Made by a program: the position numbers and the translations under genes | Part shown: positions 1-54,130 of the stretch, piece by piece | Layout: each line of letters opens with the position of its first letter | How positions within the stretch are numbered: position 1 is the stretch's first letter | Notes under the pieces: generated by a model | What the model saw: the letters and a program-made list of their open reading frames with translations, nothing else | Told to the model about the DNA's origin: nothing | Databases searched by the model: none | Assembly: GCA_023384575.1 (NCBI GenBank) | Contig: JAHDVP010000007.1 | Location: forward strand, 109,012 to 163,141 | Origin: Acidobacteriota bacterium | GTDB lineage: Bacteria; Acidobacteriota; Vicinamibacteria; Vicinamibacterales; JAFNAJ01 | Direction: 5' to 3' | DNA: 54,130 nucleotides

Positions 1-1853
1 TCGTCCCACCGCTCCGCCGCCAGCGCCTCACGCGCCGACCCGAGGTGGCGGGCGATCGCGTGCGCGCGAGCGGCGGCAGCCTCGGCAACCTCGAGGTCGA
101 GCCGTGCCCGGTCGAGGCTGGCCAGGGCATCGGGCAGATCCACGGCCCGCGTCGCGCCCGCATCCAGAGCCTCCCGGGCCGCTGCGAACTCACCCGCAGC
201 CGTGGCGTCGGTGGCGCGGCGCACGTGACCCGCCACCCACTCCTCGTCGGCGCGCCTCGCGGCGAGCGCCGCCTGCTCGCGTCGCAGTCTGTCGAGCGCC
301 GCCACGACCAGCGCGTGGTCGTCACCAGCCCGTTCGAGGAATGCGATGGCGGCGTCGAGCGTCTCCGTCGCCGCTCGTCGCTCCGCGTCGGCGACGAGCG
401 TTCGCGCGCGTTCCTCGGCCTCCTCCCGCCGCTGGGCCTCGAGAGCCTCGAGCGCCTGCTGGCGAAGCGCTCTGGCCTCCTCATGCCCTTCGTCGAGCTC
501 GAGGGCCTCGGCAGCCGAGCGCGCGGCCATTTCGTACGCAAACACCTGCAGGGCCGCTCGCGCCCGGCTCACGCACGTGTCGACCTGCTGCTGGCGCTGG
601 CGTTCGCGTTCGATCGCGTCGAACCGGGCGTCGACGGTCCGCTTCAGCTCGGCGGCCTCGGACCAGTCGGGCCGCATCTGCAGCGCCTGCGCCACGAGGT
701 CGCGCGCGCCCGTCAGCGATCCGTGGTCGAGTTCGTCCCGCGCGGCCGCCAGGAACTCTCGGACCTGCCGGTCCTCGATCGCCTGTCGCACCCGGTCGAT
801 CAATGCCATCGTCCGCGGCTCGTCGGGATCGAGCAGCGCCGCCTCTTCGCACGCCGCCAGGGCCGCGTCGAGGTCGGCGCGTTCGAAGGCCCGTTCGGCC
901 GCTTCGAGGTGAGTGGCGATCTGCGCGGCGCGGCGCCGCATCACGCTCGAGAGGTCGAGACCGCGTCTCGGTGTCCCGCCAGTCCGGGCTCCCGATGCCG
1001 GTGTCTGAGGCGAGACGGTCTCGTCGAATCGCGCCGGCGAGACCAGGCGCTGACCGAGCCGGCTCAGGTCCGCCCTGAGCAGCGTCAGGTCCTGGTAGCG
1101 CTCCTCCGGGCGCTTTCGAAGCGCCTGGGCCACGATGGTCTCGAGCTCGGGGTCGAGCGACGCGTCGAGCTCGCGCAACGGCGTGGGCTCTTCGTGCAGG
1201 ATGCGATGCAGGGTCTGGTGCTGGCTCTTCGCGGCGAACGCTGGCTGGTACACGAGCAGTTCGTACAACACCAGGCCGACGGCGAAGATGTCGCTGCGAA
1301 AGTCGACCGTCAGGCCGTCGACCTGCTCCGGCGACATGTAGTTGGGCGTGCCCATCAGCACCCCCACCTGGGTCATGCCGGAGTCGCCCACCCGCGCGAT
1401 GCCGAAGTCGAGGATCTTGAGGATGCCCTCCTGGTTCACCATCAGGTTGGCGGGCTTCACGTCGCGGTGCACCACGCCCGCCTTGTGAGCGAACGCGAGG
1501 CCCTCGCACAGGTCCTCGATGAGCGCCAGCTTCCGGCCGATCGACAGCGGCGACCGCCGCTTGATCAGGTCGGCCAGCGTGTCCCCGGCAATGAACTCCA
1601 TCGCGATGAAGGGCTGGCCCTCGTGCACGCCCACGTCGTAGATGCCGACGATGTGCGGGTGCTGGAGCCGGGCGGCGATGCGCGACTCGCGAACGAACCG
1701 CTCGCGCAGGTCATCGCTGCCGACACGCAGGAGTTTGATGGCGACCGGGCGCTCCAGGTCCGGATCGTGGGCCAGGTAGAGCACGCCCATCCCGCCCTGC
1801 CCGAGGCGGTCGCGGACCTGGTAACGGCCGATGCTGGCGGGCAACGTGCTCAT
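1..1853 (-). CDS. Serine/threonine protein kinase, 3' end outside window
   Basis: This Hanks-type kinase phosphorylates Ser/Thr on protein partners. Reading the reverse strand from ATG at 1853 gives 617 codons without a stop, so the C-terminus lies beyond base 1. The glycine loop GQGGMG is at about residues 18-23, the VAIK lysine is residue 40, the catalytic loop HRDVKPANLM is at 129-138 and the DFG motif is at 149-151, followed by MSPEQ. All catalytic residues are present, so it should be active. After about residue 300 the protein is long, helical and rich in Ala, Glu and Arg, resembling TPR or coiled-coil sequence. No membrane segment is visible in the part seen. It is divergent from the gene at 2077. 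Its substrate is unknown. Confidence 0.9.
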   Translation of the reverse strand, partial: MSTLPASIGRYQVRDRLGQGGMGVLYLAHDPDLERPVAIKLLRVGSDDLRERFVRESRIAARLQHPHIVGIYDVGVHEGQPFIAMEFIAGDTLADLIKRRSPLSIGRKLALIEDLCEGLAFAHKAGVVHRDVKPANLMVNQEGILKILDFGIARVGDSGMTQVGVLMGTPNYMSPEQVDGLTVDFRSDIFAVGLVLYELLVYQPAFAAKSQHQTLHRILHEEPTPLRELDASLDPELETIVAQALRKRPEERYQDLTLLRADLSRLGQRLVSPARFDETVSPQTPASGARTGGTPRRGLDLSSVMRRRAAQIATHLEAAERAFERADLDAALAACEEAALLDPDEPRTMALIDRVRQAIEDRQVREFLAAARDELDHGSLTGARDLVAQALQMRPDWSEAAELKRTVDARFDAIERERQRQQQVDTCVSRARAALQVFAYEMAARSAAEALELDEGHEEARALRQQALEALEAQRREEAEERARTLVADAERRAATETLDAAIAFLERAGDDHALVVAALDRLRREQAALAARRADEEWVAGHVRRATDATAAGEFAAAREALDAGATRAVDLPDALASLDRARLDLEVAEAAAARAHAIARHLGSAREALAAERWD

Positions 1854-1913
1854 CGTCGCGGTGAAACGGGCCCCTCCCGAGCGATCTCGCTGATGCTGTG
1901 GCGAAAGTGCCGC

Positions 1914-1919
1914 ATTATA
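1914..1919 (-). promoter_or_regulatory. -10 element upstream of the kinase gene
   Basis: The reverse strand reads TATAAT, a perfect sigma70 -10 hexamer, about 60 nt upstream of the kinase ATG. No good -35 hexamer lies 16-18 nt further upstream, so an activator or an alternative sigma factor may be needed. On the forward strand the overlapping TATACT could serve the gene at 2077. Assigned by eye. Confidence 0.4.
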
Positions 1920-2076
1920 CTGCGCCCACTCCCTGCGCCCCGGACGGGAACGTCACCCAGCCTGCCGGGTGCCTGGAGTGCGCCTCGTGCGTACATGTGC
2001 GCGTTCCGGGGCGGAAGTGCGCACCCGCGGTTCGGGCTGGCCGAGCCGGATGTCGTCACCAGGTACAATGCGACGT

Positions 2077-2376
2077 ATGTCGACAGGACCGAAAAGCGCC
2101 CTCGAACTGGCTATGGAACGCCTGCGCCGGAAGGACGAAGAGGCGGGGGTGGTCGACGTGCCCCTCACCGACGTCCAGAAAGCCGCGATTGCCGAAGCCC
2201 GGAGCCTCTGTGAGGCCCGGACCGCCGAACGGCGGATCCTGCTCCAGAGCGCGCTGGCCTCGGCGTTCGACCCCGGTGCCAGAGAGGCGCTCGAGGCGGA
2301 ATGCCGGCGGGACATCGCGCGATTGACCGACGACCGCGACCGCAAGATCGAGCGGGTCCGCCGGGGCGAGTCGTGA
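2077..2376 (+). CDS. Small conserved helical protein, unknown function
   Basis: The 99-residue product is strongly charged and predicted helical, rich in Arg, Glu and Ala. It begins MSTGPKSALELAMERLRR and contains no signal peptide, membrane segment or recognised catalytic motif. An ATG nine bases upstream (2068) is an alternative start; I prefer 2077 because the sequence after it looks like the true domain start. There is no clear Shine-Dalgarno site. The stop overlaps the GTG of the next gene (GTGA), so the two are probably translationally coupled. A small cytosolic coiled-coil or adaptor protein is possible, but the function is not known. Confidence 0.7.
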   Translation: MSTGPKSALELAMERLRRKDEEAGVVDVPLTDVQKAAIAEARSLCEARTAERRILLQSALASAFDPGAREALEAECRRDIARLTDDRDRKIERVRRGES

Positions 2377-2939
2377 ACCGACGGGTGGCGAGCGTCGAGG
2401 CCCTCGTCGCCGAATTCGCCGGCGCGACCGACCGGCTGCACCGCCTCGTCACCGGGCTCGACGCGGGCGTATGGTCGTCCCGGCCGGCGACCGGCGGCTG
2501 GTCGGTTGCCGAATGCGTCGAACACCTCAACGTCACGGCGAGGGCGTATGCGCCGCTCCTGCGCAGCCGGCTCGACAGCGCGCCGGCGACCGAAACGTCC
2601 GGCAGCCGGCCGTTCCGTCGTGACGTGACCGGCTGGCTACTCTGCCGTGCTCTCGAGCCTCCGGCCAGGATGCGGGCGCGCACGCCACCGCCGTTCGAGC
2701 CGGAGGGGGTCGGGTCGATGGCCGACACGGTCGCGGCTTTCGAGGGCCTGCAGCGGATGCTCGTCGGGCTGCTCCGCGACGCCGCCGCGCGTGGAGTGCC
2801 GCTCGACCGGCTGAAGGTGGCCTCGCCGTTCAACGGCCGGGTGAAGTACTCGGTCTGGTCGGCCTTCCGCGTGCTCGCGGCACACCAGCGCCGTCACCTC
2901 TGGCAGGCCGAGCGCGTCCGGCAGGCACTCTCGCGGTGA
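2373..2939 (+). CDS. DinB superfamily protein
   Basis: This 188-residue protein has the DinB/YfiT four-helix-bundle pattern: an early GGWSVAECVEHL motif (about residues 44-55) that supplies a metal-binding His, and a late AAHQRRHLWQ motif (about 173-182) that supplies further His ligands. Members bind a divalent metal, and some are thiol-dependent transferases, but the substrate here cannot be read from sequence. The GTG start at 2373 overlaps the preceding stop, indicating coupling to the small helical protein. Earlier in-frame codons exist but lie inside the upstream gene. Two more DinB genes occur at 20251 and 21900. Confidence 0.85.
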   Translation: MNRRVASVEALVAEFAGATDRLHRLVTGLDAGVWSSRPATGGWSVAECVEHLNVTARAYAPLLRSRLDSAPATETSGSRPFRRDVTGWLLCRALEPPARMRARTPPPFEPEGVGSMADTVAAFEGLQRMLVGLLRDAAARGVPLDRLKVASPFNGRVKYSVWSAFRVLAAHQRRHLWQAERVRQALSR

Positions 2940-3029
2940 GCCGAATGGCGAGGCCCTCCACCTGAGCCCCCTCTCGGCCGACCACGCGCGCGTGGCCGAC
3001 GTCCAAACCGACGTTTGGAGCCCCGCCCC

Positions 3030-5498
3030 ATGTCCAGCCTGTTGTTCGACCTCCGCCAGGCAGTGCGCCAGCTCGGGCGCGAGCCGGCGTTCACCGCTCT
3101 GAGCGTCGTCACGCTTGCTCTGGGCCTCGGCGCGACGATCGCCCTCTTCAGCGTGGCGAGCGGCCTCTTCCTCCAGCCGTTGCCCTACCCCGAGGCCGAC
3201 CGGATCGTCCGCCTCGTCGAGCGCCGCAACATCGGGCCGGGCGGAGCCCTCGCCCGCGGCATCACGAACGACACGTACCACGCCTGGCGTGAGTCGCCGG
3301 CGACCGTCGAGCAGCTCGCTGCCTACCAGACGCGGGCGTTCACACTCGGCCTCGACGAGCCGTCGCGCGTGCAGGCCGGCGCGGTGTCGCCCGCGCTCTT
3401 TCCGCTCCTCCAGGTCCGGCCGTTCGCCGGACGGTTCTTCGAGGAAGGCGATGCCGCGCCCGGCCGCGATCGACTCGTCGTGCTGAGCCATGCGGCGTGG
3501 CGCGACCGCTTCGCGTCCGATCCCGACATCGTCGGTCGCGTGATCTCGCTCGACGAGGAGCCGTACGCCGTCGTGGGCATCGCTCCACCGGGGTTCACCT
3601 TTCCCAATCGGGAGACGGAGCTGTGGACGCCGCTGGTCGTCCCGCGGTCGGTCGGCGCCAACCCGAACGAGCGCACCATCATGTTGATGTCGGCCATCGC
3701 GCGTCTGACGCCGGGCGTCACGCCCGCACAGGCCGAGGCAGAGGGCACCGCGGCGGCACGAAGCGCGAGCACCCGCGACCTGGCCAGTGCGGCGATGATC
3801 GGCGGGGCGGGCGAATCGACGATGCAAGTGGTGCGCCTGGCCGACGACCTCGCGCGCGACGTGCGTCCCGCCGTGCTGGTCCTGATGGCCGCGGTGGTGC
3901 TGGTCCTGCTGGCGGCCGCCGCGAACGTCGCGAACCTGCTCGTGGCGCGGGCGGTCGCTCGCCAGCGCGAGCTCGGCATCCGGGCGGCCCTCGGCGCCGA
4001 CCACGCGAGGCTCGCGCGGCAGCTGGGGGCCGAGAGTCTGGTGCTGGCGGCCTGCGGCGGTCTCGCGGGGCTGCTCGTCGCGCACTGGCTGATCGCCGTG
4101 CTGCCAGCGATCGCGCCGGCAGGGTTTCCACGGCTCGCGGACATCACAGTCGATGGCCGGGTCATCGCGTTCGCGCTGCTCGTCACCCTCGGAACGGGCG
4201 TGCTGTTCGGCCTGGCTCCCGCGCTGCACGCGATGCGGGTCGACCTCGTCGCCGCGCTCAACGAGGGGGCGGCCACGGCGATAGGCGGGTTCCGTCGTCT
4301 GTCGGGCGCCCGTCTGCGGGCGGGGCTCATGGTGGTCGAGGTGGCGCTCGCCATGGTGCTGCTCGTCGGCGCCAGCCTGCTCGCGCGGAGCTTCGTCGCC
4401 CTGGCCTCGGTCGACCCTGGTTACGATGCGTCCAACACGCTCTCCGCGCACGTCAGTTTTCCGGGGGCGCGATACGACCCTGAGGCCCAGGCCCGGTTCG
4501 TCGAGCGCGTCCGCGAGCGACTCGCGGCCCTGCCCGACGTGGTGCACGCCGGTGCCGTCAACCTGCTGCCCCTGACGCCTGGCAACGCCATCGTCGTCTT
4601 CAACGTGCCGCCGCGCGACGCGGGTGGGCCCGACGACATGGTCCGCGCCGGTCTGCGAATCGCAAGCCCCGGGTACGTCGAGGCCATGGGCATCCCGGTG
4701 CTCGAGGGACGGGCCCTTTCGGAATGGGACGGACCAACCTCGCAGCGGGTGCTGCTCGTCAACCAGGCGTATGCCAGGCGGTACTCGCCAGACCGGTCGG
4801 TCGTCGGCACGCGCGTGCCCGGTGCGTTCGGTCCCGGCCAGGAATGGGAGATCGTCGGCGTCGTCGGCGACGTGCGCCGCGAAGGCCTCGACGCCGAGCC
4901 CGAACCGGAACTCTGGGTGTCGTACGCGCAGGTGGCCGACGCGCGGGGAAGGTTCGGCCGGCGCGCGAGCCTCGTCGTGCGCACGACGGGCGATCCCGTC
5001 GCCCTGGCGCCCGCGCTGCACACCATCGTGCGCGACGTCGACCCGTTGCTCGCCGTCGAGAGCGTCATGCCGATGGCGGCCCGCGTGTCGGCGTCGATCG
5101 CCCAGCCGCGGTTCCAGGCCGTGGTGCTCATGGTGTTCGGACTGTCGACGCTGGCGCTCGCGGCGGTGGGCCTGTACGGCATCCTCTCGTACACCGTCTC
5201 ACAGCGACGCCGCGAGATCGGTGTGCGCACGGCCCTGGGCGCCACGCGCGCTGACATCGCCCGCCTCGTGGTGGGCCAGGGGCTCGTCCTGACCTCGGCC
5301 GGCATTCTGATCGGACTGGCGGCGGCGGCCGTGGCGAGCCGGTTCCTCGCGAGCCTGCTGTTTGGCATCACGACGACCGATGCCGTCACGTGGACCCTGG
5401 TGCCGGCGGTCCTGCTCGCCGTCGCCACGGCCGCCGCCTTCGTGCCCGCCCGGCGGGCCGCCCTCGTCGATCCGGTCGACGCGCTCCGCGCGGAGTGA
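3030..5498 (+). CDS. ADOP-type ABC transporter permease (MacB/FtsX duplicated)
   Basis: This 822-residue inner-membrane permease has the acidobacterial duplicated orphan permease layout. It has a short N-terminal segment (DLRQAVRQLGREPAFTA), a first transmembrane helix, a large periplasmic MacB_PCD domain, three transmembrane helices (about residues 285-400), then a second periplasmic domain and a final FtsX block ending with the typical PARRAALVDPVDALR tail. There is no adjacent ATP-binding subunit, which is normal for this 'orphan' family. The substrate is unknown; relatives are linked to macrolide or lipoprotein-type export. The ATG at 3030 is preferred over the in-frame TTG at 3015. Length matches the family (about 800-900 residues). 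Confidence 0.93.
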   Translation: MSSLLFDLRQAVRQLGREPAFTALSVVTLALGLGATIALFSVASGLFLQPLPYPEADRIVRLVERRNIGPGGALARGITNDTYHAWRESPATVEQLAAYQTRAFTLGLDEPSRVQAGAVSPALFPLLQVRPFAGRFFEEGDAAPGRDRLVVLSHAAWRDRFASDPDIVGRVISLDEEPYAVVGIAPPGFTFPNRETELWTPLVVPRSVGANPNERTIMLMSAIARLTPGVTPAQAEAEGTAAARSASTRDLASAAMIGGAGESTMQVVRLADDLARDVRPAVLVLMAAVVLVLLAAAANVANLLVARAVARQRELGIRAALGADHARLARQLGAESLVLAACGGLAGLLVAHWLIAVLPAIAPAGFPRLADITVDGRVIAFALLVTLGTGVLFGLAPALHAMRVDLVAALNEGAATAIGGFRRLSGARLRAGLMVVEVALAMVLLVGASLLARSFVALASVDPGYDASNTLSAHVSFPGARYDPEAQARFVERVRERLAALPDVVHAGAVNLLPLTPGNAIVVFNVPPRDAGGPDDMVRAGLRIASPGYVEAMGIPVLEGRALSEWDGPTSQRVLLVNQAYARRYSPDRSVVGTRVPGAFGPGQEWEIVGVVGDVRREGLDAEPEPELWVSYAQVADARGRFGRRASLVVRTTGDPVALAPALHTIVRDVDPLLAVESVMPMAARVSASIAQPRFQAVVLMVFGLSTLALAAVGLYGILSYTVSQRRREIGVRTALGATRADIARLVVGQGLVLTSAGILIGLAAAAVASRFLASLLFGITTTDAVTWTLVPAVLLAVATAAAFVPARRAALVDPVDALRAE

Positions 5499-5537
5499 TT
5501 CGGGAATTCCACCGAGAGGACTGAAGCTTTGAGCTTT

Positions 5538-5583
5538 GAGCCGCGAGACGCCGGTGTGCGTGGGTGCCTTCCGCTCGCGGCTC
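5538..5583. terminator. Inverted repeat between convergent genes
   Basis: GAGCCGCGAG at 5538-5547 is matched perfectly by CTCGCGGCTC at 5574-5583, with a 26-nt loop. It lies between the convergent ADOP and ALDH genes, so a bidirectional hairpin terminator is plausible. There is no U-tract and the loop is long. Short direct repeats of GAGCTTT and GGCTC surround it, so it may also be a degenerate intergenic repeat. Confidence 0.35.
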
Positions 5584-5633
5584 GTGGCTCATGGCTCGCA
5601 GCCACAGCACGCCGATTTCTTCACAGGCTCTGA

Positions 5634-7160
5634 TCAGTCGCCGAACTTGATGCCCTGCGCGAGCGGCAGCGCGTTTGACCAGTTCACCGTGTTCGTCTGC
5701 CGCCGCATGTAGGCCTTCCACGCGTCGGACCCCGACTCGCGTCCGCCGCCGGTCTCCTTCTCGCCCCCGAACGCCCCGCCGATCTCGGCACCCGAGGTGC
5801 CGATGTTGACGTTGGCGATGCCGCAGTCCGAACCCCGCGGCGAGAGGAACTCCTCGGCCTTGCGGACGCTCTCGGTGAAGATCGCGCTCGAGAGCCCCTG
5901 CGGCACGTCGTTGTGGAGGCGGAGCGCTTCGCTGAACTCCTCGTACTCGAGCACGTAGAGCACCGGGGCGAACGTCTCACGCTTGACGATCTCCGTCTGC
6001 GCGGGCATCCGCACGATGGCCGGTTCGACGAACTGCGGGCCGAGGTCCGGGCGCAGCCGACCGCCGCAGAGCACCTCGCCGCCCTCGGCCCTGGCCTGCT
6101 CGATGGCCTGCATCATCTCGTCGACCGAGTCCGCGACGACGAGCGGACCCATCAGCGTGCCCTCGGCGAGCGGATCGCCGATGGAGACCTGCGCATAGGC
6201 CTTCACGAGGCGGTCGGTCAACTCCCGGGCGATCGACCGGTGCGCGATGATCCGGCGCGTCGACGTACAGCGCTGGCCGGCCGTGCCCACCGCCCCGAAC
6301 AGGATGGCGCGTGTCGCCATGTCCAGGTTCGCGTCCTCCGTCACGATGATCGCGTTGTTGCCCCCCAGCTCGAGGATGGTCCGGCCGAAGCGCCGCGCCA
6401 CCACTTCGGCCACGTGCTGACCCACGCTCGTCGAACCCGTGAACGAGATGAGTGGCAGCCGGTGGTCGGTCAGCATCAGCTCACCCACGTGCCGGCCGGC
6501 GCCGATCGCGAGCGTGAACACCCCCTTCAGGCCGTGATCGGCAGCCACTCGGTTGGCGATGTGCTGCACGGCGATGCCGCAGAGGGGGGTGTAGCCCGAC
6601 GGCTTCCAGACGACCGGGTCGCCGCAGACGGCGGCGATGGCGGTGTTCCACGCCCAGACCGCCACCGGGAAGTTGAACGACGTGATGAGGCCCACCACCC
6701 CGAGCGGGTGCCACTGCTCCATCATGCGATGCGCCGGCCGCTCCGATGCCATCGTCAGCCCGTAGAGCTGCCGCGACAGCCCGACGGCGAAGTCGCAGAT
6801 GTCGATCATCTCCTGGACCTCGCCGTGGCCTTCGGCGCGGATCTTCCCCATCTCGAGGCTGACGAGGTCGCCGAGCGGCTCTTTCATCTCGCGGAGCGCG
6901 TTGCCGAGGTCGCGCACCACCTCGCCACGTTTCGGCGCGGGCGTCTCGCGCCAGGTCAGGAACGCCGCCGAGGCCGCGCCCATCACCTGCTGGTAGCACT
7001 CGGGACTCGCCTGCAGCACCGAGGCGATGGGCGAGCCCGTCGTCGGGTTGATCGAGACGACGGCCTTGCCCTGGGGATCGGTCAGCCAGCCGCCGGGCCC
7101 CAGGCAGGCCCCGGGGTTGACGTCGGTAATCTGCAGCTTCGAAAGGAGCGCGTTCGACAT
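5634..7160 (-). CDS. ALDH7 family aldehyde dehydrogenase (aminoadipate semialdehyde type)
   Basis: This 508-residue cytosolic NAD-dependent dehydrogenase matches antiquitin/AmaB: it should oxidise L-2-aminoadipate-6-semialdehyde (in equilibrium with piperideine-6-carboxylate) in lysine breakdown. The ALDH7 stretch GVVGLITSFNFPVAVWAWN is at about 154-172, the general-base Glu is residue 264 in ELGGNN, and the nucleophile Cys is residue 298 in GQRCTS. The C-terminal motif NVNIGTSGAEIGGAFGGEKE is an ALDH7 substrate-pocket signature. The ATG at 7160 has a GAGG about 10 nt upstream. A longer in-frame extension exists but crosses the intergenic region. No other lysine-catabolic gene is nearby, so the in vivo substrate is inferred from family. 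Confidence 0.93.
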   Translation of the reverse strand: MSNALLSKLQITDVNPGACLGPGGWLTDPQGKAVVSINPTTGSPIASVLQASPECYQQVMGAASAAFLTWRETPAPKRGEVVRDLGNALREMKEPLGDLVSLEMGKIRAEGHGEVQEMIDICDFAVGLSRQLYGLTMASERPAHRMMEQWHPLGVVGLITSFNFPVAVWAWNTAIAAVCGDPVVWKPSGYTPLCGIAVQHIANRVAADHGLKGVFTLAIGAGRHVGELMLTDHRLPLISFTGSTSVGQHVAEVVARRFGRTILELGGNNAIIVTEDANLDMATRAILFGAVGTAGQRCTSTRRIIAHRSIARELTDRLVKAYAQVSIGDPLAEGTLMGPLVVADSVDEMMQAIEQARAEGGEVLCGGRLRPDLGPQFVEPAIVRMPAQTEIVKRETFAPVLYVLEYEEFSEALRLHNDVPQGLSSAIFTESVRKAEEFLSPRGSDCGIANVNIGTSGAEIGGAFGGEKETGGGRESGSDAWKAYMRRQTNTVNWSNALPLAQGIKFGD

Positions 7161-7379
7161 GGAAAAACCTCGGGAATGAAAGCGGGCGAAGGGTGCGGGC
7201 CGGCCACAGGGGCAGTGGCCGTCAAGTGGCCCCGGCCGCGTGCGCGGCCGGAGCCCCGTGGAGAACAATACCGCGAAGGTCGCGCCGCCGCCAAGGGTGG
7301 CAGATGGACTGGTGATACCCTCGTCCGGGCCCCCGCCGGCTGCGGGACACGGCTGCCGCCTCCACCGGGACCTTGTGCC

Positions 7380-8150
7380 ATGAGCCTCGACCCCACGCGC
7401 CCCGCGCTCGTCGCCGATCACCTCGTCAAGACGTTTCCCGGCGTGCACGCCGTCGACGACGTCAGCTTCGTCGTGCACCCGGGAGAGATCGTCGGCCTGC
7501 TCGGCCCAAACGGGGCGGGCAAGACGACCACCCTGCGGATGCTCGCGGGCATCCTCACGCCCGACGGCGGGCGCGTGCTCGTCGGCGGCGTCGACATGCG
7601 CGACGACCCGCTGGCGGCCAAGCGACGCCTCGGCTTCCTGACGGGTGACACCCACCTCTATCAGCGGCTGTCGCCGCGAGAGGTGCTGCGATTCTTCGGC
7701 CGGCTCTACGAGATGGACGACGCCTCCCTCGGGCCGAAGATCGATCGCAGCGTCGACCAGCTCGACATGGCGAGCTTCGCCGACCGCCCTTGCGGCACTC
7801 TCTCGTCCGGCCAGAAGCAGCGTGCCAACATCGCGCGCGCCTTCCTCCACGACCCCGACGTGCTCATTCTCGACGAGCCGACGACGGCGCTCGACGTCAT
7901 CAGCGGGCAGTTCATCGTCGAGGCGATCCGTCGCGAGCGGGCCGCGGGTCGTGCCGTGCTCTTCTCGACGCACGTCATGGGAGAAGCCGAGTACCTCTGC
8001 GACCGCATCCTGCTGATGCACCAGGGCCGGGTGTTCGACGCCGGCACGCTCGAGGAACTGCTCGCGCGCTCGGGCCAGTCGAATCTGACCGATGCCTTCC
8101 TCGCCCACGTCGGCCGAACCGACCTTGCGGCGACCGCGCCTGGAGCGTAA
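7380..8150 (+). CDS. ABC transporter ATP-binding protein, NatA-like
   Basis: This 256-residue ATPase drives the membrane subunit encoded immediately downstream. Walker A GPNGAGKTT is at residues 42-50, the signature region is LSSGQKQR, and Walker B plus D-loop is VLILDEPTTALD, followed by the switch histidine in FSTHVMGEAE. The sequence resembles NatA and other ABC-2 export ATPases. The stop at 8150 is four bases before the next ATG at 8155, so the two genes form one operon. Sodium or drug export is the usual family role; the substrate here is unknown. Confidence 0.93.
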   Translation: MSLDPTRPALVADHLVKTFPGVHAVDDVSFVVHPGEIVGLLGPNGAGKTTTLRMLAGILTPDGGRVLVGGVDMRDDPLAAKRRLGFLTGDTHLYQRLSPREVLRFFGRLYEMDDASLGPKIDRSVDQLDMASFADRPCGTLSSGQKQRANIARAFLHDPDVLILDEPTTALDVISGQFIVEAIRRERAAGRAVLFSTHVMGEAEYLCDRILLMHQGRVFDAGTLEELLARSGQSNLTDAFLAHVGRTDLAATAPGA

Positions 8151-8154
8151 CGCG

Positions 8155-10272
8155 ATGCGCCTCGCCATCGTCCTCACGATCTTCCGGAAGGAACTGCACG
8201 AGACGCTGCGCGATCGGCGCACGCTCGTGATGATGATCGGCCTGCCGGTCGTGCTCTACCCGCTGATGCTCATCGGGATCAGCAAGCTGCAGGAAGCTCG
8301 AACGGAGGCGACCGAGGCCCGCCCGTCGGTCGTCGCGATCTGGGGCGACGTGCCGCCGGCGCTGGTGCGCGCGCTCGAGGACGGGCCGAGTCTTACCCCT
8401 CGCGTCGACCTCGGGCTCGATCCGCCCCTCGCCGACGACCTGCGCGCCGGGCGCCTCGTCGTCCCGCCGCTCGTCGAGACCGACGAGCCTCCACGCCAGT
8501 CGCGGCGACCCGACCAGGTCCGGAGGGAGCAGGACAACCCCGTGCTCGACGCGGCGCGGGCCCTCGTGACCAGCCGCCGGGCCGACGCGGTCGTCGTCGC
8601 GTGGTCGGGCCTCGAGGCTGCCGTCGCCGACGATGATGCCGGTCACCTGTCCGTGTACTTCGACTCGGTGCGAGACGATTCGCGTACGGCGCGCGAGCGG
8701 CTCGCCTCGGCGCTCGACACCTACCGCGCGTCGGTCAGGCAGCAGCGACTGCTCTCCCGCGACCCGCCACTCGCCGACGGCTTCTTCTCGGTCTTCGACG
8801 TGCTGGTGCGCGACGTGTCGCCGCCGGCCCGCCAGGCCGGCTTCATCCTCGGCACGTTCCTCCCGTTCCTCCTCGTGTCGCTGTCGCTCTTCGGCGGCTT
8901 CTACCCGGCCGTCGACCTGACGGCCGGCGAGAAGGAGCGGGGCACGATGCAGACGCTGCTCTGCGCGCCCATCCGCTCGGCGGAGATCGTGGTCGGCAAG
9001 TTCCTCACCGTCTGGACCGTGTCGCTCGTGGCCGCCGGCGCCAACGTCGCGAGCCTCGCGCTCACGATGGCGCGCGTGCTGCCGGCCGGGCAGCTCGAGG
9101 TGGCGTGGTCGACCTACGGCCTCACGGCGCTGATGCTCGTCCCCGTCACGCTGACGACGACGGCGACCTTCCTCGCGGTGGCGGTCTTCGCCAAGGACTT
9201 CAAGGACGGACAGAACTTCCTCACGCCCGTCTACATGCTGCTCGTCATGCCGTCGGCCGTCACGATGCTCCCCGGCATCGAGCTGAACCCGTGGACGGCG
9301 TTCGTGCCCATCGTCAACATCGCGCTGCTCATCAAGGCCCTGCTCGTCGGCGAGGCGGCGGGGGAGTTGATGTTCCTCACCCTGGTGGGGTCGGCCGCGT
9401 ACGCATCGCTCGCCGTCGCGCTGGCCGTCAGGGTCTTCCAGCGCGAGCAGATCCTGCTCGGAGGAAAGGAGTCGGCGCGGGCGGTGCTGGGCCTCGAGCG
9501 GCGGTCGGGCGGCGTGCCATCGCCGATGGTCGTGACGTCGCTCTTCGCCGTGGTCCTGGTCCTCGCCTTCTACGGGAGCCTGCTGCTCGAGGCGCGGAGC
9601 GTGCCGGTGATGCTGCTCGTCACGCAGTACGGCTTCTTCCTGCTGCCGGCGCTCGCGGTCGTCTGGGGCCTCGGCTACTCGCCGCGGGCCACGCTGTCGT
9701 GGCGGCTCCCTTCGGTCGCCGGCCTCACCGCCGCCGTGCTGGTGGGCGTTTCGGCCTGGGCCGTGGTGGGTGGCGTGGTCATGCGGCTCGCGCCTCCACC
9801 CGACTCCCTGGTCCGGGCCCTCGAGCGGGTGCTGATGCTCGGCGACGAGCCGATGCCGCTCTGGGTGGTGCTGGCCGTCATCGCGGTCACGCCAGCCATC
9901 TGCGAGGAACTGTTCTTCCGCGGCGTGGTGATGAGCGGGCTGCGCCGGCTGGGGCAGTGGCAGGCGATCGGCATCTCGTCGCTGCTGTTCGCCGTCGCGC
10001 ACGCGTCGATCTACCGGCTGCTGCCCACCTTCGTCCTCGGCGTCCTGCTGGGATTCCTCGTGTGGAAGACCGGGTCGATTCTGACCGGGATGGTCGTCCA
10101 CGCGCTCAACAACGGCATCGCGGCGACCTTGACAAAGTCGCCCGACCTCGCGGCCTCGCTCGGCGTGCGGGGCGACACGCTCGACTGGACGATCACGGGC
10201 GCGGCGCTCGTCCTGACGGCCATCGGTCTGGCACTCGCGATGTCGCTGCGCCCACACGTCGACCCAGGCTGA
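8155..10272 (+). CDS. NatB-like ABC-2 permease fused to a CPBP intramembrane protease domain
   Basis: This 705-residue polytopic protein has two parts. Residues 1-450 are a NatB/ABC-2 permease: an N-terminal helix after FRKELHETLRDRRT, a large extracytoplasmic loop, and a helix bundle with the AGEKERGTMQTLLCAP coupling motif. The C-terminal part (about 560-690) is a CPBP/Abi (CAAX-protease-like) domain with EELFFR at 584-589, then FAVAHAS and a final HALNNG, which supply the conserved Glu-Glu-Arg, His and His/Asn residues. The fusion is complete and in frame. CPBP domains can cleave transmembrane peptides, so linked processing and export is possible but not shown. The gene converges on the HD-GYP gene at 10288. 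Confidence 0.9.
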   Translation: MRLAIVLTIFRKELHETLRDRRTLVMMIGLPVVLYPLMLIGISKLQEARTEATEARPSVVAIWGDVPPALVRALEDGPSLTPRVDLGLDPPLADDLRAGRLVVPPLVETDEPPRQSRRPDQVRREQDNPVLDAARALVTSRRADAVVVAWSGLEAAVADDDAGHLSVYFDSVRDDSRTARERLASALDTYRASVRQQRLLSRDPPLADGFFSVFDVLVRDVSPPARQAGFILGTFLPFLLVSLSLFGGFYPAVDLTAGEKERGTMQTLLCAPIRSAEIVVGKFLTVWTVSLVAAGANVASLALTMARVLPAGQLEVAWSTYGLTALMLVPVTLTTTATFLAVAVFAKDFKDGQNFLTPVYMLLVMPSAVTMLPGIELNPWTAFVPIVNIALLIKALLVGEAAGELMFLTLVGSAAYASLAVALAVRVFQREQILLGGKESARAVLGLERRSGGVPSPMVVTSLFAVVLVLAFYGSLLLEARSVPVMLLVTQYGFFLLPALAVVWGLGYSPRATLSWRLPSVAGLTAAVLVGVSAWAVVGGVVMRLAPPPDSLVRALERVLMLGDEPMPLWVVLAVIAVTPAICEELFFRGVVMSGLRRLGQWQAIGISSLLFAVAHASIYRLLPTFVLGVLLGFLVWKTGSILTGMVVHALNNGIAATLTKSPDLAASLGVRGDTLDWTITGAALVLTAIGLALAMSLRPHVDPG

Positions 10273-10287
10273 TCCGGAACGGCCGGC

Positions 10288-11889
10288 TCAGGCCGCCTCA
10301 CTCTTCTCGCCACGGGCGAGGACGCGCAGGAACGCCTCGACCACGAGCGGGTCGAACTGCCGGCCCGCCTCGCCGCGGATCACGCGCACGGCGGCGTCGA
10401 TATCGAGCCCGCAACGGTACGGGCGGTTCGACGTCATGGCGTCGAAGGCATCGGCAACGGCGAGCACGCGGGCCGAGACGTCGATCTCGTCGCCGCGCAG
10501 GCCGAGAGGATACCCGCCGCCGTCGAAGCGCTCGTGGTGCTGACCCACGATGGGCAGCAGGTCGGCGAAGGGCGCAATCGGCTCGAGGATGCGTACGCCG
10601 CGCATCGGATGCTCCTGCATCAGGGCCAACTCACCGGGCGTCAGCGGACCGAGCTTGTCGAGCACCGCCCCGGGAATCGCGAGCTTCCCGATGTCGTGCA
10701 GCAGGCCGCCGCGGCGCAGGCAGGACAGCCGCGCAGCCGGCAAGTTCAGTTCCTGCCCGATCCGCACCGCGAGCTCGGTCACCCGCTCGGAGTGGCCGGC
10801 GGTCCACGACGACTTCGCGTCGATCGCACGAGCGAACGCATTCAGCGTGCCGAGGTGCATCGCCTCGAGCTCGCGGAACTGGGTCTCGAGGCCGTTCGCC
10901 ATCGCGTTGAACGAGCCGGCAAGCTCCTCGAACTCGTCACCGCTCCTGACGTCGACCCGTGTCGAGAAATCGCCTCGCTCGAGGCGTATGGTGGCCTGAC
11001 GCAGCCGGTCGAGAGGCTGGAGGCTCGATCGAATGAGCCGGAGGCTGAGCAGGACGACCAGCCACAGTGTCGCCAGCAGGGTCAGCAGGAGACTCCGCGA
11101 AAAGGCCGTACTCGCCGCGAGGACCTCGTCGGCCGCTCTCGTGAAGACGACCGTGATCGGCGGTAGATGGTAGGGCGTTTCCAGAGGCAACGTGCGGTAG
11201 GCGACAATGAAGTTCTGCTCACCCTGTCGCCAGGTATCGTGGCCCACGCCCCGCGCGAGGAGCGCAGCCGTCAAACGCGGGCCGAAATCGGGCGGCACGG
11301 CGAGCGAGGTCGCGAGGATGCGTCCCCGCTCGTCGAGCACGGTGACGGCAGTCTCGTCTCGCACGGTGTCGCGGTTGTCGAGCGCCCACAGCCATGCGTC
11401 GTTGACGAGCACCGCGACACGCCCGTGCACGGTCGCGATCTCCGCGACCACACCGGCCGGGTCGAGCGAGCCAGCGATGCCCCCGCGCTCGAGGTGCAGC
11501 CGCCGTGTGTCCGACGCCTCCAAGGCAAACGGCAGACCGCTGACGCTCCGCTGCCGGCCCGCGTGGTCGATGACGGTGACGGCCAACACGGCGGCGTCAT
11601 TGCCGTCGAGGCGGTCGAAGAGCGCAGCGACCGCCTCGTAAGGGCCTCCCGCCTCGGTGAGGGTCGCTGCCGCTCTCAGGTGCGACTCCACGTACTGCAG
11701 TCTGGCGACGGCCGCGAGACTCCACGATTTCAGCTCCTGCTCCAGATGCCGGACGGCCTGCTCACGGAGTTGCCCGCGAACGTCCCGCAGCGAGATGAGA
11801 GCGATGAGGCACAGCGGCGCGAGGACCGACAAGACAAACATCACGAGGATCCGGCGCGCGACGCGACTCCGCAGAAGGGATGCCGTCAT
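10288..11889 (-). CDS. Membrane HD-GYP phosphodiesterase with sensor and HAMP domains
   Basis: This 533-residue inner-membrane signalling protein probably degrades cyclic di-GMP. Its order is a transmembrane helix (13-35), a periplasmic Cache-like sensor (about 40-260), a second helix (264-286), HAMP (about 285-337), then HD-GYP. The HD pair is in LLHDIGK (396-402) and the GYP region is HHERFDGGGYPLGL (451-464). Metal-binding His and Asp residues look intact, so activity is expected. The upstream gene on the same strand (11906) also has a HAMP-like region and ends 16 nt before this ATG, which suggests an operon. Confidence 0.92.
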   Translation of the reverse strand: MTASLLRSRVARRILVMFVLSVLAPLCLIALISLRDVRGQLREQAVRHLEQELKSWSLAAVARLQYVESHLRAAATLTEAGGPYEAVAALFDRLDGNDAAVLAVTVIDHAGRQRSVSGLPFALEASDTRRLHLERGGIAGSLDPAGVVAEIATVHGRVAVLVNDAWLWALDNRDTVRDETAVTVLDERGRILATSLAVPPDFGPRLTAALLARGVGHDTWRQGEQNFIVAYRTLPLETPYHLPPITVVFTRAADEVLAASTAFSRSLLLTLLATLWLVVLLSLRLIRSSLQPLDRLRQATIRLERGDFSTRVDVRSGDEFEELAGSFNAMANGLETQFRELEAMHLGTLNAFARAIDAKSSWTAGHSERVTELAVRIGQELNLPAARLSCLRRGGLLHDIGKLAIPGAVLDKLGPLTPGELALMQEHPMRGVRILEPIAPFADLLPIVGQHHERFDGGGYPLGLRGDEIDVSARVLAVADAFDAMTSNRPYRCGLDIDAAVRVIRGEAGRQFDPLVVEAFLRVLARGEKSEAA

Positions 11890-11905
11890 GATGCCGCCTT
11901 GCCGG

Positions 11906-13057
11906 TCAGTAGTCCCGAGCCAGACCGATGAAGCCCCCGCTGTTGGCCCGTACCACGTCGTCCTGGCTGACCTTCGCGGTCAACGGTGAGGCCGACTTGC
12001 CGTCGCGGCCGGCGCTGTAGAGGTCGAAGTCGGAGTTGATGGGCACGAGGTTCCTGTCCTTGCGTGCCTGCCCAGTCACGTTGCGACCGCCGCCCCCCTT
12101 GCCCGGTCCCGACGGCGAGGGTGCCGTGCCGCTCGTGTCGATCCGCAGATACTCGTACGGATGCCCCCAGGGATCGATTGGCGGTGGGCTGGCGACCTCG
12201 GCCAGCGTCGCCGGGAGGTGGCCGCGCTCGTTGCGGAACATCTGGATCGCGCGGTCGAGCGCGTGGATCTCGCCGATCGCCCGCGTCACGCGCGCCTTCT
12301 CGACCGCTCCCCAGTAATGCGGAAGTGCCAGCGCCAGCAGTGTCCCGAGGAGCGCACTGGTCACCAGCATTTCGACGAGGCTCATGCCGCGCTCGTCGCG
12401 CGTCGCCGCGGCCGGGCCGCTTCCCGGTACCGGAACGACGGGGACTCGCGCGGCAGCGTCGACAGAGGCAGGCGCCGTGCGACCGGTCCGGTCGGTCACG
12501 AGGACCTCGAGCGTCTCACCGAGCCGGGCCAGGCTCGCGTCGAGGCCCGACGCGACACGCTCGTCGAGGCTCTCGCCCCGCAGTGTGGCCACCTGCCGTA
12601 CCACGTCGACCGCGGCGGCCTTCGTCGCGTCGACCCGGTCACGGAGCGCGGCGATGGCCGTCTCGAGGGCTCGGGCCTCGTCCCACAAGTAGTCTCGATC
12701 GCGAATGCGCACGCGTTGCGTCAGGTCGCCCCGCGCCAGACGCTCGAGCACCACGCGGAAGCGGTAGAGCGGGCCGGCGATCCGGTGGGACATGAACACG
12801 ACCCTGGCCGCCTCGAGCAGGAACAGCAGGCCGAGGCCAGGCCAGAAGTGTTCGTGGAGCGCCAGCAGCGACGTCGCCGCCCATGCCGGTGTGCCGGAGG
12901 GCGCGTCGCGGTTCACCAGGTAGACCAAAGGGCCCACGATGAACGCGGACGCGAGCGCGACGTGGACGAACAGCCCCAGCAGGCTCGTGAGAACGTAGCG
13001 CAACTGGAACCCGTCGACGACGACCCGTCTGCGCCGGCCCAGCCACTGCGCCTGCAT
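11906..13057 (-). CDS. HAMP-type membrane protein fused to a GspG-like pseudopilin
   Basis: This 383-residue protein joins two normally separate modules. Residues 1-145 have two hydrophobic helices (about 20-48 and 62-90) and a HAMP-like segment (HRIAGPLYRFRVVLERLARG). After a Pro/Ala linker comes a type IV prepilin sequence, RDERG/MSLVEM, with predicted cleavage after Gly224 and Glu at +5, a hydrophobic N-helix (225-247) and a GspG-like head with DPWGHPYEY and a Gly/Ser-rich C-end. A topology of two crossings puts the cleavage site in the cytoplasm, where prepilin peptidase acts. The ATG at 13057 is the only sensible start. Type II secretion or pilus function is inferred; no other Gsp or Pil gene is in the window. 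Confidence 0.8.
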   Translation of the reverse strand: MQAQWLGRRRRVVVDGFQLRYVLTSLLGLFVHVALASAFIVGPLVYLVNRDAPSGTPAWAATSLLALHEHFWPGLGLLFLLEAARVVFMSHRIAGPLYRFRVVLERLARGDLTQRVRIRDRDYLWDEARALETAIAALRDRVDATKAAAVDVVRQVATLRGESLDERVASGLDASLARLGETLEVLVTDRTGRTAPASVDAAARVPVVPVPGSGPAAATRDERGMSLVEMLVTSALLGTLLALALPHYWGAVEKARVTRAIGEIHALDRAIQMFRNERGHLPATLAEVASPPPIDPWGHPYEYLRIDTSGTAPSPSGPGKGGGGRNVTGQARKDRNLVPINSDFDLYSAGRDGKSASPLTAKVSQDDVVRANSGGFIGLARDY

Positions 13058-13185
13058 CTGTATCCCCGGGGGACCTATCGGTCAGGTGGCCGTGAACTCC
13101 ATACGGCGCACTCACCCCCTCCAAGAGGAATCGTCTGGCGGCGGCCCCACGTGAATGTGCCGGCGGTCAGCCCCAATGTGACAGT

Positions 13186-13347
13186 CCGGCTGGCGGCTGG
13201 CGACTGGCGGCCTGGTTGGAGACATCAACGGGCGGACGACTGGCCTTCGCTTCACTCCCAGTGTGGTCACCGGTCAGGGAGAAGGCGGCTATCGTTGTCG
13301 TGCCGGCCGGTAGCCGCCAGCCGGTCGTCGCAAGCCGAGTGTCGTAT
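13186..13347 (-). repeat. MITE-like intergenic repeat, copy A
   Basis: Reading the reverse strand from 13337 to 13188, this segment aligns without gaps to 31991-32140 at about 124 of 150 positions (hand count), with weaker similarity for about 10 more bases. Its ends carry a perfect 13-bp inverted repeat, CCGGCTGGCGGCT at 13186-13198 and its complement at 13312-13324. It begins just after the stop of the dynamin-like gene, in the same sense. No open reading frame is needed to explain it. It also fills most of the gap between 13058 and 13352. Confidence 0.75.
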
Positions 13348-13352
13348 GAGGG

Positions 13353-15080
13353 TCAGCTCTGGAGCCTGCGGAGCAGGTCGGCCAGTCGCGCGTTCACCTC
13401 ACCGAAGCTCTCCCTGGCGGCGGCGAGACGATCCCGCTCGGTCCTGACGAAGCGGGCGTACGGGGCGATCCCCGCCTCGACGCGGCCCACGCTCGCGTCG
13501 ATCTCCTCCTCGAAGTGACGATGCAGGGCGCGCGACAGTCGATCGCGCAGGTCGGACACCTTGTGGCGCATCTCCTGCTTCGCACGGGCGCGCCGGCCCG
13601 GGATCACGAAGAGTCCGATCGCGGCCAGCACGCCCGCGAGCGCGAGGCCGGTGATGTCGGCGGCGGCGGTGGTCGCGGCCACGGTGACGGCGGTGCCGAC
13701 GCCGGCGGCGGCCACCTGCAGGGCCGCGGCCGCCGCCACGGCATCGCGCGCCTTGTCGGCGATGGCCGAGGCCTCGCGCGTGCGGTCGTACGTGTCGACG
13801 ACGCGCTGGGCCTCGCGTCCGACGGCCTCGATGAGCCTCGACCGGTCGTGGTGAAACCGGCCTCCGTCATCGCCGACGATGCGCTCGCGGTGCCGCCGGC
13901 GGCCCTCGGCGAGATGGTCGGTCACGGCCTGCCACTGGCGGAAGTCGGCATCGACGAGCCAGTCGATGAGCGCGTCGACTTTTCGCTCGATGACCTGCGG
14001 GGTGTCAGCCACCACCTCGCGGACGAACCCCTCCTGCACGCGACTGCGAGTCAGCAGGTCGAAGACGCGTCCGAAGCGAAGCGTCTCGTCGAAGTAGGCG
14101 TGGCCCCGCCGCTCCATCTCGAGCAGCTGATTGTCGACGTCGGCCACGCGATAGGCGAAGTCGCGGCGCATGTCGTCCCGGTAGGCCGACAACTGCCGCT
14201 CGACGTCGTCGAGCAGCCGCACGTCGTCGGCCAGGAGCCCGAGGCGGTCGTCGATGGCCTGCAGCTGACGGTCGGCGAGCCGCCTGGCAACGCCGAGGGG
14301 ACTCTGCAGCTTGAGCCTGATCCGGCTCGCGTCGGCGAGCATGGCCTCGACGAACCGCCGGAGGGCGACGAACCGGCTCGGATCGGCCTCGGAGGCCACC
14401 GCCGAGCCTGTCCGCCGCGCGAGCCTGACGCTGACCGGGAAGATCGGCGGGGTGATGCCGAGCAGGCGCTCCGCGCTCGTTCCGACGAACCGCACGACCT
14501 CGTCGATGTCCTCGTCACGCTCGAGAATGTCGATCTTGTTGAGGACGACGACGATCTTCTTGCCCCAGTCGCGCACGAGCTCAAGAAACGCCCGCTCGCT
14601 CTCCGTGAAGGGCCGGTCGACGCTCGTCAGGAACAGGACGAGGTCGGCGCGTGGCACGAAACGCTCGGTCACGGCCTGGTGCTCGCGGACGATGGCGTTG
14701 GTGCCGGGCGTGTCGACCACGGCCACGTCGCGCAGACGCTCGACCGGCGTGGTCACGACGAGGACGCCGTCGCTCCCGAGCGTGGTGGCCGGCACCTCGC
14801 CGTGGCGCAGGAGCGTCACCTGCGAGGTCGTCGGCGTCACGCCCTCGGCCAGCACGTCGGCCCCGAGGAGCACGTTGACGAAGGCGCTCTTGCCCGCGTT
14901 GAACTCGCCCACCACGACGAGCAGGAACAGGTCCTCGAGGTCGGCCATCGCCCGAGCGAGCACCTCGCGGTCGTCCACGGCCGCGTCGACCGCGACGAGG
15001 GCCCGCTGCAGATGGGCGAGCACCTCGCGCTCTTCACGCAGGAGGTCGTCGAACTCGGGCGGCAGCGTGCGCGAAGCCAT
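13353..15080 (-). CDS. Dynamin-like GTPase (bacterial dynamin-like protein)
   Basis: This 575-residue GTPase has the dynamin motifs: P-loop GEFNAGKS (58-65), switch region TPTTSQVT, DTPG (123-126) and NKID (181-184). Long helical segments follow (about 260-450), then a hydrophobic paddle-like region (about 455-500) and a final helical part. Such proteins bind and remodel membranes, acting in membrane repair, cell shape or phage-stress responses. The ATG at 15080 is followed directly by the domain; longer in-frame extension is non-homologous. It is single rather than paired with a partner dynamin. The head-to-tail distance to the hydrolase gene on the other strand is 129 bp. Confidence 0.92.
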   Translation of the reverse strand: MASRTLPPEFDDLLREEREVLAHLQRALVAVDAAVDDREVLARAMADLEDLFLLVVVGEFNAGKSAFVNVLLGADVLAEGVTPTTSQVTLLRHGEVPATTLGSDGVLVVTTPVERLRDVAVVDTPGTNAIVREHQAVTERFVPRADLVLFLTSVDRPFTESERAFLELVRDWGKKIVVVLNKIDILERDEDIDEVVRFVGTSAERLLGITPPIFPVSVRLARRTGSAVASEADPSRFVALRRFVEAMLADASRIRLKLQSPLGVARRLADRQLQAIDDRLGLLADDVRLLDDVERQLSAYRDDMRRDFAYRVADVDNQLLEMERRGHAYFDETLRFGRVFDLLTRSRVQEGFVREVVADTPQVIERKVDALIDWLVDADFRQWQAVTDHLAEGRRRHRERIVGDDGGRFHHDRSRLIEAVGREAQRVVDTYDRTREASAIADKARDAVAAAAALQVAAAGVGTAVTVAATTAAADITGLALAGVLAAIGLFVIPGRRARAKQEMRHKVSDLRDRLSRALHRHFEEEIDASVGRVEAGIAPYARFVRTERDRLAAARESFGEVNARLADLLRRLQS

Positions 15081-15209
15081 GGTTCCTACACTACACCCTG
15101 AAACGCCGTCTGCGACGGGTCCGGACCGAGGGGGGCGCCGAGGGCATCCTGCGCACGCCGCCCGACGCGAGTTCGTGCGACGGGCGCGACAGCGTAAGAT
15201 CGACCGACG

Positions 15210-16211
15210 ATGGATCCCGTCTGCCACACCCTCGTCGGCGCGGCGCTCGCCGAGTCGGGCCTCAAACGCACCACCGCGCTCGCCACCGCCACCCTGATCA
15301 TCGGGGCGAACGCACCCGACATCGACGCCCTGACCTACTTCTTCGGCGACTCGTTGCTCTGGCGGCGCGGTTGGACGCACGGCGCCCTGGCCCTGGTCGT
15401 CCTGCCGGTCGTGCTGACGGCCGTCATGCTGGCATGGGACCGGCTGGTCCGCCGGCGGCGGGGTCGCCAGCCCCCGCAGGCCGCCCGTCCGGCGCCGCTG
15501 CTGGGCCTCGCCGCCCTCGCCGTGCTGACGCACCCGACGCTCGATTGGCTGAACAACTACGGCATGCGCTGGCTGATGCCGTTTGACACCACCTGGTTCT
15601 ACGGCGACACGCTGTTCATCATCGATCCGTGGATGTGGGCGGCGCTGGGGCTCGGTGTGCTCATGTCGCGGGCGCGGGCTCGCCGCGCGGTCAGACCGGC
15701 GGGCGGCGCGGGACGTCCGGCGCGGGTCGCCCTCGCGCTGACCCTCGTCTACGTCGTCGCCATGCTGGTCGGGAGTCGATACGGGCGGACCCTGGTGCTC
15801 CGCGACCTGGCTCGTGTCGGGCACCCTGCCCCGGTCCGGCTGATGGTCGCCCCGACGTTCGGCACCCCGTTCCGGAAGCACGTGGTCGTGGAGGTCGACG
15901 ATGCGTACCTGACCGGCACGGTGCACCTTCTCGACGGGGCCGTGCGCCTCGGTCGGACGACGCGATCGCGCGAGACCGATCACCCGGCCATCGAGGCCGC
16001 GACGGCGCGCCCGGAGGCGCGAGGTATCGTCGGCTGGGCCAGGTTTCCCGTCTACGTCGTCGAGGAACGGGCCGACGCCTGGCTCGTGCGCATCGACGAT
16101 GCGCGCTACGCGCCGCCCGACGACCGGTCGTGGGCCGCGACCGACGTCGTGGTGCCGAAGACGGTCACCGGGGCCGCGACGACCCCATCAACCGCAGTGC
16201 CGGACTCGTGA
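15210..16211 (+). CDS. DUF457/YdjM-type inner-membrane metal-dependent hydrolase
   Basis: This 333-residue membrane protein begins MDPVCHTLVGAALAE and continues with a helix and the APDIDALTYF motif, then WRRGWTHG and LTHPTLDWLN; His and Asp residues in these positions are typical of LexA-regulated YdjM-like metal-dependent hydrolases. About four transmembrane helices fall in residues 1-200; the last 130 residues form a soluble, probably periplasmic tail. The actual substrate is unknown in the family. Its last 47 bases overlap the 3' end of the convergent RluA gene, an unusually long tail-to-tail overlap. Confidence 0.88.
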   Translation: MDPVCHTLVGAALAESGLKRTTALATATLIIGANAPDIDALTYFFGDSLLWRRGWTHGALALVVLPVVLTAVMLAWDRLVRRRRGRQPPQAARPAPLLGLAALAVLTHPTLDWLNNYGMRWLMPFDTTWFYGDTLFIIDPWMWAALGLGVLMSRARARRAVRPAGGAGRPARVALALTLVYVVAMLVGSRYGRTLVLRDLARVGHPAPVRLMVAPTFGTPFRKHVVVEVDDAYLTGTVHLLDGAVRLGRTTRSRETDHPAIEAATARPEARGIVGWARFPVYVVEERADAWLVRIDDARYAPPDDRSWAATDVVVPKTVTGAATTPSTAVPDS

Positions 16212-17259
16212 ACCCCGCAGCCGCCACGAGCTCCGCCATGTCATCGGGCAGGCTGGCCTCGAACTCGAGACGACGGCCGCTGACCGGATGGGGAAACGTC
16301 AGGCGCCACGCGTGCAGCGCCTGACGGGCGAAACGCCGGCACACCTCCGACAGCCCGGAGTCGTCGGGCCACGCCACATTCTCGGCGCAGCAATAGACGG
16401 GGTCGCCGACAAGCGGCAGCCCGACCGCGGAGAGGTGCGCTCGAATCTGGTGCATGCGTCCCGTCAGCAACCGGCACCGCACGAGGGAGAGCCCCCGACG
16501 CGGGCCCGACGACAGGGCAAGGCGCTCGACGCGCGTCACGCTCGGGCGGCCCTCAGTCGCCGACGCGACGACTCTCCGCCGATCGGTGGGATCGGGCGCG
16601 AGCCGGAGCGTGACGTCGAACCTCGAGCGTCGCGCCCGGCCGTGAACGACGGCGAGGTAGTCCTTCTCGGCTGCGCGCGACCCCAGCAACCTGGCGAGTC
16701 GCGCGTGAACGACCCGCGTGCGCGCGACGAGCAGCAGGCCTGACGTGTGCCGGTCGAGGCGATGGACGAGCGACGGCCGCTGCCCGACGGGCCAGCTCCG
16801 CGCGTGCCACAGGAGGGCATTGAACAGCGTGCCCCCACGATGGCCATGGGCGGGGTGAACGACGACGCCCGGCGGCTTGTTCACGACGAGCAGCATTTCG
16901 TCCTGGTAGACGACATCGAGCGGCAGCGGCTCGGGCGCCGGGCGCGGGCGCCTGACGAGCGGCGGCAGCCCCACCTCGACCACGTCGTCCTGCGCGAGCC
17001 TGACCGCCGGGCGCCCCACGGGCTCGCCGTTGACGAGGACCCGACCCGCTTCCACCCACCGACGCACCCTCGACCGCGACACATCAGGTCGATCGGCGAG
17101 ATGACGCACGACGGCGAGATCGGTGCGCTTGCGCGCATCGCCTCGGTCGGCCGTGAAACGGCGCCATTCGATGCCGGTGTCGCCTTCCGCGGGGCTCGCG
17201 CCGCGCGACCCACTCTGGTCTGCGCTGGCCGCCGACAGCGGCCGTCTTCGGTGTGGCAC
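16165..17259 (-). CDS. RluA family 23S rRNA/tRNA pseudouridine synthase
   Basis: This enzyme isomerises uridine to pseudouridine in RNA. It has an N-terminal S4-like RNA-binding segment (about 45-90, SRSRVRRWVEAGRVLVNGEP) and the catalytic domain with HRLDRHTSGLLLVAR, where Asp169 is the nucleophile. GRMHQIRAHL is the usual substrate-binding stretch. The GTG start at 17259 gives 364 residues, slightly long, and the first 40 or so residues are low in conservation, so a later start is possible. The exact target uridine cannot be told from sequence (RluC, RluD or another member). Confidence 0.9.
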   Translation of the reverse strand: MPHRRRPLSAASADQSGSRGASPAEGDTGIEWRRFTADRGDARKRTDLAVVRHLADRPDVSRSRVRRWVEAGRVLVNGEPVGRPAVRLAQDDVVEVGLPPLVRRPRPAPEPLPLDVVYQDEMLLVVNKPPGVVVHPAHGHRGGTLFNALLWHARSWPVGQRPSLVHRLDRHTSGLLLVARTRVVHARLARLLGSRAAEKDYLAVVHGRARRSRFDVTLRLAPDPTDRRRVVASATEGRPSVTRVERLALSSGPRRGLSLVRCRLLTGRMHQIRAHLSAVGLPLVGDPVYCCAENVAWPDDSGLSEVCRRFARQALHAWRLTFPHPVSGRRLEFEASLPDDMAELVAAAGFTSPALRLMGSSRPR

Positions 17260-17392
17260 CTGGAAAACCTAGCACGGCACGCCCGGCGTTGGAACGCGCT
17301 CACCTTCAGCGGCCCGATGCCGATTGAGGAATCGAGGAGCACGGCTCTGCGCGGCCCGGGTGTCACCTGGTCGCCTACGGCCTCGAGAAGCG

Positions 17393-17836
17393 ATGACCGG
17401 CTGGCAGGACGACGACGTGCGCGTGGTGCGTGAAGGACGGGGCTGGAGCCTCGTGAGGGCCGGCGAGGTGCTCGCCGAGCCGTTCCTCGAGCTGTCCGCG
17501 GCCATGCGGGCCGGTCGCCGGGTGGCGCGAGACGCCGGCGTCGATCTCCACATCGTCGATCGCTCGGGCCTCGCCGGCACGGCGCGCTACCGTCCGAGGA
17601 TGAATGGCCTGCGGCCGGCCGACCGCTTTCCCGTCCGCTTGCGGTGGGCGGCGCCACGGCACGCCGAGTTCGACTACCTGCCGGAATTGCCGGAGCGGAT
17701 CGACTGGTTCGACGTGGCGTCGGGGCTCCAGGTGCGGGAGCGACGTGTCAAGTTCGAGGCCGAAGACGACCGCGATGACGACGGGCGGTGGGTCTACACG
17801 GAGTGCGCGGAGGTTCCATCGCACCGAAGGCCATGA
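17393..17836 (+). CDS. Small cytosolic protein, possibly DUF2188-like
   Basis: The 147-residue product begins MTGWQDDDVRVVREG. The pattern of an aromatic-rich beta strand, a mid 'W.LVRAGEVLAEPFLELSAAM' segment and a helix ending in a His-Ile-Val-Asp stretch resembles DUF2188 proteins, which are uncharacterised. No signal peptide or membrane segment is visible. A GAGAAG sits just before the ATG. The gene is 230 bp upstream of the PEP-CTERM gene and reads in the same direction. The DUF assignment is tentative. Confidence 0.6.
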   Translation: MTGWQDDDVRVVREGRGWSLVRAGEVLAEPFLELSAAMRAGRRVARDAGVDLHIVDRSGLAGTARYRPRMNGLRPADRFPVRLRWAAPRHAEFDYLPELPERIDWFDVASGLQVRERRVKFEAEDDRDDDGRWVYTECAEVPSHRRP

Positions 17837-17914
17837 GCGGTACGCCACGGGTCTGGGCGGCCCGAGAGGGTGCGGTCGAACCGTGTCGGTTGAGGTGGCC
17901 GGTCGAGGTGGGCT

Positions 17915-17942
17915 GGCCGGGAACCGGCCGCTGTTGTAGAAT
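17915..17942 (+). promoter_or_regulatory. Possible promoter with palindromic operator upstream of the PEP-CTERM gene
   Basis: TAGAAT at 17937-17942 fits a sigma70 -10 hexamer, while the -35 position is poor (TGGCCG). The spacer contains a perfect palindrome, GGCCGG-GAA-CCGGCC (17915-17929), which could bind a repressor or activator. The start codon is 125 nt downstream. PEP-CTERM genes often use sigma54, but no clear GG/GC pair was found. Confidence 0.3.
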
Positions 17943-18066
17943 AGGGAGCCTTCGTTTCTGGCATCGTCCGGCGGACGCTCCCCCCCGTCGCTGCTGCTGT
18001 GAGGTGCACGACCCCGCCTGCGGGTTCGAGGTCGTAGCATCCGGCAACCGATTTCTGGAGAGCGTC

Positions 18067-18675
18067 ATGCGTCTGATGCCACTCGTCCTGGCCCTCGTGG
18101 GCCTGGTGCCTGCCTCCCTCACGGCGTCCCCAATCGTTCCCTCGTCCGGTGGCTATGGCTGGGCCGACGGCCAGACCAGGGGGTTCGTCCTCACCTGGGA
18201 TGGGCAACAGGCGGTCTTCTCGGTCGACGGCATCGGCAGCGCCTCGTACGGCTCGGTGGCCGAGTGCTGTGGCGACCTGCTGGACCGGGCGGGTGAGATC
18301 AGGCCCGGCGGCTACTTCGAGTTGAGCCGTCTCGTCATCAACAGCATTCCGCTGAGCACGACCGTCCAGGACACGCTCGATCTGGCGATGCTTCGCCAGA
18401 CGGCGCTGCACAACCTCGGCCGCCTCTCCGGCGACCTCACGTTGCGCTGGACCACGCCGGGGGGAACGCCGCCGACCGACGATCCTTACGGCAACCACCT
18501 GGTGCCGACCAGCCGGTACGCGAGCATGATGGTGCGCGGCGAGCCGGGCTACGGCGCCCTGACGTCGACGGCCGTGACCGGTCCGCCGCCGCAAGTCCCC
18601 GAGCCGACCACCGCGCTGCTCGTCGGCCTGGGCCTGCTCGGCGCGGCGAGCCTGGCCCGCCGGCGCCTTCGCTGA
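18067..18675 (+). CDS. PEP-CTERM sorting domain protein
   Basis: This 202-residue secreted protein has an N-terminal signal peptide (MRLMPLVLALVGLVPASLTA), a mature domain of about 150 residues of unknown fold, and a C-terminal PEP-CTERM tail: VPEPTTALL, a hydrophobic helix and the basic end ARRRLR. The tail is cut by an exosortase (EpsH/XrtA type) during export to the cell surface or extracellular matrix. No exosortase is in the window. Earlier in-frame starts are rejected because they lack a signal peptide at the right place. The gene is followed 21 bp later by the NamZ-like gene. Confidence 0.88.
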   Translation: MRLMPLVLALVGLVPASLTASPIVPSSGGYGWADGQTRGFVLTWDGQQAVFSVDGIGSASYGSVAECCGDLLDRAGEIRPGGYFELSRLVINSIPLSTTVQDTLDLAMLRQTALHNLGRLSGDLTLRWTTPGGTPPTDDPYGNHLVPTSRYASMMVRGEPGYGALTSTAVTGPPPQVPEPTTALLVGLGLLGAASLARRRLR

Positions 18676-18696
18676 CGCGTGACACAATAGGAGGCG

Positions 18697-19860
18697 ATGG
18701 CGGTCGTCCTCGGCATCGACAGGCTGCTGGCCTCCTCGGCCATCGACGGCCGGCGGGTGGGTCTCGTGGCGAACCCCGCGTCGGTCGACGCGCGCTTCGC
18801 CCACACCGCCGATCGCCTGCTGGCGCACGACCGCGCCGAGCTGGCCGCGCTCTTCGGCCCCCAGCACGGTTTCCAGGCCGACCTGCAGGACAACATGATC
18901 GAGACGCCGCACGCGCGCGACGCGCGTCGGCGGGTACCCGTGTACTCGCTTTACAGCGAGACGCGCGAGCCCACCGCGGCGATGCTCGACGATCTCGACG
19001 TCCTCGTCATCGACCTCGCCGACGTGGGGACCCGGGTCTACACGTTCATCTACACGATGGCCAACTGCCTGAAGGCGGCCGCCCGCCACGGGCTGCCGGT
19101 CGTCGTCTGCGATCGGCCGAACCCGATTGGCGGCCTCGAGGTGGAAGGCCCCGTGCTCGAGGAGGGATTCGAATCGTTCGTGGGCTTGTTCCCGATCCCC
19201 ATGCGGCACGGCATGACGATTGGGGAGCTCGCGCGGCTGTTCAACGAGACGTTCGGCCTCGGCGCCGATCTGAGCGTCGTCGCGATGGAGGGCTGGCGGC
19301 GCGAGTGGTTCTTCGACGAGACGGGGCTGCCATGGGTCATCCCGTCGCCGAACATGCCGACGCTCGACACGGCCATGGTGTACCCGGGCGCGGTCCTCTT
19401 CGAGGGGACGCTGCTCTCGGAGGGCCGCGGCACGACGCGGCCCTTCGAGATCATGGGGGCGCCGTGGGTGCACGCCGATCGGCTGGCCGCCGCGCTCAAC
19501 GCGTACGCCCTGCCGGGCGCGTGGTTCAGGTCCGTCGCCTTCGAGCCCACGTTCCACAAGCACGTGGGGACGACCTGCCACGGCTGCCAGCTGCACGTGA
19601 CCGACCGCCACGTGTTCCGCCCGGTCGCGGCCGCGGTGGCGTGGCTGCGAGAGATCCACGTGCAGGACCCCGCGCAGTTCGCGTGGCGTCCTCCGCCCTA
19701 CGAGTACGAGTGGGACAAGATGCCGATCGACATCCTCGCCGGGTCGAGCGGGCTGCGTGAGCAGATCGAGGCGCATACCGACCCGCGGGCGATCGCGGAG
19801 GGTTGGGAACCGGACGTCGCCGCCTTCCTGCCGGCGCGCCAGGCCGCGCTGCTCTACTGA
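18697..19860 (+). CDS. DUF1343 protein, NamZ-like exo-beta-N-acetylmuramidase
   Basis: This 387-residue protein matches the DUF1343/NamZ family, which removes terminal N-acetylmuramic acid from muropeptide-derived glycans in cell-wall recycling. Recognisable blocks are FGPQHGFQADLQDN, the nearby VYSLYSETREPT, CDRPNPIGG and LSEGRGTTRPFE. Length matches the family. No signal peptide is visible, whereas many relatives are exported, so a cytosolic role in recycling imported fragments is possible. AGGAGG lies two bases before the ATG, a short spacing. It probably shares the PEP-CTERM transcript and converges on the gene at 19870. Confidence 0.88.
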   Translation: MAVVLGIDRLLASSAIDGRRVGLVANPASVDARFAHTADRLLAHDRAELAALFGPQHGFQADLQDNMIETPHARDARRRVPVYSLYSETREPTAAMLDDLDVLVIDLADVGTRVYTFIYTMANCLKAAARHGLPVVVCDRPNPIGGLEVEGPVLEEGFESFVGLFPIPMRHGMTIGELARLFNETFGLGADLSVVAMEGWRREWFFDETGLPWVIPSPNMPTLDTAMVYPGAVLFEGTLLSEGRGTTRPFEIMGAPWVHADRLAAALNAYALPGAWFRSVAFEPTFHKHVGTTCHGCQLHVTDRHVFRPVAAAVAWLREIHVQDPAQFAWRPPPYEYEWDKMPIDILAGSSGLREQIEAHTDPRAIAEGWEPDVAAFLPARQAALLY

Positions 19861-19869
19861 ACGCCGGCC

Positions 19870-20178
19870 TCAGCCATCGCCGCGTAGCTTCGCCTCGACG
19901 CTCCTGACCTTGTCCTCGAGGCTCTGCTCGCGGTCGGTGCGCGTGCCGACGCGCATGGTCGTCGACACGCGCGGTGCGCCCATCGCGTGTACCACCTCGT
20001 GGCAGCGCTTCACGGCCGCGAACACCGCGTCCCACTCACCCTCCACGTTGGTCCCGTAGGCGTGCAGCGCCGTCTTCAGTCCGGCTTCCTGGAGCACGCG
20101 CTCGCAGGCCGCCACGTACTTCGAGACCGAGACGCCGACACCGAGCGGCACGACCGAGACGTCGACGAGCACCTTCAT
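19870..20178 (-). CDS. MTH1187-family thiamine-binding protein
   Basis: The 102-residue product has the beta-alpha-beta-beta ferredoxin-like pattern of MTH1187/YkoF-type proteins (MKVLVDVSVVPLG start, then LHAYGTNVEGEWD and VHAMGAPRVSTTMRVGTRTD). Members bind thiamine or its precursors in the cytosol, sometimes regulating transport. The key GTNVEG motif is present. It is isolated from other thiamine genes here, and it is convergent with the NamZ-like gene at a 9-bp gap. Confidence 0.87.
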   Translation of the reverse strand: MKVLVDVSVVPLGVGVSVSKYVAACERVLQEAGLKTALHAYGTNVEGEWDAVFAAVKRCHEVVHAMGAPRVSTTMRVGTRTDREQSLEDKVRSVEAKLRGDG

Positions 20179-20250
20179 GGGTACCTCACAGCGCGCGGAA
20201 CGGCGGCGGTCACAGCGCCCGGACCACCGCGCACGGAACGGCGGCGACGT

Positions 20251-20730
20251 TCAGGTGCGGGCGCTCGCCCGCGCCCGGCGAATCTGCCCGGCGTGCTTCA
20301 CGGCGTGCTCGGCGTAGATCTCGAGCCAGAGCGTGACCGAGTACGGCCCGATCTCGCTGTGCGTGCCGCTCCGGCGCCAGTCGTCCTCCGAGAGCCGGTC
20401 GAGCAGCTCCGCGGTGGTCTCCCGCGCCGCACGGAACGCGAGGAGCGACGCGTCGATCGGGCGATCGTAGAAGAGCCGGCGCGCGAAGGCGTCCTGGTCG
20501 TAGCCGACGATGGCGGGCCGATCGCCGGCGACGAGCAACCGCAATCGAATGGCGCTCGTCATCTCGGAGTCGGCCAGGTGGTGGACGATCTCGCGGGCGG
20601 TCCACTGGCCCGGTCCCGGCCGGGCATCGAGCTCGGCGTCGGTGATGCCGTCGAGCGCATCGAGGACCGCCTGCACGCCGTCGCGGTACTGCTGCACGAG
20701 TTGTCGCCGGGTCTCGGGATCCACGGGCAC
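20251..20730 (-). CDS. DinB superfamily protein
   Basis: About 159 residues with DinB_2 features: GQWTAREIVHHLADSE near residues 41-56 with the conserved HH pair, then EIYAEHAVKHAGQIRRAR near the end, giving the third metal-binding His. The predicted fold is a metal-dependent four-helix bundle; substrate unknown. Two GTG starts are possible: 20730, and 20724, which has GGAGG at a better 5-base spacing. The gene lies 25-31 nt downstream of the OmpA gene's stop on the same strand, so the two are probably co-transcribed. Confidence 0.88.
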   Translation of the reverse strand: MPVDPETRRQLVQQYRDGVQAVLDALDGITDAELDARPGPGQWTAREIVHHLADSEMTSAIRLRLLVAGDRPAIVGYDQDAFARRLFYDRPIDASLLAFRAARETTAELLDRLSEDDWRRSGTHSEIGPYSVTLWLEIYAEHAVKHAGQIRRARASART

Positions 20731-20755
20731 CTCCAGCCAGTGGCCATGATACGCG

Positions 20756-21577
20756 TCATCTCCTGACGATCTCCACCCGCCGGTTCCTGGCCCGCCCCTC
20801 TTCGGTGCGGTTGTCGGCCACGGGCTTCTCCTGCCCCCAACCAGTCGCGCTCAGCCGCCCGGCCGCAATGCCCCGGCCCACGAGCGCAGCCACCACCGCC
20901 TCGGCACGCTGCTGCGACAGCAACCGGTTGTGCGCCGGCGTCCCCGTGTCGTCGGTGTGCCCCTCGATGCTCACGACGAGGTTCGACTCGGTCGTGAGCA
21001 TCGCTGCCACCTGCTCGATGAGACCCTGCGACTCCGGACGGATGACGGCTTTGTTGGTCTCGAAGGTGATGGAAAGGGCGACCACGCCGTCCCGGCGCAG
21101 CGTGTCGAGCATCTCGCGCGCCGTGACCTCCTGGACCATGGCCTGCTGCTCGACGATGACGAGCGTGAAGCAGCCGCCTCCGGCATCGTTGAGCCAGGCC
21201 CAGAACTCGCGTCCGTCCCGCCTGAGGTGGAGGTTGCCGCTGTGAGCCGTCCGGTATTCGACCGAACCGCCGGCGGTCGTGATGGCGTTCGCGTAGTTCC
21301 TCCAGATCTCCAGGAACGACCGCTCGCGCCCGCCGTCCCGGAGGCAGTACCCAAGCGTGGTCTTCCGGCCCTCGAACACCACCTCGTTCTCGTGACGGTC
21401 GTAGAAGCGATGCGAGTCGAACTCGCTCGTCTCACAGTCGTCGATCAGGAAATCGGGAATGCGGGTGAGGAGCGGGTGGTCCTTGCAGCCGGCGGCGTCC
21501 TGCGACATGGCGGGGACGACCCACAACAGGGCCAACAGCGTCAGGACCGGGAACCGGCGCCATTCTTGCGGTCTCAT
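20756..21577 (-). CDS. OmpA-family outer-membrane/periplasmic protein
   Basis: This 273-residue protein has a signal peptide (LTLLALLWVVPAMSQ), a central domain with four or so cysteines (about 30-150) and a C-terminal OmpA peptidoglycan-binding domain (about 165-273) containing EGHTDDTGTPAHNRLLSQQR, including the Asp and Arg that bind diaminopimelate. The central DUF4892-like or unnamed domain is not recognised. It likely anchors or senses the cell wall. The ATG at 21577 gives the best signal peptide. It is the first gene of a probable operon with DinB. Confidence 0.88.
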   Translation of the reverse strand: MRPQEWRRFPVLTLLALLWVVPAMSQDAAGCKDHPLLTRIPDFLIDDCETSEFDSHRFYDRHENEVVFEGRKTTLGYCLRDGGRERSFLEIWRNYANAITTAGGSVEYRTAHSGNLHLRRDGREFWAWLNDAGGGCFTLVIVEQQAMVQEVTAREMLDTLRRDGVVALSITFETNKAVIRPESQGLIEQVAAMLTTESNLVVSIEGHTDDTGTPAHNRLLSQQRAEAVVAALVGRGIAAGRLSATGWGQEKPVADNRTEEGRARNRRVEIVRR

Positions 21578-21899
21578 GGCCGACCTCCCATCTCGCGCGG
21601 CCGCGCGACCGGGGGCCTGGCGTGATGATCGGCCCGAGCCGGGGGCGTGTCAATGGGCCGTCGGCTGGCAGGCGCTCGTGGTGGCGGGGGGAAGCGGGTG
21701 GGGGCCGCATCGTGCGGTCCCTCGCAGTGGTATACTGCCGACCCTCGGCGAGCATCCGATCGACCGGTGCAGCGTGCGCCAACTGCGACGAGCCTGCGCG
21801 CGACGACGGCCCCGCGTCTCGATCGAGGGTGCCGCCTGTGCGTGCGCCGCACGAGCGTGTGACGGAAGGTGACAGGCATGCGGCGACGAGGAGCCGACG
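21578..21899. other. Divergent intergenic region between OmpA and DinB genes
   Basis: This 322-bp gap separates two divergent genes. TATACT at 21731-21736 could be a forward -10 for the DinB gene at 21900, but no matching -35 was found. It contains no plausible gene or RNA; short ORFs crossing it have no recognisable product. Confidence 0.35.
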
Positions 21900-22409
21900 A
21901 TGACCGGGTCGCGTGACGTGCGGCCGTTGCTGGCGATCATCGACCAGGCGTACGATCACCGATCGTGGCACGGCACGAACCTTCGAGGATCGATCCGCCG
22001 CATCACACCGGCGCAGGTCGCCTGGCGTCCGGCACAGGGGCGCCACAGCATCTGGGAGATCGTGGTGCACACCGCGTACTGGAAGTACGCGGTGTGGCGT
22101 CGGCTGACCGGAGAGCGCCGCGGATCGTTCCCGCTCAAGGGATCCGACTGGTTCGCGCGGCCGGACGAGTTCGACGCAAGAGCGTGGCATGCCGACGTCG
22201 CGCTGCTCGGACACATGCACGCCAGGCTGCGCGAGGCCGTGGCGGCCCTGCCTGCGGACCGACTCGGACGACGCGCGCCGGGCAGCCCGTTCACCTTCAG
22301 CGACCTGGTCGCAGGCGCGGCCGCGCACGACCTCTACCACGCCGGCCAGATTCAGCTGCTCAAGAGGCTGGCCGTCTCGCCGCTGTCGGGGGCCTCGCGT
22401 CCGCGATGA
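21900..22409 (+). CDS. DinB superfamily protein
   Basis: This 169-residue protein matches DinB_2: RHSIWEIVVHTAYWKYAVWR near residues 48-67 carries the first metal-binding His, and AAAHDLYHAGQIQLLKR near 141-157 supplies the HD/HxxxH ligands. It is cytosolic with a predicted four-helix bundle; no substrate is known. The ATG at 21900 is preferred because earlier in-frame codons lack support. It is divergent from the OmpA gene and converges on the SdrD-B gene at 22458, separated by a hairpin. Confidence 0.87.
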   Translation: MTGSRDVRPLLAIIDQAYDHRSWHGTNLRGSIRRITPAQVAWRPAQGRHSIWEIVVHTAYWKYAVWRRLTGERRGSFPLKGSDWFARPDEFDARAWHADVALLGHMHARLREAVAALPADRLGRRAPGSPFTFSDLVAGAAAHDLYHAGQIQLLKRLAVSPLSGASRPR

Positions 22410-22411
22410 AT

Positions 22412-22437
22412 GGCGCGGGCGGACCACCACCCGCGCC
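22412..22437. terminator. Hairpin between convergent genes
   Basis: GGCGCGGG (22412-22419) pairs perfectly with CCCGCGCC (22430-22437), with two more pairs inside a mismatch and a short loop. It lies a few bases after the DinB stop and about 20 bases before the other gene's stop. A bidirectional terminator is plausible, though no U-tract follows. Confidence 0.45.
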
Positions 22438-22457
22438 AGTTGCCGACCCGACGGCGT

Positions 22458-23399
22458 CTATTCGAGCGCGTCGCGGCTCGGCGCGCACAACATGCCGTTG
22501 TTGTAGTTGTCGAGCGTGCGATGGAGCGGCTCGCCCACCTTCCACGCATAGCTCGCCGGGTGCACCCTGCTGCCGACAGGCCCGTAGCCGACCGGCGGCG
22601 CCGACATCCAGGCGTTGGCCGCATCGATGGTGGCCTGGACGCAGCTCGCATCGGTGCCGGCAAGGACGTTCAGCATCGCGGGCACGAGCGAGCTGAACAT
22701 GGTGAGGGTACGGTCGGCACCCTTCTTCCAGAGCCAGGCGAGTGCCTCGCTCTTCGAGTAGGTCTTCCCGCCCACGGTGATTTCCTCGACCGGCCACGCC
22801 TCGGGATGGTTCATCCAGTAGCCGGGCGTGCCGGTTCCGACCTCGCCACCAGGCGGGGCCGACTCGACGAAGCCGAAGTCGATCGAGTCGTCGTAGGACC
22901 ATGCCTCGGCCTGAACCCGCGCGACGCTGTGGCCAGCGCCGTCAGGAGCCCCGTTGCTGTCGAGGGCTGGATCGCCACCCTGCGACACGGGAGACGGCTG
23001 CATGCCCGGCGGGATCTGCACCTCGATGCGGTACTCGCCGGGACACAGACCGTAGAAGAGGTAGTACCCCATCTCGTCGGTGTAAGTGACGTGCGTGCCG
23101 TCGGCCGACACTGCCGACACCACGGCGCTGGAGATCCCGGGTTCTCCCGCGTCCTGTACGCCGTTGCCGTTGGCATCGTGCCAGACGAAGTCACCCACCG
23201 TCGCCCCACCCGACGCGCAGGTCTGGGCCATGGCCGGTGCGGCCGCCACCGAGGCCAGCGGTACGAGCACCGCGGCGAGCGCCGCAGCCCGCACGTGCTG
23301 CAGTGGCCCCCGCAGCAACTGCTCAGATCTCTCCTCGACCTCTGCCGAACGTTCTTCTCGAGACATCTCACGCTCCCTGGCTCGTGGCCTCTCGCTCAT
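22458..23399 (-). CDS. Secreted SdrD B-like protein with a TPGYWMNHP domain
   Basis: This 313-residue protein has a signal peptide after a charged start (AALAAVLVPLASVAAAPAMAQ), then an SdrD B-like repeat (VGDFVWHDANGNGVQDAGEPG, a Ca-binding-like adhesin fold), and a C-terminal domain beginning TPGYWMNHPEAWPVEEITVGG. The latter motif occurs in secreted proteins of several phyla but has no assigned function that I know. An ATG at 23366 with AGGGAG upstream is a good alternative start. The gene is divergent from the GT4 gene with only 23 bp between ATGs, so at least one start is likely further downstream. Confidence 0.82.
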   Translation of the reverse strand: MSERPRAREREMSREERSAEVEERSEQLLRGPLQHVRAAALAAVLVPLASVAAAPAMAQTCASGGATVGDFVWHDANGNGVQDAGEPGISSAVVSAVSADGTHVTYTDEMGYYLFYGLCPGEYRIEVQIPPGMQPSPVSQGGDPALDSNGAPDGAGHSVARVQAEAWSYDDSIDFGFVESAPPGGEVGTGTPGYWMNHPEAWPVEEITVGGKTYSKSEALAWLWKKGADRTLTMFSSLVPAMLNVLAGTDASCVQATIDAANAWMSAPPVGYGPVGSRVHPASYAWKVGEPLHRTLDNYNNGMLCAPSRDALE

Positions 23400-23422
23400 G
23401 CCCTCTCACGGTTGACGGGTCG

Positions 23423-24790
23423 ATGCACGCTCTGTACGCTCCGCGCGTGCGCTTCCTGCTCGCGAACAATCACTGCATCAGCGACCCCACGGCGGGGGTC
23501 ACCCAGAGCCTCCGCACGATCGTGGAGTGGCTCGTGGACGCCGGGCACGAGTGCCGGGTCCTGACGACGGCGCGGTTCGAGGGCCGCGTGGGTTTCACGA
23601 TCGAGCAGCACCTCGAGGCGCTCGGCGTCGAGATGCCGCGGCGTCCAGGAGCGGGCCGGGCGGACGGGGGACACCGAGCACCGACGGCCAGAGCGCACCC
23701 TGTCGTCCGCTACCGCGTCGGCGGGGCCCCGGTGACCCTGCTGCTCACCCGCCACAACGACGAGGCACGGCCCGATCGGCTGGAAGCGCGGCAATACGAC
23801 GCGCTGCTGTCGACCCTGCTCGACGAGTTCGCACCGGATCAGCTGATTGCCTGCAACGCGCACCCGATGATTGGCGCCGCGCTGGCGGCGGCGCGCTCGC
23901 GTGGGATCACCACGGCGTACGCCGTTCGCGGATTCGGGTACTACGACGCCCGCTACTTCGCGCACGTGGATCACGCCTTCACGTGCAGCCAGTTCTTGAC
24001 CGACCTGTACCGTCGGGAGATCGGGCTCGACAGCACGCCAATCGAGCCGCCGATCGACTGGTCGACCGTCGTGGCGGCCACCGACACGCGGGCGTTCGTC
24101 ACGTTTGTGCACCCGGCCCTGCACAAGGGCCTCATGCTGTTTGCGCGTCTCGCCGACATGCTCGGATCGCGCCGTCCCGACATTCCCATCCTCGTGATTC
24201 AGTCGGGCGAGAGCGGCGGCGCCCTCAACGCCATTCCCGGGATCGACTTCTCCAGATATCCGCAGATCATGGCCGCGCCGGCCGTGCCGAGGCCAGCCGA
24301 CTACTTTGCGCTGACCCGCATCCTGCTCGTGCCGTCGGTCTGGGAGGAGCCCTTCGGGCGGGTGGCTGCCGAGGCGATGATCAACGCCATTCCCGCGATC
24401 GTCAGCGACCGCGGCTCGCTTCCCGATGTCGTCGGCGGCGACGCGAACGTCGGCGGGGGCGGATGCGTGCGGCCCGTTCCGACGTGGATGACGCCAGAGT
24501 CGCGGCGTCTCCCGACCGAACAGGAGATCGAATCGTGGTTCGATGCGGTGTGCGCTCTCTGGGACGACGCCGCGTACTATGGCCGCATCGCCCAGCGGGG
24601 CCGACAGCTCGCCGAAGAGCGGTACAGCGAGGCCGTGTCGCGCCGCAGGCACGTCGAGTACTTCACGTCGCTCAGCCCGCGGGCCGGACCGATCACTGGA
24701 ACGGCGCGTCCGCGCACGATGGCGCCTCGCGCGCATGAGATCTCGCAGGCCTCGACACCTGCTCCCGACGATCGCACGAACGACCGGTGA
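23423..24790 (+). CDS. GT4 family glycosyltransferase
   Basis: The 455-residue product has a GT-B fold: an N-terminal domain starting VRFLLANNHCISD and a C-terminal Rossmann-type domain with RILLVPSVWEEPFGRVAAEAMINAIPAI, the GT4 E-x7-E motif region, followed by SDRGSLPDVV. It transfers a sugar from an NDP or UDP donor to an unknown acceptor. A GTG at 23447 is a possible alternative start. A Gly/Arg-rich insertion at about 75-92 is unusual. It may share a transcript with the downstream small ORF and CHAT gene (20-bp gap). Confidence 0.88.
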   Translation: MHALYAPRVRFLLANNHCISDPTAGVTQSLRTIVEWLVDAGHECRVLTTARFEGRVGFTIEQHLEALGVEMPRRPGAGRADGGHRAPTARAHPVVRYRVGGAPVTLLLTRHNDEARPDRLEARQYDALLSTLLDEFAPDQLIACNAHPMIGAALAAARSRGITTAYAVRGFGYYDARYFAHVDHAFTCSQFLTDLYRREIGLDSTPIEPPIDWSTVVAATDTRAFVTFVHPALHKGLMLFARLADMLGSRRPDIPILVIQSGESGGALNAIPGIDFSRYPQIMAAPAVPRPADYFALTRILLVPSVWEEPFGRVAAEAMINAIPAIVSDRGSLPDVVGGDANVGGGGCVRPVPTWMTPESRRLPTEQEIESWFDAVCALWDDAAYYGRIAQRGRQLAEERYSEAVSRRRHVEYFTSLSPRAGPITGTARPRTMAPRAHEISQASTPAPDDRTNDR

Positions 24791-24809
24791 CACGACGGGA
24801 GGACGGAGC

Positions 24810-25049
24810 ATGACGGGTGCCAACGCCGCGGACGTCTCCAGAGGCCGCCACCGACCGCGCGGCGCGCCCCTGCGGCACGCGGGCCCTGGCCGGCCGAAGC
24901 GTCAGTTCCGTCGTCCGACCGACGGTTTCGAAAGCGCCCTCGCCGCGCGTCGGCCGGGGAGGCGCACCGGGACGACGAACCCGGGCGGCCTCAGTGGTCT
25001 CGACGGTCTCGCGGATCGCACGCCACCCTGCGGCAAGCGAAACCCATGA
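24810..25049 (+). CDS. Small Arg-rich ORF upstream of CHAT gene
   Basis: This 79-residue frame has GGGAGGA seven bases before ATG and ends with TGA overlapping the ATG of the CHAT gene (ATGA), the mark of translational coupling. Codons end in G or C about 80% of the time by hand count, close to but lower than the neighbours. The product is rich in Arg, Gly and Pro (for example RGRHRPRGAPLRHAGPGRPK), so a disordered or nucleic-acid-binding peptide is possible. I recognise no family. The alternative is a chance ORF. Confidence 0.45.
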   Translation: MTGANAADVSRGRHRPRGAPLRHAGPGRPKRQFRRPTDGFESALAARRPGRRTGTTNPGGLSGLDGLADRTPPCGKRNP

Positions 25050-28000
25050 CGACGATCGACAGCGAGGACGGCCGCCAGCTGTTTCGGCAGGCCGTCGGCT
25101 CCACCTTGCCTGGCAGGGGGCTGGTCGACGCGTGCCACGCGCTGTGGTCGTGGCTCGACCTGCCACCGGCCGAGCGCGTGCGACGCGTCACGGAGGCGGT
25201 CGGTGACGAAACCGCCGCACGTCACGTGCACGACGCGAGGCCGTTTGTGGCCTTGCGGCTGCAGCGCGAGGCGTGGCCGGAGGGCCACGCGCCCGTCGAG
25301 CCGCTCGCGGATCTCGAGGCACGCTGTCGCGACGGCACCGCCACGGAGATCGAGCAATGCTTCGTCAGCCGCCACGCGGCGCTCACGCAGATCGTCGAGC
25401 ACATCGCCGTCGCATTTCCGGGCGCGGTCTCGCCCCGCGCGGCCGACCCACGGCAGGCCGACCTTCTGGCCCAGCTGCCGCCGCTGACGCAGGCGATGCG
25501 CGACTGCGACGTCGGCCTCGCCGACACGACGCGCCTGCGGGCGCTCGAGACCGCCATCGAGACCTTCGCTCGCCGGGCGGACACCTGGGACCGGCCGGTA
25601 CCGGCCGACCACGCGTGGTGGCTCGGCATGGCCCAAGACGTCCGTGCGCGGGGCGCAGTCGAGATCGGAGACCTCGACCTGGCGCGCCGCGCGCTCGCAG
25701 ACGGGATCGCGTGCTTCGAACGCGCGGGCCACGTGGCCGACGCGGACCGACTGCGCGAGCGCGTGGCCGCCCTCGAGCGCGGCGTCAAAGCCGACTTCGA
25801 CGCCGCCGCGGCGTCGCTGGTCCGTGCGCTGCTCGTCGCGCACGACCCGATGGCGCGGGCGGCGTCGCTTGGCGGGCTCGCGGTCGAGTCGCACCGCGCG
25901 GGAGACCGCTTCGAGTTCGCGCGACTGGCACGCGAACTCGCCAGCGTGCTCGAAGAGGCCGGGTACGTCGACCCTGAACCCGCGTTCGACCGTGCGACCG
26001 GGGCCTGGATCGTCGTCGCGTCAGCCAGCGTTCCCGGCCCAGAGCTCCTCGGTCGTCTCGCCGACGTGGCGGGCCACTGGGCGGTCGTCTGCGGCGCCCG
26101 CATCAGCGAACGCCTCGGCGACGACGTGCGAACGGACAGGGAGGGTGTGGCCCGCGCGGAAGCGTGCCTGGCGGCCCTCGGTCCGTTCGTCGCGCAACTC
26201 GTCGACGAGGCCGACGCGCTGCAGCGCGAGGTGAGCGCCGAACTCGCGTGGTGGCTCGGCGAGCCCGGAGCAGGCGATCCCATCGATTCCGGGACGGGAT
26301 CGTCGAGCTCTCCCGGCACGGCGGGGTTCCTCGAACGCGGCGCGGTCCTCGACGCCGCCCTGTATGCGCTGCGACTCGCCTGCAACGTGGCGCCGGCCGA
26401 GGCGCAGCTCGACGAGGCCCGTCGTCTGGTCTCTGAAGCCGAGCACCTGGCATCGCGCCTGCACCTCGCCCGCGCCTGGCTGGAGCTGGCGTACGTGCGG
26501 CTCGCGCTCGGCCGATTCGCTGAGGTCGCGGCCGCGACGGCAGCCGCGCGCGCGGCCCTCTCGCCGATCCACCCGCTCACGCTCGAGTGCCTGGCGTCGT
26601 CGGCCGAGCGCGAAGCCTATCTGGACGCGACCCGTTACGACGTCCGCGCGCACGCGGCGCAGCGCGATTCAGAGGCTGTGATCGCGCTCTGCGAGCCCGC
26701 CATCGCCGAGCTCGAGGCGCAGCGGCGGCGCGTCAGCGCGCCGTACCAGCAAGCGGCCTTCCTGGCCACGCGGGCCGAGCTGTACGAGCACGCGGTCGTC
26801 GCGAACCTGAAGCTCGGACGCGATGACGCGCTCGTCGACACGACCGAACGGCTGAAGGCGCACTTCGCCGGACGACGACTCGAGCGCCGGCGGGACCGCC
26901 GGCGAGACGGCGGGGCCGACCCGTGGGCGGACGCCGTCGAGCGCGACTTCGTCTCGGCGAACCGTGCCCTGGCCGCCGTGCCCGCGCATTCGACCGCGGC
27001 CGACGCCCTCATCGAACGCCGGCGCCTGCTCGCGACGGCTCGGGCGCTCGTCTCCGCGCCCGGCGAGTCGGCCGACGAGCGGCCGTGCACCGTGGCCGGC
27101 GTCCAGGCCGCTCTCGCCGACGACGAGGCGGCGCTCTCGTGGTTCTGGCTCGGCGACGACGCGCTGGTCGTGCTGGCCGTCGCTCGCGGCCGGTTCGAAA
27201 AGCACACGATCATCCTGACGCCGGACGACCGGAGGCAGCTCGATCGCTGGTTGACGTGCGTGCAGGCGTTCAACGCTCCGCGCCCCGCGCTGGAGGCGAT
27301 CGTGCCGGCAATCGATCGGATCGTCGACGCCCTCGCGCCGCGGCTGGTACCGGAGCCGGTTCGAGCCTTCATCGCCGGACGCACCCGGCTCGTGCTCAGC
27401 CCGCATCGAGCGCTGCACCTCTTCCCGTTTCACGCGATGCCCTGGACCGGCGGCGACGCGCCGGAGGGGGCGTGGCTGGGAACGCGGTTCGCGGTACGGT
27501 ACGCGCCGAACCTGTCGAGCCTGCTCTTGCCATGGTCGGGTTGCCGCGACGGCCAGGTCGTCGCCGTGGGCATCGACCGCTTCGCCCAGGCGGGCTGGGC
27601 ACCGCTCGAACACTCACAGGCGGAAGCCGTGGACGTGGCTGCGGTGCACGGCGAGCGAGGGCAGTTCGTCGCCAACGTCACGCGCGCAGGATTCCTCGAT
27701 CTCTCCTTCACCGCGTGCCGGTGCCTGCACCTGGCGACGCACGGTCGCAGCGTGCTCGCGGGAGAGTCGGCCGACGATCCGCTGGCCTGCGACATCGCGC
27801 TGGCCGATGGCGTGCTCGACGGCTGGCAGGTGAGCGCCATCGATCTGCGGGCAGAGCTCGTGGTGCTGGCGGCCTGCCACTCGGGGCAGCGGGCGGTTGG
27901 AGGACGGGGGCTGGCACAGCTGCCCGGCGACGACCTCCTCGGTCTCCAAGCGGCGTTCTTCGAGGCAGGCGCGGGCTCGGTGCTCGGCGCGCTATGGCCG

Positions 28001-28207
28001 GTCGACGACGCGAGCGCGCGTCTCATCCTGGTCGACCTCCACCGGGCCTTCGCCGCGGGGGCCGAGCCAGACGTCGCCCTGCAGTGGGCGCTCCGGGCTC
28101 ACCTCGCCAACCCGGGCCGCCGCCATACCCGCTACGACTGGGCACCCTTCTTCGTCAGCGCAATTCGCAACACGCGGCGTCAGGCCACCGGTGAGGTCGG
28201 GTCGTGA
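25046..28207 (+). CDS. CHAT-domain cysteine protease with long helical N-terminal region
   Basis: This 1053-residue protein has no signal peptide. Residues 1 to about 690 are helical and TPR-like (repeated Ala/Leu/Arg helices), and about 700-1045 is a CHAT (caspase HetF-associated with TPRs) domain. The catalytic pair is His899 in LATHGRS and Cys944 in AACHSGQ, followed by DLLGLQAAFFEAGAGSVLGA, all standard for active CHAT. Relatives include the Craspase protease and other bacterial death or defence proteases. The ATG overlaps the small ORF and the stop is 13 bp from the convergent hydrolase. The trigger and substrate are unknown. Confidence 0.9.
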   Translation: MTTIDSEDGRQLFRQAVGSTLPGRGLVDACHALWSWLDLPPAERVRRVTEAVGDETAARHVHDARPFVALRLQREAWPEGHAPVEPLADLEARCRDGTATEIEQCFVSRHAALTQIVEHIAVAFPGAVSPRAADPRQADLLAQLPPLTQAMRDCDVGLADTTRLRALETAIETFARRADTWDRPVPADHAWWLGMAQDVRARGAVEIGDLDLARRALADGIACFERAGHVADADRLRERVAALERGVKADFDAAAASLVRALLVAHDPMARAASLGGLAVESHRAGDRFEFARLARELASVLEEAGYVDPEPAFDRATGAWIVVASASVPGPELLGRLADVAGHWAVVCGARISERLGDDVRTDREGVARAEACLAALGPFVAQLVDEADALQREVSAELAWWLGEPGAGDPIDSGTGSSSSPGTAGFLERGAVLDAALYALRLACNVAPAEAQLDEARRLVSEAEHLASRLHLARAWLELAYVRLALGRFAEVAAATAAARAALSPIHPLTLECLASSAEREAYLDATRYDVRAHAAQRDSEAVIALCEPAIAELEAQRRRVSAPYQQAAFLATRAELYEHAVVANLKLGRDDALVDTTERLKAHFAGRRLERRRDRRRDGGADPWADAVERDFVSANRALAAVPAHSTAADALIERRRLLATARALVSAPGESADERPCTVAGVQAALADDEAALSWFWLGDDALVVLAVARGRFEKHTIILTPDDRRQLDRWLTCVQAFNAPRPALEAIVPAIDRIVDALAPRLVPEPVRAFIAGRTRLVLSPHRALHLFPFHAMPWTGGDAPEGAWLGTRFAVRYAPNLSSLLLPWSGCRDGQVVAVGIDRFAQAGWAPLEHSQAEAVDVAAVHGERGQFVANVTRAGFLDLSFTACRCLHLATHGRSVLAGESADDPLACDIALADGVLDGWQVSAIDLRAELVVLAACHSGQRAVGGRGLAQLPGDDLLGLQAAFFEAGAGSVLGALWPVDDASARLILVDLHRAFAAGAEPDVALQWALRAHLANPGRRHTRYDWAPFFVSAIRNTRRQATGEVGS

Positions 28208-28220
28208 GGAAGCCGTCGAC

Positions 28221-29750
28221 TCACGACCTGGCGCCGAGCCAGTCGAGCAGGCGGGCCGCGGCGGCCGGATGGCCGAACAGCGTCGTGTGGATCACGCCCT
28301 CCTCCGGCGGCACCCGCAGGCGGCGCGCCTCGGGAATGGGAAACGCCCCGCTGCCATCGACCTCGAAGACGCCCGGCTCTGGCACGACGAGGTCGTTCGG
28401 GGTGTCCTCGAACACCCGATCGAGCACGGCGTCGGCCACCGTGCCTGCCACGAGGGCCTTCAGCCCTTCCTCGACGGGCTCGTAGTCGGCGCCGATGGCG
28501 TGGTACCCGTCGCCCGGCGGGTTCCCCGTATTCAGCTTCGCCAGGAAGGCCCCGCCCGGCTGCATCGCCGCCAGGCCGTCGAGGCCGTTGAGAACCCCGT
28601 GCCCGATCACCTTGATCGCCGTCAGGATGGCCTCGAGCGTCTCGGCCACGGCTCCGCTGGGGAAGAGGTTGAGCGCCGTCGTCAGGCGGTCGATCATCGC
28701 GACCATGTGCGCGGGATGAGCGAGCAGCGTGCCCGCGTTCGGCACGCCGACGAAGACGATGCGCCCCACCCGGACCCTCGAGGCACCGACACCGAGCGAC
28801 GCAGGCCGCTCAGCCAGCGCCCTCGCCACCAGGCCGCCCCGGCTGTGACACACGATGTCGACGTCGAGATCCAGCGCCGGCAGGTGGTCGGCGAGCCATT
28901 GCAGGTTGCGAGCCGGATCGTGCGAGAGCGTGAAGTGGTCGAAGGCGAACACCCGCCCGCCGTAGCGCGCGTGCAGCTCGGCGAAGACGGCATCCGGGAT
29001 CTGGCTGAACGCGCCGTGCGCCGTGCTGAACGTCCCGTGCACGAAGAGCAGCGCCGGCCCTGTCGCAAGCCGTGGCCAGTCGGCATCGCCGAGCGGCGCG
29101 CCGGCCGGCAAGCGGAAGCTGCCCGGGCTGAAGTCGCGCAGGCCGTACGGACGATGGCGCTGCTCCCATCGCTCGGCGAAGAACTCGCTCACGGCCCCGA
29201 TCACCGGATCGGTGATCGGGTAGACCAGCACCTTCAGCAGCTTGCGCCCGACGACGCCGAGCAGGCTCCGCGTGCGCGAGTCGGCTGGCGGAGGCGGCGC
29301 TGTACGGGTCGCCGGGATGCGAAACCGCTTCGTGCCACCACTGCCCCGGGTCGTGGGCGTTTCGACCGCACCGGCTTCGTCAATCGGCAGATGCCACGTC
29401 AACACGCCCATCTCGTCGCAGGCGAGCACGAGCTGTCCCGTCTCGGGCCCGAGATCGGGCACCACGAGTTCCAGCGCATCCTGGCGGCCGTCGACGCTGC
29501 GCAGCGTCGTGGTCGCCGCGGCGGATGGCTGCGGCTGCACCGAAAGATCGATCTGCCGCACCTCGGTGACGCCCGCAGCCGAGAACGCGGCGTCGAGTGC
29601 CGTCGTCCCGTCGTCGACCGTGCGCGATCGCGAGCGTTCGCCAGCCGTGCGCGGCCGCCTCAGCTCCGCCTGACCGCGCACGCCTGGCGCCCGGATGAAG
29701 TAGCCGCCTCCGAGGGCCACCGGCTGTGCCGCGCCCGTGAGCTGTGGCAT
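28221..29750 (-). CDS. Alpha/beta hydrolase (DUF7379-like), lipase-type
   Basis: This 509-residue protein has an alpha/beta-hydrolase domain in the second half: HGT at 238-240 (oxyanion region), nucleophile Ser303 in CHSRGG, candidate Asp453 and His488 or His494. Residues 1-190 form an N-terminal region with beta segments and a Pro-rich linker, possibly regulatory. It has no signal peptide. A DUF7379-like hydrolase adjacent to CHAT suggests a membrane- or lipid-directed effector. The ATG at 29750 is 22 nt after the CHAT2 stop, so the two form an operon. Lipase activity is inferred from the fold. Confidence 0.85.
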   Translation of the reverse strand: MPQLTGAAQPVALGGGYFIRAPGVRGQAELRRPRTAGERSRSRTVDDGTTALDAAFSAAGVTEVRQIDLSVQPQPSAAATTTLRSVDGRQDALELVVPDLGPETGQLVLACDEMGVLTWHLPIDEAGAVETPTTRGSGGTKRFRIPATRTAPPPPADSRTRSLLGVVGRKLLKVLVYPITDPVIGAVSEFFAERWEQRHRPYGLRDFSPGSFRLPAGAPLGDADWPRLATGPALLFVHGTFSTAHGAFSQIPDAVFAELHARYGGRVFAFDHFTLSHDPARNLQWLADHLPALDLDVDIVCHSRGGLVARALAERPASLGVGASRVRVGRIVFVGVPNAGTLLAHPAHMVAMIDRLTTALNLFPSGAVAETLEAILTAIKVIGHGVLNGLDGLAAMQPGGAFLAKLNTGNPPGDGYHAIGADYEPVEEGLKALVAGTVADAVLDRVFEDTPNDLVVPEPGVFEVDGSGAFPIPEARRLRVPPEEGVIHTTLFGHPAAAARLLDWLGARS

Positions 29751-29772
29751 GTACGTGCTCCTTCCGTCCGTC

Positions 29773-31962
29773 TCAGACGGCGCGCTGCAGTGTCAGCCTC
29801 GGGTGACCGTAGTAGACGTAGGCCAGCCAGGTGTGGGCCGGGGTCTGGCCTGCGGCGTCCGAGTACTTGGCCCGCAGGTCGCGCAGGATGTCGCCCACCG
29901 GCTCGGCCGGGCTGCCGTCGACCGGAAGCGCCCGCCTCCAGAAATCGAGTGCGAACTGTCGCGCCACCGTGTCGTCGACCTCCCACAACGCGCCGAGCAG
30001 GGCGCCGAAGCCGCCCCGCAGGCAATTGCCGGGAAAGCCACCCATGTCGCCGAGCAGTTCGCCCCCGACGCCTATCATGCACGCGTTGAGGAAGAAGAGC
30101 GGCTGCCTGTCGCCGCCGTACTTCGCGCTGCGGAACAGGATCGAGGGCAGCGGCTTGCCTTCCGAGAGCATGAGCAGCGAGCCGTCGACGACGTTGGGAT
30201 CGACATCGCCATGGCCCGCGAAGTGAATCGCCTCGACGCCGCCGATCTGCTCGAAACCGTGCGTGAGCTGCGCGTCGAGCAACCGCTTCACGTCGAGGGT
30301 GCTCGCGGCGAGCTTCACCGCATCGTACGCCTGCGCGAGCGCTGCGGCCTCCTGCTCAGCGGCCGGCAGCGGGCGCAGGCCCGACGCGGCGCGGTACAGC
30401 CCCGCCATGACGGCCATGTGCTTCACGGCCACCGTCGAAGGTGGCTGCGCGGGCGGCCGGGCGGCCATGCCGGGCGAAGCCGGCCTCATGTCCGTCCCGC
30501 GCGGGTCGCGCAGCCATCGGCCGAGCGTCACCTGTGCGCCGAGGAAGGGAGGCCGAGCCGGGTCGAGCGGCGGGTCGACGTGAGCGAGTTCCCACGGCAC
30601 GTAGGGATCGGCCGACACCACGAGCACGGCCGGAGCACGCGGGGCTGCCACCGCCGCCACCGCGCGCACCGCGTCGAGCACGTCGAGGGGCAGCTTCTCG
30701 GCGATGAGCATGCCGAGCGAGACGAGGAGGTTGTCGACCAGCGGGTCGTTGGCGTAGTCGCGGATCTGGCTGACGATCGAACGCGCGAACGTCCGAGCAT
30801 CGTCGCCGAGGTCGATCGGGAAGGGACCGGCACCCGACGGCAGGGGGTGCGGCGAGAAGAGACGGCACTCGAAGCGCCCGTTTGCCGGATTGCCGTCTGG
30901 CTTCGCGATCTCGATGGTGAGGTCGGCGGGCAGCGTCTCGGCGCGGAGCACGACTGGTGTGGCCGTCGGCGGCTGGTCGAGCCATGCGTCGCCGAAACCG
31001 AGCCGGGGCGGCGGATCGACAGTGGAGGCATCGCCGATGACCAGCGCTCGCGACGCCGTGCCGCAGACCGTACCGTCGAGGACGTACCTCACCTCGAGCG
31101 TCGTCAGGTGCAGCCACTCCGGGCCAGCCGGGTCGCGGCCGACGAGCACGAAGCTCACCGACGTCGCCGTGGGGTCGGCGACGTCGACGCGCAGGGTGCG
31201 CGCCCATCCTTCGGGCGCATCGATGCCGTCGGCGATCAGCTCGACGCTCACGTCGACACTCGAAAGACCGGCCGGCACGGCGATCGACACCTGGCCGCCG
31301 CCGACGCCTGCCTGCCGTTCCCGCGCCAGGCCGACGACGACCGTGAACGGCGTGCGCGCCGGCACGTAGTTCGGCGCGTCGAGGCGTGGCCACGCGGTCA
31401 CCGACACCGGCGGCTTCGGCGCCACCGCAGGCGGGGCCCCACCACCGCGGCTCGGGCCGCGCCCCGAGCCCGGGTCGACCCCGAAGGGCACGCCAAAGGG
31501 TGGCGCCGGCGCGGGCGGCGGCGGTGCGGCCATCGGCATCATCACGCTCACACCCACGGGGACGTCGCCCACGAACACCACCCCCTCGGCGTTCGGCGTC
31601 GCCCCGTCGTCGGCGAGTTGAATGGGCGGCCGGCTGTCGGGCTCGTGGAGGTCCAGGACGTCGAGCAGCGACTGCCCGGGGGGCGCGTCCGAGCAGCGAT
31701 GCAGGACCTCCTCGAGGTAGCGTGCGTACCAGAGCACCTGCATGCCCCACTGGCGCCGCAACGCGGCACCGACCCCGTAGGGGTTGCGCGCGAGCCGTCG
31801 CTCGGCCTCGTCGGGTGCGAGCGCAAGGCGAGCCGCGTAGTCGAGCACTGCGGCCAGCGTCTCCTGGCGGCGCGGGTCGGTCCAGTACCCGTGGCGCGCG
31901 AGACGCACGAGCGCCGCAGACGCCGTCATGGACGTGTCGAGCACGATCGCCGAGAGCAGCAT
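29773..31962 (-). CDS. CHAT-domain protease with N-terminal helical and beta-sandwich regions
   Basis: This 729-residue protein has a short helical N-terminus (1-90), a Pro/Gly-rich linker (about 145-185), a beta-rich segment (about 190-290) and a C-terminal CHAT domain. His584 in FAGHGDVD and Cys628 in LNACMIG are the expected catalytic pair. GGFGALLGALWEVDDTVARQF is the typical final CHAT block. There is no signal peptide. It lies upstream of the hydrolase gene on the same transcript. It differs from the first CHAT protein in N-terminal architecture. Activation mode and substrate are unknown; the neighbour hydrolase is a candidate. Confidence 0.88.
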   Translation of the reverse strand: MLLSAIVLDTSMTASAALVRLARHGYWTDPRRQETLAAVLDYAARLALAPDEAERRLARNPYGVGAALRRQWGMQVLWYARYLEEVLHRCSDAPPGQSLLDVLDLHEPDSRPPIQLADDGATPNAEGVVFVGDVPVGVSVMMPMAAPPPPAPAPPFGVPFGVDPGSGRGPSRGGGAPPAVAPKPPVSVTAWPRLDAPNYVPARTPFTVVVGLARERQAGVGGGQVSIAVPAGLSSVDVSVELIADGIDAPEGWARTLRVDVADPTATSVSFVLVGRDPAGPEWLHLTTLEVRYVLDGTVCGTASRALVIGDASTVDPPPRLGFGDAWLDQPPTATPVVLRAETLPADLTIEIAKPDGNPANGRFECRLFSPHPLPSGAGPFPIDLGDDARTFARSIVSQIRDYANDPLVDNLLVSLGMLIAEKLPLDVLDAVRAVAAVAAPRAPAVLVVSADPYVPWELAHVDPPLDPARPPFLGAQVTLGRWLRDPRGTDMRPASPGMAARPPAQPPSTVAVKHMAVMAGLYRAASGLRPLPAAEQEAAALAQAYDAVKLAASTLDVKRLLDAQLTHGFEQIGGVEAIHFAGHGDVDPNVVDGSLLMLSEGKPLPSILFRSAKYGGDRQPLFFLNACMIGVGGELLGDMGGFPGNCLRGGFGALLGALWEVDDTVARQFALDFWRRALPVDGSPAEPVGDILRDLRAKYSDAAGQTPAHTWLAYVYYGHPRLTLQRAV

Positions 31963-31980
31963 GTGCAGAGACTAACACCG

Positions 31981-32140
31981 ATCCGACATTCGGCTTGCGA
32001 CGACCGGCCAGCGGCTACCGGCCAGCACGCCGACGATCGCCGCCTTCTCCGTGATCGGTCACCTCACTGGCAGTGAGGCGAAGGTCAGTCGTTCAATCGC
32101 TGATTTCTCCAGCCAGGCCACCAGCCACCAGCCCGTAGCC
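31981..32140 (+). repeat. MITE-like intergenic repeat, copy B
   Basis: This copy (core 31991-32140) matches the reverse strand of 13188-13337 without gaps. Its ends are imperfect inverted repeats, with CAGCGGCTACCGG on the left and CCCGTAGCCGCCCG on the right. It sits in the gap between the CHAT2 start and the CorC stop, antisense to both, so it is not a shared 3' untranslated region. Copy A has a different orientation relative to its neighbours. Confidence 0.75.
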
Positions 32141-32189
32141 GCCCGCCAGATCGTCGGATCGGGGCCAGCACGACCCCTTATGGCAGAGG

Positions 32190-33431
<1,242 letters not shown>

Positions 33432-33631
33432 CCGTCCTCCAGGCTGGGCCGTCGTCGCAGACGGCGACGGCGGGCCCCAGGCGTCGCGTCACCCTCGGGC
33501 GCATCCCGGTCGGGCCAACCGCGGCGGCCCTCGGCCGCGTGCCTTGACAATAGGTCAGATGCGACGTCGGCCGCAACGGGCTCACCGCGGGTCCGGGCGC
33601 ACCACTTACCGACGACCGCGAACCGACGACC

Positions 33632-33660
33632 TTGACCGCCATCCCGGGCGGCTCGATAAT
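33632..33660 (+). promoter_or_regulatory. Sigma70-type promoter for the diheme cytochrome gene
   Basis: TTGACC at 33632-33637, a 17-bp spacer and GATAAT at 33655-33660 form a good promoter. The predicted start is about 62 nt upstream of the GTG at 33729, where GGAGGAGG provides a strong ribosome-binding site. Confidence 0.55.
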
Positions 33661-33728
33661 CGGGGCCTCGGTCACATCGCATTCCTGTGGCGGCGCGCCG
33701 GGGGCGGCGCGTTCCCGGAGGAGGACCC

Positions 33729-35150
33729 GTGCGGTTCCGACGCGTGATCCTCTCGGCGGCCTGGACGCTCGCCGGCGCCACGATGGCGTGGTGGCTCTGC
33801 ACGTCGCCGCCCGTCGCCGCGCAGGACGACATCGTCTCGCACTTCAAGTACGGGTCGATCGGCACCGAGGTGGGCGTCGGCGTGCCCTACGCAATCTGGC
33901 GGGTGCTGCCGGTCGTCTTCGCCGACAAGCTGCCCAACCGGCCGGGCGAGGGGTACGAGCGGCTCGGCTTCATCTTCGAGGCGAACGCGCCGCAGTCACG
34001 TCCCATCGGGACGACGTACAGCAGCGACCGGGTGCCGCTCGTCGGCCTCAACTGCGCCACGTGCCATACCGGTACCCTGCGCGAGTCGCCGTCGAGCCCG
34101 CGGCGGATCATCGCGGGCATGCCGGCGCACCAGCTCGACCTTCAGGGCTACGCGAACTTCCTCACGGCCGCCGCGCGCGATGCGCGCTTCGAGGCGGGCA
34201 CGCTCATTGCCGCCATCAATCAGCAGGATCCCGACTTCTCGTGGTTCGACGCGCTGATCTATCGCTTCTTCGCCATCCGCCAGACGCGGAACGGCATTCT
34301 CGAGCGGGCCGACGTGAACGCGTGGTTCGCGGATCGGCCGCCGCAGGGCCCCGGCCGTGTCGATACGTTCAACCCCTACAAGCGGATGTTCGGCTTCGAC
34401 ATGGCGGCCGATCGGACCGTGGGCACCGCCGACCTGCCGCCGCTCTTCAACCAACGCGTGCGCGCCGGCATGTGGCTGCACTGGGACGGCAACAACAACC
34501 TGGTGGACGAGCGGAACAAGAGCGCGGCGATAGGCGCGGGCGCCACGGAGGCGTCTCTCGATCTGGCCTCGCTCGACCGCGTGGCGGGGTGGGTGCTCGA
34601 CCTGCCGCCGCCGGCGATGCCCGCAGACCGCATCGACCGAGGGCTGGCCGATCGAGGGGCGCCCGTTTACGCGGTCCACTGCGCGCGCTGCCACGACGTG
34701 GACGGTGACGCCGTGGGGCAGGTGACGCCACTCTTGGAGATCGGCACCGACCCGGAACGCCTGCACTCGTTCACGGCAGAGCTGGCCGAGAAGATGAACA
34801 CGATCGGCACCGGCCGGCCCTGGAAGTTCACGCACTTCCGCAAGACCGAGGGCTACGCCAACCAGCCGCTCGACGGGGTGTGGCTGCGGGCCCCCTACCT
34901 GCACAACGGATCGGTGCCCACACTGCGCGCGCTGCTCTTCCCCGACGAACGCCCGGCCGTCTTCTATCGCGCGTACGACGTCTACGACTGGGAACGCGTC
35001 GGTTTCGTCGCAGAGGGCCCAGACGCGGAGAAGCACGGCGTGCGGTTCGATACGTCCGTACGAGGCAACGGCAACCAGGGCCACCTGTACGGCACCGATC
35101 TTCCGGCCGCCGATCGCGAAGCGCTCATCGAGTACCTGAAGACGCGTTGA
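33729..35150 (+). CDS. Diheme cytochrome c, RoxA/CCP-like
   Basis: This 473-residue exported protein has a signal peptide ending near VAAQDD and two heme-attachment motifs, CATCH (Cys109) and CARCH (Cys318). The later motif VWLRAPYLHNGSVPTLRALL is characteristic of RoxA-like and MauG/cytochrome c peroxidase-type diheme proteins. It should bind two covalent hemes in the periplasm, for peroxide or oxygen chemistry; substrate unknown. GTG at 33729 has a strong GGAGGAGG site. Its last 26 bases overlap the convergent catalase-like gene. Confidence 0.88.
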   Translation: MRFRRVILSAAWTLAGATMAWWLCTSPPVAAQDDIVSHFKYGSIGTEVGVGVPYAIWRVLPVVFADKLPNRPGEGYERLGFIFEANAPQSRPIGTTYSSDRVPLVGLNCATCHTGTLRESPSSPRRIIAGMPAHQLDLQGYANFLTAAARDARFEAGTLIAAINQQDPDFSWFDALIYRFFAIRQTRNGILERADVNAWFADRPPQGPGRVDTFNPYKRMFGFDMAADRTVGTADLPPLFNQRVRAGMWLHWDGNNNLVDERNKSAAIGAGATEASLDLASLDRVAGWVLDLPPPAMPADRIDRGLADRGAPVYAVHCARCHDVDGDAVGQVTPLLEIGTDPERLHSFTAELAEKMNTIGTGRPWKFTHFRKTEGYANQPLDGVWLRAPYLHNGSVPTLRALLFPDERPAVFYRAYDVYDWERVGFVAEGPDAEKHGVRFDTSVRGNGNQGHLYGTDLPAADREALIEYLKTR

Positions 35151-36105
35151 GCCGGAACTCGGCCATCGCCCGGTAGATCTCGCGCCGGGCCCGGTTCATG
35201 TTCCCGAGCGGGCGGTGGTCGGCGAGACAGTGCCACGGGTTGAACGCCACCTGTTCGCACGCCTGCTCGCGGTCGGCCGCGTCGAGCCGCTGGCGGGGAA
35301 TCCGGAGGCGTGCCACCGCCACCGGCGGCGAGTCTCGCTCGCGCCACTCGACCGACGCGTCTTCGATGGGCATCGCGCGGCCATCGGTCTGCCGCTGAAT
35401 CATGAAGTCGAACGCCGCCTCGTCGTCGGCAAGGCGCGCGGCCAGCGCGTCGCGCAGGTAGCCGTCCGTCAAGGGATCGGGGAGGGAGCTCGTTCGCGAC
35501 GAAACCGGGCGAACGATGTACTTGACCGCTCGTCCAGGACCGAACGAGTAGGGCGTTGAACTCCAATAGGGGATGTCGAGGTGGCACGAGTGGTGCCGTC
35601 GCGCCGCCAACCCCCAGCGGGCGGCCCCCGGGTGCGACACGAAATACGCGAGGCGCCTCAGGCCGCCGGCTTCCATCGCCTGCAATAAGGCGAGGAACTC
35701 CCGCGTGCCCGCGACGGGCATCGTGGGATGGCTGTTGAGGACGAAGTCGTGGTCGGTCGCTCCAGGGGTCAGGTCCTCGCCCGCGACGCCGCGCAGCTTG
35801 ATCGACATGCCGCGAACGTCTTTCTCGCGGTCGCTCGTCGACGAGGCGTTGGCGAACCGAATCCACGCGCGGTAGGTCCGAGGCTCGGCGAACAGGCCGA
35901 CGCGGCAGTCGCCCGGGAGCGCGTCGAGCACCGTGAACTCGCCCTCGACGCACCCGGAATGTCTCGCCTGATTGAAGCGGCGGACGACCCCCGCCGGATG
36001 GCGTCGCGCGCTGACCGTCTTGAGGAACGCAATGCACTCGGCCGTGGTGGCGGCTTCGTCGGGCAGGACGTGCTCCTCGGCGAGCCCGGGGGACGTTGGG
36101 GGCAT
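35125..36105 (-). CDS. Catalase-family heme protein (y4iL-like)
   Basis: The 326-residue protein lacks the full-length catalase C-domain and resembles the short y4iL-like group: RAWIRFANASSTSDREKDVRG and FNPWHCLADHRPLGNMNRAR are its typical stretches. At the position of the distal heme His in 'R-x-x-H-P-K', this sequence seems to have Gln (RRFNQARHSG), but a neighbouring His is present, so heme chemistry may differ. No signal peptide is visible. The position beside the RoxA-like cytochrome suggests a shared oxidative or fatty-acid-related function, as in similar known neighbourhoods. Substrate is unknown. Confidence 0.85.
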   Translation of the reverse strand: MPPTSPGLAEEHVLPDEAATTAECIAFLKTVSARRHPAGVVRRFNQARHSGCVEGEFTVLDALPGDCRVGLFAEPRTYRAWIRFANASSTSDREKDVRGMSIKLRGVAGEDLTPGATDHDFVLNSHPTMPVAGTREFLALLQAMEAGGLRRLAYFVSHPGAARWGLAARRHHSCHLDIPYWSSTPYSFGPGRAVKYIVRPVSSRTSSLPDPLTDGYLRDALAARLADDEAAFDFMIQRQTDGRAMPIEDASVEWRERDSPPVAVARLRIPRQRLDAADREQACEQVAFNPWHCLADHRPLGNMNRARREIYRAMAEFRLNASSGTR

Positions 36106-36182
36106 ACTGGCCTCGCACGTGGGACGACGGGGACGACGGGAACGGGAGTCAGCCTACACCCTGACGTTGGCCGTGTCACGCC

Positions 36183-36210
36183 TTTCGGTGCGTCAGCTTT
36201 TCGGTGCGTC
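36183..36210. repeat. Short direct repeat in intergenic region
   Basis: TTTCGGTGCGTC occurs at 36183-36194 and again at 36199-36210, followed by a partial third copy (CTTTCGATGC). The stretch lies in the 129-bp gap between the catalase-like start and the S9 peptidase stop. It may be a small slippage-generated repeat or a regulator binding site. Confidence 0.45.
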
Positions 36211-36234
36211 CTTTCGATGCCAGCCAGTCACCGT

Positions 36235-38325
36235 CTACCCTCCGAACACCGGCCGCTCGAGCGTCGGCGTCCCGCCGATGTATCGCGCCAGCCAGCTCTG
36301 CATCTCCCAGTGCCAGTAGATCGCGTTCTGCGGCGTCAGCACCCAGTGGTTCTCGTCGGGAAACACCACCAGCCGCGACGGCACGCCCATCCCCTGCAGC
36401 ACGCCATACAGCTCGAGCCCGTTGCCATACGGGACCCGGTAGTCCTTCTCGCCGTGAATCACCAGCATCGGCGTCTTGAAGTTCGCCGCGTAGAACATGG
36501 GGTTGTTCCGCTGCAGCCCCTCGACGTCCTCCCACGGCGTCCCGCCCATCACCTGCGTGAACCCGTGCGGGATGTCGGTGGCGTACTGCGAGTAGCTGTT
36601 GTTCACCCCCGCGTGGTTCACGATGGCCTTGAACCGGTCGGTATGTCCGAGGATCCACGTGGCCATGTAGCCGCCGTAGCTCGCACCGGCCGCCGCGAGC
36701 CGGTCGGCATCCAGGTTCGGATACTGCCCGAGCAGGTAGTCGGTGGACTTCATCACGTCGTCGAACGGCTTCACGCCCCACTCGTTGAGGATGCTCCGCG
36801 AGAACGCCTCGCTGAAGCCGGTCGACCCGTGCCGGTTGACCCACGTCACGACCCAGCCCGCCGCGGCGAACACCTGCGTGTTCCAGCGGTAGCTCCACGA
36901 GTCGCGGTTCATCGTGTGCGGGCCGCCGTGCAGGAGCTGCACCAGGGGATACCGCGCGTTCGGGTCGAACCCGGGCGGCAGTACGAGCCAGCCGTGCACG
37001 TCGGCGCCGCCGGCGCCCTTGAACCAGTACTCCTTCATCTCGCCGAGACGCAGGCCCGCCATGAACGCTTCGTTCACGCGCGTCAGCTGGCGCACGGCGC
37101 CGGTCCCGGCGTCGAGCACGAAGATCTCGTTGGGACGCGACGTGGTGTCGTTGAGGAAGGCCACGACACCGCCCCGCACGTCGAGGCTCGTCGACGTGCC
37201 GGCCCGGTGCACCGCAGCGAAGCCGCTGCCGTCGGCGTTCGCCTTGAACACGGGTACCACGCCCTTCTCCTCCGCCGTGATCCACAGGGTCTTCCCATCG
37301 TCGGAGACCGCGACGTCGCCAATGCCGTAGTCGAGCGCCTCGGTCACTGGCACGTTCTTCCCGGTGGCGAGATCGTGTCTCCAGAGCTTCGCGAACTCGC
37401 CCGAGTAGTAGGGCGTCTCCTGCCGGCGAAAGTAGACGCTGCGGCCGTCGGGCGCCCACACGGGTCCGGCGTCGGCGCCCGGGTTCTCGGCGGTGACGTT
37501 GCGCAGCGCACCCGAGCCATCGGTGGGCACGAGGTAGATGTCGGCGTTCAGGAAGTCGCGGTAGGGCGGCGGCGTCGAGTTGAAGGTGAGCGCGATGGTC
37601 GCGCCGTCGGGCGAGAGCGCGTAGCTCACCTCGCCGCTCGTGTCGAACAATCGGTCGACCGCCGGCGTGAGGTCGACGAACGTCTTCGCGGCGACGTCGA
37701 CGAGCACGAGGCGGCTGGCGAGGTTGTCGGTGAGGTAGCGGTCGAAGAAGCGGTACTGGCGGTGCTCGGTGGCGCGCGCGGTGAGCTTCGACTCGCGCCG
37801 CCGCTTCTGCTCGCGCTTCACCGCCTCGAGGTCGGCCGTCGTCATCTTCCCCGCGAGCTCTGGAATCACCGTCGTCGCCACGACGAGACGGCGGCCATCG
37901 GGCATCCACTGCGGCGACGACACGCCGTACGGCAGCTCGAGAATCTTCTCGGCCTCGCCGCCGTCGACCGCGATGACGTAGAGCGACGCCGCCTCGTCTC
38001 CGCCTCGCCGCGACACGAATGCGATGCGCGTGCCATCGGGGCTCCACGCCGGCGAGCTGTCGCTCGCCTGCGCCCGCGTCAGGCGGCGCAGCGCGCCGGT
38101 CGCGACATCGGCCAGCCACAGGTTCGTGGTGCTGCTGTTTCGCTCGACCGACCACTCCTGTTCGGTGTAGACCACCTTCGCCGCGTCGGGTGAGAGCCTT
38201 GGGCTGCCGAGACGCTTGAGGGCCCAGAGATCGGCAGGCGCGATGACACGCGTCTCGGCCGCGGCCGAGACGGCGACGAGAAGCAGCAGGGCGACGATGA
38301 TGAACGAGAAGCAGCGTCGGGTCAT
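36235..38325 (-). CDS. S9 family prolyl-oligopeptidase-like peptidase
   Basis: The 696-residue protein has a signal peptide (FSFIIVALLLLVAVSAAAE), a WD40-like/beta-propeller region (about 40-450, repeated LSPDA / SPDGTRIAFVS patterns) and a C-terminal alpha/beta-hydrolase domain. The catalytic triad is Ser549 in GASYGGYM, Asp628 in HGEKDYRV and His660 in DENHWV. It should cleave short Pro- or Ala-containing peptides in the periplasm or outside the cell. The ATG at 38325 has GGAGAG upstream and gives the best signal peptide. It is divergent from the TIR gene. Confidence 0.94.
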   Translation of the reverse strand: MTRRCFSFIIVALLLLVAVSAAAETRVIAPADLWALKRLGSPRLSPDAAKVVYTEQEWSVERNSSTTNLWLADVATGALRRLTRAQASDSSPAWSPDGTRIAFVSRRGGDEAASLYVIAVDGGEAEKILELPYGVSSPQWMPDGRRLVVATTVIPELAGKMTTADLEAVKREQKRRRESKLTARATEHRQYRFFDRYLTDNLASRLVLVDVAAKTFVDLTPAVDRLFDTSGEVSYALSPDGATIALTFNSTPPPYRDFLNADIYLVPTDGSGALRNVTAENPGADAGPVWAPDGRSVYFRRQETPYYSGEFAKLWRHDLATGKNVPVTEALDYGIGDVAVSDDGKTLWITAEEKGVVPVFKANADGSGFAAVHRAGTSTSLDVRGGVVAFLNDTTSRPNEIFVLDAGTGAVRQLTRVNEAFMAGLRLGEMKEYWFKGAGGADVHGWLVLPPGFDPNARYPLVQLLHGGPHTMNRDSWSYRWNTQVFAAAGWVVTWVNRHGSTGFSEAFSRSILNEWGVKPFDDVMKSTDYLLGQYPNLDADRLAAAGASYGGYMATWILGHTDRFKAIVNHAGVNNSYSQYATDIPHGFTQVMGGTPWEDVEGLQRNNPMFYAANFKTPMLVIHGEKDYRVPYGNGLELYGVLQGMGVPSRLVVFPDENHWVLTPQNAIYWHWEMQSWLARYIGGTPTLERPVFGG

Positions 38326-38559
38326 CGGGTCTCTCCGGTGGGGGGACGGGCCTGACGGACCTTCACGATACACCGACTCGCGCGGGTAAGGTGGCGCCGC
38401 GCGCCAGCCTGGCCTCTGCCGCCGTCTCCAGGCACGAGCCGTTGACCACCGCGCGAGCCGCCTCGTCGTGCGACACTGGGAAGCACACCCACGGTCGCCA
38501 CGCTGGTCGGGAACCGATCTGGCCCGGGACGAGCCACGTGTCAGTCGGCAGGTGGGCCG

Positions 38560-41361
38560 ATGTACGACGTCTTCCTCAGCTACCCGCACGCCCGCGCGCC
38601 GGAAGCGGCGTCAATCGCGGCGGCCCTGCGGGCACGAAGCCTCGACGTCTGGGTGGACGAGAGCGACATCCCCACCTTTGCCAGCATCACCCGCTCGATC
38701 GCGGAGGGGCTGGCGCGATCGAAGGTGCTCGTCGCGTACTACGCCGCGGAGTACGCAAGCTCCCGCGCCTGCCAGTGGGAACTCGCCGCGGCGTATCTCG
38801 CGGCGGCCCGCGACGCCGACCCCCGCCGGCGGATCCTCGTCGTCAACCCGGAACCGGAAGCGTTGCACATCCAGCCGGTGGAGCTGCGCGATGCGCTCTT
38901 CGTCGCCATCCCCGGCGCCGGCAACCAGCCGGCCCTCGACCACCTTGCGGCGGATGTCGAGGCTCACGTCAAAGCGCTTGCCGGCACCCTCGGGGACGTC
39001 GAGCCCCTCGAGCAACCTCAGTGGTACGGCAGCCGGTCCACCGGATCGACTCGCTTCGTCGGTCGCCTCGCCGACCTCTGGCGGCTCCACTCCGCGCTGC
39101 ACGCGCGCGACGCGCCGGTGATCACGGGCGCCGCGGGATCCGCCCTCGCGCTCGTCCAGGGCATGGGTGGCGTCGGCAAATCGCTGCTCGCCGAGGAGTA
39201 CGCCGTCCGCTTCGCGGCCGCGCATCCCGGCGGCGTCTTCTGGCTGCGCGCGTTCGGCAACGACGAGACCCGGGTTGGCCTGGGGCGGGAGGAGCGCGAG
39301 GCCGAGCGCGGCCGGCAACTCCGTGCAGTGGCTGAGGCGCTCGGTCTGCCCGTCGACGGACGACCGCTCGGCGACGTGGAGAGCCACCTGGCGAGGGAAC
39401 TCGGCGAGCGGGGACAGCCCTTCCTCTGGGTCGTCGACGACGTGCCCTCCGGGCTCGGGCACGACTCGCTGGTCGGGTGGCTGGCGCCGCATCCGCTCGG
39501 CAGAACGCTCGTCACGACGCGCAGTCGCGAGTACGGCGCCCTTGGGGTGGTCGTGGCGCTCGGTGTGCTGGATCCGGATGCAGCCTACGAGCTGCTGACC
39601 CACGCGCCGGGCCGGCGGGCACCAATCGGCGAAGACGAAGAGCTGGCCGCACGGGCCATCGTCGAGCGCCTGGGTGGCCATGCGCTGGCGGTGGATGTCG
39701 CGGCGGCCCTGCTCCGGCTGCAGTCGTATGCCGACGTCCTGGCGGAGCTCAACGACCCGACGCGTGACGCACTCGAGCTCGCCCGGGACCTCGCGGGTGT
39801 GCTGCCGAACGGTCACGAACCGGCCGTGGCCGCGACGCTGCTGCAGAGCCTGACCCGTCTCGGCCCAGAGGGCCGCGACTTCCTGCGCCTCGCAGCCGGG
39901 CTCGCGGTCGCGCCCATTCCCGCGGCGCTCGTCGAGCGGGTCTTCGAGGCCGCAGACGGGCTTCCTGTCCGAGACGCGCGGTCGCGCGCGATGCGGGCCT
40001 TGCACCAGGCCGATCTGCTGTCGCTGACCGAGCCGGCCGATGCCGGACCTGGCGTCGCGGCCGTCCACACCCTGGTGACCCGCACCGTGCAGTTCCACGA
40101 CGCGGAACCGCGGCGCCGCGAGTCGTTGCGGGCGGCAGCGGTCGCGGTCCTGACGATGACGTTACCGAGGCGTGCAGAGGATTCGCACCAGCACCTCGAC
40201 CTGCTGGTGGCCCACGCCCGTGAGCTCGCCAGGACGAGCGACGACCTCTCTGGTCTCGCACTGCGCGACTGGGTGGCGACGTTCGACTTCGTCGTGGGGG
40301 CGTACGCGTCGGCCGAAGCGATCTGCCGGCAGCAGTACGAGCTGCGGCAGCGCCTTCAGGGCGGCACGCACCCGGACACGCTGACGGCGATGAACAACCT
40401 CGCCGAGATGCGGCGCCACATGGGCGACCTGCCCGGCGCACGCCGGCTGCTCGATTCCCTCGTCGAGACGAGCCGCCGCGTACTGGGCGAGACGCATCCC
40501 CATACGCTCACCGCGCTGAACAACCTCGCGCTCACCATGCGGGCCGCGGGCGACCTGCCCGGCGCGCGGACGCTGCTCGAACGCGTCGTCGGCCACCTCG
40601 GGCAGGTGCCGGACGAATGGCGCGAGGTCGAGCTGACCGTGAGGAACAACCTCGCGGAGACGTTGCAGGCGATCGGCGACGTCGCCGGCGCGCGCCGCCT
40701 CCTGGAGCGAGTGCGCGAGATCAGCGTGCGGACGCGCGGCGAGCGCGATCGCGTGTCGCTCATCGCCACGCAGAACCTTGGGCTCGCCCTTCACGCCCAG
40801 GGGGAGACGCCCGCCGCACGCGCCCTGCTGGAGCAGGTCGTCGAAGCGTACACCTCGATGTGGGGCGACGGGCATCCAGACACGCTGCGGGCACTCGGCA
40901 ACCTCGCGACGACACTCGAAGCCCAGGGAGAGCTCGCCGGAGCGCGGGCGCTCGAGGAGCGGGTCGTCGCAGGCTGCCGGCAACGGCTGGGCGACTCGCA
41001 CCCGGACACGCTCTGGGCGATGAACAACCTCGCGAGCACGCTGCGCGCGCAAGGCGACTTCGCCGCGTCGCGCGCGCTCATGGAGCAGGTGCTCGACGCC
41101 ACCCGGCGGGTACTGGGCGAGACGCATTCCCGGACGTTGGCGTCCGCCTGGAACCTGTTCATCCTGGCGGTCCAGATGAACGACGCCGCCGCGGCGCGAA
41201 CGACCTTCGAGCGCGATCTGCTCTGGCTGATGCAGCGGGATCCCGAAGTGCTCGACTCAACCGCGCAAGCCATCCGAGCGGAGATCGTCGCACTGCGCCA
41301 GCCGGCTGGCTTGGTGAGTCGCGTGAGGGGCTGGCTGCGCCGATGGGGGCGTCGCCACTGA
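38560..41361 (+). CDS. TIR - NB-ARC (STAND) - TPR protein
   Basis: This 933-residue protein has an N-terminal TIR domain (about 1-145), with the conserved catalytic Glu74 in ACQWELA, so it may cleave NAD. NB-ARC follows: Walker A GMGGVGKS (201-208), Walker B region VVDD (291-294), the TLVTTRSRE motif and GGHALAVDVAAALL. The C-terminal third (about 610-900) holds at least six kinesin-light-chain-like TPRs (HPDTLTAMNNLAEMR type). STAND ATPases with TIR often sense a trigger through the repeats and cause cell death or defence (Avs-like idea). No signal peptide. It converges on the trypsin-like gene at 32 bp. Confidence 0.93.
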   Translation: MYDVFLSYPHARAPEAASIAAALRARSLDVWVDESDIPTFASITRSIAEGLARSKVLVAYYAAEYASSRACQWELAAAYLAAARDADPRRRILVVNPEPEALHIQPVELRDALFVAIPGAGNQPALDHLAADVEAHVKALAGTLGDVEPLEQPQWYGSRSTGSTRFVGRLADLWRLHSALHARDAPVITGAAGSALALVQGMGGVGKSLLAEEYAVRFAAAHPGGVFWLRAFGNDETRVGLGREEREAERGRQLRAVAEALGLPVDGRPLGDVESHLARELGERGQPFLWVVDDVPSGLGHDSLVGWLAPHPLGRTLVTTRSREYGALGVVVALGVLDPDAAYELLTHAPGRRAPIGEDEELAARAIVERLGGHALAVDVAAALLRLQSYADVLAELNDPTRDALELARDLAGVLPNGHEPAVAATLLQSLTRLGPEGRDFLRLAAGLAVAPIPAALVERVFEAADGLPVRDARSRAMRALHQADLLSLTEPADAGPGVAAVHTLVTRTVQFHDAEPRRRESLRAAAVAVLTMTLPRRAEDSHQHLDLLVAHARELARTSDDLSGLALRDWVATFDFVVGAYASAEAICRQQYELRQRLQGGTHPDTLTAMNNLAEMRRHMGDLPGARRLLDSLVETSRRVLGETHPHTLTALNNLALTMRAAGDLPGARTLLERVVGHLGQVPDEWREVELTVRNNLAETLQAIGDVAGARRLLERVREISVRTRGERDRVSLIATQNLGLALHAQGETPAARALLEQVVEAYTSMWGDGHPDTLRALGNLATTLEAQGELAGARALEERVVAGCRQRLGDSHPDTLWAMNNLASTLRAQGDFAASRALMEQVLDATRRVLGETHSRTLASAWNLFILAVQMNDAAAARTTFERDLLWLMQRDPEVLDSTAQAIRAEIVALRQPAGLVSRVRGWLRRWGRRH

Positions 41362-41393
41362 CGTCGTACCGATCCCTCGCGACGCCGTCGCCT

Positions 41394-42878
41394 CTACCCC
41401 TCGATGATCGCTCCGACCGTGTCGTCGATTCGGCCATCGAGCTTCCGCCGCAGACGGCGGATGTCGGCGGCGAGCGCCTTCGACGCCGACTTCGAGGCAG
41501 CGTCGAACGCCCGCCCGACGCGATCGTGGTCGTCGGCTCGAAGGACGTAGCCGAAGACGCCGTTTGTCGTCGTGGCGCCGCGGAGGATCGGGCGCAGCGC
41601 CGCCACCGCCGCCCGGCGCGCGTCGCCGTTCGCAACTAGCGTCCACAGCAGCTCGGCGCGATGTCGATCGACGAAGGCCACGATCTCCCGCCCGACCTCG
41701 CTCGCGCGCAGCCGCTGCTGGACGTCGCGGGCGAGCCCGGCAGGCAGGCGCAGTGTCCGCCAGGACGATCGCCGTGCTCTCGGCTCGAACAGCGTCGACG
41801 CGAACGCCGCCCCCGCGTCGCGGCCCTCGTCGGCGAGCGCGTCGAGGAAGGCCACGAAACCGCCGGCGCAAAGAACATCGACGTCGAGCGCCGCGAAGAC
41901 GTTCTGAATCTTGCACGCCACGCCGTAACTGCCGTTGACGGCCCCGGCGAAGTGGAGGCCCACCGCGGGGTTGATCACCGATCCCGGATCGGGCGTGAAG
42001 ACGAGCGCACCCGAGTCGCCGTCGAGGGACACGGCGGTGCCAGACTGCGCCGGCACGTACCGGATCAGATCGCAGTACGCTACCGTCTGCCAGTTCCCGG
42101 GCGCTAGCGGCGTCTGGATCGCCATCGCATAGGCCACGTCGTCGACGACGCCCTGCACGTGCCCGGTCGTCTGCCCCGACTTCTCGATGGGCATGCCCAG
42201 TGCCGCGACCGCGGTCGCGTAGACGGCCGGACCGATCTCGAGCACCGTGAGATTGTAGAGGTCGCTCGAGCTCACCGTCCCGATCGACGCGTCGACGAAG
42301 TTGCACTGGTCGAGCGGCCAGGGCGACGGCCCTTCCACGGGTGTCACGGCCACGCTGCGCTTGACCTCTCCGATGCGGTCGGTGGCGAGTTGTCCCCCGT
42401 CGGTCTTCGCGGGCTGCAGGATCGGTTCGCCTGGCGCGTAGCCGAAGACGTGCGCGTTGCTGAGGATGACGATGAAATCGTCGAGCGCGTCCCAGACCCA
42501 GCCGCCGAGCGTGCCGCTGCCCATGGCCGAGCCGCTGACCCCGCCGGGCACCGGACGGATGCGGCTCTCCGGGTCGACCGCCTGCGCGCGGGCCGGCGGC
42601 GATTCGACGACGTCGGTGACGATGGTGTGTGTGTCGCCGGATCCAGGCGGCGACCAGCGGAACCGGGGCGGCACGCGACGCTCGGCCGGCAGCGAGGCGC
42701 CGTCGAGCTTGCACGAGACGTAGACGCGGAGCGCGACCGGCCTCATGGCGCGCCCGCGGGTGAGTTTGGGCCCGATTCCGACGCCGTGTGCCCCGTAGCG
42801 CAGGAACGGATCCGTGCGCAGGAACTCGTGCAGGAACGCGCGCGTCGCCGCGAGCTGCCGTGCGACCGTGTCCGCCAT
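41394..42878 (-). CDS. Trypsin-like serine protease, cytosolic
   Basis: The 494-residue protein has a trypsin-like core with His143 in NAHVFG, Asp196 in VDASIG and Ser289 in GDSGAL, so the triad looks complete. Its N-terminal GVGIGPK and DVVESPPAR region resembles NAL1-like proteases. The last 150 residues are helical. No signal peptide is seen, so it should act inside the cell. An upstream ATG at 43019 is rejected because it overlaps the cupin gene. Its position opposite the TIR-STAND gene suggests it could be an effector or target of that pathway, but there is no direct evidence. Confidence 0.85.
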   Translation of the reverse strand: MADTVARQLAATRAFLHEFLRTDPFLRYGAHGVGIGPKLTRGRAMRPVALRVYVSCKLDGASLPAERRVPPRFRWSPPGSGDTHTIVTDVVESPPARAQAVDPESRIRPVPGGVSGSAMGSGTLGGWVWDALDDFIVILSNAHVFGYAPGEPILQPAKTDGGQLATDRIGEVKRSVAVTPVEGPSPWPLDQCNFVDASIGTVSSSDLYNLTVLEIGPAVYATAVAALGMPIEKSGQTTGHVQGVVDDVAYAMAIQTPLAPGNWQTVAYCDLIRYVPAQSGTAVSLDGDSGALVFTPDPGSVINPAVGLHFAGAVNGSYGVACKIQNVFAALDVDVLCAGGFVAFLDALADEGRDAGAAFASTLFEPRARRSSWRTLRLPAGLARDVQQRLRASEVGREIVAFVDRHRAELLWTLVANGDARRAAVAALRPILRGATTTNGVFGYVLRADDHDRVGRAFDAASKSASKALAADIRRLRRKLDGRIDDTVGAIIEG

Positions 42879-42888
42879 GTCGGTGCGT

Positions 42889-43371
42889 CTACTGGCCCGG
42901 CGCGGCCTTCGTCGGCACCGCGTCGACCGGCTGCTCGAACGCAATGAACAGCACGCACGGGTCGCCGGCTGCACACGAGCCGCGGTGTGGCAGCTTCGCG
43001 GGCCCGTACGCGTAGGCACCCGGTCTGAGGATCGTCTTGTCGTGTCCGTCGTACGTAAGGTGCAGTTCGCCGGAGACGAGGACCATACGTTCTGCCGACG
43101 TGTGCCAGTGATGGGGAATCGCCGAACCAGGTGGGAGTCTCAGGAAGACGTCGGCGTTCTGGGCCGCCGGGTTGCCCTGGAGCACCGTCAGCCGGCATTC
43201 AGCCGGCAGGAACTCGGGGCACGGTCCCCATTCGAGACGCGGGTCGTCTGCCGTGAAGACGAGGGGCCGCGACGATTTGGGCTCCTCGGCAAAGGTCAGT
43301 ACGGGGATGCCGATGAGCAGGGCCCAGAGAACCGCCGCCGAGCGTCGCGCGTCGAGTCGTGGACAGCACAT
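42889..43371 (-). CDS. Exported cupin-domain protein
   Basis: The 160-residue product has a signal peptide (AAVLWALLIGIPVLTFAEE) and a small beta-barrel cupin domain with IPHHWHTSAERMVLVSGE, whose two His and Glu match the metal-binding motif, and a later His in AKLPHRGSC. It might act on a small metabolite or sense it; no specific substrate is known. The ATG at 43371 has GAGGAGG six bases upstream. A longer frame reaching upstream belongs to the remnant at 43505. Confidence 0.82.
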   Translation of the reverse strand: MCCPRLDARRSAAVLWALLIGIPVLTFAEEPKSSRPLVFTADDPRLEWGPCPEFLPAECRLTVLQGNPAAQNADVFLRLPPGSAIPHHWHTSAERMVLVSGELHLTYDGHDKTILRPGAYAYGPAKLPHRGSCAAGDPCVLFIAFEQPVDAVPTKAAPGQ

Positions 43372-43504
43372 GTCTGCCTCCTCGAGGGTGGGGCCTGCAG
43401 GCGAGGCGCCACGCGGCGTGCGTAACCGCCGGTCGCCCCGCCGTGAGCTCGTTGATGGGGTACCCGGCATTCTTCCCCGAACGGGCGGATCGAGCAACCT
43501 CAGC

Positions 43505-43880
43505 GGCACTGAGGCCGACCCACTGCCCCTCAGGATCGCGCATCGACACGGGGACGCGGGCGAGCACGTCCGCAGGCAGTGGCCGGAACGCCCCGAGCGC
43601 AGCCATCGCGTCGAAGCGCAACGCGTCGACCGAAATGACGAGATCGGGGTCGCCGTCCGGGCGCAGCGCGCGAAAGACGTCGACAATCGCGTCGGCCGAA
43701 CGCACGTCGAGCGCGACAGCGAAGCCGGTGGTCTCGGTGAACCCCGCGAGCAGCGGCGCGAGTGACTCGGCCGTGCGGTAGCTGAGCACGTTCAGCGTCG
43801 GCGGCTCCGCGCGTGCAGACTGGAACGCCGTTACCCATCACCGCCACCAGCGTGAAGAGCCACGTGCGTCGGACGCTCAC
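43505..43880 (-). pseudogene. Frameshifted remnant of an iron-binding periplasmic protein (FutA/AfuA-like)
   Basis: A signal-peptide-like start (GTG at 43880; VRRTWLFTLVAVMG) lies in one frame, and the mature start LNVLSYRTAESLAPLLAGF lies one base out of frame, with the two joined near position 43830. The sequence then matches the N-lobe of Fe(III)-binding proteins (DPDLVISVDALRFD, RDPEGQWVGLS), but only about 110 residues remain of about 340. The missing part includes most ligand residues. The remnant lies just upstream of the cupin gene. A sequencing error could explain the frameshift but not the truncation. Confidence 0.65.
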
Positions 43881-43916
43881 CAGGTGCTCCCTCCTGAGCT
43901 GGACTTCGAGCGGCCG

Positions 43917-43945
43917 AGTGTATCGCGGCACGCCGTGGGGTTCAA
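43917..43945 (-). promoter_or_regulatory. Sigma70-type promoter upstream of the iron-binding remnant
   Basis: On the reverse strand, TTGAAC (43940-43945), a 17-bp spacer and TACACT (43917-43922) form a good promoter. It lies about 37 nt before the GTG at 43880. It may now drive the downstream cupin gene after loss of the original gene. Confidence 0.55.
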
Positions 43946-44112
43946 TGCGTGGCCCGGTGCGCGCGGCCGAAAGCGCTTGATTCAATCCAGAACGCGGAGA
44001 GGTCCGAGATCCGAACAGAGGATCGCCTGGCGAGCACGGCGACGGCGCGTGCCAACGCCGCGCAACCGATGCCGAAGGCGACAACGGGTTGACCAGGAAC
44101 GTCCAGGCGCCC

Positions 44113-44562
44113 TCACTGCTCCGACAGCGCCTTGAGCTTGGCCAGCGCCTTCGGCCAGCTGTCCTCGAACATTCCGGCGTACTCCTCGTTCGCGTCCATC
44201 TCGACCACGAGCTCGGTGCCGCCAACCGTCTCGCAGAACGTGTAGGTCTCGAGCGCCCCAGCCCAGGCGCTGACGGCATCGCTCGTCGTATCCTTCCTCC
44301 CGTCGTGTACGAGACCCAGGTGCTCGATGGCGATGTACTCGTGCGGCCGACTCGTCTTGATCCGGCTCACCATGCCCGACATCTCGCCGTTCGGCCCCGG
44401 CCCGAGGAACAAGATCTCGCTGCCCTCACTCCAGTCACCAACGAAGTGCGACCCGGCCGTGAACGGTTCGGTCCACTGCCGATAGGTCGCATCGTCCAGC
44501 ATCGTCTTCCAGACCTTTTCCGCCGGAGCGTCGATCGTCGTCGTGAACCGCAGCTTCTGCAT
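44113..44562 (-). CDS. SRPBCC/AHSA1-type protein
   Basis: The 149-residue product starts MQKLRFTTTIDAPAEKVW and has the START/SRPBCC pattern: an early strand, the helix DAPAEKVWKTMLDDATYRQW, a series of strands, and a final long helix. These proteins hold a hydrophobic pocket and can bind lipids or help polyketide steps; the ligand is unknown. The GGAGG site is about seven bases from ATG. A hairpin is just upstream. The gene is in the same direction as the VOC gene at 44737. Confidence 0.85.
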   Translation of the reverse strand: MQKLRFTTTIDAPAEKVWKTMLDDATYRQWTEPFTAGSHFVGDWSEGSEILFLGPGPNGEMSGMVSRIKTSRPHEYIAIEHLGLVHDGRKDTTSDAVSAWAGALETYTFCETVGGTELVVEMDANEEYAGMFEDSWPKALAKLKALSEQ

Positions 44563-44578
44563 CTGAGGCCTCCTCGGG

Positions 44579-44602
44579 TGCCACGCACGCGAGGACGTGG
44601 CA
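44579..44602. promoter_or_regulatory. Hairpin upstream of the SRPBCC gene
   Basis: TGCCACG (44579-44585) pairs with CGTGGCA (44596-44602), with a 10-nt loop, and flanking GGG/CCC extend it with one bulge. It is 17 nt before the ATG of the SRPBCC gene, overlapping its leader. It could be an operator or transcript hairpin. Confidence 0.35.
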
Positions 44603-44736
44603 ACCCTGACGCGTCGTCGTCATGTCGTGTGCACCGATGCCTGGACGGCCCCTCGCCCGGGACGTCCGCGGTGGTCCGAGGGGAAGATCGGCGCGTGGGT
44701 CGAAAGGTCGCGGCGGCCGTGCCGGTCGCGGCCCCG

Positions 44737-45108
44737 TCACACGTGCTGGTCGACCAGGATCGGGTTGCCGTCGGGGTCGACGGCGACGAAGCTCGCGGGG
44801 CCGGTCGTGCTCTCGTCAGCCTCGCTTACGAACTCGACGCCCTGCGCCTTCAACTGCCGCTGGAGCTCGCGGACGTCGGTGAAGCCCGGCAGCGCGTTCG
44901 CGCTCTGGTCCCATCCCGGGTTGAACGTGAGGATGTTCTTGTCGAACATCCCCTGGAAAAGGCCGATGACGGTCTCACCGTTCTTCAGAATGAGCCAGTT
45001 CTGCGAGGCATCGCCACTGAAGACGGTGAAGCCGAACCTCTCGTAGAACGCTCGCGACGCGGCGAGGTCCTTGACCGCGAGACTGATCGAGAATGCGCCG
45101 AGATTCAT
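44737..45108 (-). CDS. VOC family (glyoxalase/bleomycin resistance-type) protein
   Basis: The 123-residue protein has paired beta-alpha-beta-beta-beta modules of the VOC fold: [27 protein letters not shown] starts module one, and module two includes [20 protein letters not shown] and [15 protein letters not shown]. It probably binds a metal and a small substrate, but the metal ligands are not obvious enough to assign a reaction. GGGAGGA before the ATG supports the start. Confidence 0.87.
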
Positions 45109-45153
45109 GCTTCCTCCCTGCGCGAGCGCGCCGGCGCCGCGCCTGACGGCCTA

Positions 45154-45202
45154 CCGACACCTGGAAAAGGTGAGTGTCCCCTTATTCCTTATTCCTTATT
45201 CG
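45154..45202. repeat. Hairpin plus three tandem TTATTCC units
   Basis: CACCT and AGGTG at 45159-45174 form a short hairpin next to GTGTCCCC. A tandem run of TTATTCC, TTATTCC and TTATTCG occupies 45182-45202 and includes the cupin gene's stop codon region. The GGGGACAC plus tail pattern resembles REP-type palindromes found beside RAYT transposases in some bacteria; this is from memory and unproven. Confidence 0.4.
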
Positions 45203-45567
45203 ACGAGCGTGATCTCGTCGGGCCGGTCTGGCACCACGCAGAGGAACTCGAACGGTGCCTCGACGACCTCGTAAGCGTGCGGCACGCCCGCCGGGATGAA
45301 CAGCGTGTAGTCGGGGCCCACTTCGTGGACCGCGTCGCCGACGCGCACACGCGCCCGCCCGCGCAGCACGTACTGCTGGTGCTCGATGCGATTGGTATGG
45401 AACGGCATGCCGCCGCCTTCGCCCATCCGGAATCGGCGGAGCGCGAACGAGGTCTCCCCTTGCGCCGGACCGACGAGCAGTTGCATGCGCGTGGCCGTGC
45501 CCGCCTTGACTTCCTGGGCCGGCACCTCACTCGCGGGCCGGACGGTGGCGTCGCTCTGGCTGGTCAT
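45196..45567 (-). CDS. Cupin-domain protein
   Basis: The 123-residue cytosolic protein contains one cupin barrel: PFHTNRIEHQQYVLRGRARV gives the His and Glu ligands, and PAGVPHAYEV supplies the final His. Such cupins bind a metal and a small molecule. ATG at 45567 has GGAG about eight bases upstream; the original start could also be the in-frame ATG further upstream, but only 45567 fits well. Its stop lies within the tandem TTATTCC repeat. Confidence 0.83.
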   Translation of the reverse strand: MTSQSDATVRPASEVPAQEVKAGTATRMQLLVGPAQGETSFALRRFRMGEGGGMPFHTNRIEHQQYVLRGRARVRVGDAVHEVGPDYTLFIPAGVPHAYEVVEAPFEFLCVVPDRPDEITLVE

Positions 45568-45633
45568 GAGTTGGACTCCGTGCGTCAGGTTCGAGTATAG
45601 GCGACGATGCCCCAGACCGCGTAGACTGCGCCG

Positions 45634-46146
45634 ATGCAGAGACTGGCCCTTGCACTGGTCGCGCTCGGCCTTGGGGTGAGCGTGGGCGGAGTCGCCCGTG
45701 CAGCCGCCGCGGCCCCCGCTTCGTCTCCCCTCGACAAGCTCGCCTGGCTCGGCGGGTGCTGGGAGAGCGCTACGGACCGGCGCGTCACGGTCGAGATGTG
45801 GCTGCCGCCGGCGGGCGGGCTGATGGTCGGTGCGAGCCGCACCGTGGCGGGGGGCGAGGCCCGCAGCTTCGAGCATCTGCGGCTGCGCGCCGACGGCGAC
45901 ACGCTCGTCTACACCGCCATCCCCTCGGACCAGCAGGAGACCGACTTCCGCTCGACGGCCGTGCACGAACACGGCTTCACGGTGGAGAATCTCGCGCACG
46001 ACTTCCCGCAGCGCATCGTCTACACGCGCACCGGCGCCGACACGGTCAACGCGCGCGTCGAGGGCCCGGGGCGTGACGGCGCCACGCGCGGGTTCGATCT
46101 TGCCTACCGTCGCGTGGCGTGCGAGGTGGCGACCGGCGGCAGATAG
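45634..46146 (+). CDS. Exported DUF6265 protein
   Basis: The 170-residue product has a signal peptide (LALALVALGLGVSVGGVARA) and the DUF6265 pattern: LAWLGGCWES, EMWLPPAGGLMVGASRTV, FEHLRLRADGDTLVYTAIPS and RRVACEVA. This family is unstudied, found in many bacteria, and probably forms a beta-sandwich or lipocalin-like fold. The function is not known. The ATG at 45634 is 66 nt from the divergent cupin start. Confidence 0.83.
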   Translation: MQRLALALVALGLGVSVGGVARAAAAAPASSPLDKLAWLGGCWESATDRRVTVEMWLPPAGGLMVGASRTVAGGEARSFEHLRLRADGDTLVYTAIPSDQQETDFRSTAVHEHGFTVENLAHDFPQRIVYTRTGADTVNARVEGPGRDGATRGFDLAYRRVACEVATGGR

Positions 46147-46241
46147 CCCTGCCTGGGGCTCGGACCCGGCGGGAGAGGTCGAAGACTTGCGGCGGACGCC
46201 GAAGGCCTTGGAACTGAGAACATCCTGCCTGTCACGTCACG

Positions 46242-46270
46242 TTGACATCTGATGCGTGATGCGTGATGAT
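46242..46270 (+). promoter_or_regulatory. Promoter of the VapBC module, with TGATGCG repeats
   Basis: TTGACA at 46242-46247 is a perfect -35 hexamer, followed by a 17-bp spacer and GATGAT at 46265-46270. TGATGCG is repeated twice with a third partial copy within the spacer and -10. The transcript would start about at the ATG at 46277, so the mRNA may be leaderless. Autoregulation by the antitoxin at the repeats is likely for this family but not shown. Confidence 0.5.
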
Positions 46271-46276
46271 CCCCGC

Positions 46277-46504
46277 ATGCGCACGACGCTGGATCTCGAG
46301 CTGGACGTGCTGCAGGCGGCGAAGGAGATCGCCCGGGTCCGCGGCACGACGACCGGGCAGGTCGTGTCGGAGTTGCTGCGCCAAGCGCTCCAACGCAGGC
46401 CGTCGAGGCAGCGGGTGCGCAATGGCGTCCCGCTGCTCGCCCGGCGCGCGGGGGCGCCCGTGCTCACCCTGGAACTGGTCAACCGGCTCCGCGACGATGA
46501 GTAG
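46277..46504 (+). CDS. VapB-type antitoxin (ribbon-helix-helix)
   Basis: The 75-residue product begins MRTTLDLELDVLQAAKEIAR, the ribbon-helix-helix DNA-binding pattern of VapB/CopG antitoxins; the C-terminal part (about 45-75) should wrap the toxin. It represses its own operon together with VapC. ATG at 46277 is preferred over 46259 because there is no ribosome-binding site and the promoter start matches. It overlaps the toxin gene by eight bases. Confidence 0.85.
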   Translation: MRTTLDLELDVLQAAKEIARVRGTTTGQVVSELLRQALQRRPSRQRVRNGVPLLARRAGAPVLTLELVNRLRDDE

Positions 46505-46946
46505 GCGCGGCCGGCTGCTGCTGGACGTGAACGTCCTCATCGCCCTCTTCGCCGACTCGCACGTCCATCACGAGATCGCGCACGACTGGTTTGCCGATCA
46601 CCACATGCGGGGGTGGGCCACGTGCCCGCTCACCGAGAACGGCTTCCTCCGAATCCTCAGCCACCCCGGGGCGGGCGTCGAGGCCGACCGCACCACGCTC
46701 GTCGCCAGCCTGCGGACGTTCTGCTCGAGCCCGCACCACGACTTCTGGCCCGATGCCGTGTCGCTCCGTGACGCATCGCTCTTCGACGCGTCGGTCGTCG
46801 TCTCGCACCGTCAGCTCACCGACGTGTACCTGCTCGGCCTCGCGACGCGCATGGACGGCACGCTGGCCACCTTCGACGGCAGCATTCCGCTGCGCGCGGT
46901 GAAGGGGGCGACGCGGCAGCACCTGGCGGTGATCACCGCCACGTAA
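46497..46946 (+). CDS. VapC-type PIN ribonuclease toxin
   Basis: The 149-residue protein is a PIN-domain RNase: Asp10 (LLLDVNVLIAL), Glu47 (TENGFLRIL), Asp109 (LTDVYLLGL) and Asp127 (TFDGSI) form the acidic metal-binding set. It probably cleaves tRNA or rRNA unless bound by the antitoxin. The ATG overlaps the antitoxin stop, so the two genes are co-translated. All four acids are present, so the toxin is likely active. It is the only toxin-antitoxin pair found in the window. Confidence 0.9.
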   Translation: MSRRGRLLLDVNVLIALFADSHVHHEIAHDWFADHHMRGWATCPLTENGFLRILSHPGAGVEADRTTLVASLRTFCSSPHHDFWPDAVSLRDASLFDASVVVSHRQLTDVYLLGLATRMDGTLATFDGSIPLRAVKGATRQHLAVITAT

Positions 46947-47204
46947 CAGGGCGGCAGGACCGGCGCCACCGACGAAGACCGCCCACCCGGCACTGATGCG
47001 GGTCGTGCATTCGCTTCGACGCGATCCCCGTGCTCGTCGCGAGCAAGCCCGAGAGCGGGCTGCCGTGATCGGCCTTGCCGTGGCCGGGAGCGCTTGAGGA
47101 CCGCGCGAGGCCTGCAGGCCTGCTGACCTCTGGCGAGTGGCTGCGCACCCCTTCGGCTCCTCACGGGCCGGCATCACGGCGCCCGCCCACAGCATCCGGG
47201 CCAG

Positions 47205-47582
47205 CTACCGCCCCACCGCGGTCGAGATCAGGATGACGGTCCGCTCGTCGCGGGTCGGCTTGGTCTCACAGTGGGGAAACCGGTCGTTGTCCGCCGCGGG
47301 GTAGATCCCCAGCTTGTGATTGGCGTTCCACTCGAGCCGGCGCTCGCCGCTCGCCAGCGTTGTCGCCTTCCGTCCCGTCGCTCTTTCGTAGTGCGCGACC
47401 ACGGTGTCGAGACTGTCGCGCGTGGCATACGAGCGCCACGTGAGGTGTATCGGCGTGCCGCTCACGTGCTCGGCGCAGAGCCGTCGCGCGCCGGGGTATG
47501 AGGCGAACCCCGCGGAAGGTCGTGCAGCCGCGAGGCTCGCTGTCATCAGCAGCAGGATTGCGAGACGGCGCGCGTCGGGCAT
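47205..47582 (-). CDS. Small exported protein, unknown function
   Basis: The 125-residue product has a signal peptide (RLAILLLMTASLAAARPSAG) and no recognised domain. The mature part contains two cysteines (about 36 and 104) that could pair. ATG at 47582 with GGAGAG upstream is preferred over the longer GTG at 47606. It lies immediately downstream of the kinase-TPR gene, in the same direction, at a 42-bp gap. Confidence 0.6.
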   Translation of the reverse strand: MPDARRLAILLLMTASLAAARPSAGFASYPGARRLCAEHVSGTPIHLTWRSYATRDSLDTVVAHYERATGRKATTLASGERRLEWNANHKLGIYPAADNDRFPHCETKPTRDERTVILISTAVGR

Positions 47583-47624
47583 CGGATCTCTCCGCAAGGG
47601 TGTCACGTCAGATGAGCCTGGCCG

Positions 47625-50438
47625 TCACCGCGCGCGGTAGGTGGCAGCCGTGTCGGGCCGGCCCCACGCTTCGTAGAGCGCGACCACACCGTCGAGGGCC
47701 TCTCGCGCTTCGGCGGCTGCGGCTCCCCGCGACGCCGACAGGCGCTCATACGCCTGCACGAGCAGCGACTCGGCCTCGCCGAACCGGCGCTGCCGCACGA
47801 GGCAGGCGCCGAGGGCAGCCCGCGCTTCGTCCACCCGCCAGTGATCCGGCGGGTGCACCTGCTCGCGCACGGCGAGTGCGCGCCGGAAGTACTCCTCGGC
47901 CCGGTCGGGCCGTCCGGCACGGAGGTGGTGGTGGCCGAGCCCGGCGAGGGCGATGGCGGCATAGACGTCGCGCTCGCCCTGCGCCGCGAGAACGGCGGCG
48001 AGCTCCGCCTGTCGGAGGCGGCCGGCTTCGTCGAACCGCCCCCGGTGCTCGAGATGCGCAGCGAGCGCGCGCTGCGCACCGAGCGTCAGCGGGTGCGCAG
48101 CGCCGAGCACCTCTCGCGCCCCCACGAGGGCACGGCGATACAGCCCCTCGGCCTCCTCGTGGTCTCCACGGGCTGCGACGATGCTGCCGAGGCCCTGCTT
48201 GGCGATGACGACTTCGCGGTGGCGCTCGCCGTAGAGGCGTTCGAGCATGCCGAGCGCCTCGCGCATCAGCGGCTCGGCCTCGTCGACGCGTCCGAGGTCG
48301 CGCAGGTTGCGCGCGGCCTCGCCGAGCGCGGTGGCCAGGCTCTGGTGGTCGCTGGCGTAGGCGCGTCGCGCGCTCGCCACGGTCTCGCGGTAGATCGGCT
48401 CGGCGCCCGCGGGGTCTCGTCCGAAGTGATGCACGAACCGCGCGAGGTGCAGCGACGCCTCCACCAGCGCCGGCGCGTCGGGCGGCAGCGTGCGGCCGAT
48501 CTCGACCGCCTCCCGGAACAGCTCGTCGGCCTCGGCCATGGCGCCCGTGCGGTGCAGGGCCAGCCCCAGCTCGTGCAGCGCCGACATGACGCCCTCCGGC
48601 GGTGTGCGCTCCTCGCGCCGCAGGACGACGGCCTCGCGCAGCGGCGCGATGGCGGCCTCGTGCCGCCCGGTCACGCTCAGCAGCCGGCCGAGCCCCTCGA
48701 GCGTCGCCGCGCGCTCGGAGGCCGGCGCGCCGAGCGCGTCGCGCAGCGCGAGCGCCTCGCGATACCAGCGCTCGGCCGCCGCGTACTCGTTCTGCAGCAG
48801 ACGCTGCCCGGCGAGCGCGTGCATGGCGTCGGCCGCGTCGCCTGTTTCGCCGCGGCCGGCGCGTCGCTGCAGGTCGACGACCCGATCGAAGACGTCCCCT
48901 GCTCGAGCGTGCAGTCCGAGGCTGGCATAGATGCGTCCCACGACTCCGTAGAGGGCTTCCTGCGACGCGGGGTCGTCGGCAAGACCCGCGTCGATACGCT
49001 CGGTCCCGCGATCGAGCAGCTCGCCGGCGGTGATCGTCTCGCCCTGCCCCGGCGCGGGCTCGGCCAGCGCGAAGAGGTCGCCCACGAGCGCCACGACGCG
49101 CTGGGCGCGCTCGGCCTCGAGCCGCACGCGATCGCGCTCGATGGCGAGCGCGCGCGCCTGCAGGCTCGCGACCACGGCGAAGGCCACGATCACGCCGAGC
49201 GCCGCCGTGCCGAGCGCGACAGCCAGCCGATGCCGCGAGACGAAGCGTCGCGCGCGGTAGCCGACCGTGTCGGGCTGAGCGATCACCGGCCGCCCGTCGA
49301 GCAGCCGGTCCACCTCCTCGGCAAGCTGCCCCGCCGACGCGTAGCGCGCGGCGGGCTCGCGCTGCAGGGCCTTGAGTACCACTCGATCGACGTCGCCCGC
49401 CAGCCGGCGCGAGAGTTTCGCGGCTGTCGTCGCTCTCATCTGGGCCGCGAGATCCGCAGCGCGCTCGCGAGGCGTCTCGCGCGGCCCCCGGGCGGCCACG
49501 ACCACGCTCGGCGCCGACGGCTCGGTGGTCACCCAGGCCGGGAGCGCGTGCGGGTCGGGCGCGACGTCGCCGTCGAAGGGCCGCCGTCCGGCGATGAGCT
49601 CGTACAACACGACGCCGAGCCCGTAGACGTCGGTCGCCGTCGTCACCGTCCCGCCGAGCACCTGCTCGGGCGCCGCGTAGTCGGGCGTGAGCGGCCGCCG
49701 CCCCGGCGCGGTGATCTCGCGGGCCGGCGAGTCGGGCTCGAGCAGCTTCGCAATGCCGAAATCGAGCAGCTTCACCTCGCCGGCGCGCGTGACGAAGATG
49801 TTCGACGGCTTGAGGTCGCGATGGACGACGAGCGAGCCGTGCGCGTGCTGCACGGCGTTGCAGACGACGCGGAACAGCCGCAGTCGCTCGTCGATCGTGA
49901 GCCGCCGCTCGTCGCAGTACTCGACAATCGGCGCGCCATCGACGTACTCCATCACGAGGTAGGCCGTGCCCTCCGGCGTGAAGCCGGCGTCGAGCAGGCG
50001 GGCGACGTTGGGGTGCGAGAGCCGCGCGAGGATGCGGCGCTCGGCGTCGAAGGCCGCCGCCCCGTCGCGCGACAGCGCCGCGGCGTCGGCGACCTTCAGC
50101 GCCACGCGCTGCTCGAACTGGCCGTCGGCGCGCTCGGCGAGGTAGACGCGGCCCATGCCGCCTCGGCCGATCAGGTCGCGGACCTGCCAGGGGCCGAGGC
50201 GGCGGCCCGGGAACCCGTCGGCTTCGGCGTGCTCCAGGGGCTCGTCGTTGACCCAGCGCTCGAGGCCGAGCGGGCGGTCTTCACGCTGCGCGGCGAGCAT
50301 GGCCTCGACCTCCGCCCGCAGCGCGTCGTCGCCGCCGCACGCCACGGCGAGCCACGCGCCCCGCTCGCGCTCCTGCACGGCCAGCCCCTCGTGGAACAGC
50401 TGCTCGAGCCGTTGCCAGCGCCCGGTGTCGGTGCCCAC
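47625..50438 (-). CDS. Ser/Thr protein kinase with C-terminal TPRs
   Basis: The 937-residue protein has an N-terminal extension (about 1-75), a kinase domain (about 80-380) with GRGGMG at 91-96, the ALK Lys115, HRDLKPSN at 206-213 and DFG at 226-228, one transmembrane helix (about 405-427) and an extracytoplasmic TPR array (about 450-930). All catalytic residues are present. The GTG start at 50438 has GGAGG upstream. Kinases of this type are typically encoded next to a TIGR02999-type ECF sigma factor, which is the case here at 64 bp. Confidence 0.92.
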   Translation of the reverse strand: MGTDTGRWQRLEQLFHEGLAVQERERGAWLAVACGGDDALRAEVEAMLAAQREDRPLGLERWVNDEPLEHAEADGFPGRRLGPWQVRDLIGRGGMGRVYLAERADGQFEQRVALKVADAAALSRDGAAAFDAERRILARLSHPNVARLLDAGFTPEGTAYLVMEYVDGAPIVEYCDERRLTIDERLRLFRVVCNAVQHAHGSLVVHRDLKPSNIFVTRAGEVKLLDFGIAKLLEPDSPAREITAPGRRPLTPDYAAPEQVLGGTVTTATDVYGLGVVLYELIAGRRPFDGDVAPDPHALPAWVTTEPSAPSVVVAARGPRETPRERAADLAAQMRATTAAKLSRRLAGDVDRVVLKALQREPAARYASAGQLAEEVDRLLDGRPVIAQPDTVGYRARRFVSRHRLAVALGTAALGVIVAFAVVASLQARALAIERDRVRLEAERAQRVVALVGDLFALAEPAPGQGETITAGELLDRGTERIDAGLADDPASQEALYGVVGRIYASLGLHARAGDVFDRVVDLQRRAGRGETGDAADAMHALAGQRLLQNEYAAAERWYREALALRDALGAPASERAATLEGLGRLLSVTGRHEAAIAPLREAVVLRREERTPPEGVMSALHELGLALHRTGAMAEADELFREAVEIGRTLPPDAPALVEASLHLARFVHHFGRDPAGAEPIYRETVASARRAYASDHQSLATALGEAARNLRDLGRVDEAEPLMREALGMLERLYGERHREVVIAKQGLGSIVAARGDHEEAEGLYRRALVGAREVLGAAHPLTLGAQRALAAHLEHRGRFDEAGRLRQAELAAVLAAQGERDVYAAIALAGLGHHHLRAGRPDRAEEYFRRALAVREQVHPPDHWRVDEARAALGACLVRQRRFGEAESLLVQAYERLSASRGAAAAEAREALDGVVALYEAWGRPDTAATYRAR

Positions 50439-50502
50439 GTCCCCTCCAGAGTCTGCGGCGCGCCTGCGCGACCCACCCGCTCGGCGCGGGGCCGCCCGCC
50501 CC

Positions 50503-51090
50503 TCATCGCGCGATGCCGCCCGCGACCTCCTTCCGCAGCCACGCCAGCGCGGTCGTCCACGACCGCTGCACGGTCTTCGTCGACAGGTCGAGCGCGGTGG
50601 CGGTCTCTTCGAGCGTCAGACCTGCGAAGATGCGGAGCTCGACGACACGCGCGGCGCGGTCGTCGAGGCGCGCGAGCTCGGTCAGCGCGGTGTCGAGCGC
50701 GAGCAGCTCGTCGACCTCGCCCTCTGGCACGAGCGCCACGTCATCGCCGTCCGCGAGCGGCGCCACCATCTGGTCGCCGCCGCGCTTGAGGCGCTTGCGC
50801 CGGCGTGCGTGCTCGACGAGGATGCGGCGCATCGTCTGCGTCGCGACGGCGAGAAAGGCGTGACGGTCGTCGCCGACGATCTGCCGCCGCTGCAGGAGCC
50901 GCAGGTAGACCTCGTGCACGAGCGCGGTGGCCGAGAGCGTGTGGCCCGGCGACTCGCGGCTGATCTGCCGGCGCGCCGCCTGGCGCAGCTCGTCGTAGAC
51001 GAGCGGCACGACGTGCTCGAGCGCGTCGCGCTCGCCGTCGCGCCAGCGCTGCAGCCACAGGGTCACGGCGCCGGGAGGCGGATCGGTCAT
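50503..51090 (-). CDS. ECF RNA polymerase sigma factor (TIGR02999-like)
   Basis: The 195-residue protein has sigma region 2 (about 20-90; HTLSATALVHEVYLRLL) and region 4 (about 125-190; LTLEETATALDLSTKTVQRSW), with the features of the TIGR02999 ECF family. It directs RNA polymerase to a limited set of promoters and is often controlled by the adjacent kinase. The ATG at 51090 is preferred because the likely -10 hexamer lies between it and the alternative ATG at 51123. The pair is the first gene of the operon. Confidence 0.92.
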   Translation of the reverse strand: MTDPPPGAVTLWLQRWRDGERDALEHVVPLVYDELRQAARRQISRESPGHTLSATALVHEVYLRLLQRRQIVGDDRHAFLAVATQTMRRILVEHARRRKRLKRGGDQMVAPLADGDDVALVPEGEVDELLALDTALTELARLDDRAARVVELRIFAGLTLEETATALDLSTKTVQRSWTTALAWLRKEVAGGIAR

Positions 51091-51099
51091 GAAGATGCG

Positions 51100-51124
51100 A
51101 GGCGGATACCCGCCTGGCATCATA
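51100..51124 (-). promoter_or_regulatory. -10 element and leader hairpin of the sigma-factor gene
   Basis: Reverse-strand TATGAT at 51119-51124 fits a -10 hexamer, without a clear -35. AGGCGG and CCGCCT (51100-51115) form a 6-bp perfect hairpin with a 4-nt loop in the leader. The hairpin could tune translation, and the placement supports the start at 51090. Confidence 0.35.
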
Positions 51125-51205
51125 GCACCGCGCCTCGCGCGCCTGGCGTTGCGGTCGGAGCGCGACTTCGGCCGGCGCGCTCGACCGCGGCACGCGCCAC
51201 CAGCC

Positions 51206-51852
51206 TCAGCGTATCTCGCGGACCTGCGTCACGAGGCGCTTTTCCCCGTCGTGCTCCAGCTTCAGGCTCGGCCTGAAGTAGAACCCCTCGGCACCGAGTC
51301 GAGCAGACGGTCGAGGAACAGGAAGAATGGCCCCGCGGCATCCCTGCCCATCCCCGACGATCACCACGTAGTGGTTCGTGGTCTTGTCCCTGTTGCGCAG
51401 CTCAGGCGGGGCGTCGTCGCTCGCGAGGAGAATGCCCACGAGCACGGGCACACCCCGGGCGAGCGTCCGCTTGAGGTGCCGCACGCCCTCGGCCGTCTCG
51501 TTCAGGTCGACGCCGCCCGCCGTGGTGTACACCTGGTAGGTCGTCGAGTCCGGCCTGTGATCGGTCGTGTCGTGACCGGCCACGAGCAGCTGGTACCTGG
51601 CGTGGTCGAAGCACTGGATCGTGTCGGGCCGGTTGGGCGGCCGGCTCGTGTCGCGCCAGCGGTCATTCCAGTGATTGTAGGCGTCGACGTGACCTGGCCC
51701 GACGAAGCCGACTCGGCGATGTCGAGCTCGATGAAGCTCACGACGTCGTAGACGCTCGACTGCGGCAGGCTGTCGCTGAGGACGGACGCCGTGCCGGTCT
51801 CCTGCAGCTTCGACAGGGGTTCACGTTCGACGCACGAGGTCTTGGTCGCCAA
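51206..51852 (-). pseudogene. Frameshifted papain/C39-like gene remnant
   Basis: Translation from TTG at 51852 gives TKTSCVEREPLSKLQETG and VYDVVSFIELDIA, then continues one base out of frame (RVGFVGPGHVDAYNHWND) near 51715. A second shift follows NHYVVIVG (near 51350), where MGRDAAGPFFLFLD is in another frame, and the first frame returns at GAEGFYFRPSLKLEHDG. The NHYVVIVG segment resembles the His motif of papain-like or C39-type peptidases. Multiple shifts suggest a decaying gene or several sequencing errors. I cannot name the original family with confidence. Confidence 0.55.
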
Positions 51853-51881
51853 GGTGGACTCCTGTTCCTGAGAAACTGGGG

Positions 51882-52709
51882 TCAGCGCTCCGGTTGCACT
51901 GGCGCACGCGACAGAGCGCTCGATATCCGCCGCCGGCACAGCCCTCGACCCACGATCGCGAGGGCGACGAGCGCGAGCGTGCCGGGTTCGGGCACTGCGG
52001 CTGGTGGATCGTCCGGAGGCGCGGGCGGCGGGCTCTGTCCGAACCGGATGTTGTCGATGCCGATGTTGTCGTGCTGGCTGCCCGGCAGGTTGCCGAATGC
52101 GATCTCGATGAGCAGCTCGCTCGCGACGAGCGGCGCCGCGAACGCGAACGCCGTGTGGCGCGGGCCGGTGAAGTTCCCCTCGACGAGCACGGTGGTCTGC
52201 TCGAAGAGCAGCGTGGTTCCTCCGAACACGCGCACGGCGTCGATGACGTAGTCGGCATTCGGCCAGCCCGCGAGGTCGAAGCCGTACAGGCCCACGCTGA
52301 AGCCGGCATCGGCCGTCAGGCGCACGCCGAGGAAGCCCGAGTTGTTGTTCACGAAGAGCACGTTGAGGAGATCGCCGTAACCGTCTTCCCACAGGCTCAC
52401 CCCCGGACCGACTGGAGAGGCCGAGCCAGAGAAGAAGTCCGCCACGACGTTCGGGGTGAAGCCCTCGCCGGCCTCGCCGTAGGTGAAGACACCGCCGGGG
52501 ACGTCGACGGAAGCGCCCGTGACACGGTCGCCGTACCCGTCGGGCACGCTGGCGCCACCGAAGGTCGGCACGACCGGGCCGCCAGAGACGGCGCGGGTCT
52601 GGTCGAAGGTGAGAATGGTCGCGTCGGCCGGCGCGGCGGTCATCAGCACGAACGCGGTGACGGGGAGGATTGCCGTCCGGGCCGAGAGATTCCTGTGACG
52701 CAGACGCAT
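51882..52709 (-). CDS. PEP-CTERM sorting domain protein
   Basis: The 275-residue exported protein has a signal peptide (TAILPVTAFVLMTAAPADA), a mature beta-rich domain containing FDQTRAVSGGPVVPTFGGAS and NIGIDNIRFG, which resembles a surface lectin-like PEP-CTERM group, then a Pro-rich stretch and VPEPGTLALVALAIVGRG followed by RRRISS. The ATG at 52709 has AAAGGAG about nine bases upstream. It is exported and likely cut by an exosortase not present here. Confidence 0.87.
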   Translation of the reverse strand: MRLRHRNLSARTAILPVTAFVLMTAAPADATILTFDQTRAVSGGPVVPTFGGASVPDGYGDRVTGASVDVPGGVFTYGEAGEGFTPNVVADFFSGSASPVGPGVSLWEDGYGDLLNVLFVNNNSGFLGVRLTADAGFSVGLYGFDLAGWPNADYVIDAVRVFGGTTLLFEQTTVLVEGNFTGPRHTAFAFAAPLVASELLIEIAFGNLPGSQHDNIGIDNIRFGQSPPPAPPDDPPAAVPEPGTLALVALAIVGRGLCRRRISSALSRAPVQPER

Positions 52710-52763
52710 CGGGTCCAGCTCCTTTCGGGTGTCGACCGTTCCAGCGCCGAAACCCGACGTGCC

Positions 52764-52808
52764 TGGACACAGCTCGGCCGTACGGCAGCGCCCGCTGAGC
52801 TGTGTCCA
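52764..52808. promoter_or_regulatory. Long inverted repeat in the divergent region
   Basis: TGGACACAGCT (52764-52774) pairs perfectly with AGCTGTGTCCA (52798-52808) over 11 bp, with a 23-nt loop that contains a GCCGTACGGC palindrome. It lies between the PEP-CTERM and zincin genes, which are divergent. An operator for a dimeric regulator or a cruciform is plausible. Confidence 0.45.
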
Positions 52809-52938
52809 CCCTCGAGCGCGCACGGCGCTTGGGGGGAGTGCGGTCTCACACGAACGCGGCGGCCCGGACCCGGATCGATGCCCGATCCGTCTCGAGCACC
52901 GCCGGGGGCTTCGGTGCCGCCAGCGCAGGAGGCAGGTC

Positions 52939-54130
52939 ATGGCTCAGGTCGTCTGGACGCTTCGTGGTCGGATCAACGTCGTCCCCCAGCTCGCCGACGT
53001 CGCGCCGCTCGCGACCGTCTCCACGTCGTTCGGCAACGCCGCGCCGCTCGCCGGCGTGAAGGTGCAGGTCTCGGCCAAGCAGTTCGGCGCCGATCCCACA
53101 TGGGACGAGTGGGGCGAGACGACGACCGACGCCGACGGCAACTTCGAGGTGCGCCACACCAAGAACGAGACCAAACGGCTGTTCCGCGTGCGCGTGCAGT
53201 TCAAGAGCGACCGGCTGCGCATCTATCCGCCAAACGACAGCCTGCTCAAGAAGTTCGTCGACGTCGCCTCGCTCCTCGTCCCTGGCGGTGTGCTCACGAG
53301 CCTCGCGACGGCCGCGGCACAGGAAGCGCTCGAGCAGCTGCTCGAGCAGTCGACGCGCGTCCTGTACGACGTGAAGTGGATCACGGCACGGCAGGACTCC
53401 GACGGCGACAAGCGCTCGGGGCCGGTCGTCGACTTCGGCAACATCAACTTCCGCGCGGGCGGCAGCCAGGAGCTCGGCGGGTTCACCGAGCGCCGCCACG
53501 CGGAGATCTGGCTCGTCGCGAGCCGGGGCATGAACCTCATCGAGGGGCTCGGCGACTTCGGCTTCCGCGGCGATCGTTCCGTCGCGTTCCTCTACCCGCA
53601 CGAGAACCCGGTCATCGGAGACGGCATCGAATCGAGCTACTGCAACCCGCACAACGACATCGTCTACCTCGTGCGCAACAGCCAGATCGACCACTTCAAC
53701 GTCGACACGATCCTCCACGAACTCGTCCACCTGTGGGCCTACCAGCACACAAGCGGCGAGGAGAAGCTCGCGACGTACCTGCTGGTTCACGGCTCGACAC
53801 ACACTGGCCGTGTCGCCCGCTGGGTGGCGTGGCACGAGGCGTTCGCCGAGGCCGTGTCGAACGAGATCACCCGCCAGCTTCTCGGCACGCGCAGCACCGT
53901 CTACCGTGCGTTCACGGCCGAACGTCGTCCGCTCTCCCGGCCCTACCTGAACGGCCTTGGCATCCGGACGCTCGCCGACGTCGACCAGTTCGAGTTCGGC
54001 TGGCTGTCGGCGTTCGGCCTGCTGCTCTGCCCCGACGTGTGCTCGCTCGACATGACGGGTAGCGGTCCGTACGCAACCGACACGACCCCCGGCGTGCAGC
54101 CGACGGGCTTCACGATGTGCCGGGCTCCGA
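52939..54130 (+). CDS. Zincin metalloprotease with carboxypeptidase-regulatory-like N-domain, 3' end outside window
   Basis: This gene runs off the window; 397 codons are visible. Residues 1-95 form a beta-sandwich resembling carboxypeptidase-regulatory-like domains (PLAGVKVQVSAKQFG). The catalytic domain has HELVH (260-264) and a later HEAFAEAVSNEI whose Glu, about 304, could be the third ligand, a gluzincin-like layout. No signal peptide is visible. The ATG at 52939 has GGAGG six bases upstream. Substrate is unknown. It is divergent from the PEP-CTERM gene. Confidence 0.85.
   Translation, partial: MAQVVWTLRGRINVVPQLADVAPLATVSTSFGNAAPLAGVKVQVSAKQFGADPTWDEWGETTTDADGNFEVRHTKNETKRLFRVRVQFKSDRLRIYPPNDSLLKKFVDVASLLVPGGVLTSLATAAAQEALEQLLEQSTRVLYDVKWITARQDSDGDKRSGPVVDFGNINFRAGGSQELGGFTERRHAEIWLVASRGMNLIEGLGDFGFRGDRSVAFLYPHENPVIGDGIESSYCNPHNDIVYLVRNSQIDHFNVDTILHELVHLWAYQHTSGEEKLATYLLVHGSTHTGRVARWVAWHEAFAEAVSNEITRQLLGTRSTVYRAFTAERRPLSRPYLNGLGIRTLADVDQFEFGWLSAFGLLLCPDVCSLDMTGSGPYATDTTPGVQPTGFTMCRAP

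Follow-up and report, generated by a model that had tools for sequence, protein, structure and literature searches.

The conversion of the state of a pilin or a pilus to an intracellular signal is incompletely understood, and the cases that have been studied are complex pilus machines. Membrane signaling proteins can also be modulated by a separate protein that is encoded beside the receptor, as in LuxP-LuxQ and YfiR-YfiN. A precedent for the contact of a pilin with a sensor in the membrane is the Pseudomonas aeruginosa pair PilA-PilS (PMC6058289, citing Kilmury and Burrows 2016). The pilus passages of a review of c-di-GMP inputs (PMC8846402) cover PilA-PilJ, PilY1 and minor pilins with FimS-AlgR, and T4P alignment proteins with a diguanylate cyclase; two-component systems that recognize pilus subunits are listed there among the putative mechanisms. 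No one-to-one pseudopilin-receptor gene pair appears in the pilus passages of this review.

The locus described here is located in a window of 54,130 nt (the whole stretch of DNA that was analyzed) from an Acidobacteriota bacterium (GCA_023384575.1, contig JAHDVP010000007.1, positions 109,012-163,141 of the forward strand). It probably represents one form of a pseudopilin-coupled receptor module that is widespread, and in which the fusion protein encoded in the window would be cleaved and the pilin would modulate the receptor. The relevant features are the following:

10288..11889, minus strand: receptor gene, 533 aa, with the architecture TM - dCache-like periplasmic domain - TM - HAMP - HD-GYP
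10345..10839, minus strand: HD-GYP domain, receptor residues 351-515, with HDIGK and HHERFDGGGYP motifs
10885..11037, minus strand: HAMP domain, receptor residues 285-335, identified by Pfam
11107..11793, minus strand: dCache-like domain, receptor residues 33-261, matching many dCache domains at Z about 14-16
11906..13057, minus strand: fused ORF encoding a HAMP-like membrane protein and a GspG-fold prepilin, 383 aa, ATG start
11909..12385, minus strand: mature pseudopilin, residues 225-383, with the family signature DPWGxPYxYL ... RKDxxLVPINSDFDLYSxGxDG ... DD
12368..12400, minus strand: putative prepilin peptidase site RDERG/MSLVEM, residues 220-230, predicted cut after Gly224
12386..12484, minus strand: disordered Ala/Pro-rich linker, residues 192-224, AlphaFold pLDDT below 50 at 192-204 and 213-222
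12488..13057, minus strand: N part, residues 1-190, with two TM helices (about 23-41 and 71-89), a HAMP-like segment and a coiled coil, homologous to stand-alone genes elsewhere

Upstream of the fused gene, on the same strand and about 300 bases away, there is a gene for a dynamin-family GTPase (13353-15983, minus strand). Elsewhere in the window, a single ORF (8092-10272, plus strand) encodes an ABC-2 type permease together with an Rce1-like (CPBP) protease domain, and the protein encoded at 17788-18675 (plus strand) carries a C-terminal PEP-CTERM sorting motif.

The preliminary description of this DNA placed a Cache-HAMP-HD-GYP protein 16 nt from the fusion, and the gap (11890-11905) is exactly that; the Cache domain yields no Pfam Cache match and is recognized by its fold, a double Cache fold between the two TM helices (pLDDT of the dCache model, 92.9). 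The output domain of the receptor matches HD_5 (1.4e-38), contains the HHExxDGxGYP motif, and is predicted to be a c-di-GMP phosphodiesterase of the HD-GYP type. Related loci were retrieved with the fused protein or with its pilin part alone, and not with the receptor. Among the 80 family members scoring at least 150 bits, two located at contig ends were left out; in 75 of the 78 assessable loci (counts of loci, not independent events), the receptor is encoded directly downstream of the pilin on the same strand, most often with the start of the receptor domain within about 60 bases. Each of the three exceptions has its own character: in L163, a diverged HD-GYP receptor follows the pilin; L060 has two copies in tandem, of which the second has the receptor and the first is the exception; and in L066, only 691 bases remain. 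The members come from at least five phyla (Pseudomonadota, Nitrospirota, Acidobacteriota, Gemmatimonadota and Methylomirabilota) and also from genomes labelled delta-proteobacteria. The same pair, annotated as a prepilin beside an EAL-domain protein, is present in Legionella adelaidensis and on a Comamonadaceae plasmid. Across 396 Acidobacteriota genomes, the pilin was found in 15 (G289 counted), the receptor domain in 18, and both in 13. At least two genomes (G223 and G310) have the receptor domain without the pilin, an observation that counts against the module. The receptor domain, then, can occur alone and the pilin rarely occurs without the receptor, so that the dependence is asymmetric.

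The output end of the receptor is exchanged between lineages. Apart from the window, HD-GYP domains terminate the receptors of L152, L155, L160, L077, L074, L044, L060 and L161; class III nucleotide cyclases are found in L153 and L154, histidine kinases, with or without receiver and Hpt domains, in L043, L058, L084 and L097, and GGDEF-EAL in L053, L076 and many Nitrosomonas. Because the outputs vary while the pilin and the dCache-HAMP front remain the same, the pilin follows the sensor end of the receptor rather than its output. Neither pilus assembly nor secretion (gsp) genes belong to the conserved shared neighborhood of the loci read. Prepilin peptidase genes are present in all 14 module-bearing genomes tested, including that of the window, which also encodes T4P/T2SS-type platform proteins elsewhere.

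The preliminary description took the neighborhood to suggest sensory control of pilus or secretion assembly. The link to a receptor is borne out; as to the direction of the signal, the receptor is the constant partner and its output varies, which favors the pseudopilin as an input of the receptor at least as much as control of pilus assembly by the receptor. The reverse arrangement, in which the dCache domain senses a small molecule and the resulting second messenger controls the neighboring pseudopilin as an effector, seems to us unlikely. Small ligands are usual for dCache domains, which this domain matches in fold, and the possibility that its ligand is a small molecule with no relation to the pilin counts against the proposed module. 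Furthermore, pili are known to be under c-di-GMP control. One example is PMC4624765. Nevertheless, the pilin stays constant while the output passes from phosphodiesterase to cyclase to kinase, whereas a messenger-dependent pilin would be expected to track the output, and in the loci read pilus assembly genes do not travel with the pair.

The fused frame of 383 residues is genuine. The architecture claimed previously, two TM helices and a HAMP-like segment joined to a prepilin in one frame, holds. The Pfam matches to N_methyl (220-245) and T2SSG (250-284) are both above the cut-off. The AlphaFold model, for which fused and split relatives were aligned, has confident helices in both halves, namely helices 16-49 and 56-108 and a HAMP-like pair (125-159/166-190) in the N half, and, in the C half, the pilin helix (227-278) with a small beta domain after it, with the disordered linker immediately before the cleavage site. 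A Foldseek search with the fused model gave no match below E 0.001; the GspG and HAMP matches came only from a second look with VIA. The sequence RDERG/MSLVEM reads as stated earlier and is a motif of the class III prepilin-like proteins (type IV filament superfamily), with Gly224 at -1, a hydrophobic residue at +1, Glu at +5 and a hydrophobic helix thereafter; the cut is predicted after Gly224. The cytoplasmic location assigned to this site is supported by the predicted TM topology.

The preliminary description had allowed for the possibilities that the ORF was a misassembly or a frame-joined pair of genes, and that homologs always keep the two parts apart. Neither is the case. G001, a genome of the same family as that of the window, encodes an independent, same-frame fused homolog (L164, 429 aa, 43% identity), and three Nitrospira assemblies contain fusions of 452-495 aa (L032, L072 and L097), which rules out the former; these genes are also exceptions to the latter, although in most homologs the HAMP and pilin parts are separate adjacent genes. 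Among 175 genomes of the Nitrospira family, 55 have the pilin; judged by the length of the open frame, three of these are fused and the rest have shorter frames. A further copy, L031 (JAHDVQ010000010.1; G003:C57), is 100% identical to the window over 21 kb (21,149 bases), fused ORF included, and may share source data, so it was not counted as independent evidence. The MAG into which this contig was binned has been placed in a different genus of the family, suggesting cross-binning. In a tree of 42 loci, built on their joined N and C domains, the fusions form two sets that lie apart, and two changes between the fused and split states are needed; the window and G001 rows are on long branches, and their exact place is therefore less sure. 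The sample contains at least two independent fusion events.

The N part belongs to a conserved family of two-helix proteins. Its Pfam HAMP match (88-122; E 0.014, 16-17 bits) is below the cut-off of 25, which counts against the module, and such a weak match is seen in 4 of the 17 members of the N-part family; the comparison with the HAMP structures of CpxA and Aer2 gives Z of about 6, a range common for helical bundles. The probable HAMP identity of the N part is thus based on the predicted fold and the family alignment, not on the Pfam score. Of the 80 loci, 17 have a HAMP gene 5' of the pilin, as a separate gene in 12 and fused in five, and in all 30 loci of the Nitrospira family that were read closely the order is HAMP gene(s) - pilin - receptor. 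The best reading of the HAMP protein is that of an accessory regulator in pilin-linked systems; its gene is an accessory in some lineages. Similar HAMP genes directly adjoin pilins outside the family (L092, L093, L239 and L243), and HAMP-pilin pairing may be wider than the present family. Nine loci from Nitrospirota, Methylomirabilota and Gemmatimonadota have a small lipoprotein-like gene, about 150 codons long, next to the module (e.g., L060:6451-6846), and in L060:6451-10056 the lipoprotein-HAMP-pilin set is duplicated in tandem ahead of a single receptor.

The HAMP part had been viewed as a giant leader or a retained sensor. Considering that the two genes are normally separate and only occasionally joined, it is better read as one half of a cleavable two-protein precursor. 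Conceivably, the fusion could stay uncut, with the HAMP part remaining joined as a membrane-anchored sensor subunit unable to enter a filament; the fusion arose twice and persists, and a permanent link could be useful. We nevertheless find this quite improbable, given that Gly at -1 and Glu at +5 are kept in all five fused proteins, including those of Nitrospira, that the site is in a linker modeled as disordered and accessible, and that the parts are made separately in the great majority of relatives. Comparably small is the chance that most of the pseudopilin is made by internal initiation, which would turn the long frame into a translational detail rather than a functional fusion. An in-frame GTG at residue 187 of the window protein, with GAGG upstream, is a possible separate start of the pilin, which would have a 38-residue leader, and this counts against the module; possible in-frame starts near the site occur in other fused genes as well, and in split relatives the HAMP and pilin genes often overlap by a few bases. 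The candidate starts, however, vary in position and codon from one fused gene to another, and most of them have no clear ribosome-binding site.

The pilin part, described earlier as GspG-like, shows the GspG fold, yet its score stays below the cut-off of the GspG model. With the equivalog TIGR01710 (cut-off 88.85 bits), the whole fusion scores 47.4 bits and the pilin part 51.8 bits, over model positions 1-62 only. In structural comparison, the C part (residues 249-383) aligns to EpsG (3fu1) with a moderate Z of 7.7 over 91 residues at 30% identity, and to PulG (5o2y) with Z 6.7, the identity to these two being 26-30%; the fold is accepted despite the moderate Z because the sequence identity supports the match. 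Compared with GspG proteins (EpsG, PulG and XcpT), the prepilin motif and the C-terminal fold are shared, with 26-34% identity over 86-91 aligned residues, whereas the signature RKDxxLVPINSDFDLYSxGxDG is the family's own and the gene is linked to a receptor, not to gsp genes. The alignment of 39 diverse family members has 17 invariant columns, with the Glu invariant, and, in the region that corresponds to the C-terminal calcium-site loop of GspG, it contains invariant acidic residues. Members of the family score 150-204 bits, compared with at most about 80 for other pilins; in the 396 Acidobacteriota genomes, the members are full length, score 156-204 bits and are set apart from other pilins. 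In the G289 member, a Gly-rich insert split the match into two pieces; read as one stretch, it scores 149 bits. Such an insert, immediately before the RKD motif and very variable in length, is present in the window, G001, Nitrospira and G289 (window 12109-12160, L164, L072 and L136). A PF08334 search of the window's own genome gave no match and missed the fused gene itself, and hence is uninformative on other GspG genes. The C part thus is a member of a GspG-fold subfamily and not GspG, the canonical form being ruled out by the model score and by the gene context, where a receptor adjoins and gsp genes are absent. A role as a spare major pseudopilin in a type II secretion or type IV pilus machine, with the receptor as a neighbor by coincidence, as the GspG fold, the partial GspG/T2SSG profile matches and the platform proteins elsewhere in the genome might suggest, is highly improbable in view of the adjoining receptor at nearly all assessable loci, the conserved neighborhood without secretion genes and the scores below the GspG cut-off.

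Returning to the pseudopilin-coupled receptor module, its core would consist of a dedicated GspG-fold pseudopilin and a downstream dCache-HAMP receptor with a lineage-swapped output, joined in some lineages by a small two-helix HAMP protein encoded upstream, the gene for which, in the window, is fused in frame to the prepilin gene. Upon insertion of the fusion, the HAMP part, the linker and the cleavage site would all be exposed to the cytoplasm, and the prepilin peptidase of the cell would cut after Gly224, releasing the HAMP protein and leaving a mature pseudopilin of the normal kind. One cut would free both proteins, so the fusion would be nearly neutral, and its two origins become explicable. 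The mature pseudopilin would sit either in the inner membrane or, in a pilus or pseudopilus built by the T4P machinery of the cell, at its base, and would touch the periplasmic part of the receptor, its transmembrane part, or both, such that the abundance or the assembly state of the pseudopilin sets the receptor output. The HAMP protein may tune the signal by pairing with the receptor HAMP domain or with the pilin. A more general proposal, which we put forward tentatively, is that the dedicated pseudopilin is the sensory subunit of a modular receptor of multiple phyla that reads filament assembly, the level of pilin in the membrane or surface contact, whichever messenger or kinase operates inside; in the window, a regulator and a sensory pilin would be made as one precursor split by prepilin peptidase.

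In the open-licence full texts searched, there is no description of a dedicated pseudopilin-receptor pair with exchangeable outputs or of a cleavable HAMP-prepilin fusion. The view that the design is unlike any well-described protein accordingly stands as far as these papers go; the design is not a one-off, as the fused homologs in G001 and Nitrospira demonstrate. Sensing via pilins is already known, and these results point to the conserved, private pseudopilin-receptor pair and the HAMP-prepilin fusion as apparently undescribed. A two-gene unit of one pseudopilin and one receptor with an exchanged output would isolate the pilin-to-signal question in a testable system, and many "orphan" pseudopilins that carry a GspG annotation, among them those of Nitrospira, Nitrosomonas and Nitrotoga, would gain a role. 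The fused form would provide a convenient assay, with a membrane regulator tied to prepilin processing in one polypeptide.

With LuxP-LuxQ and YfiR-YfiN, the module shares an accessory protein encoded next to the receptor, but in the module this protein is a predicted substrate of prepilin peptidase with a pilin fold. As in the T4P surface sensing systems treated in the pilus passages of PMC8846402, pilus parts would feed second-messenger or two-component signaling; the systems in those passages, in contrast, rely on components of working pili and on separately encoded receptors. In PilA-PilS, as proposed for the module, a transmembrane sensor reads a pilin subunit that lies in the inner membrane, and the output of the sensor changes. 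PilS, however, is a kinase, and what it reports on is the major pilin of a complete pilus system, whereas in the module a dedicated pseudopilin, whose contact with the receptor we infer, travels with a dCache-HAMP receptor of variable output.
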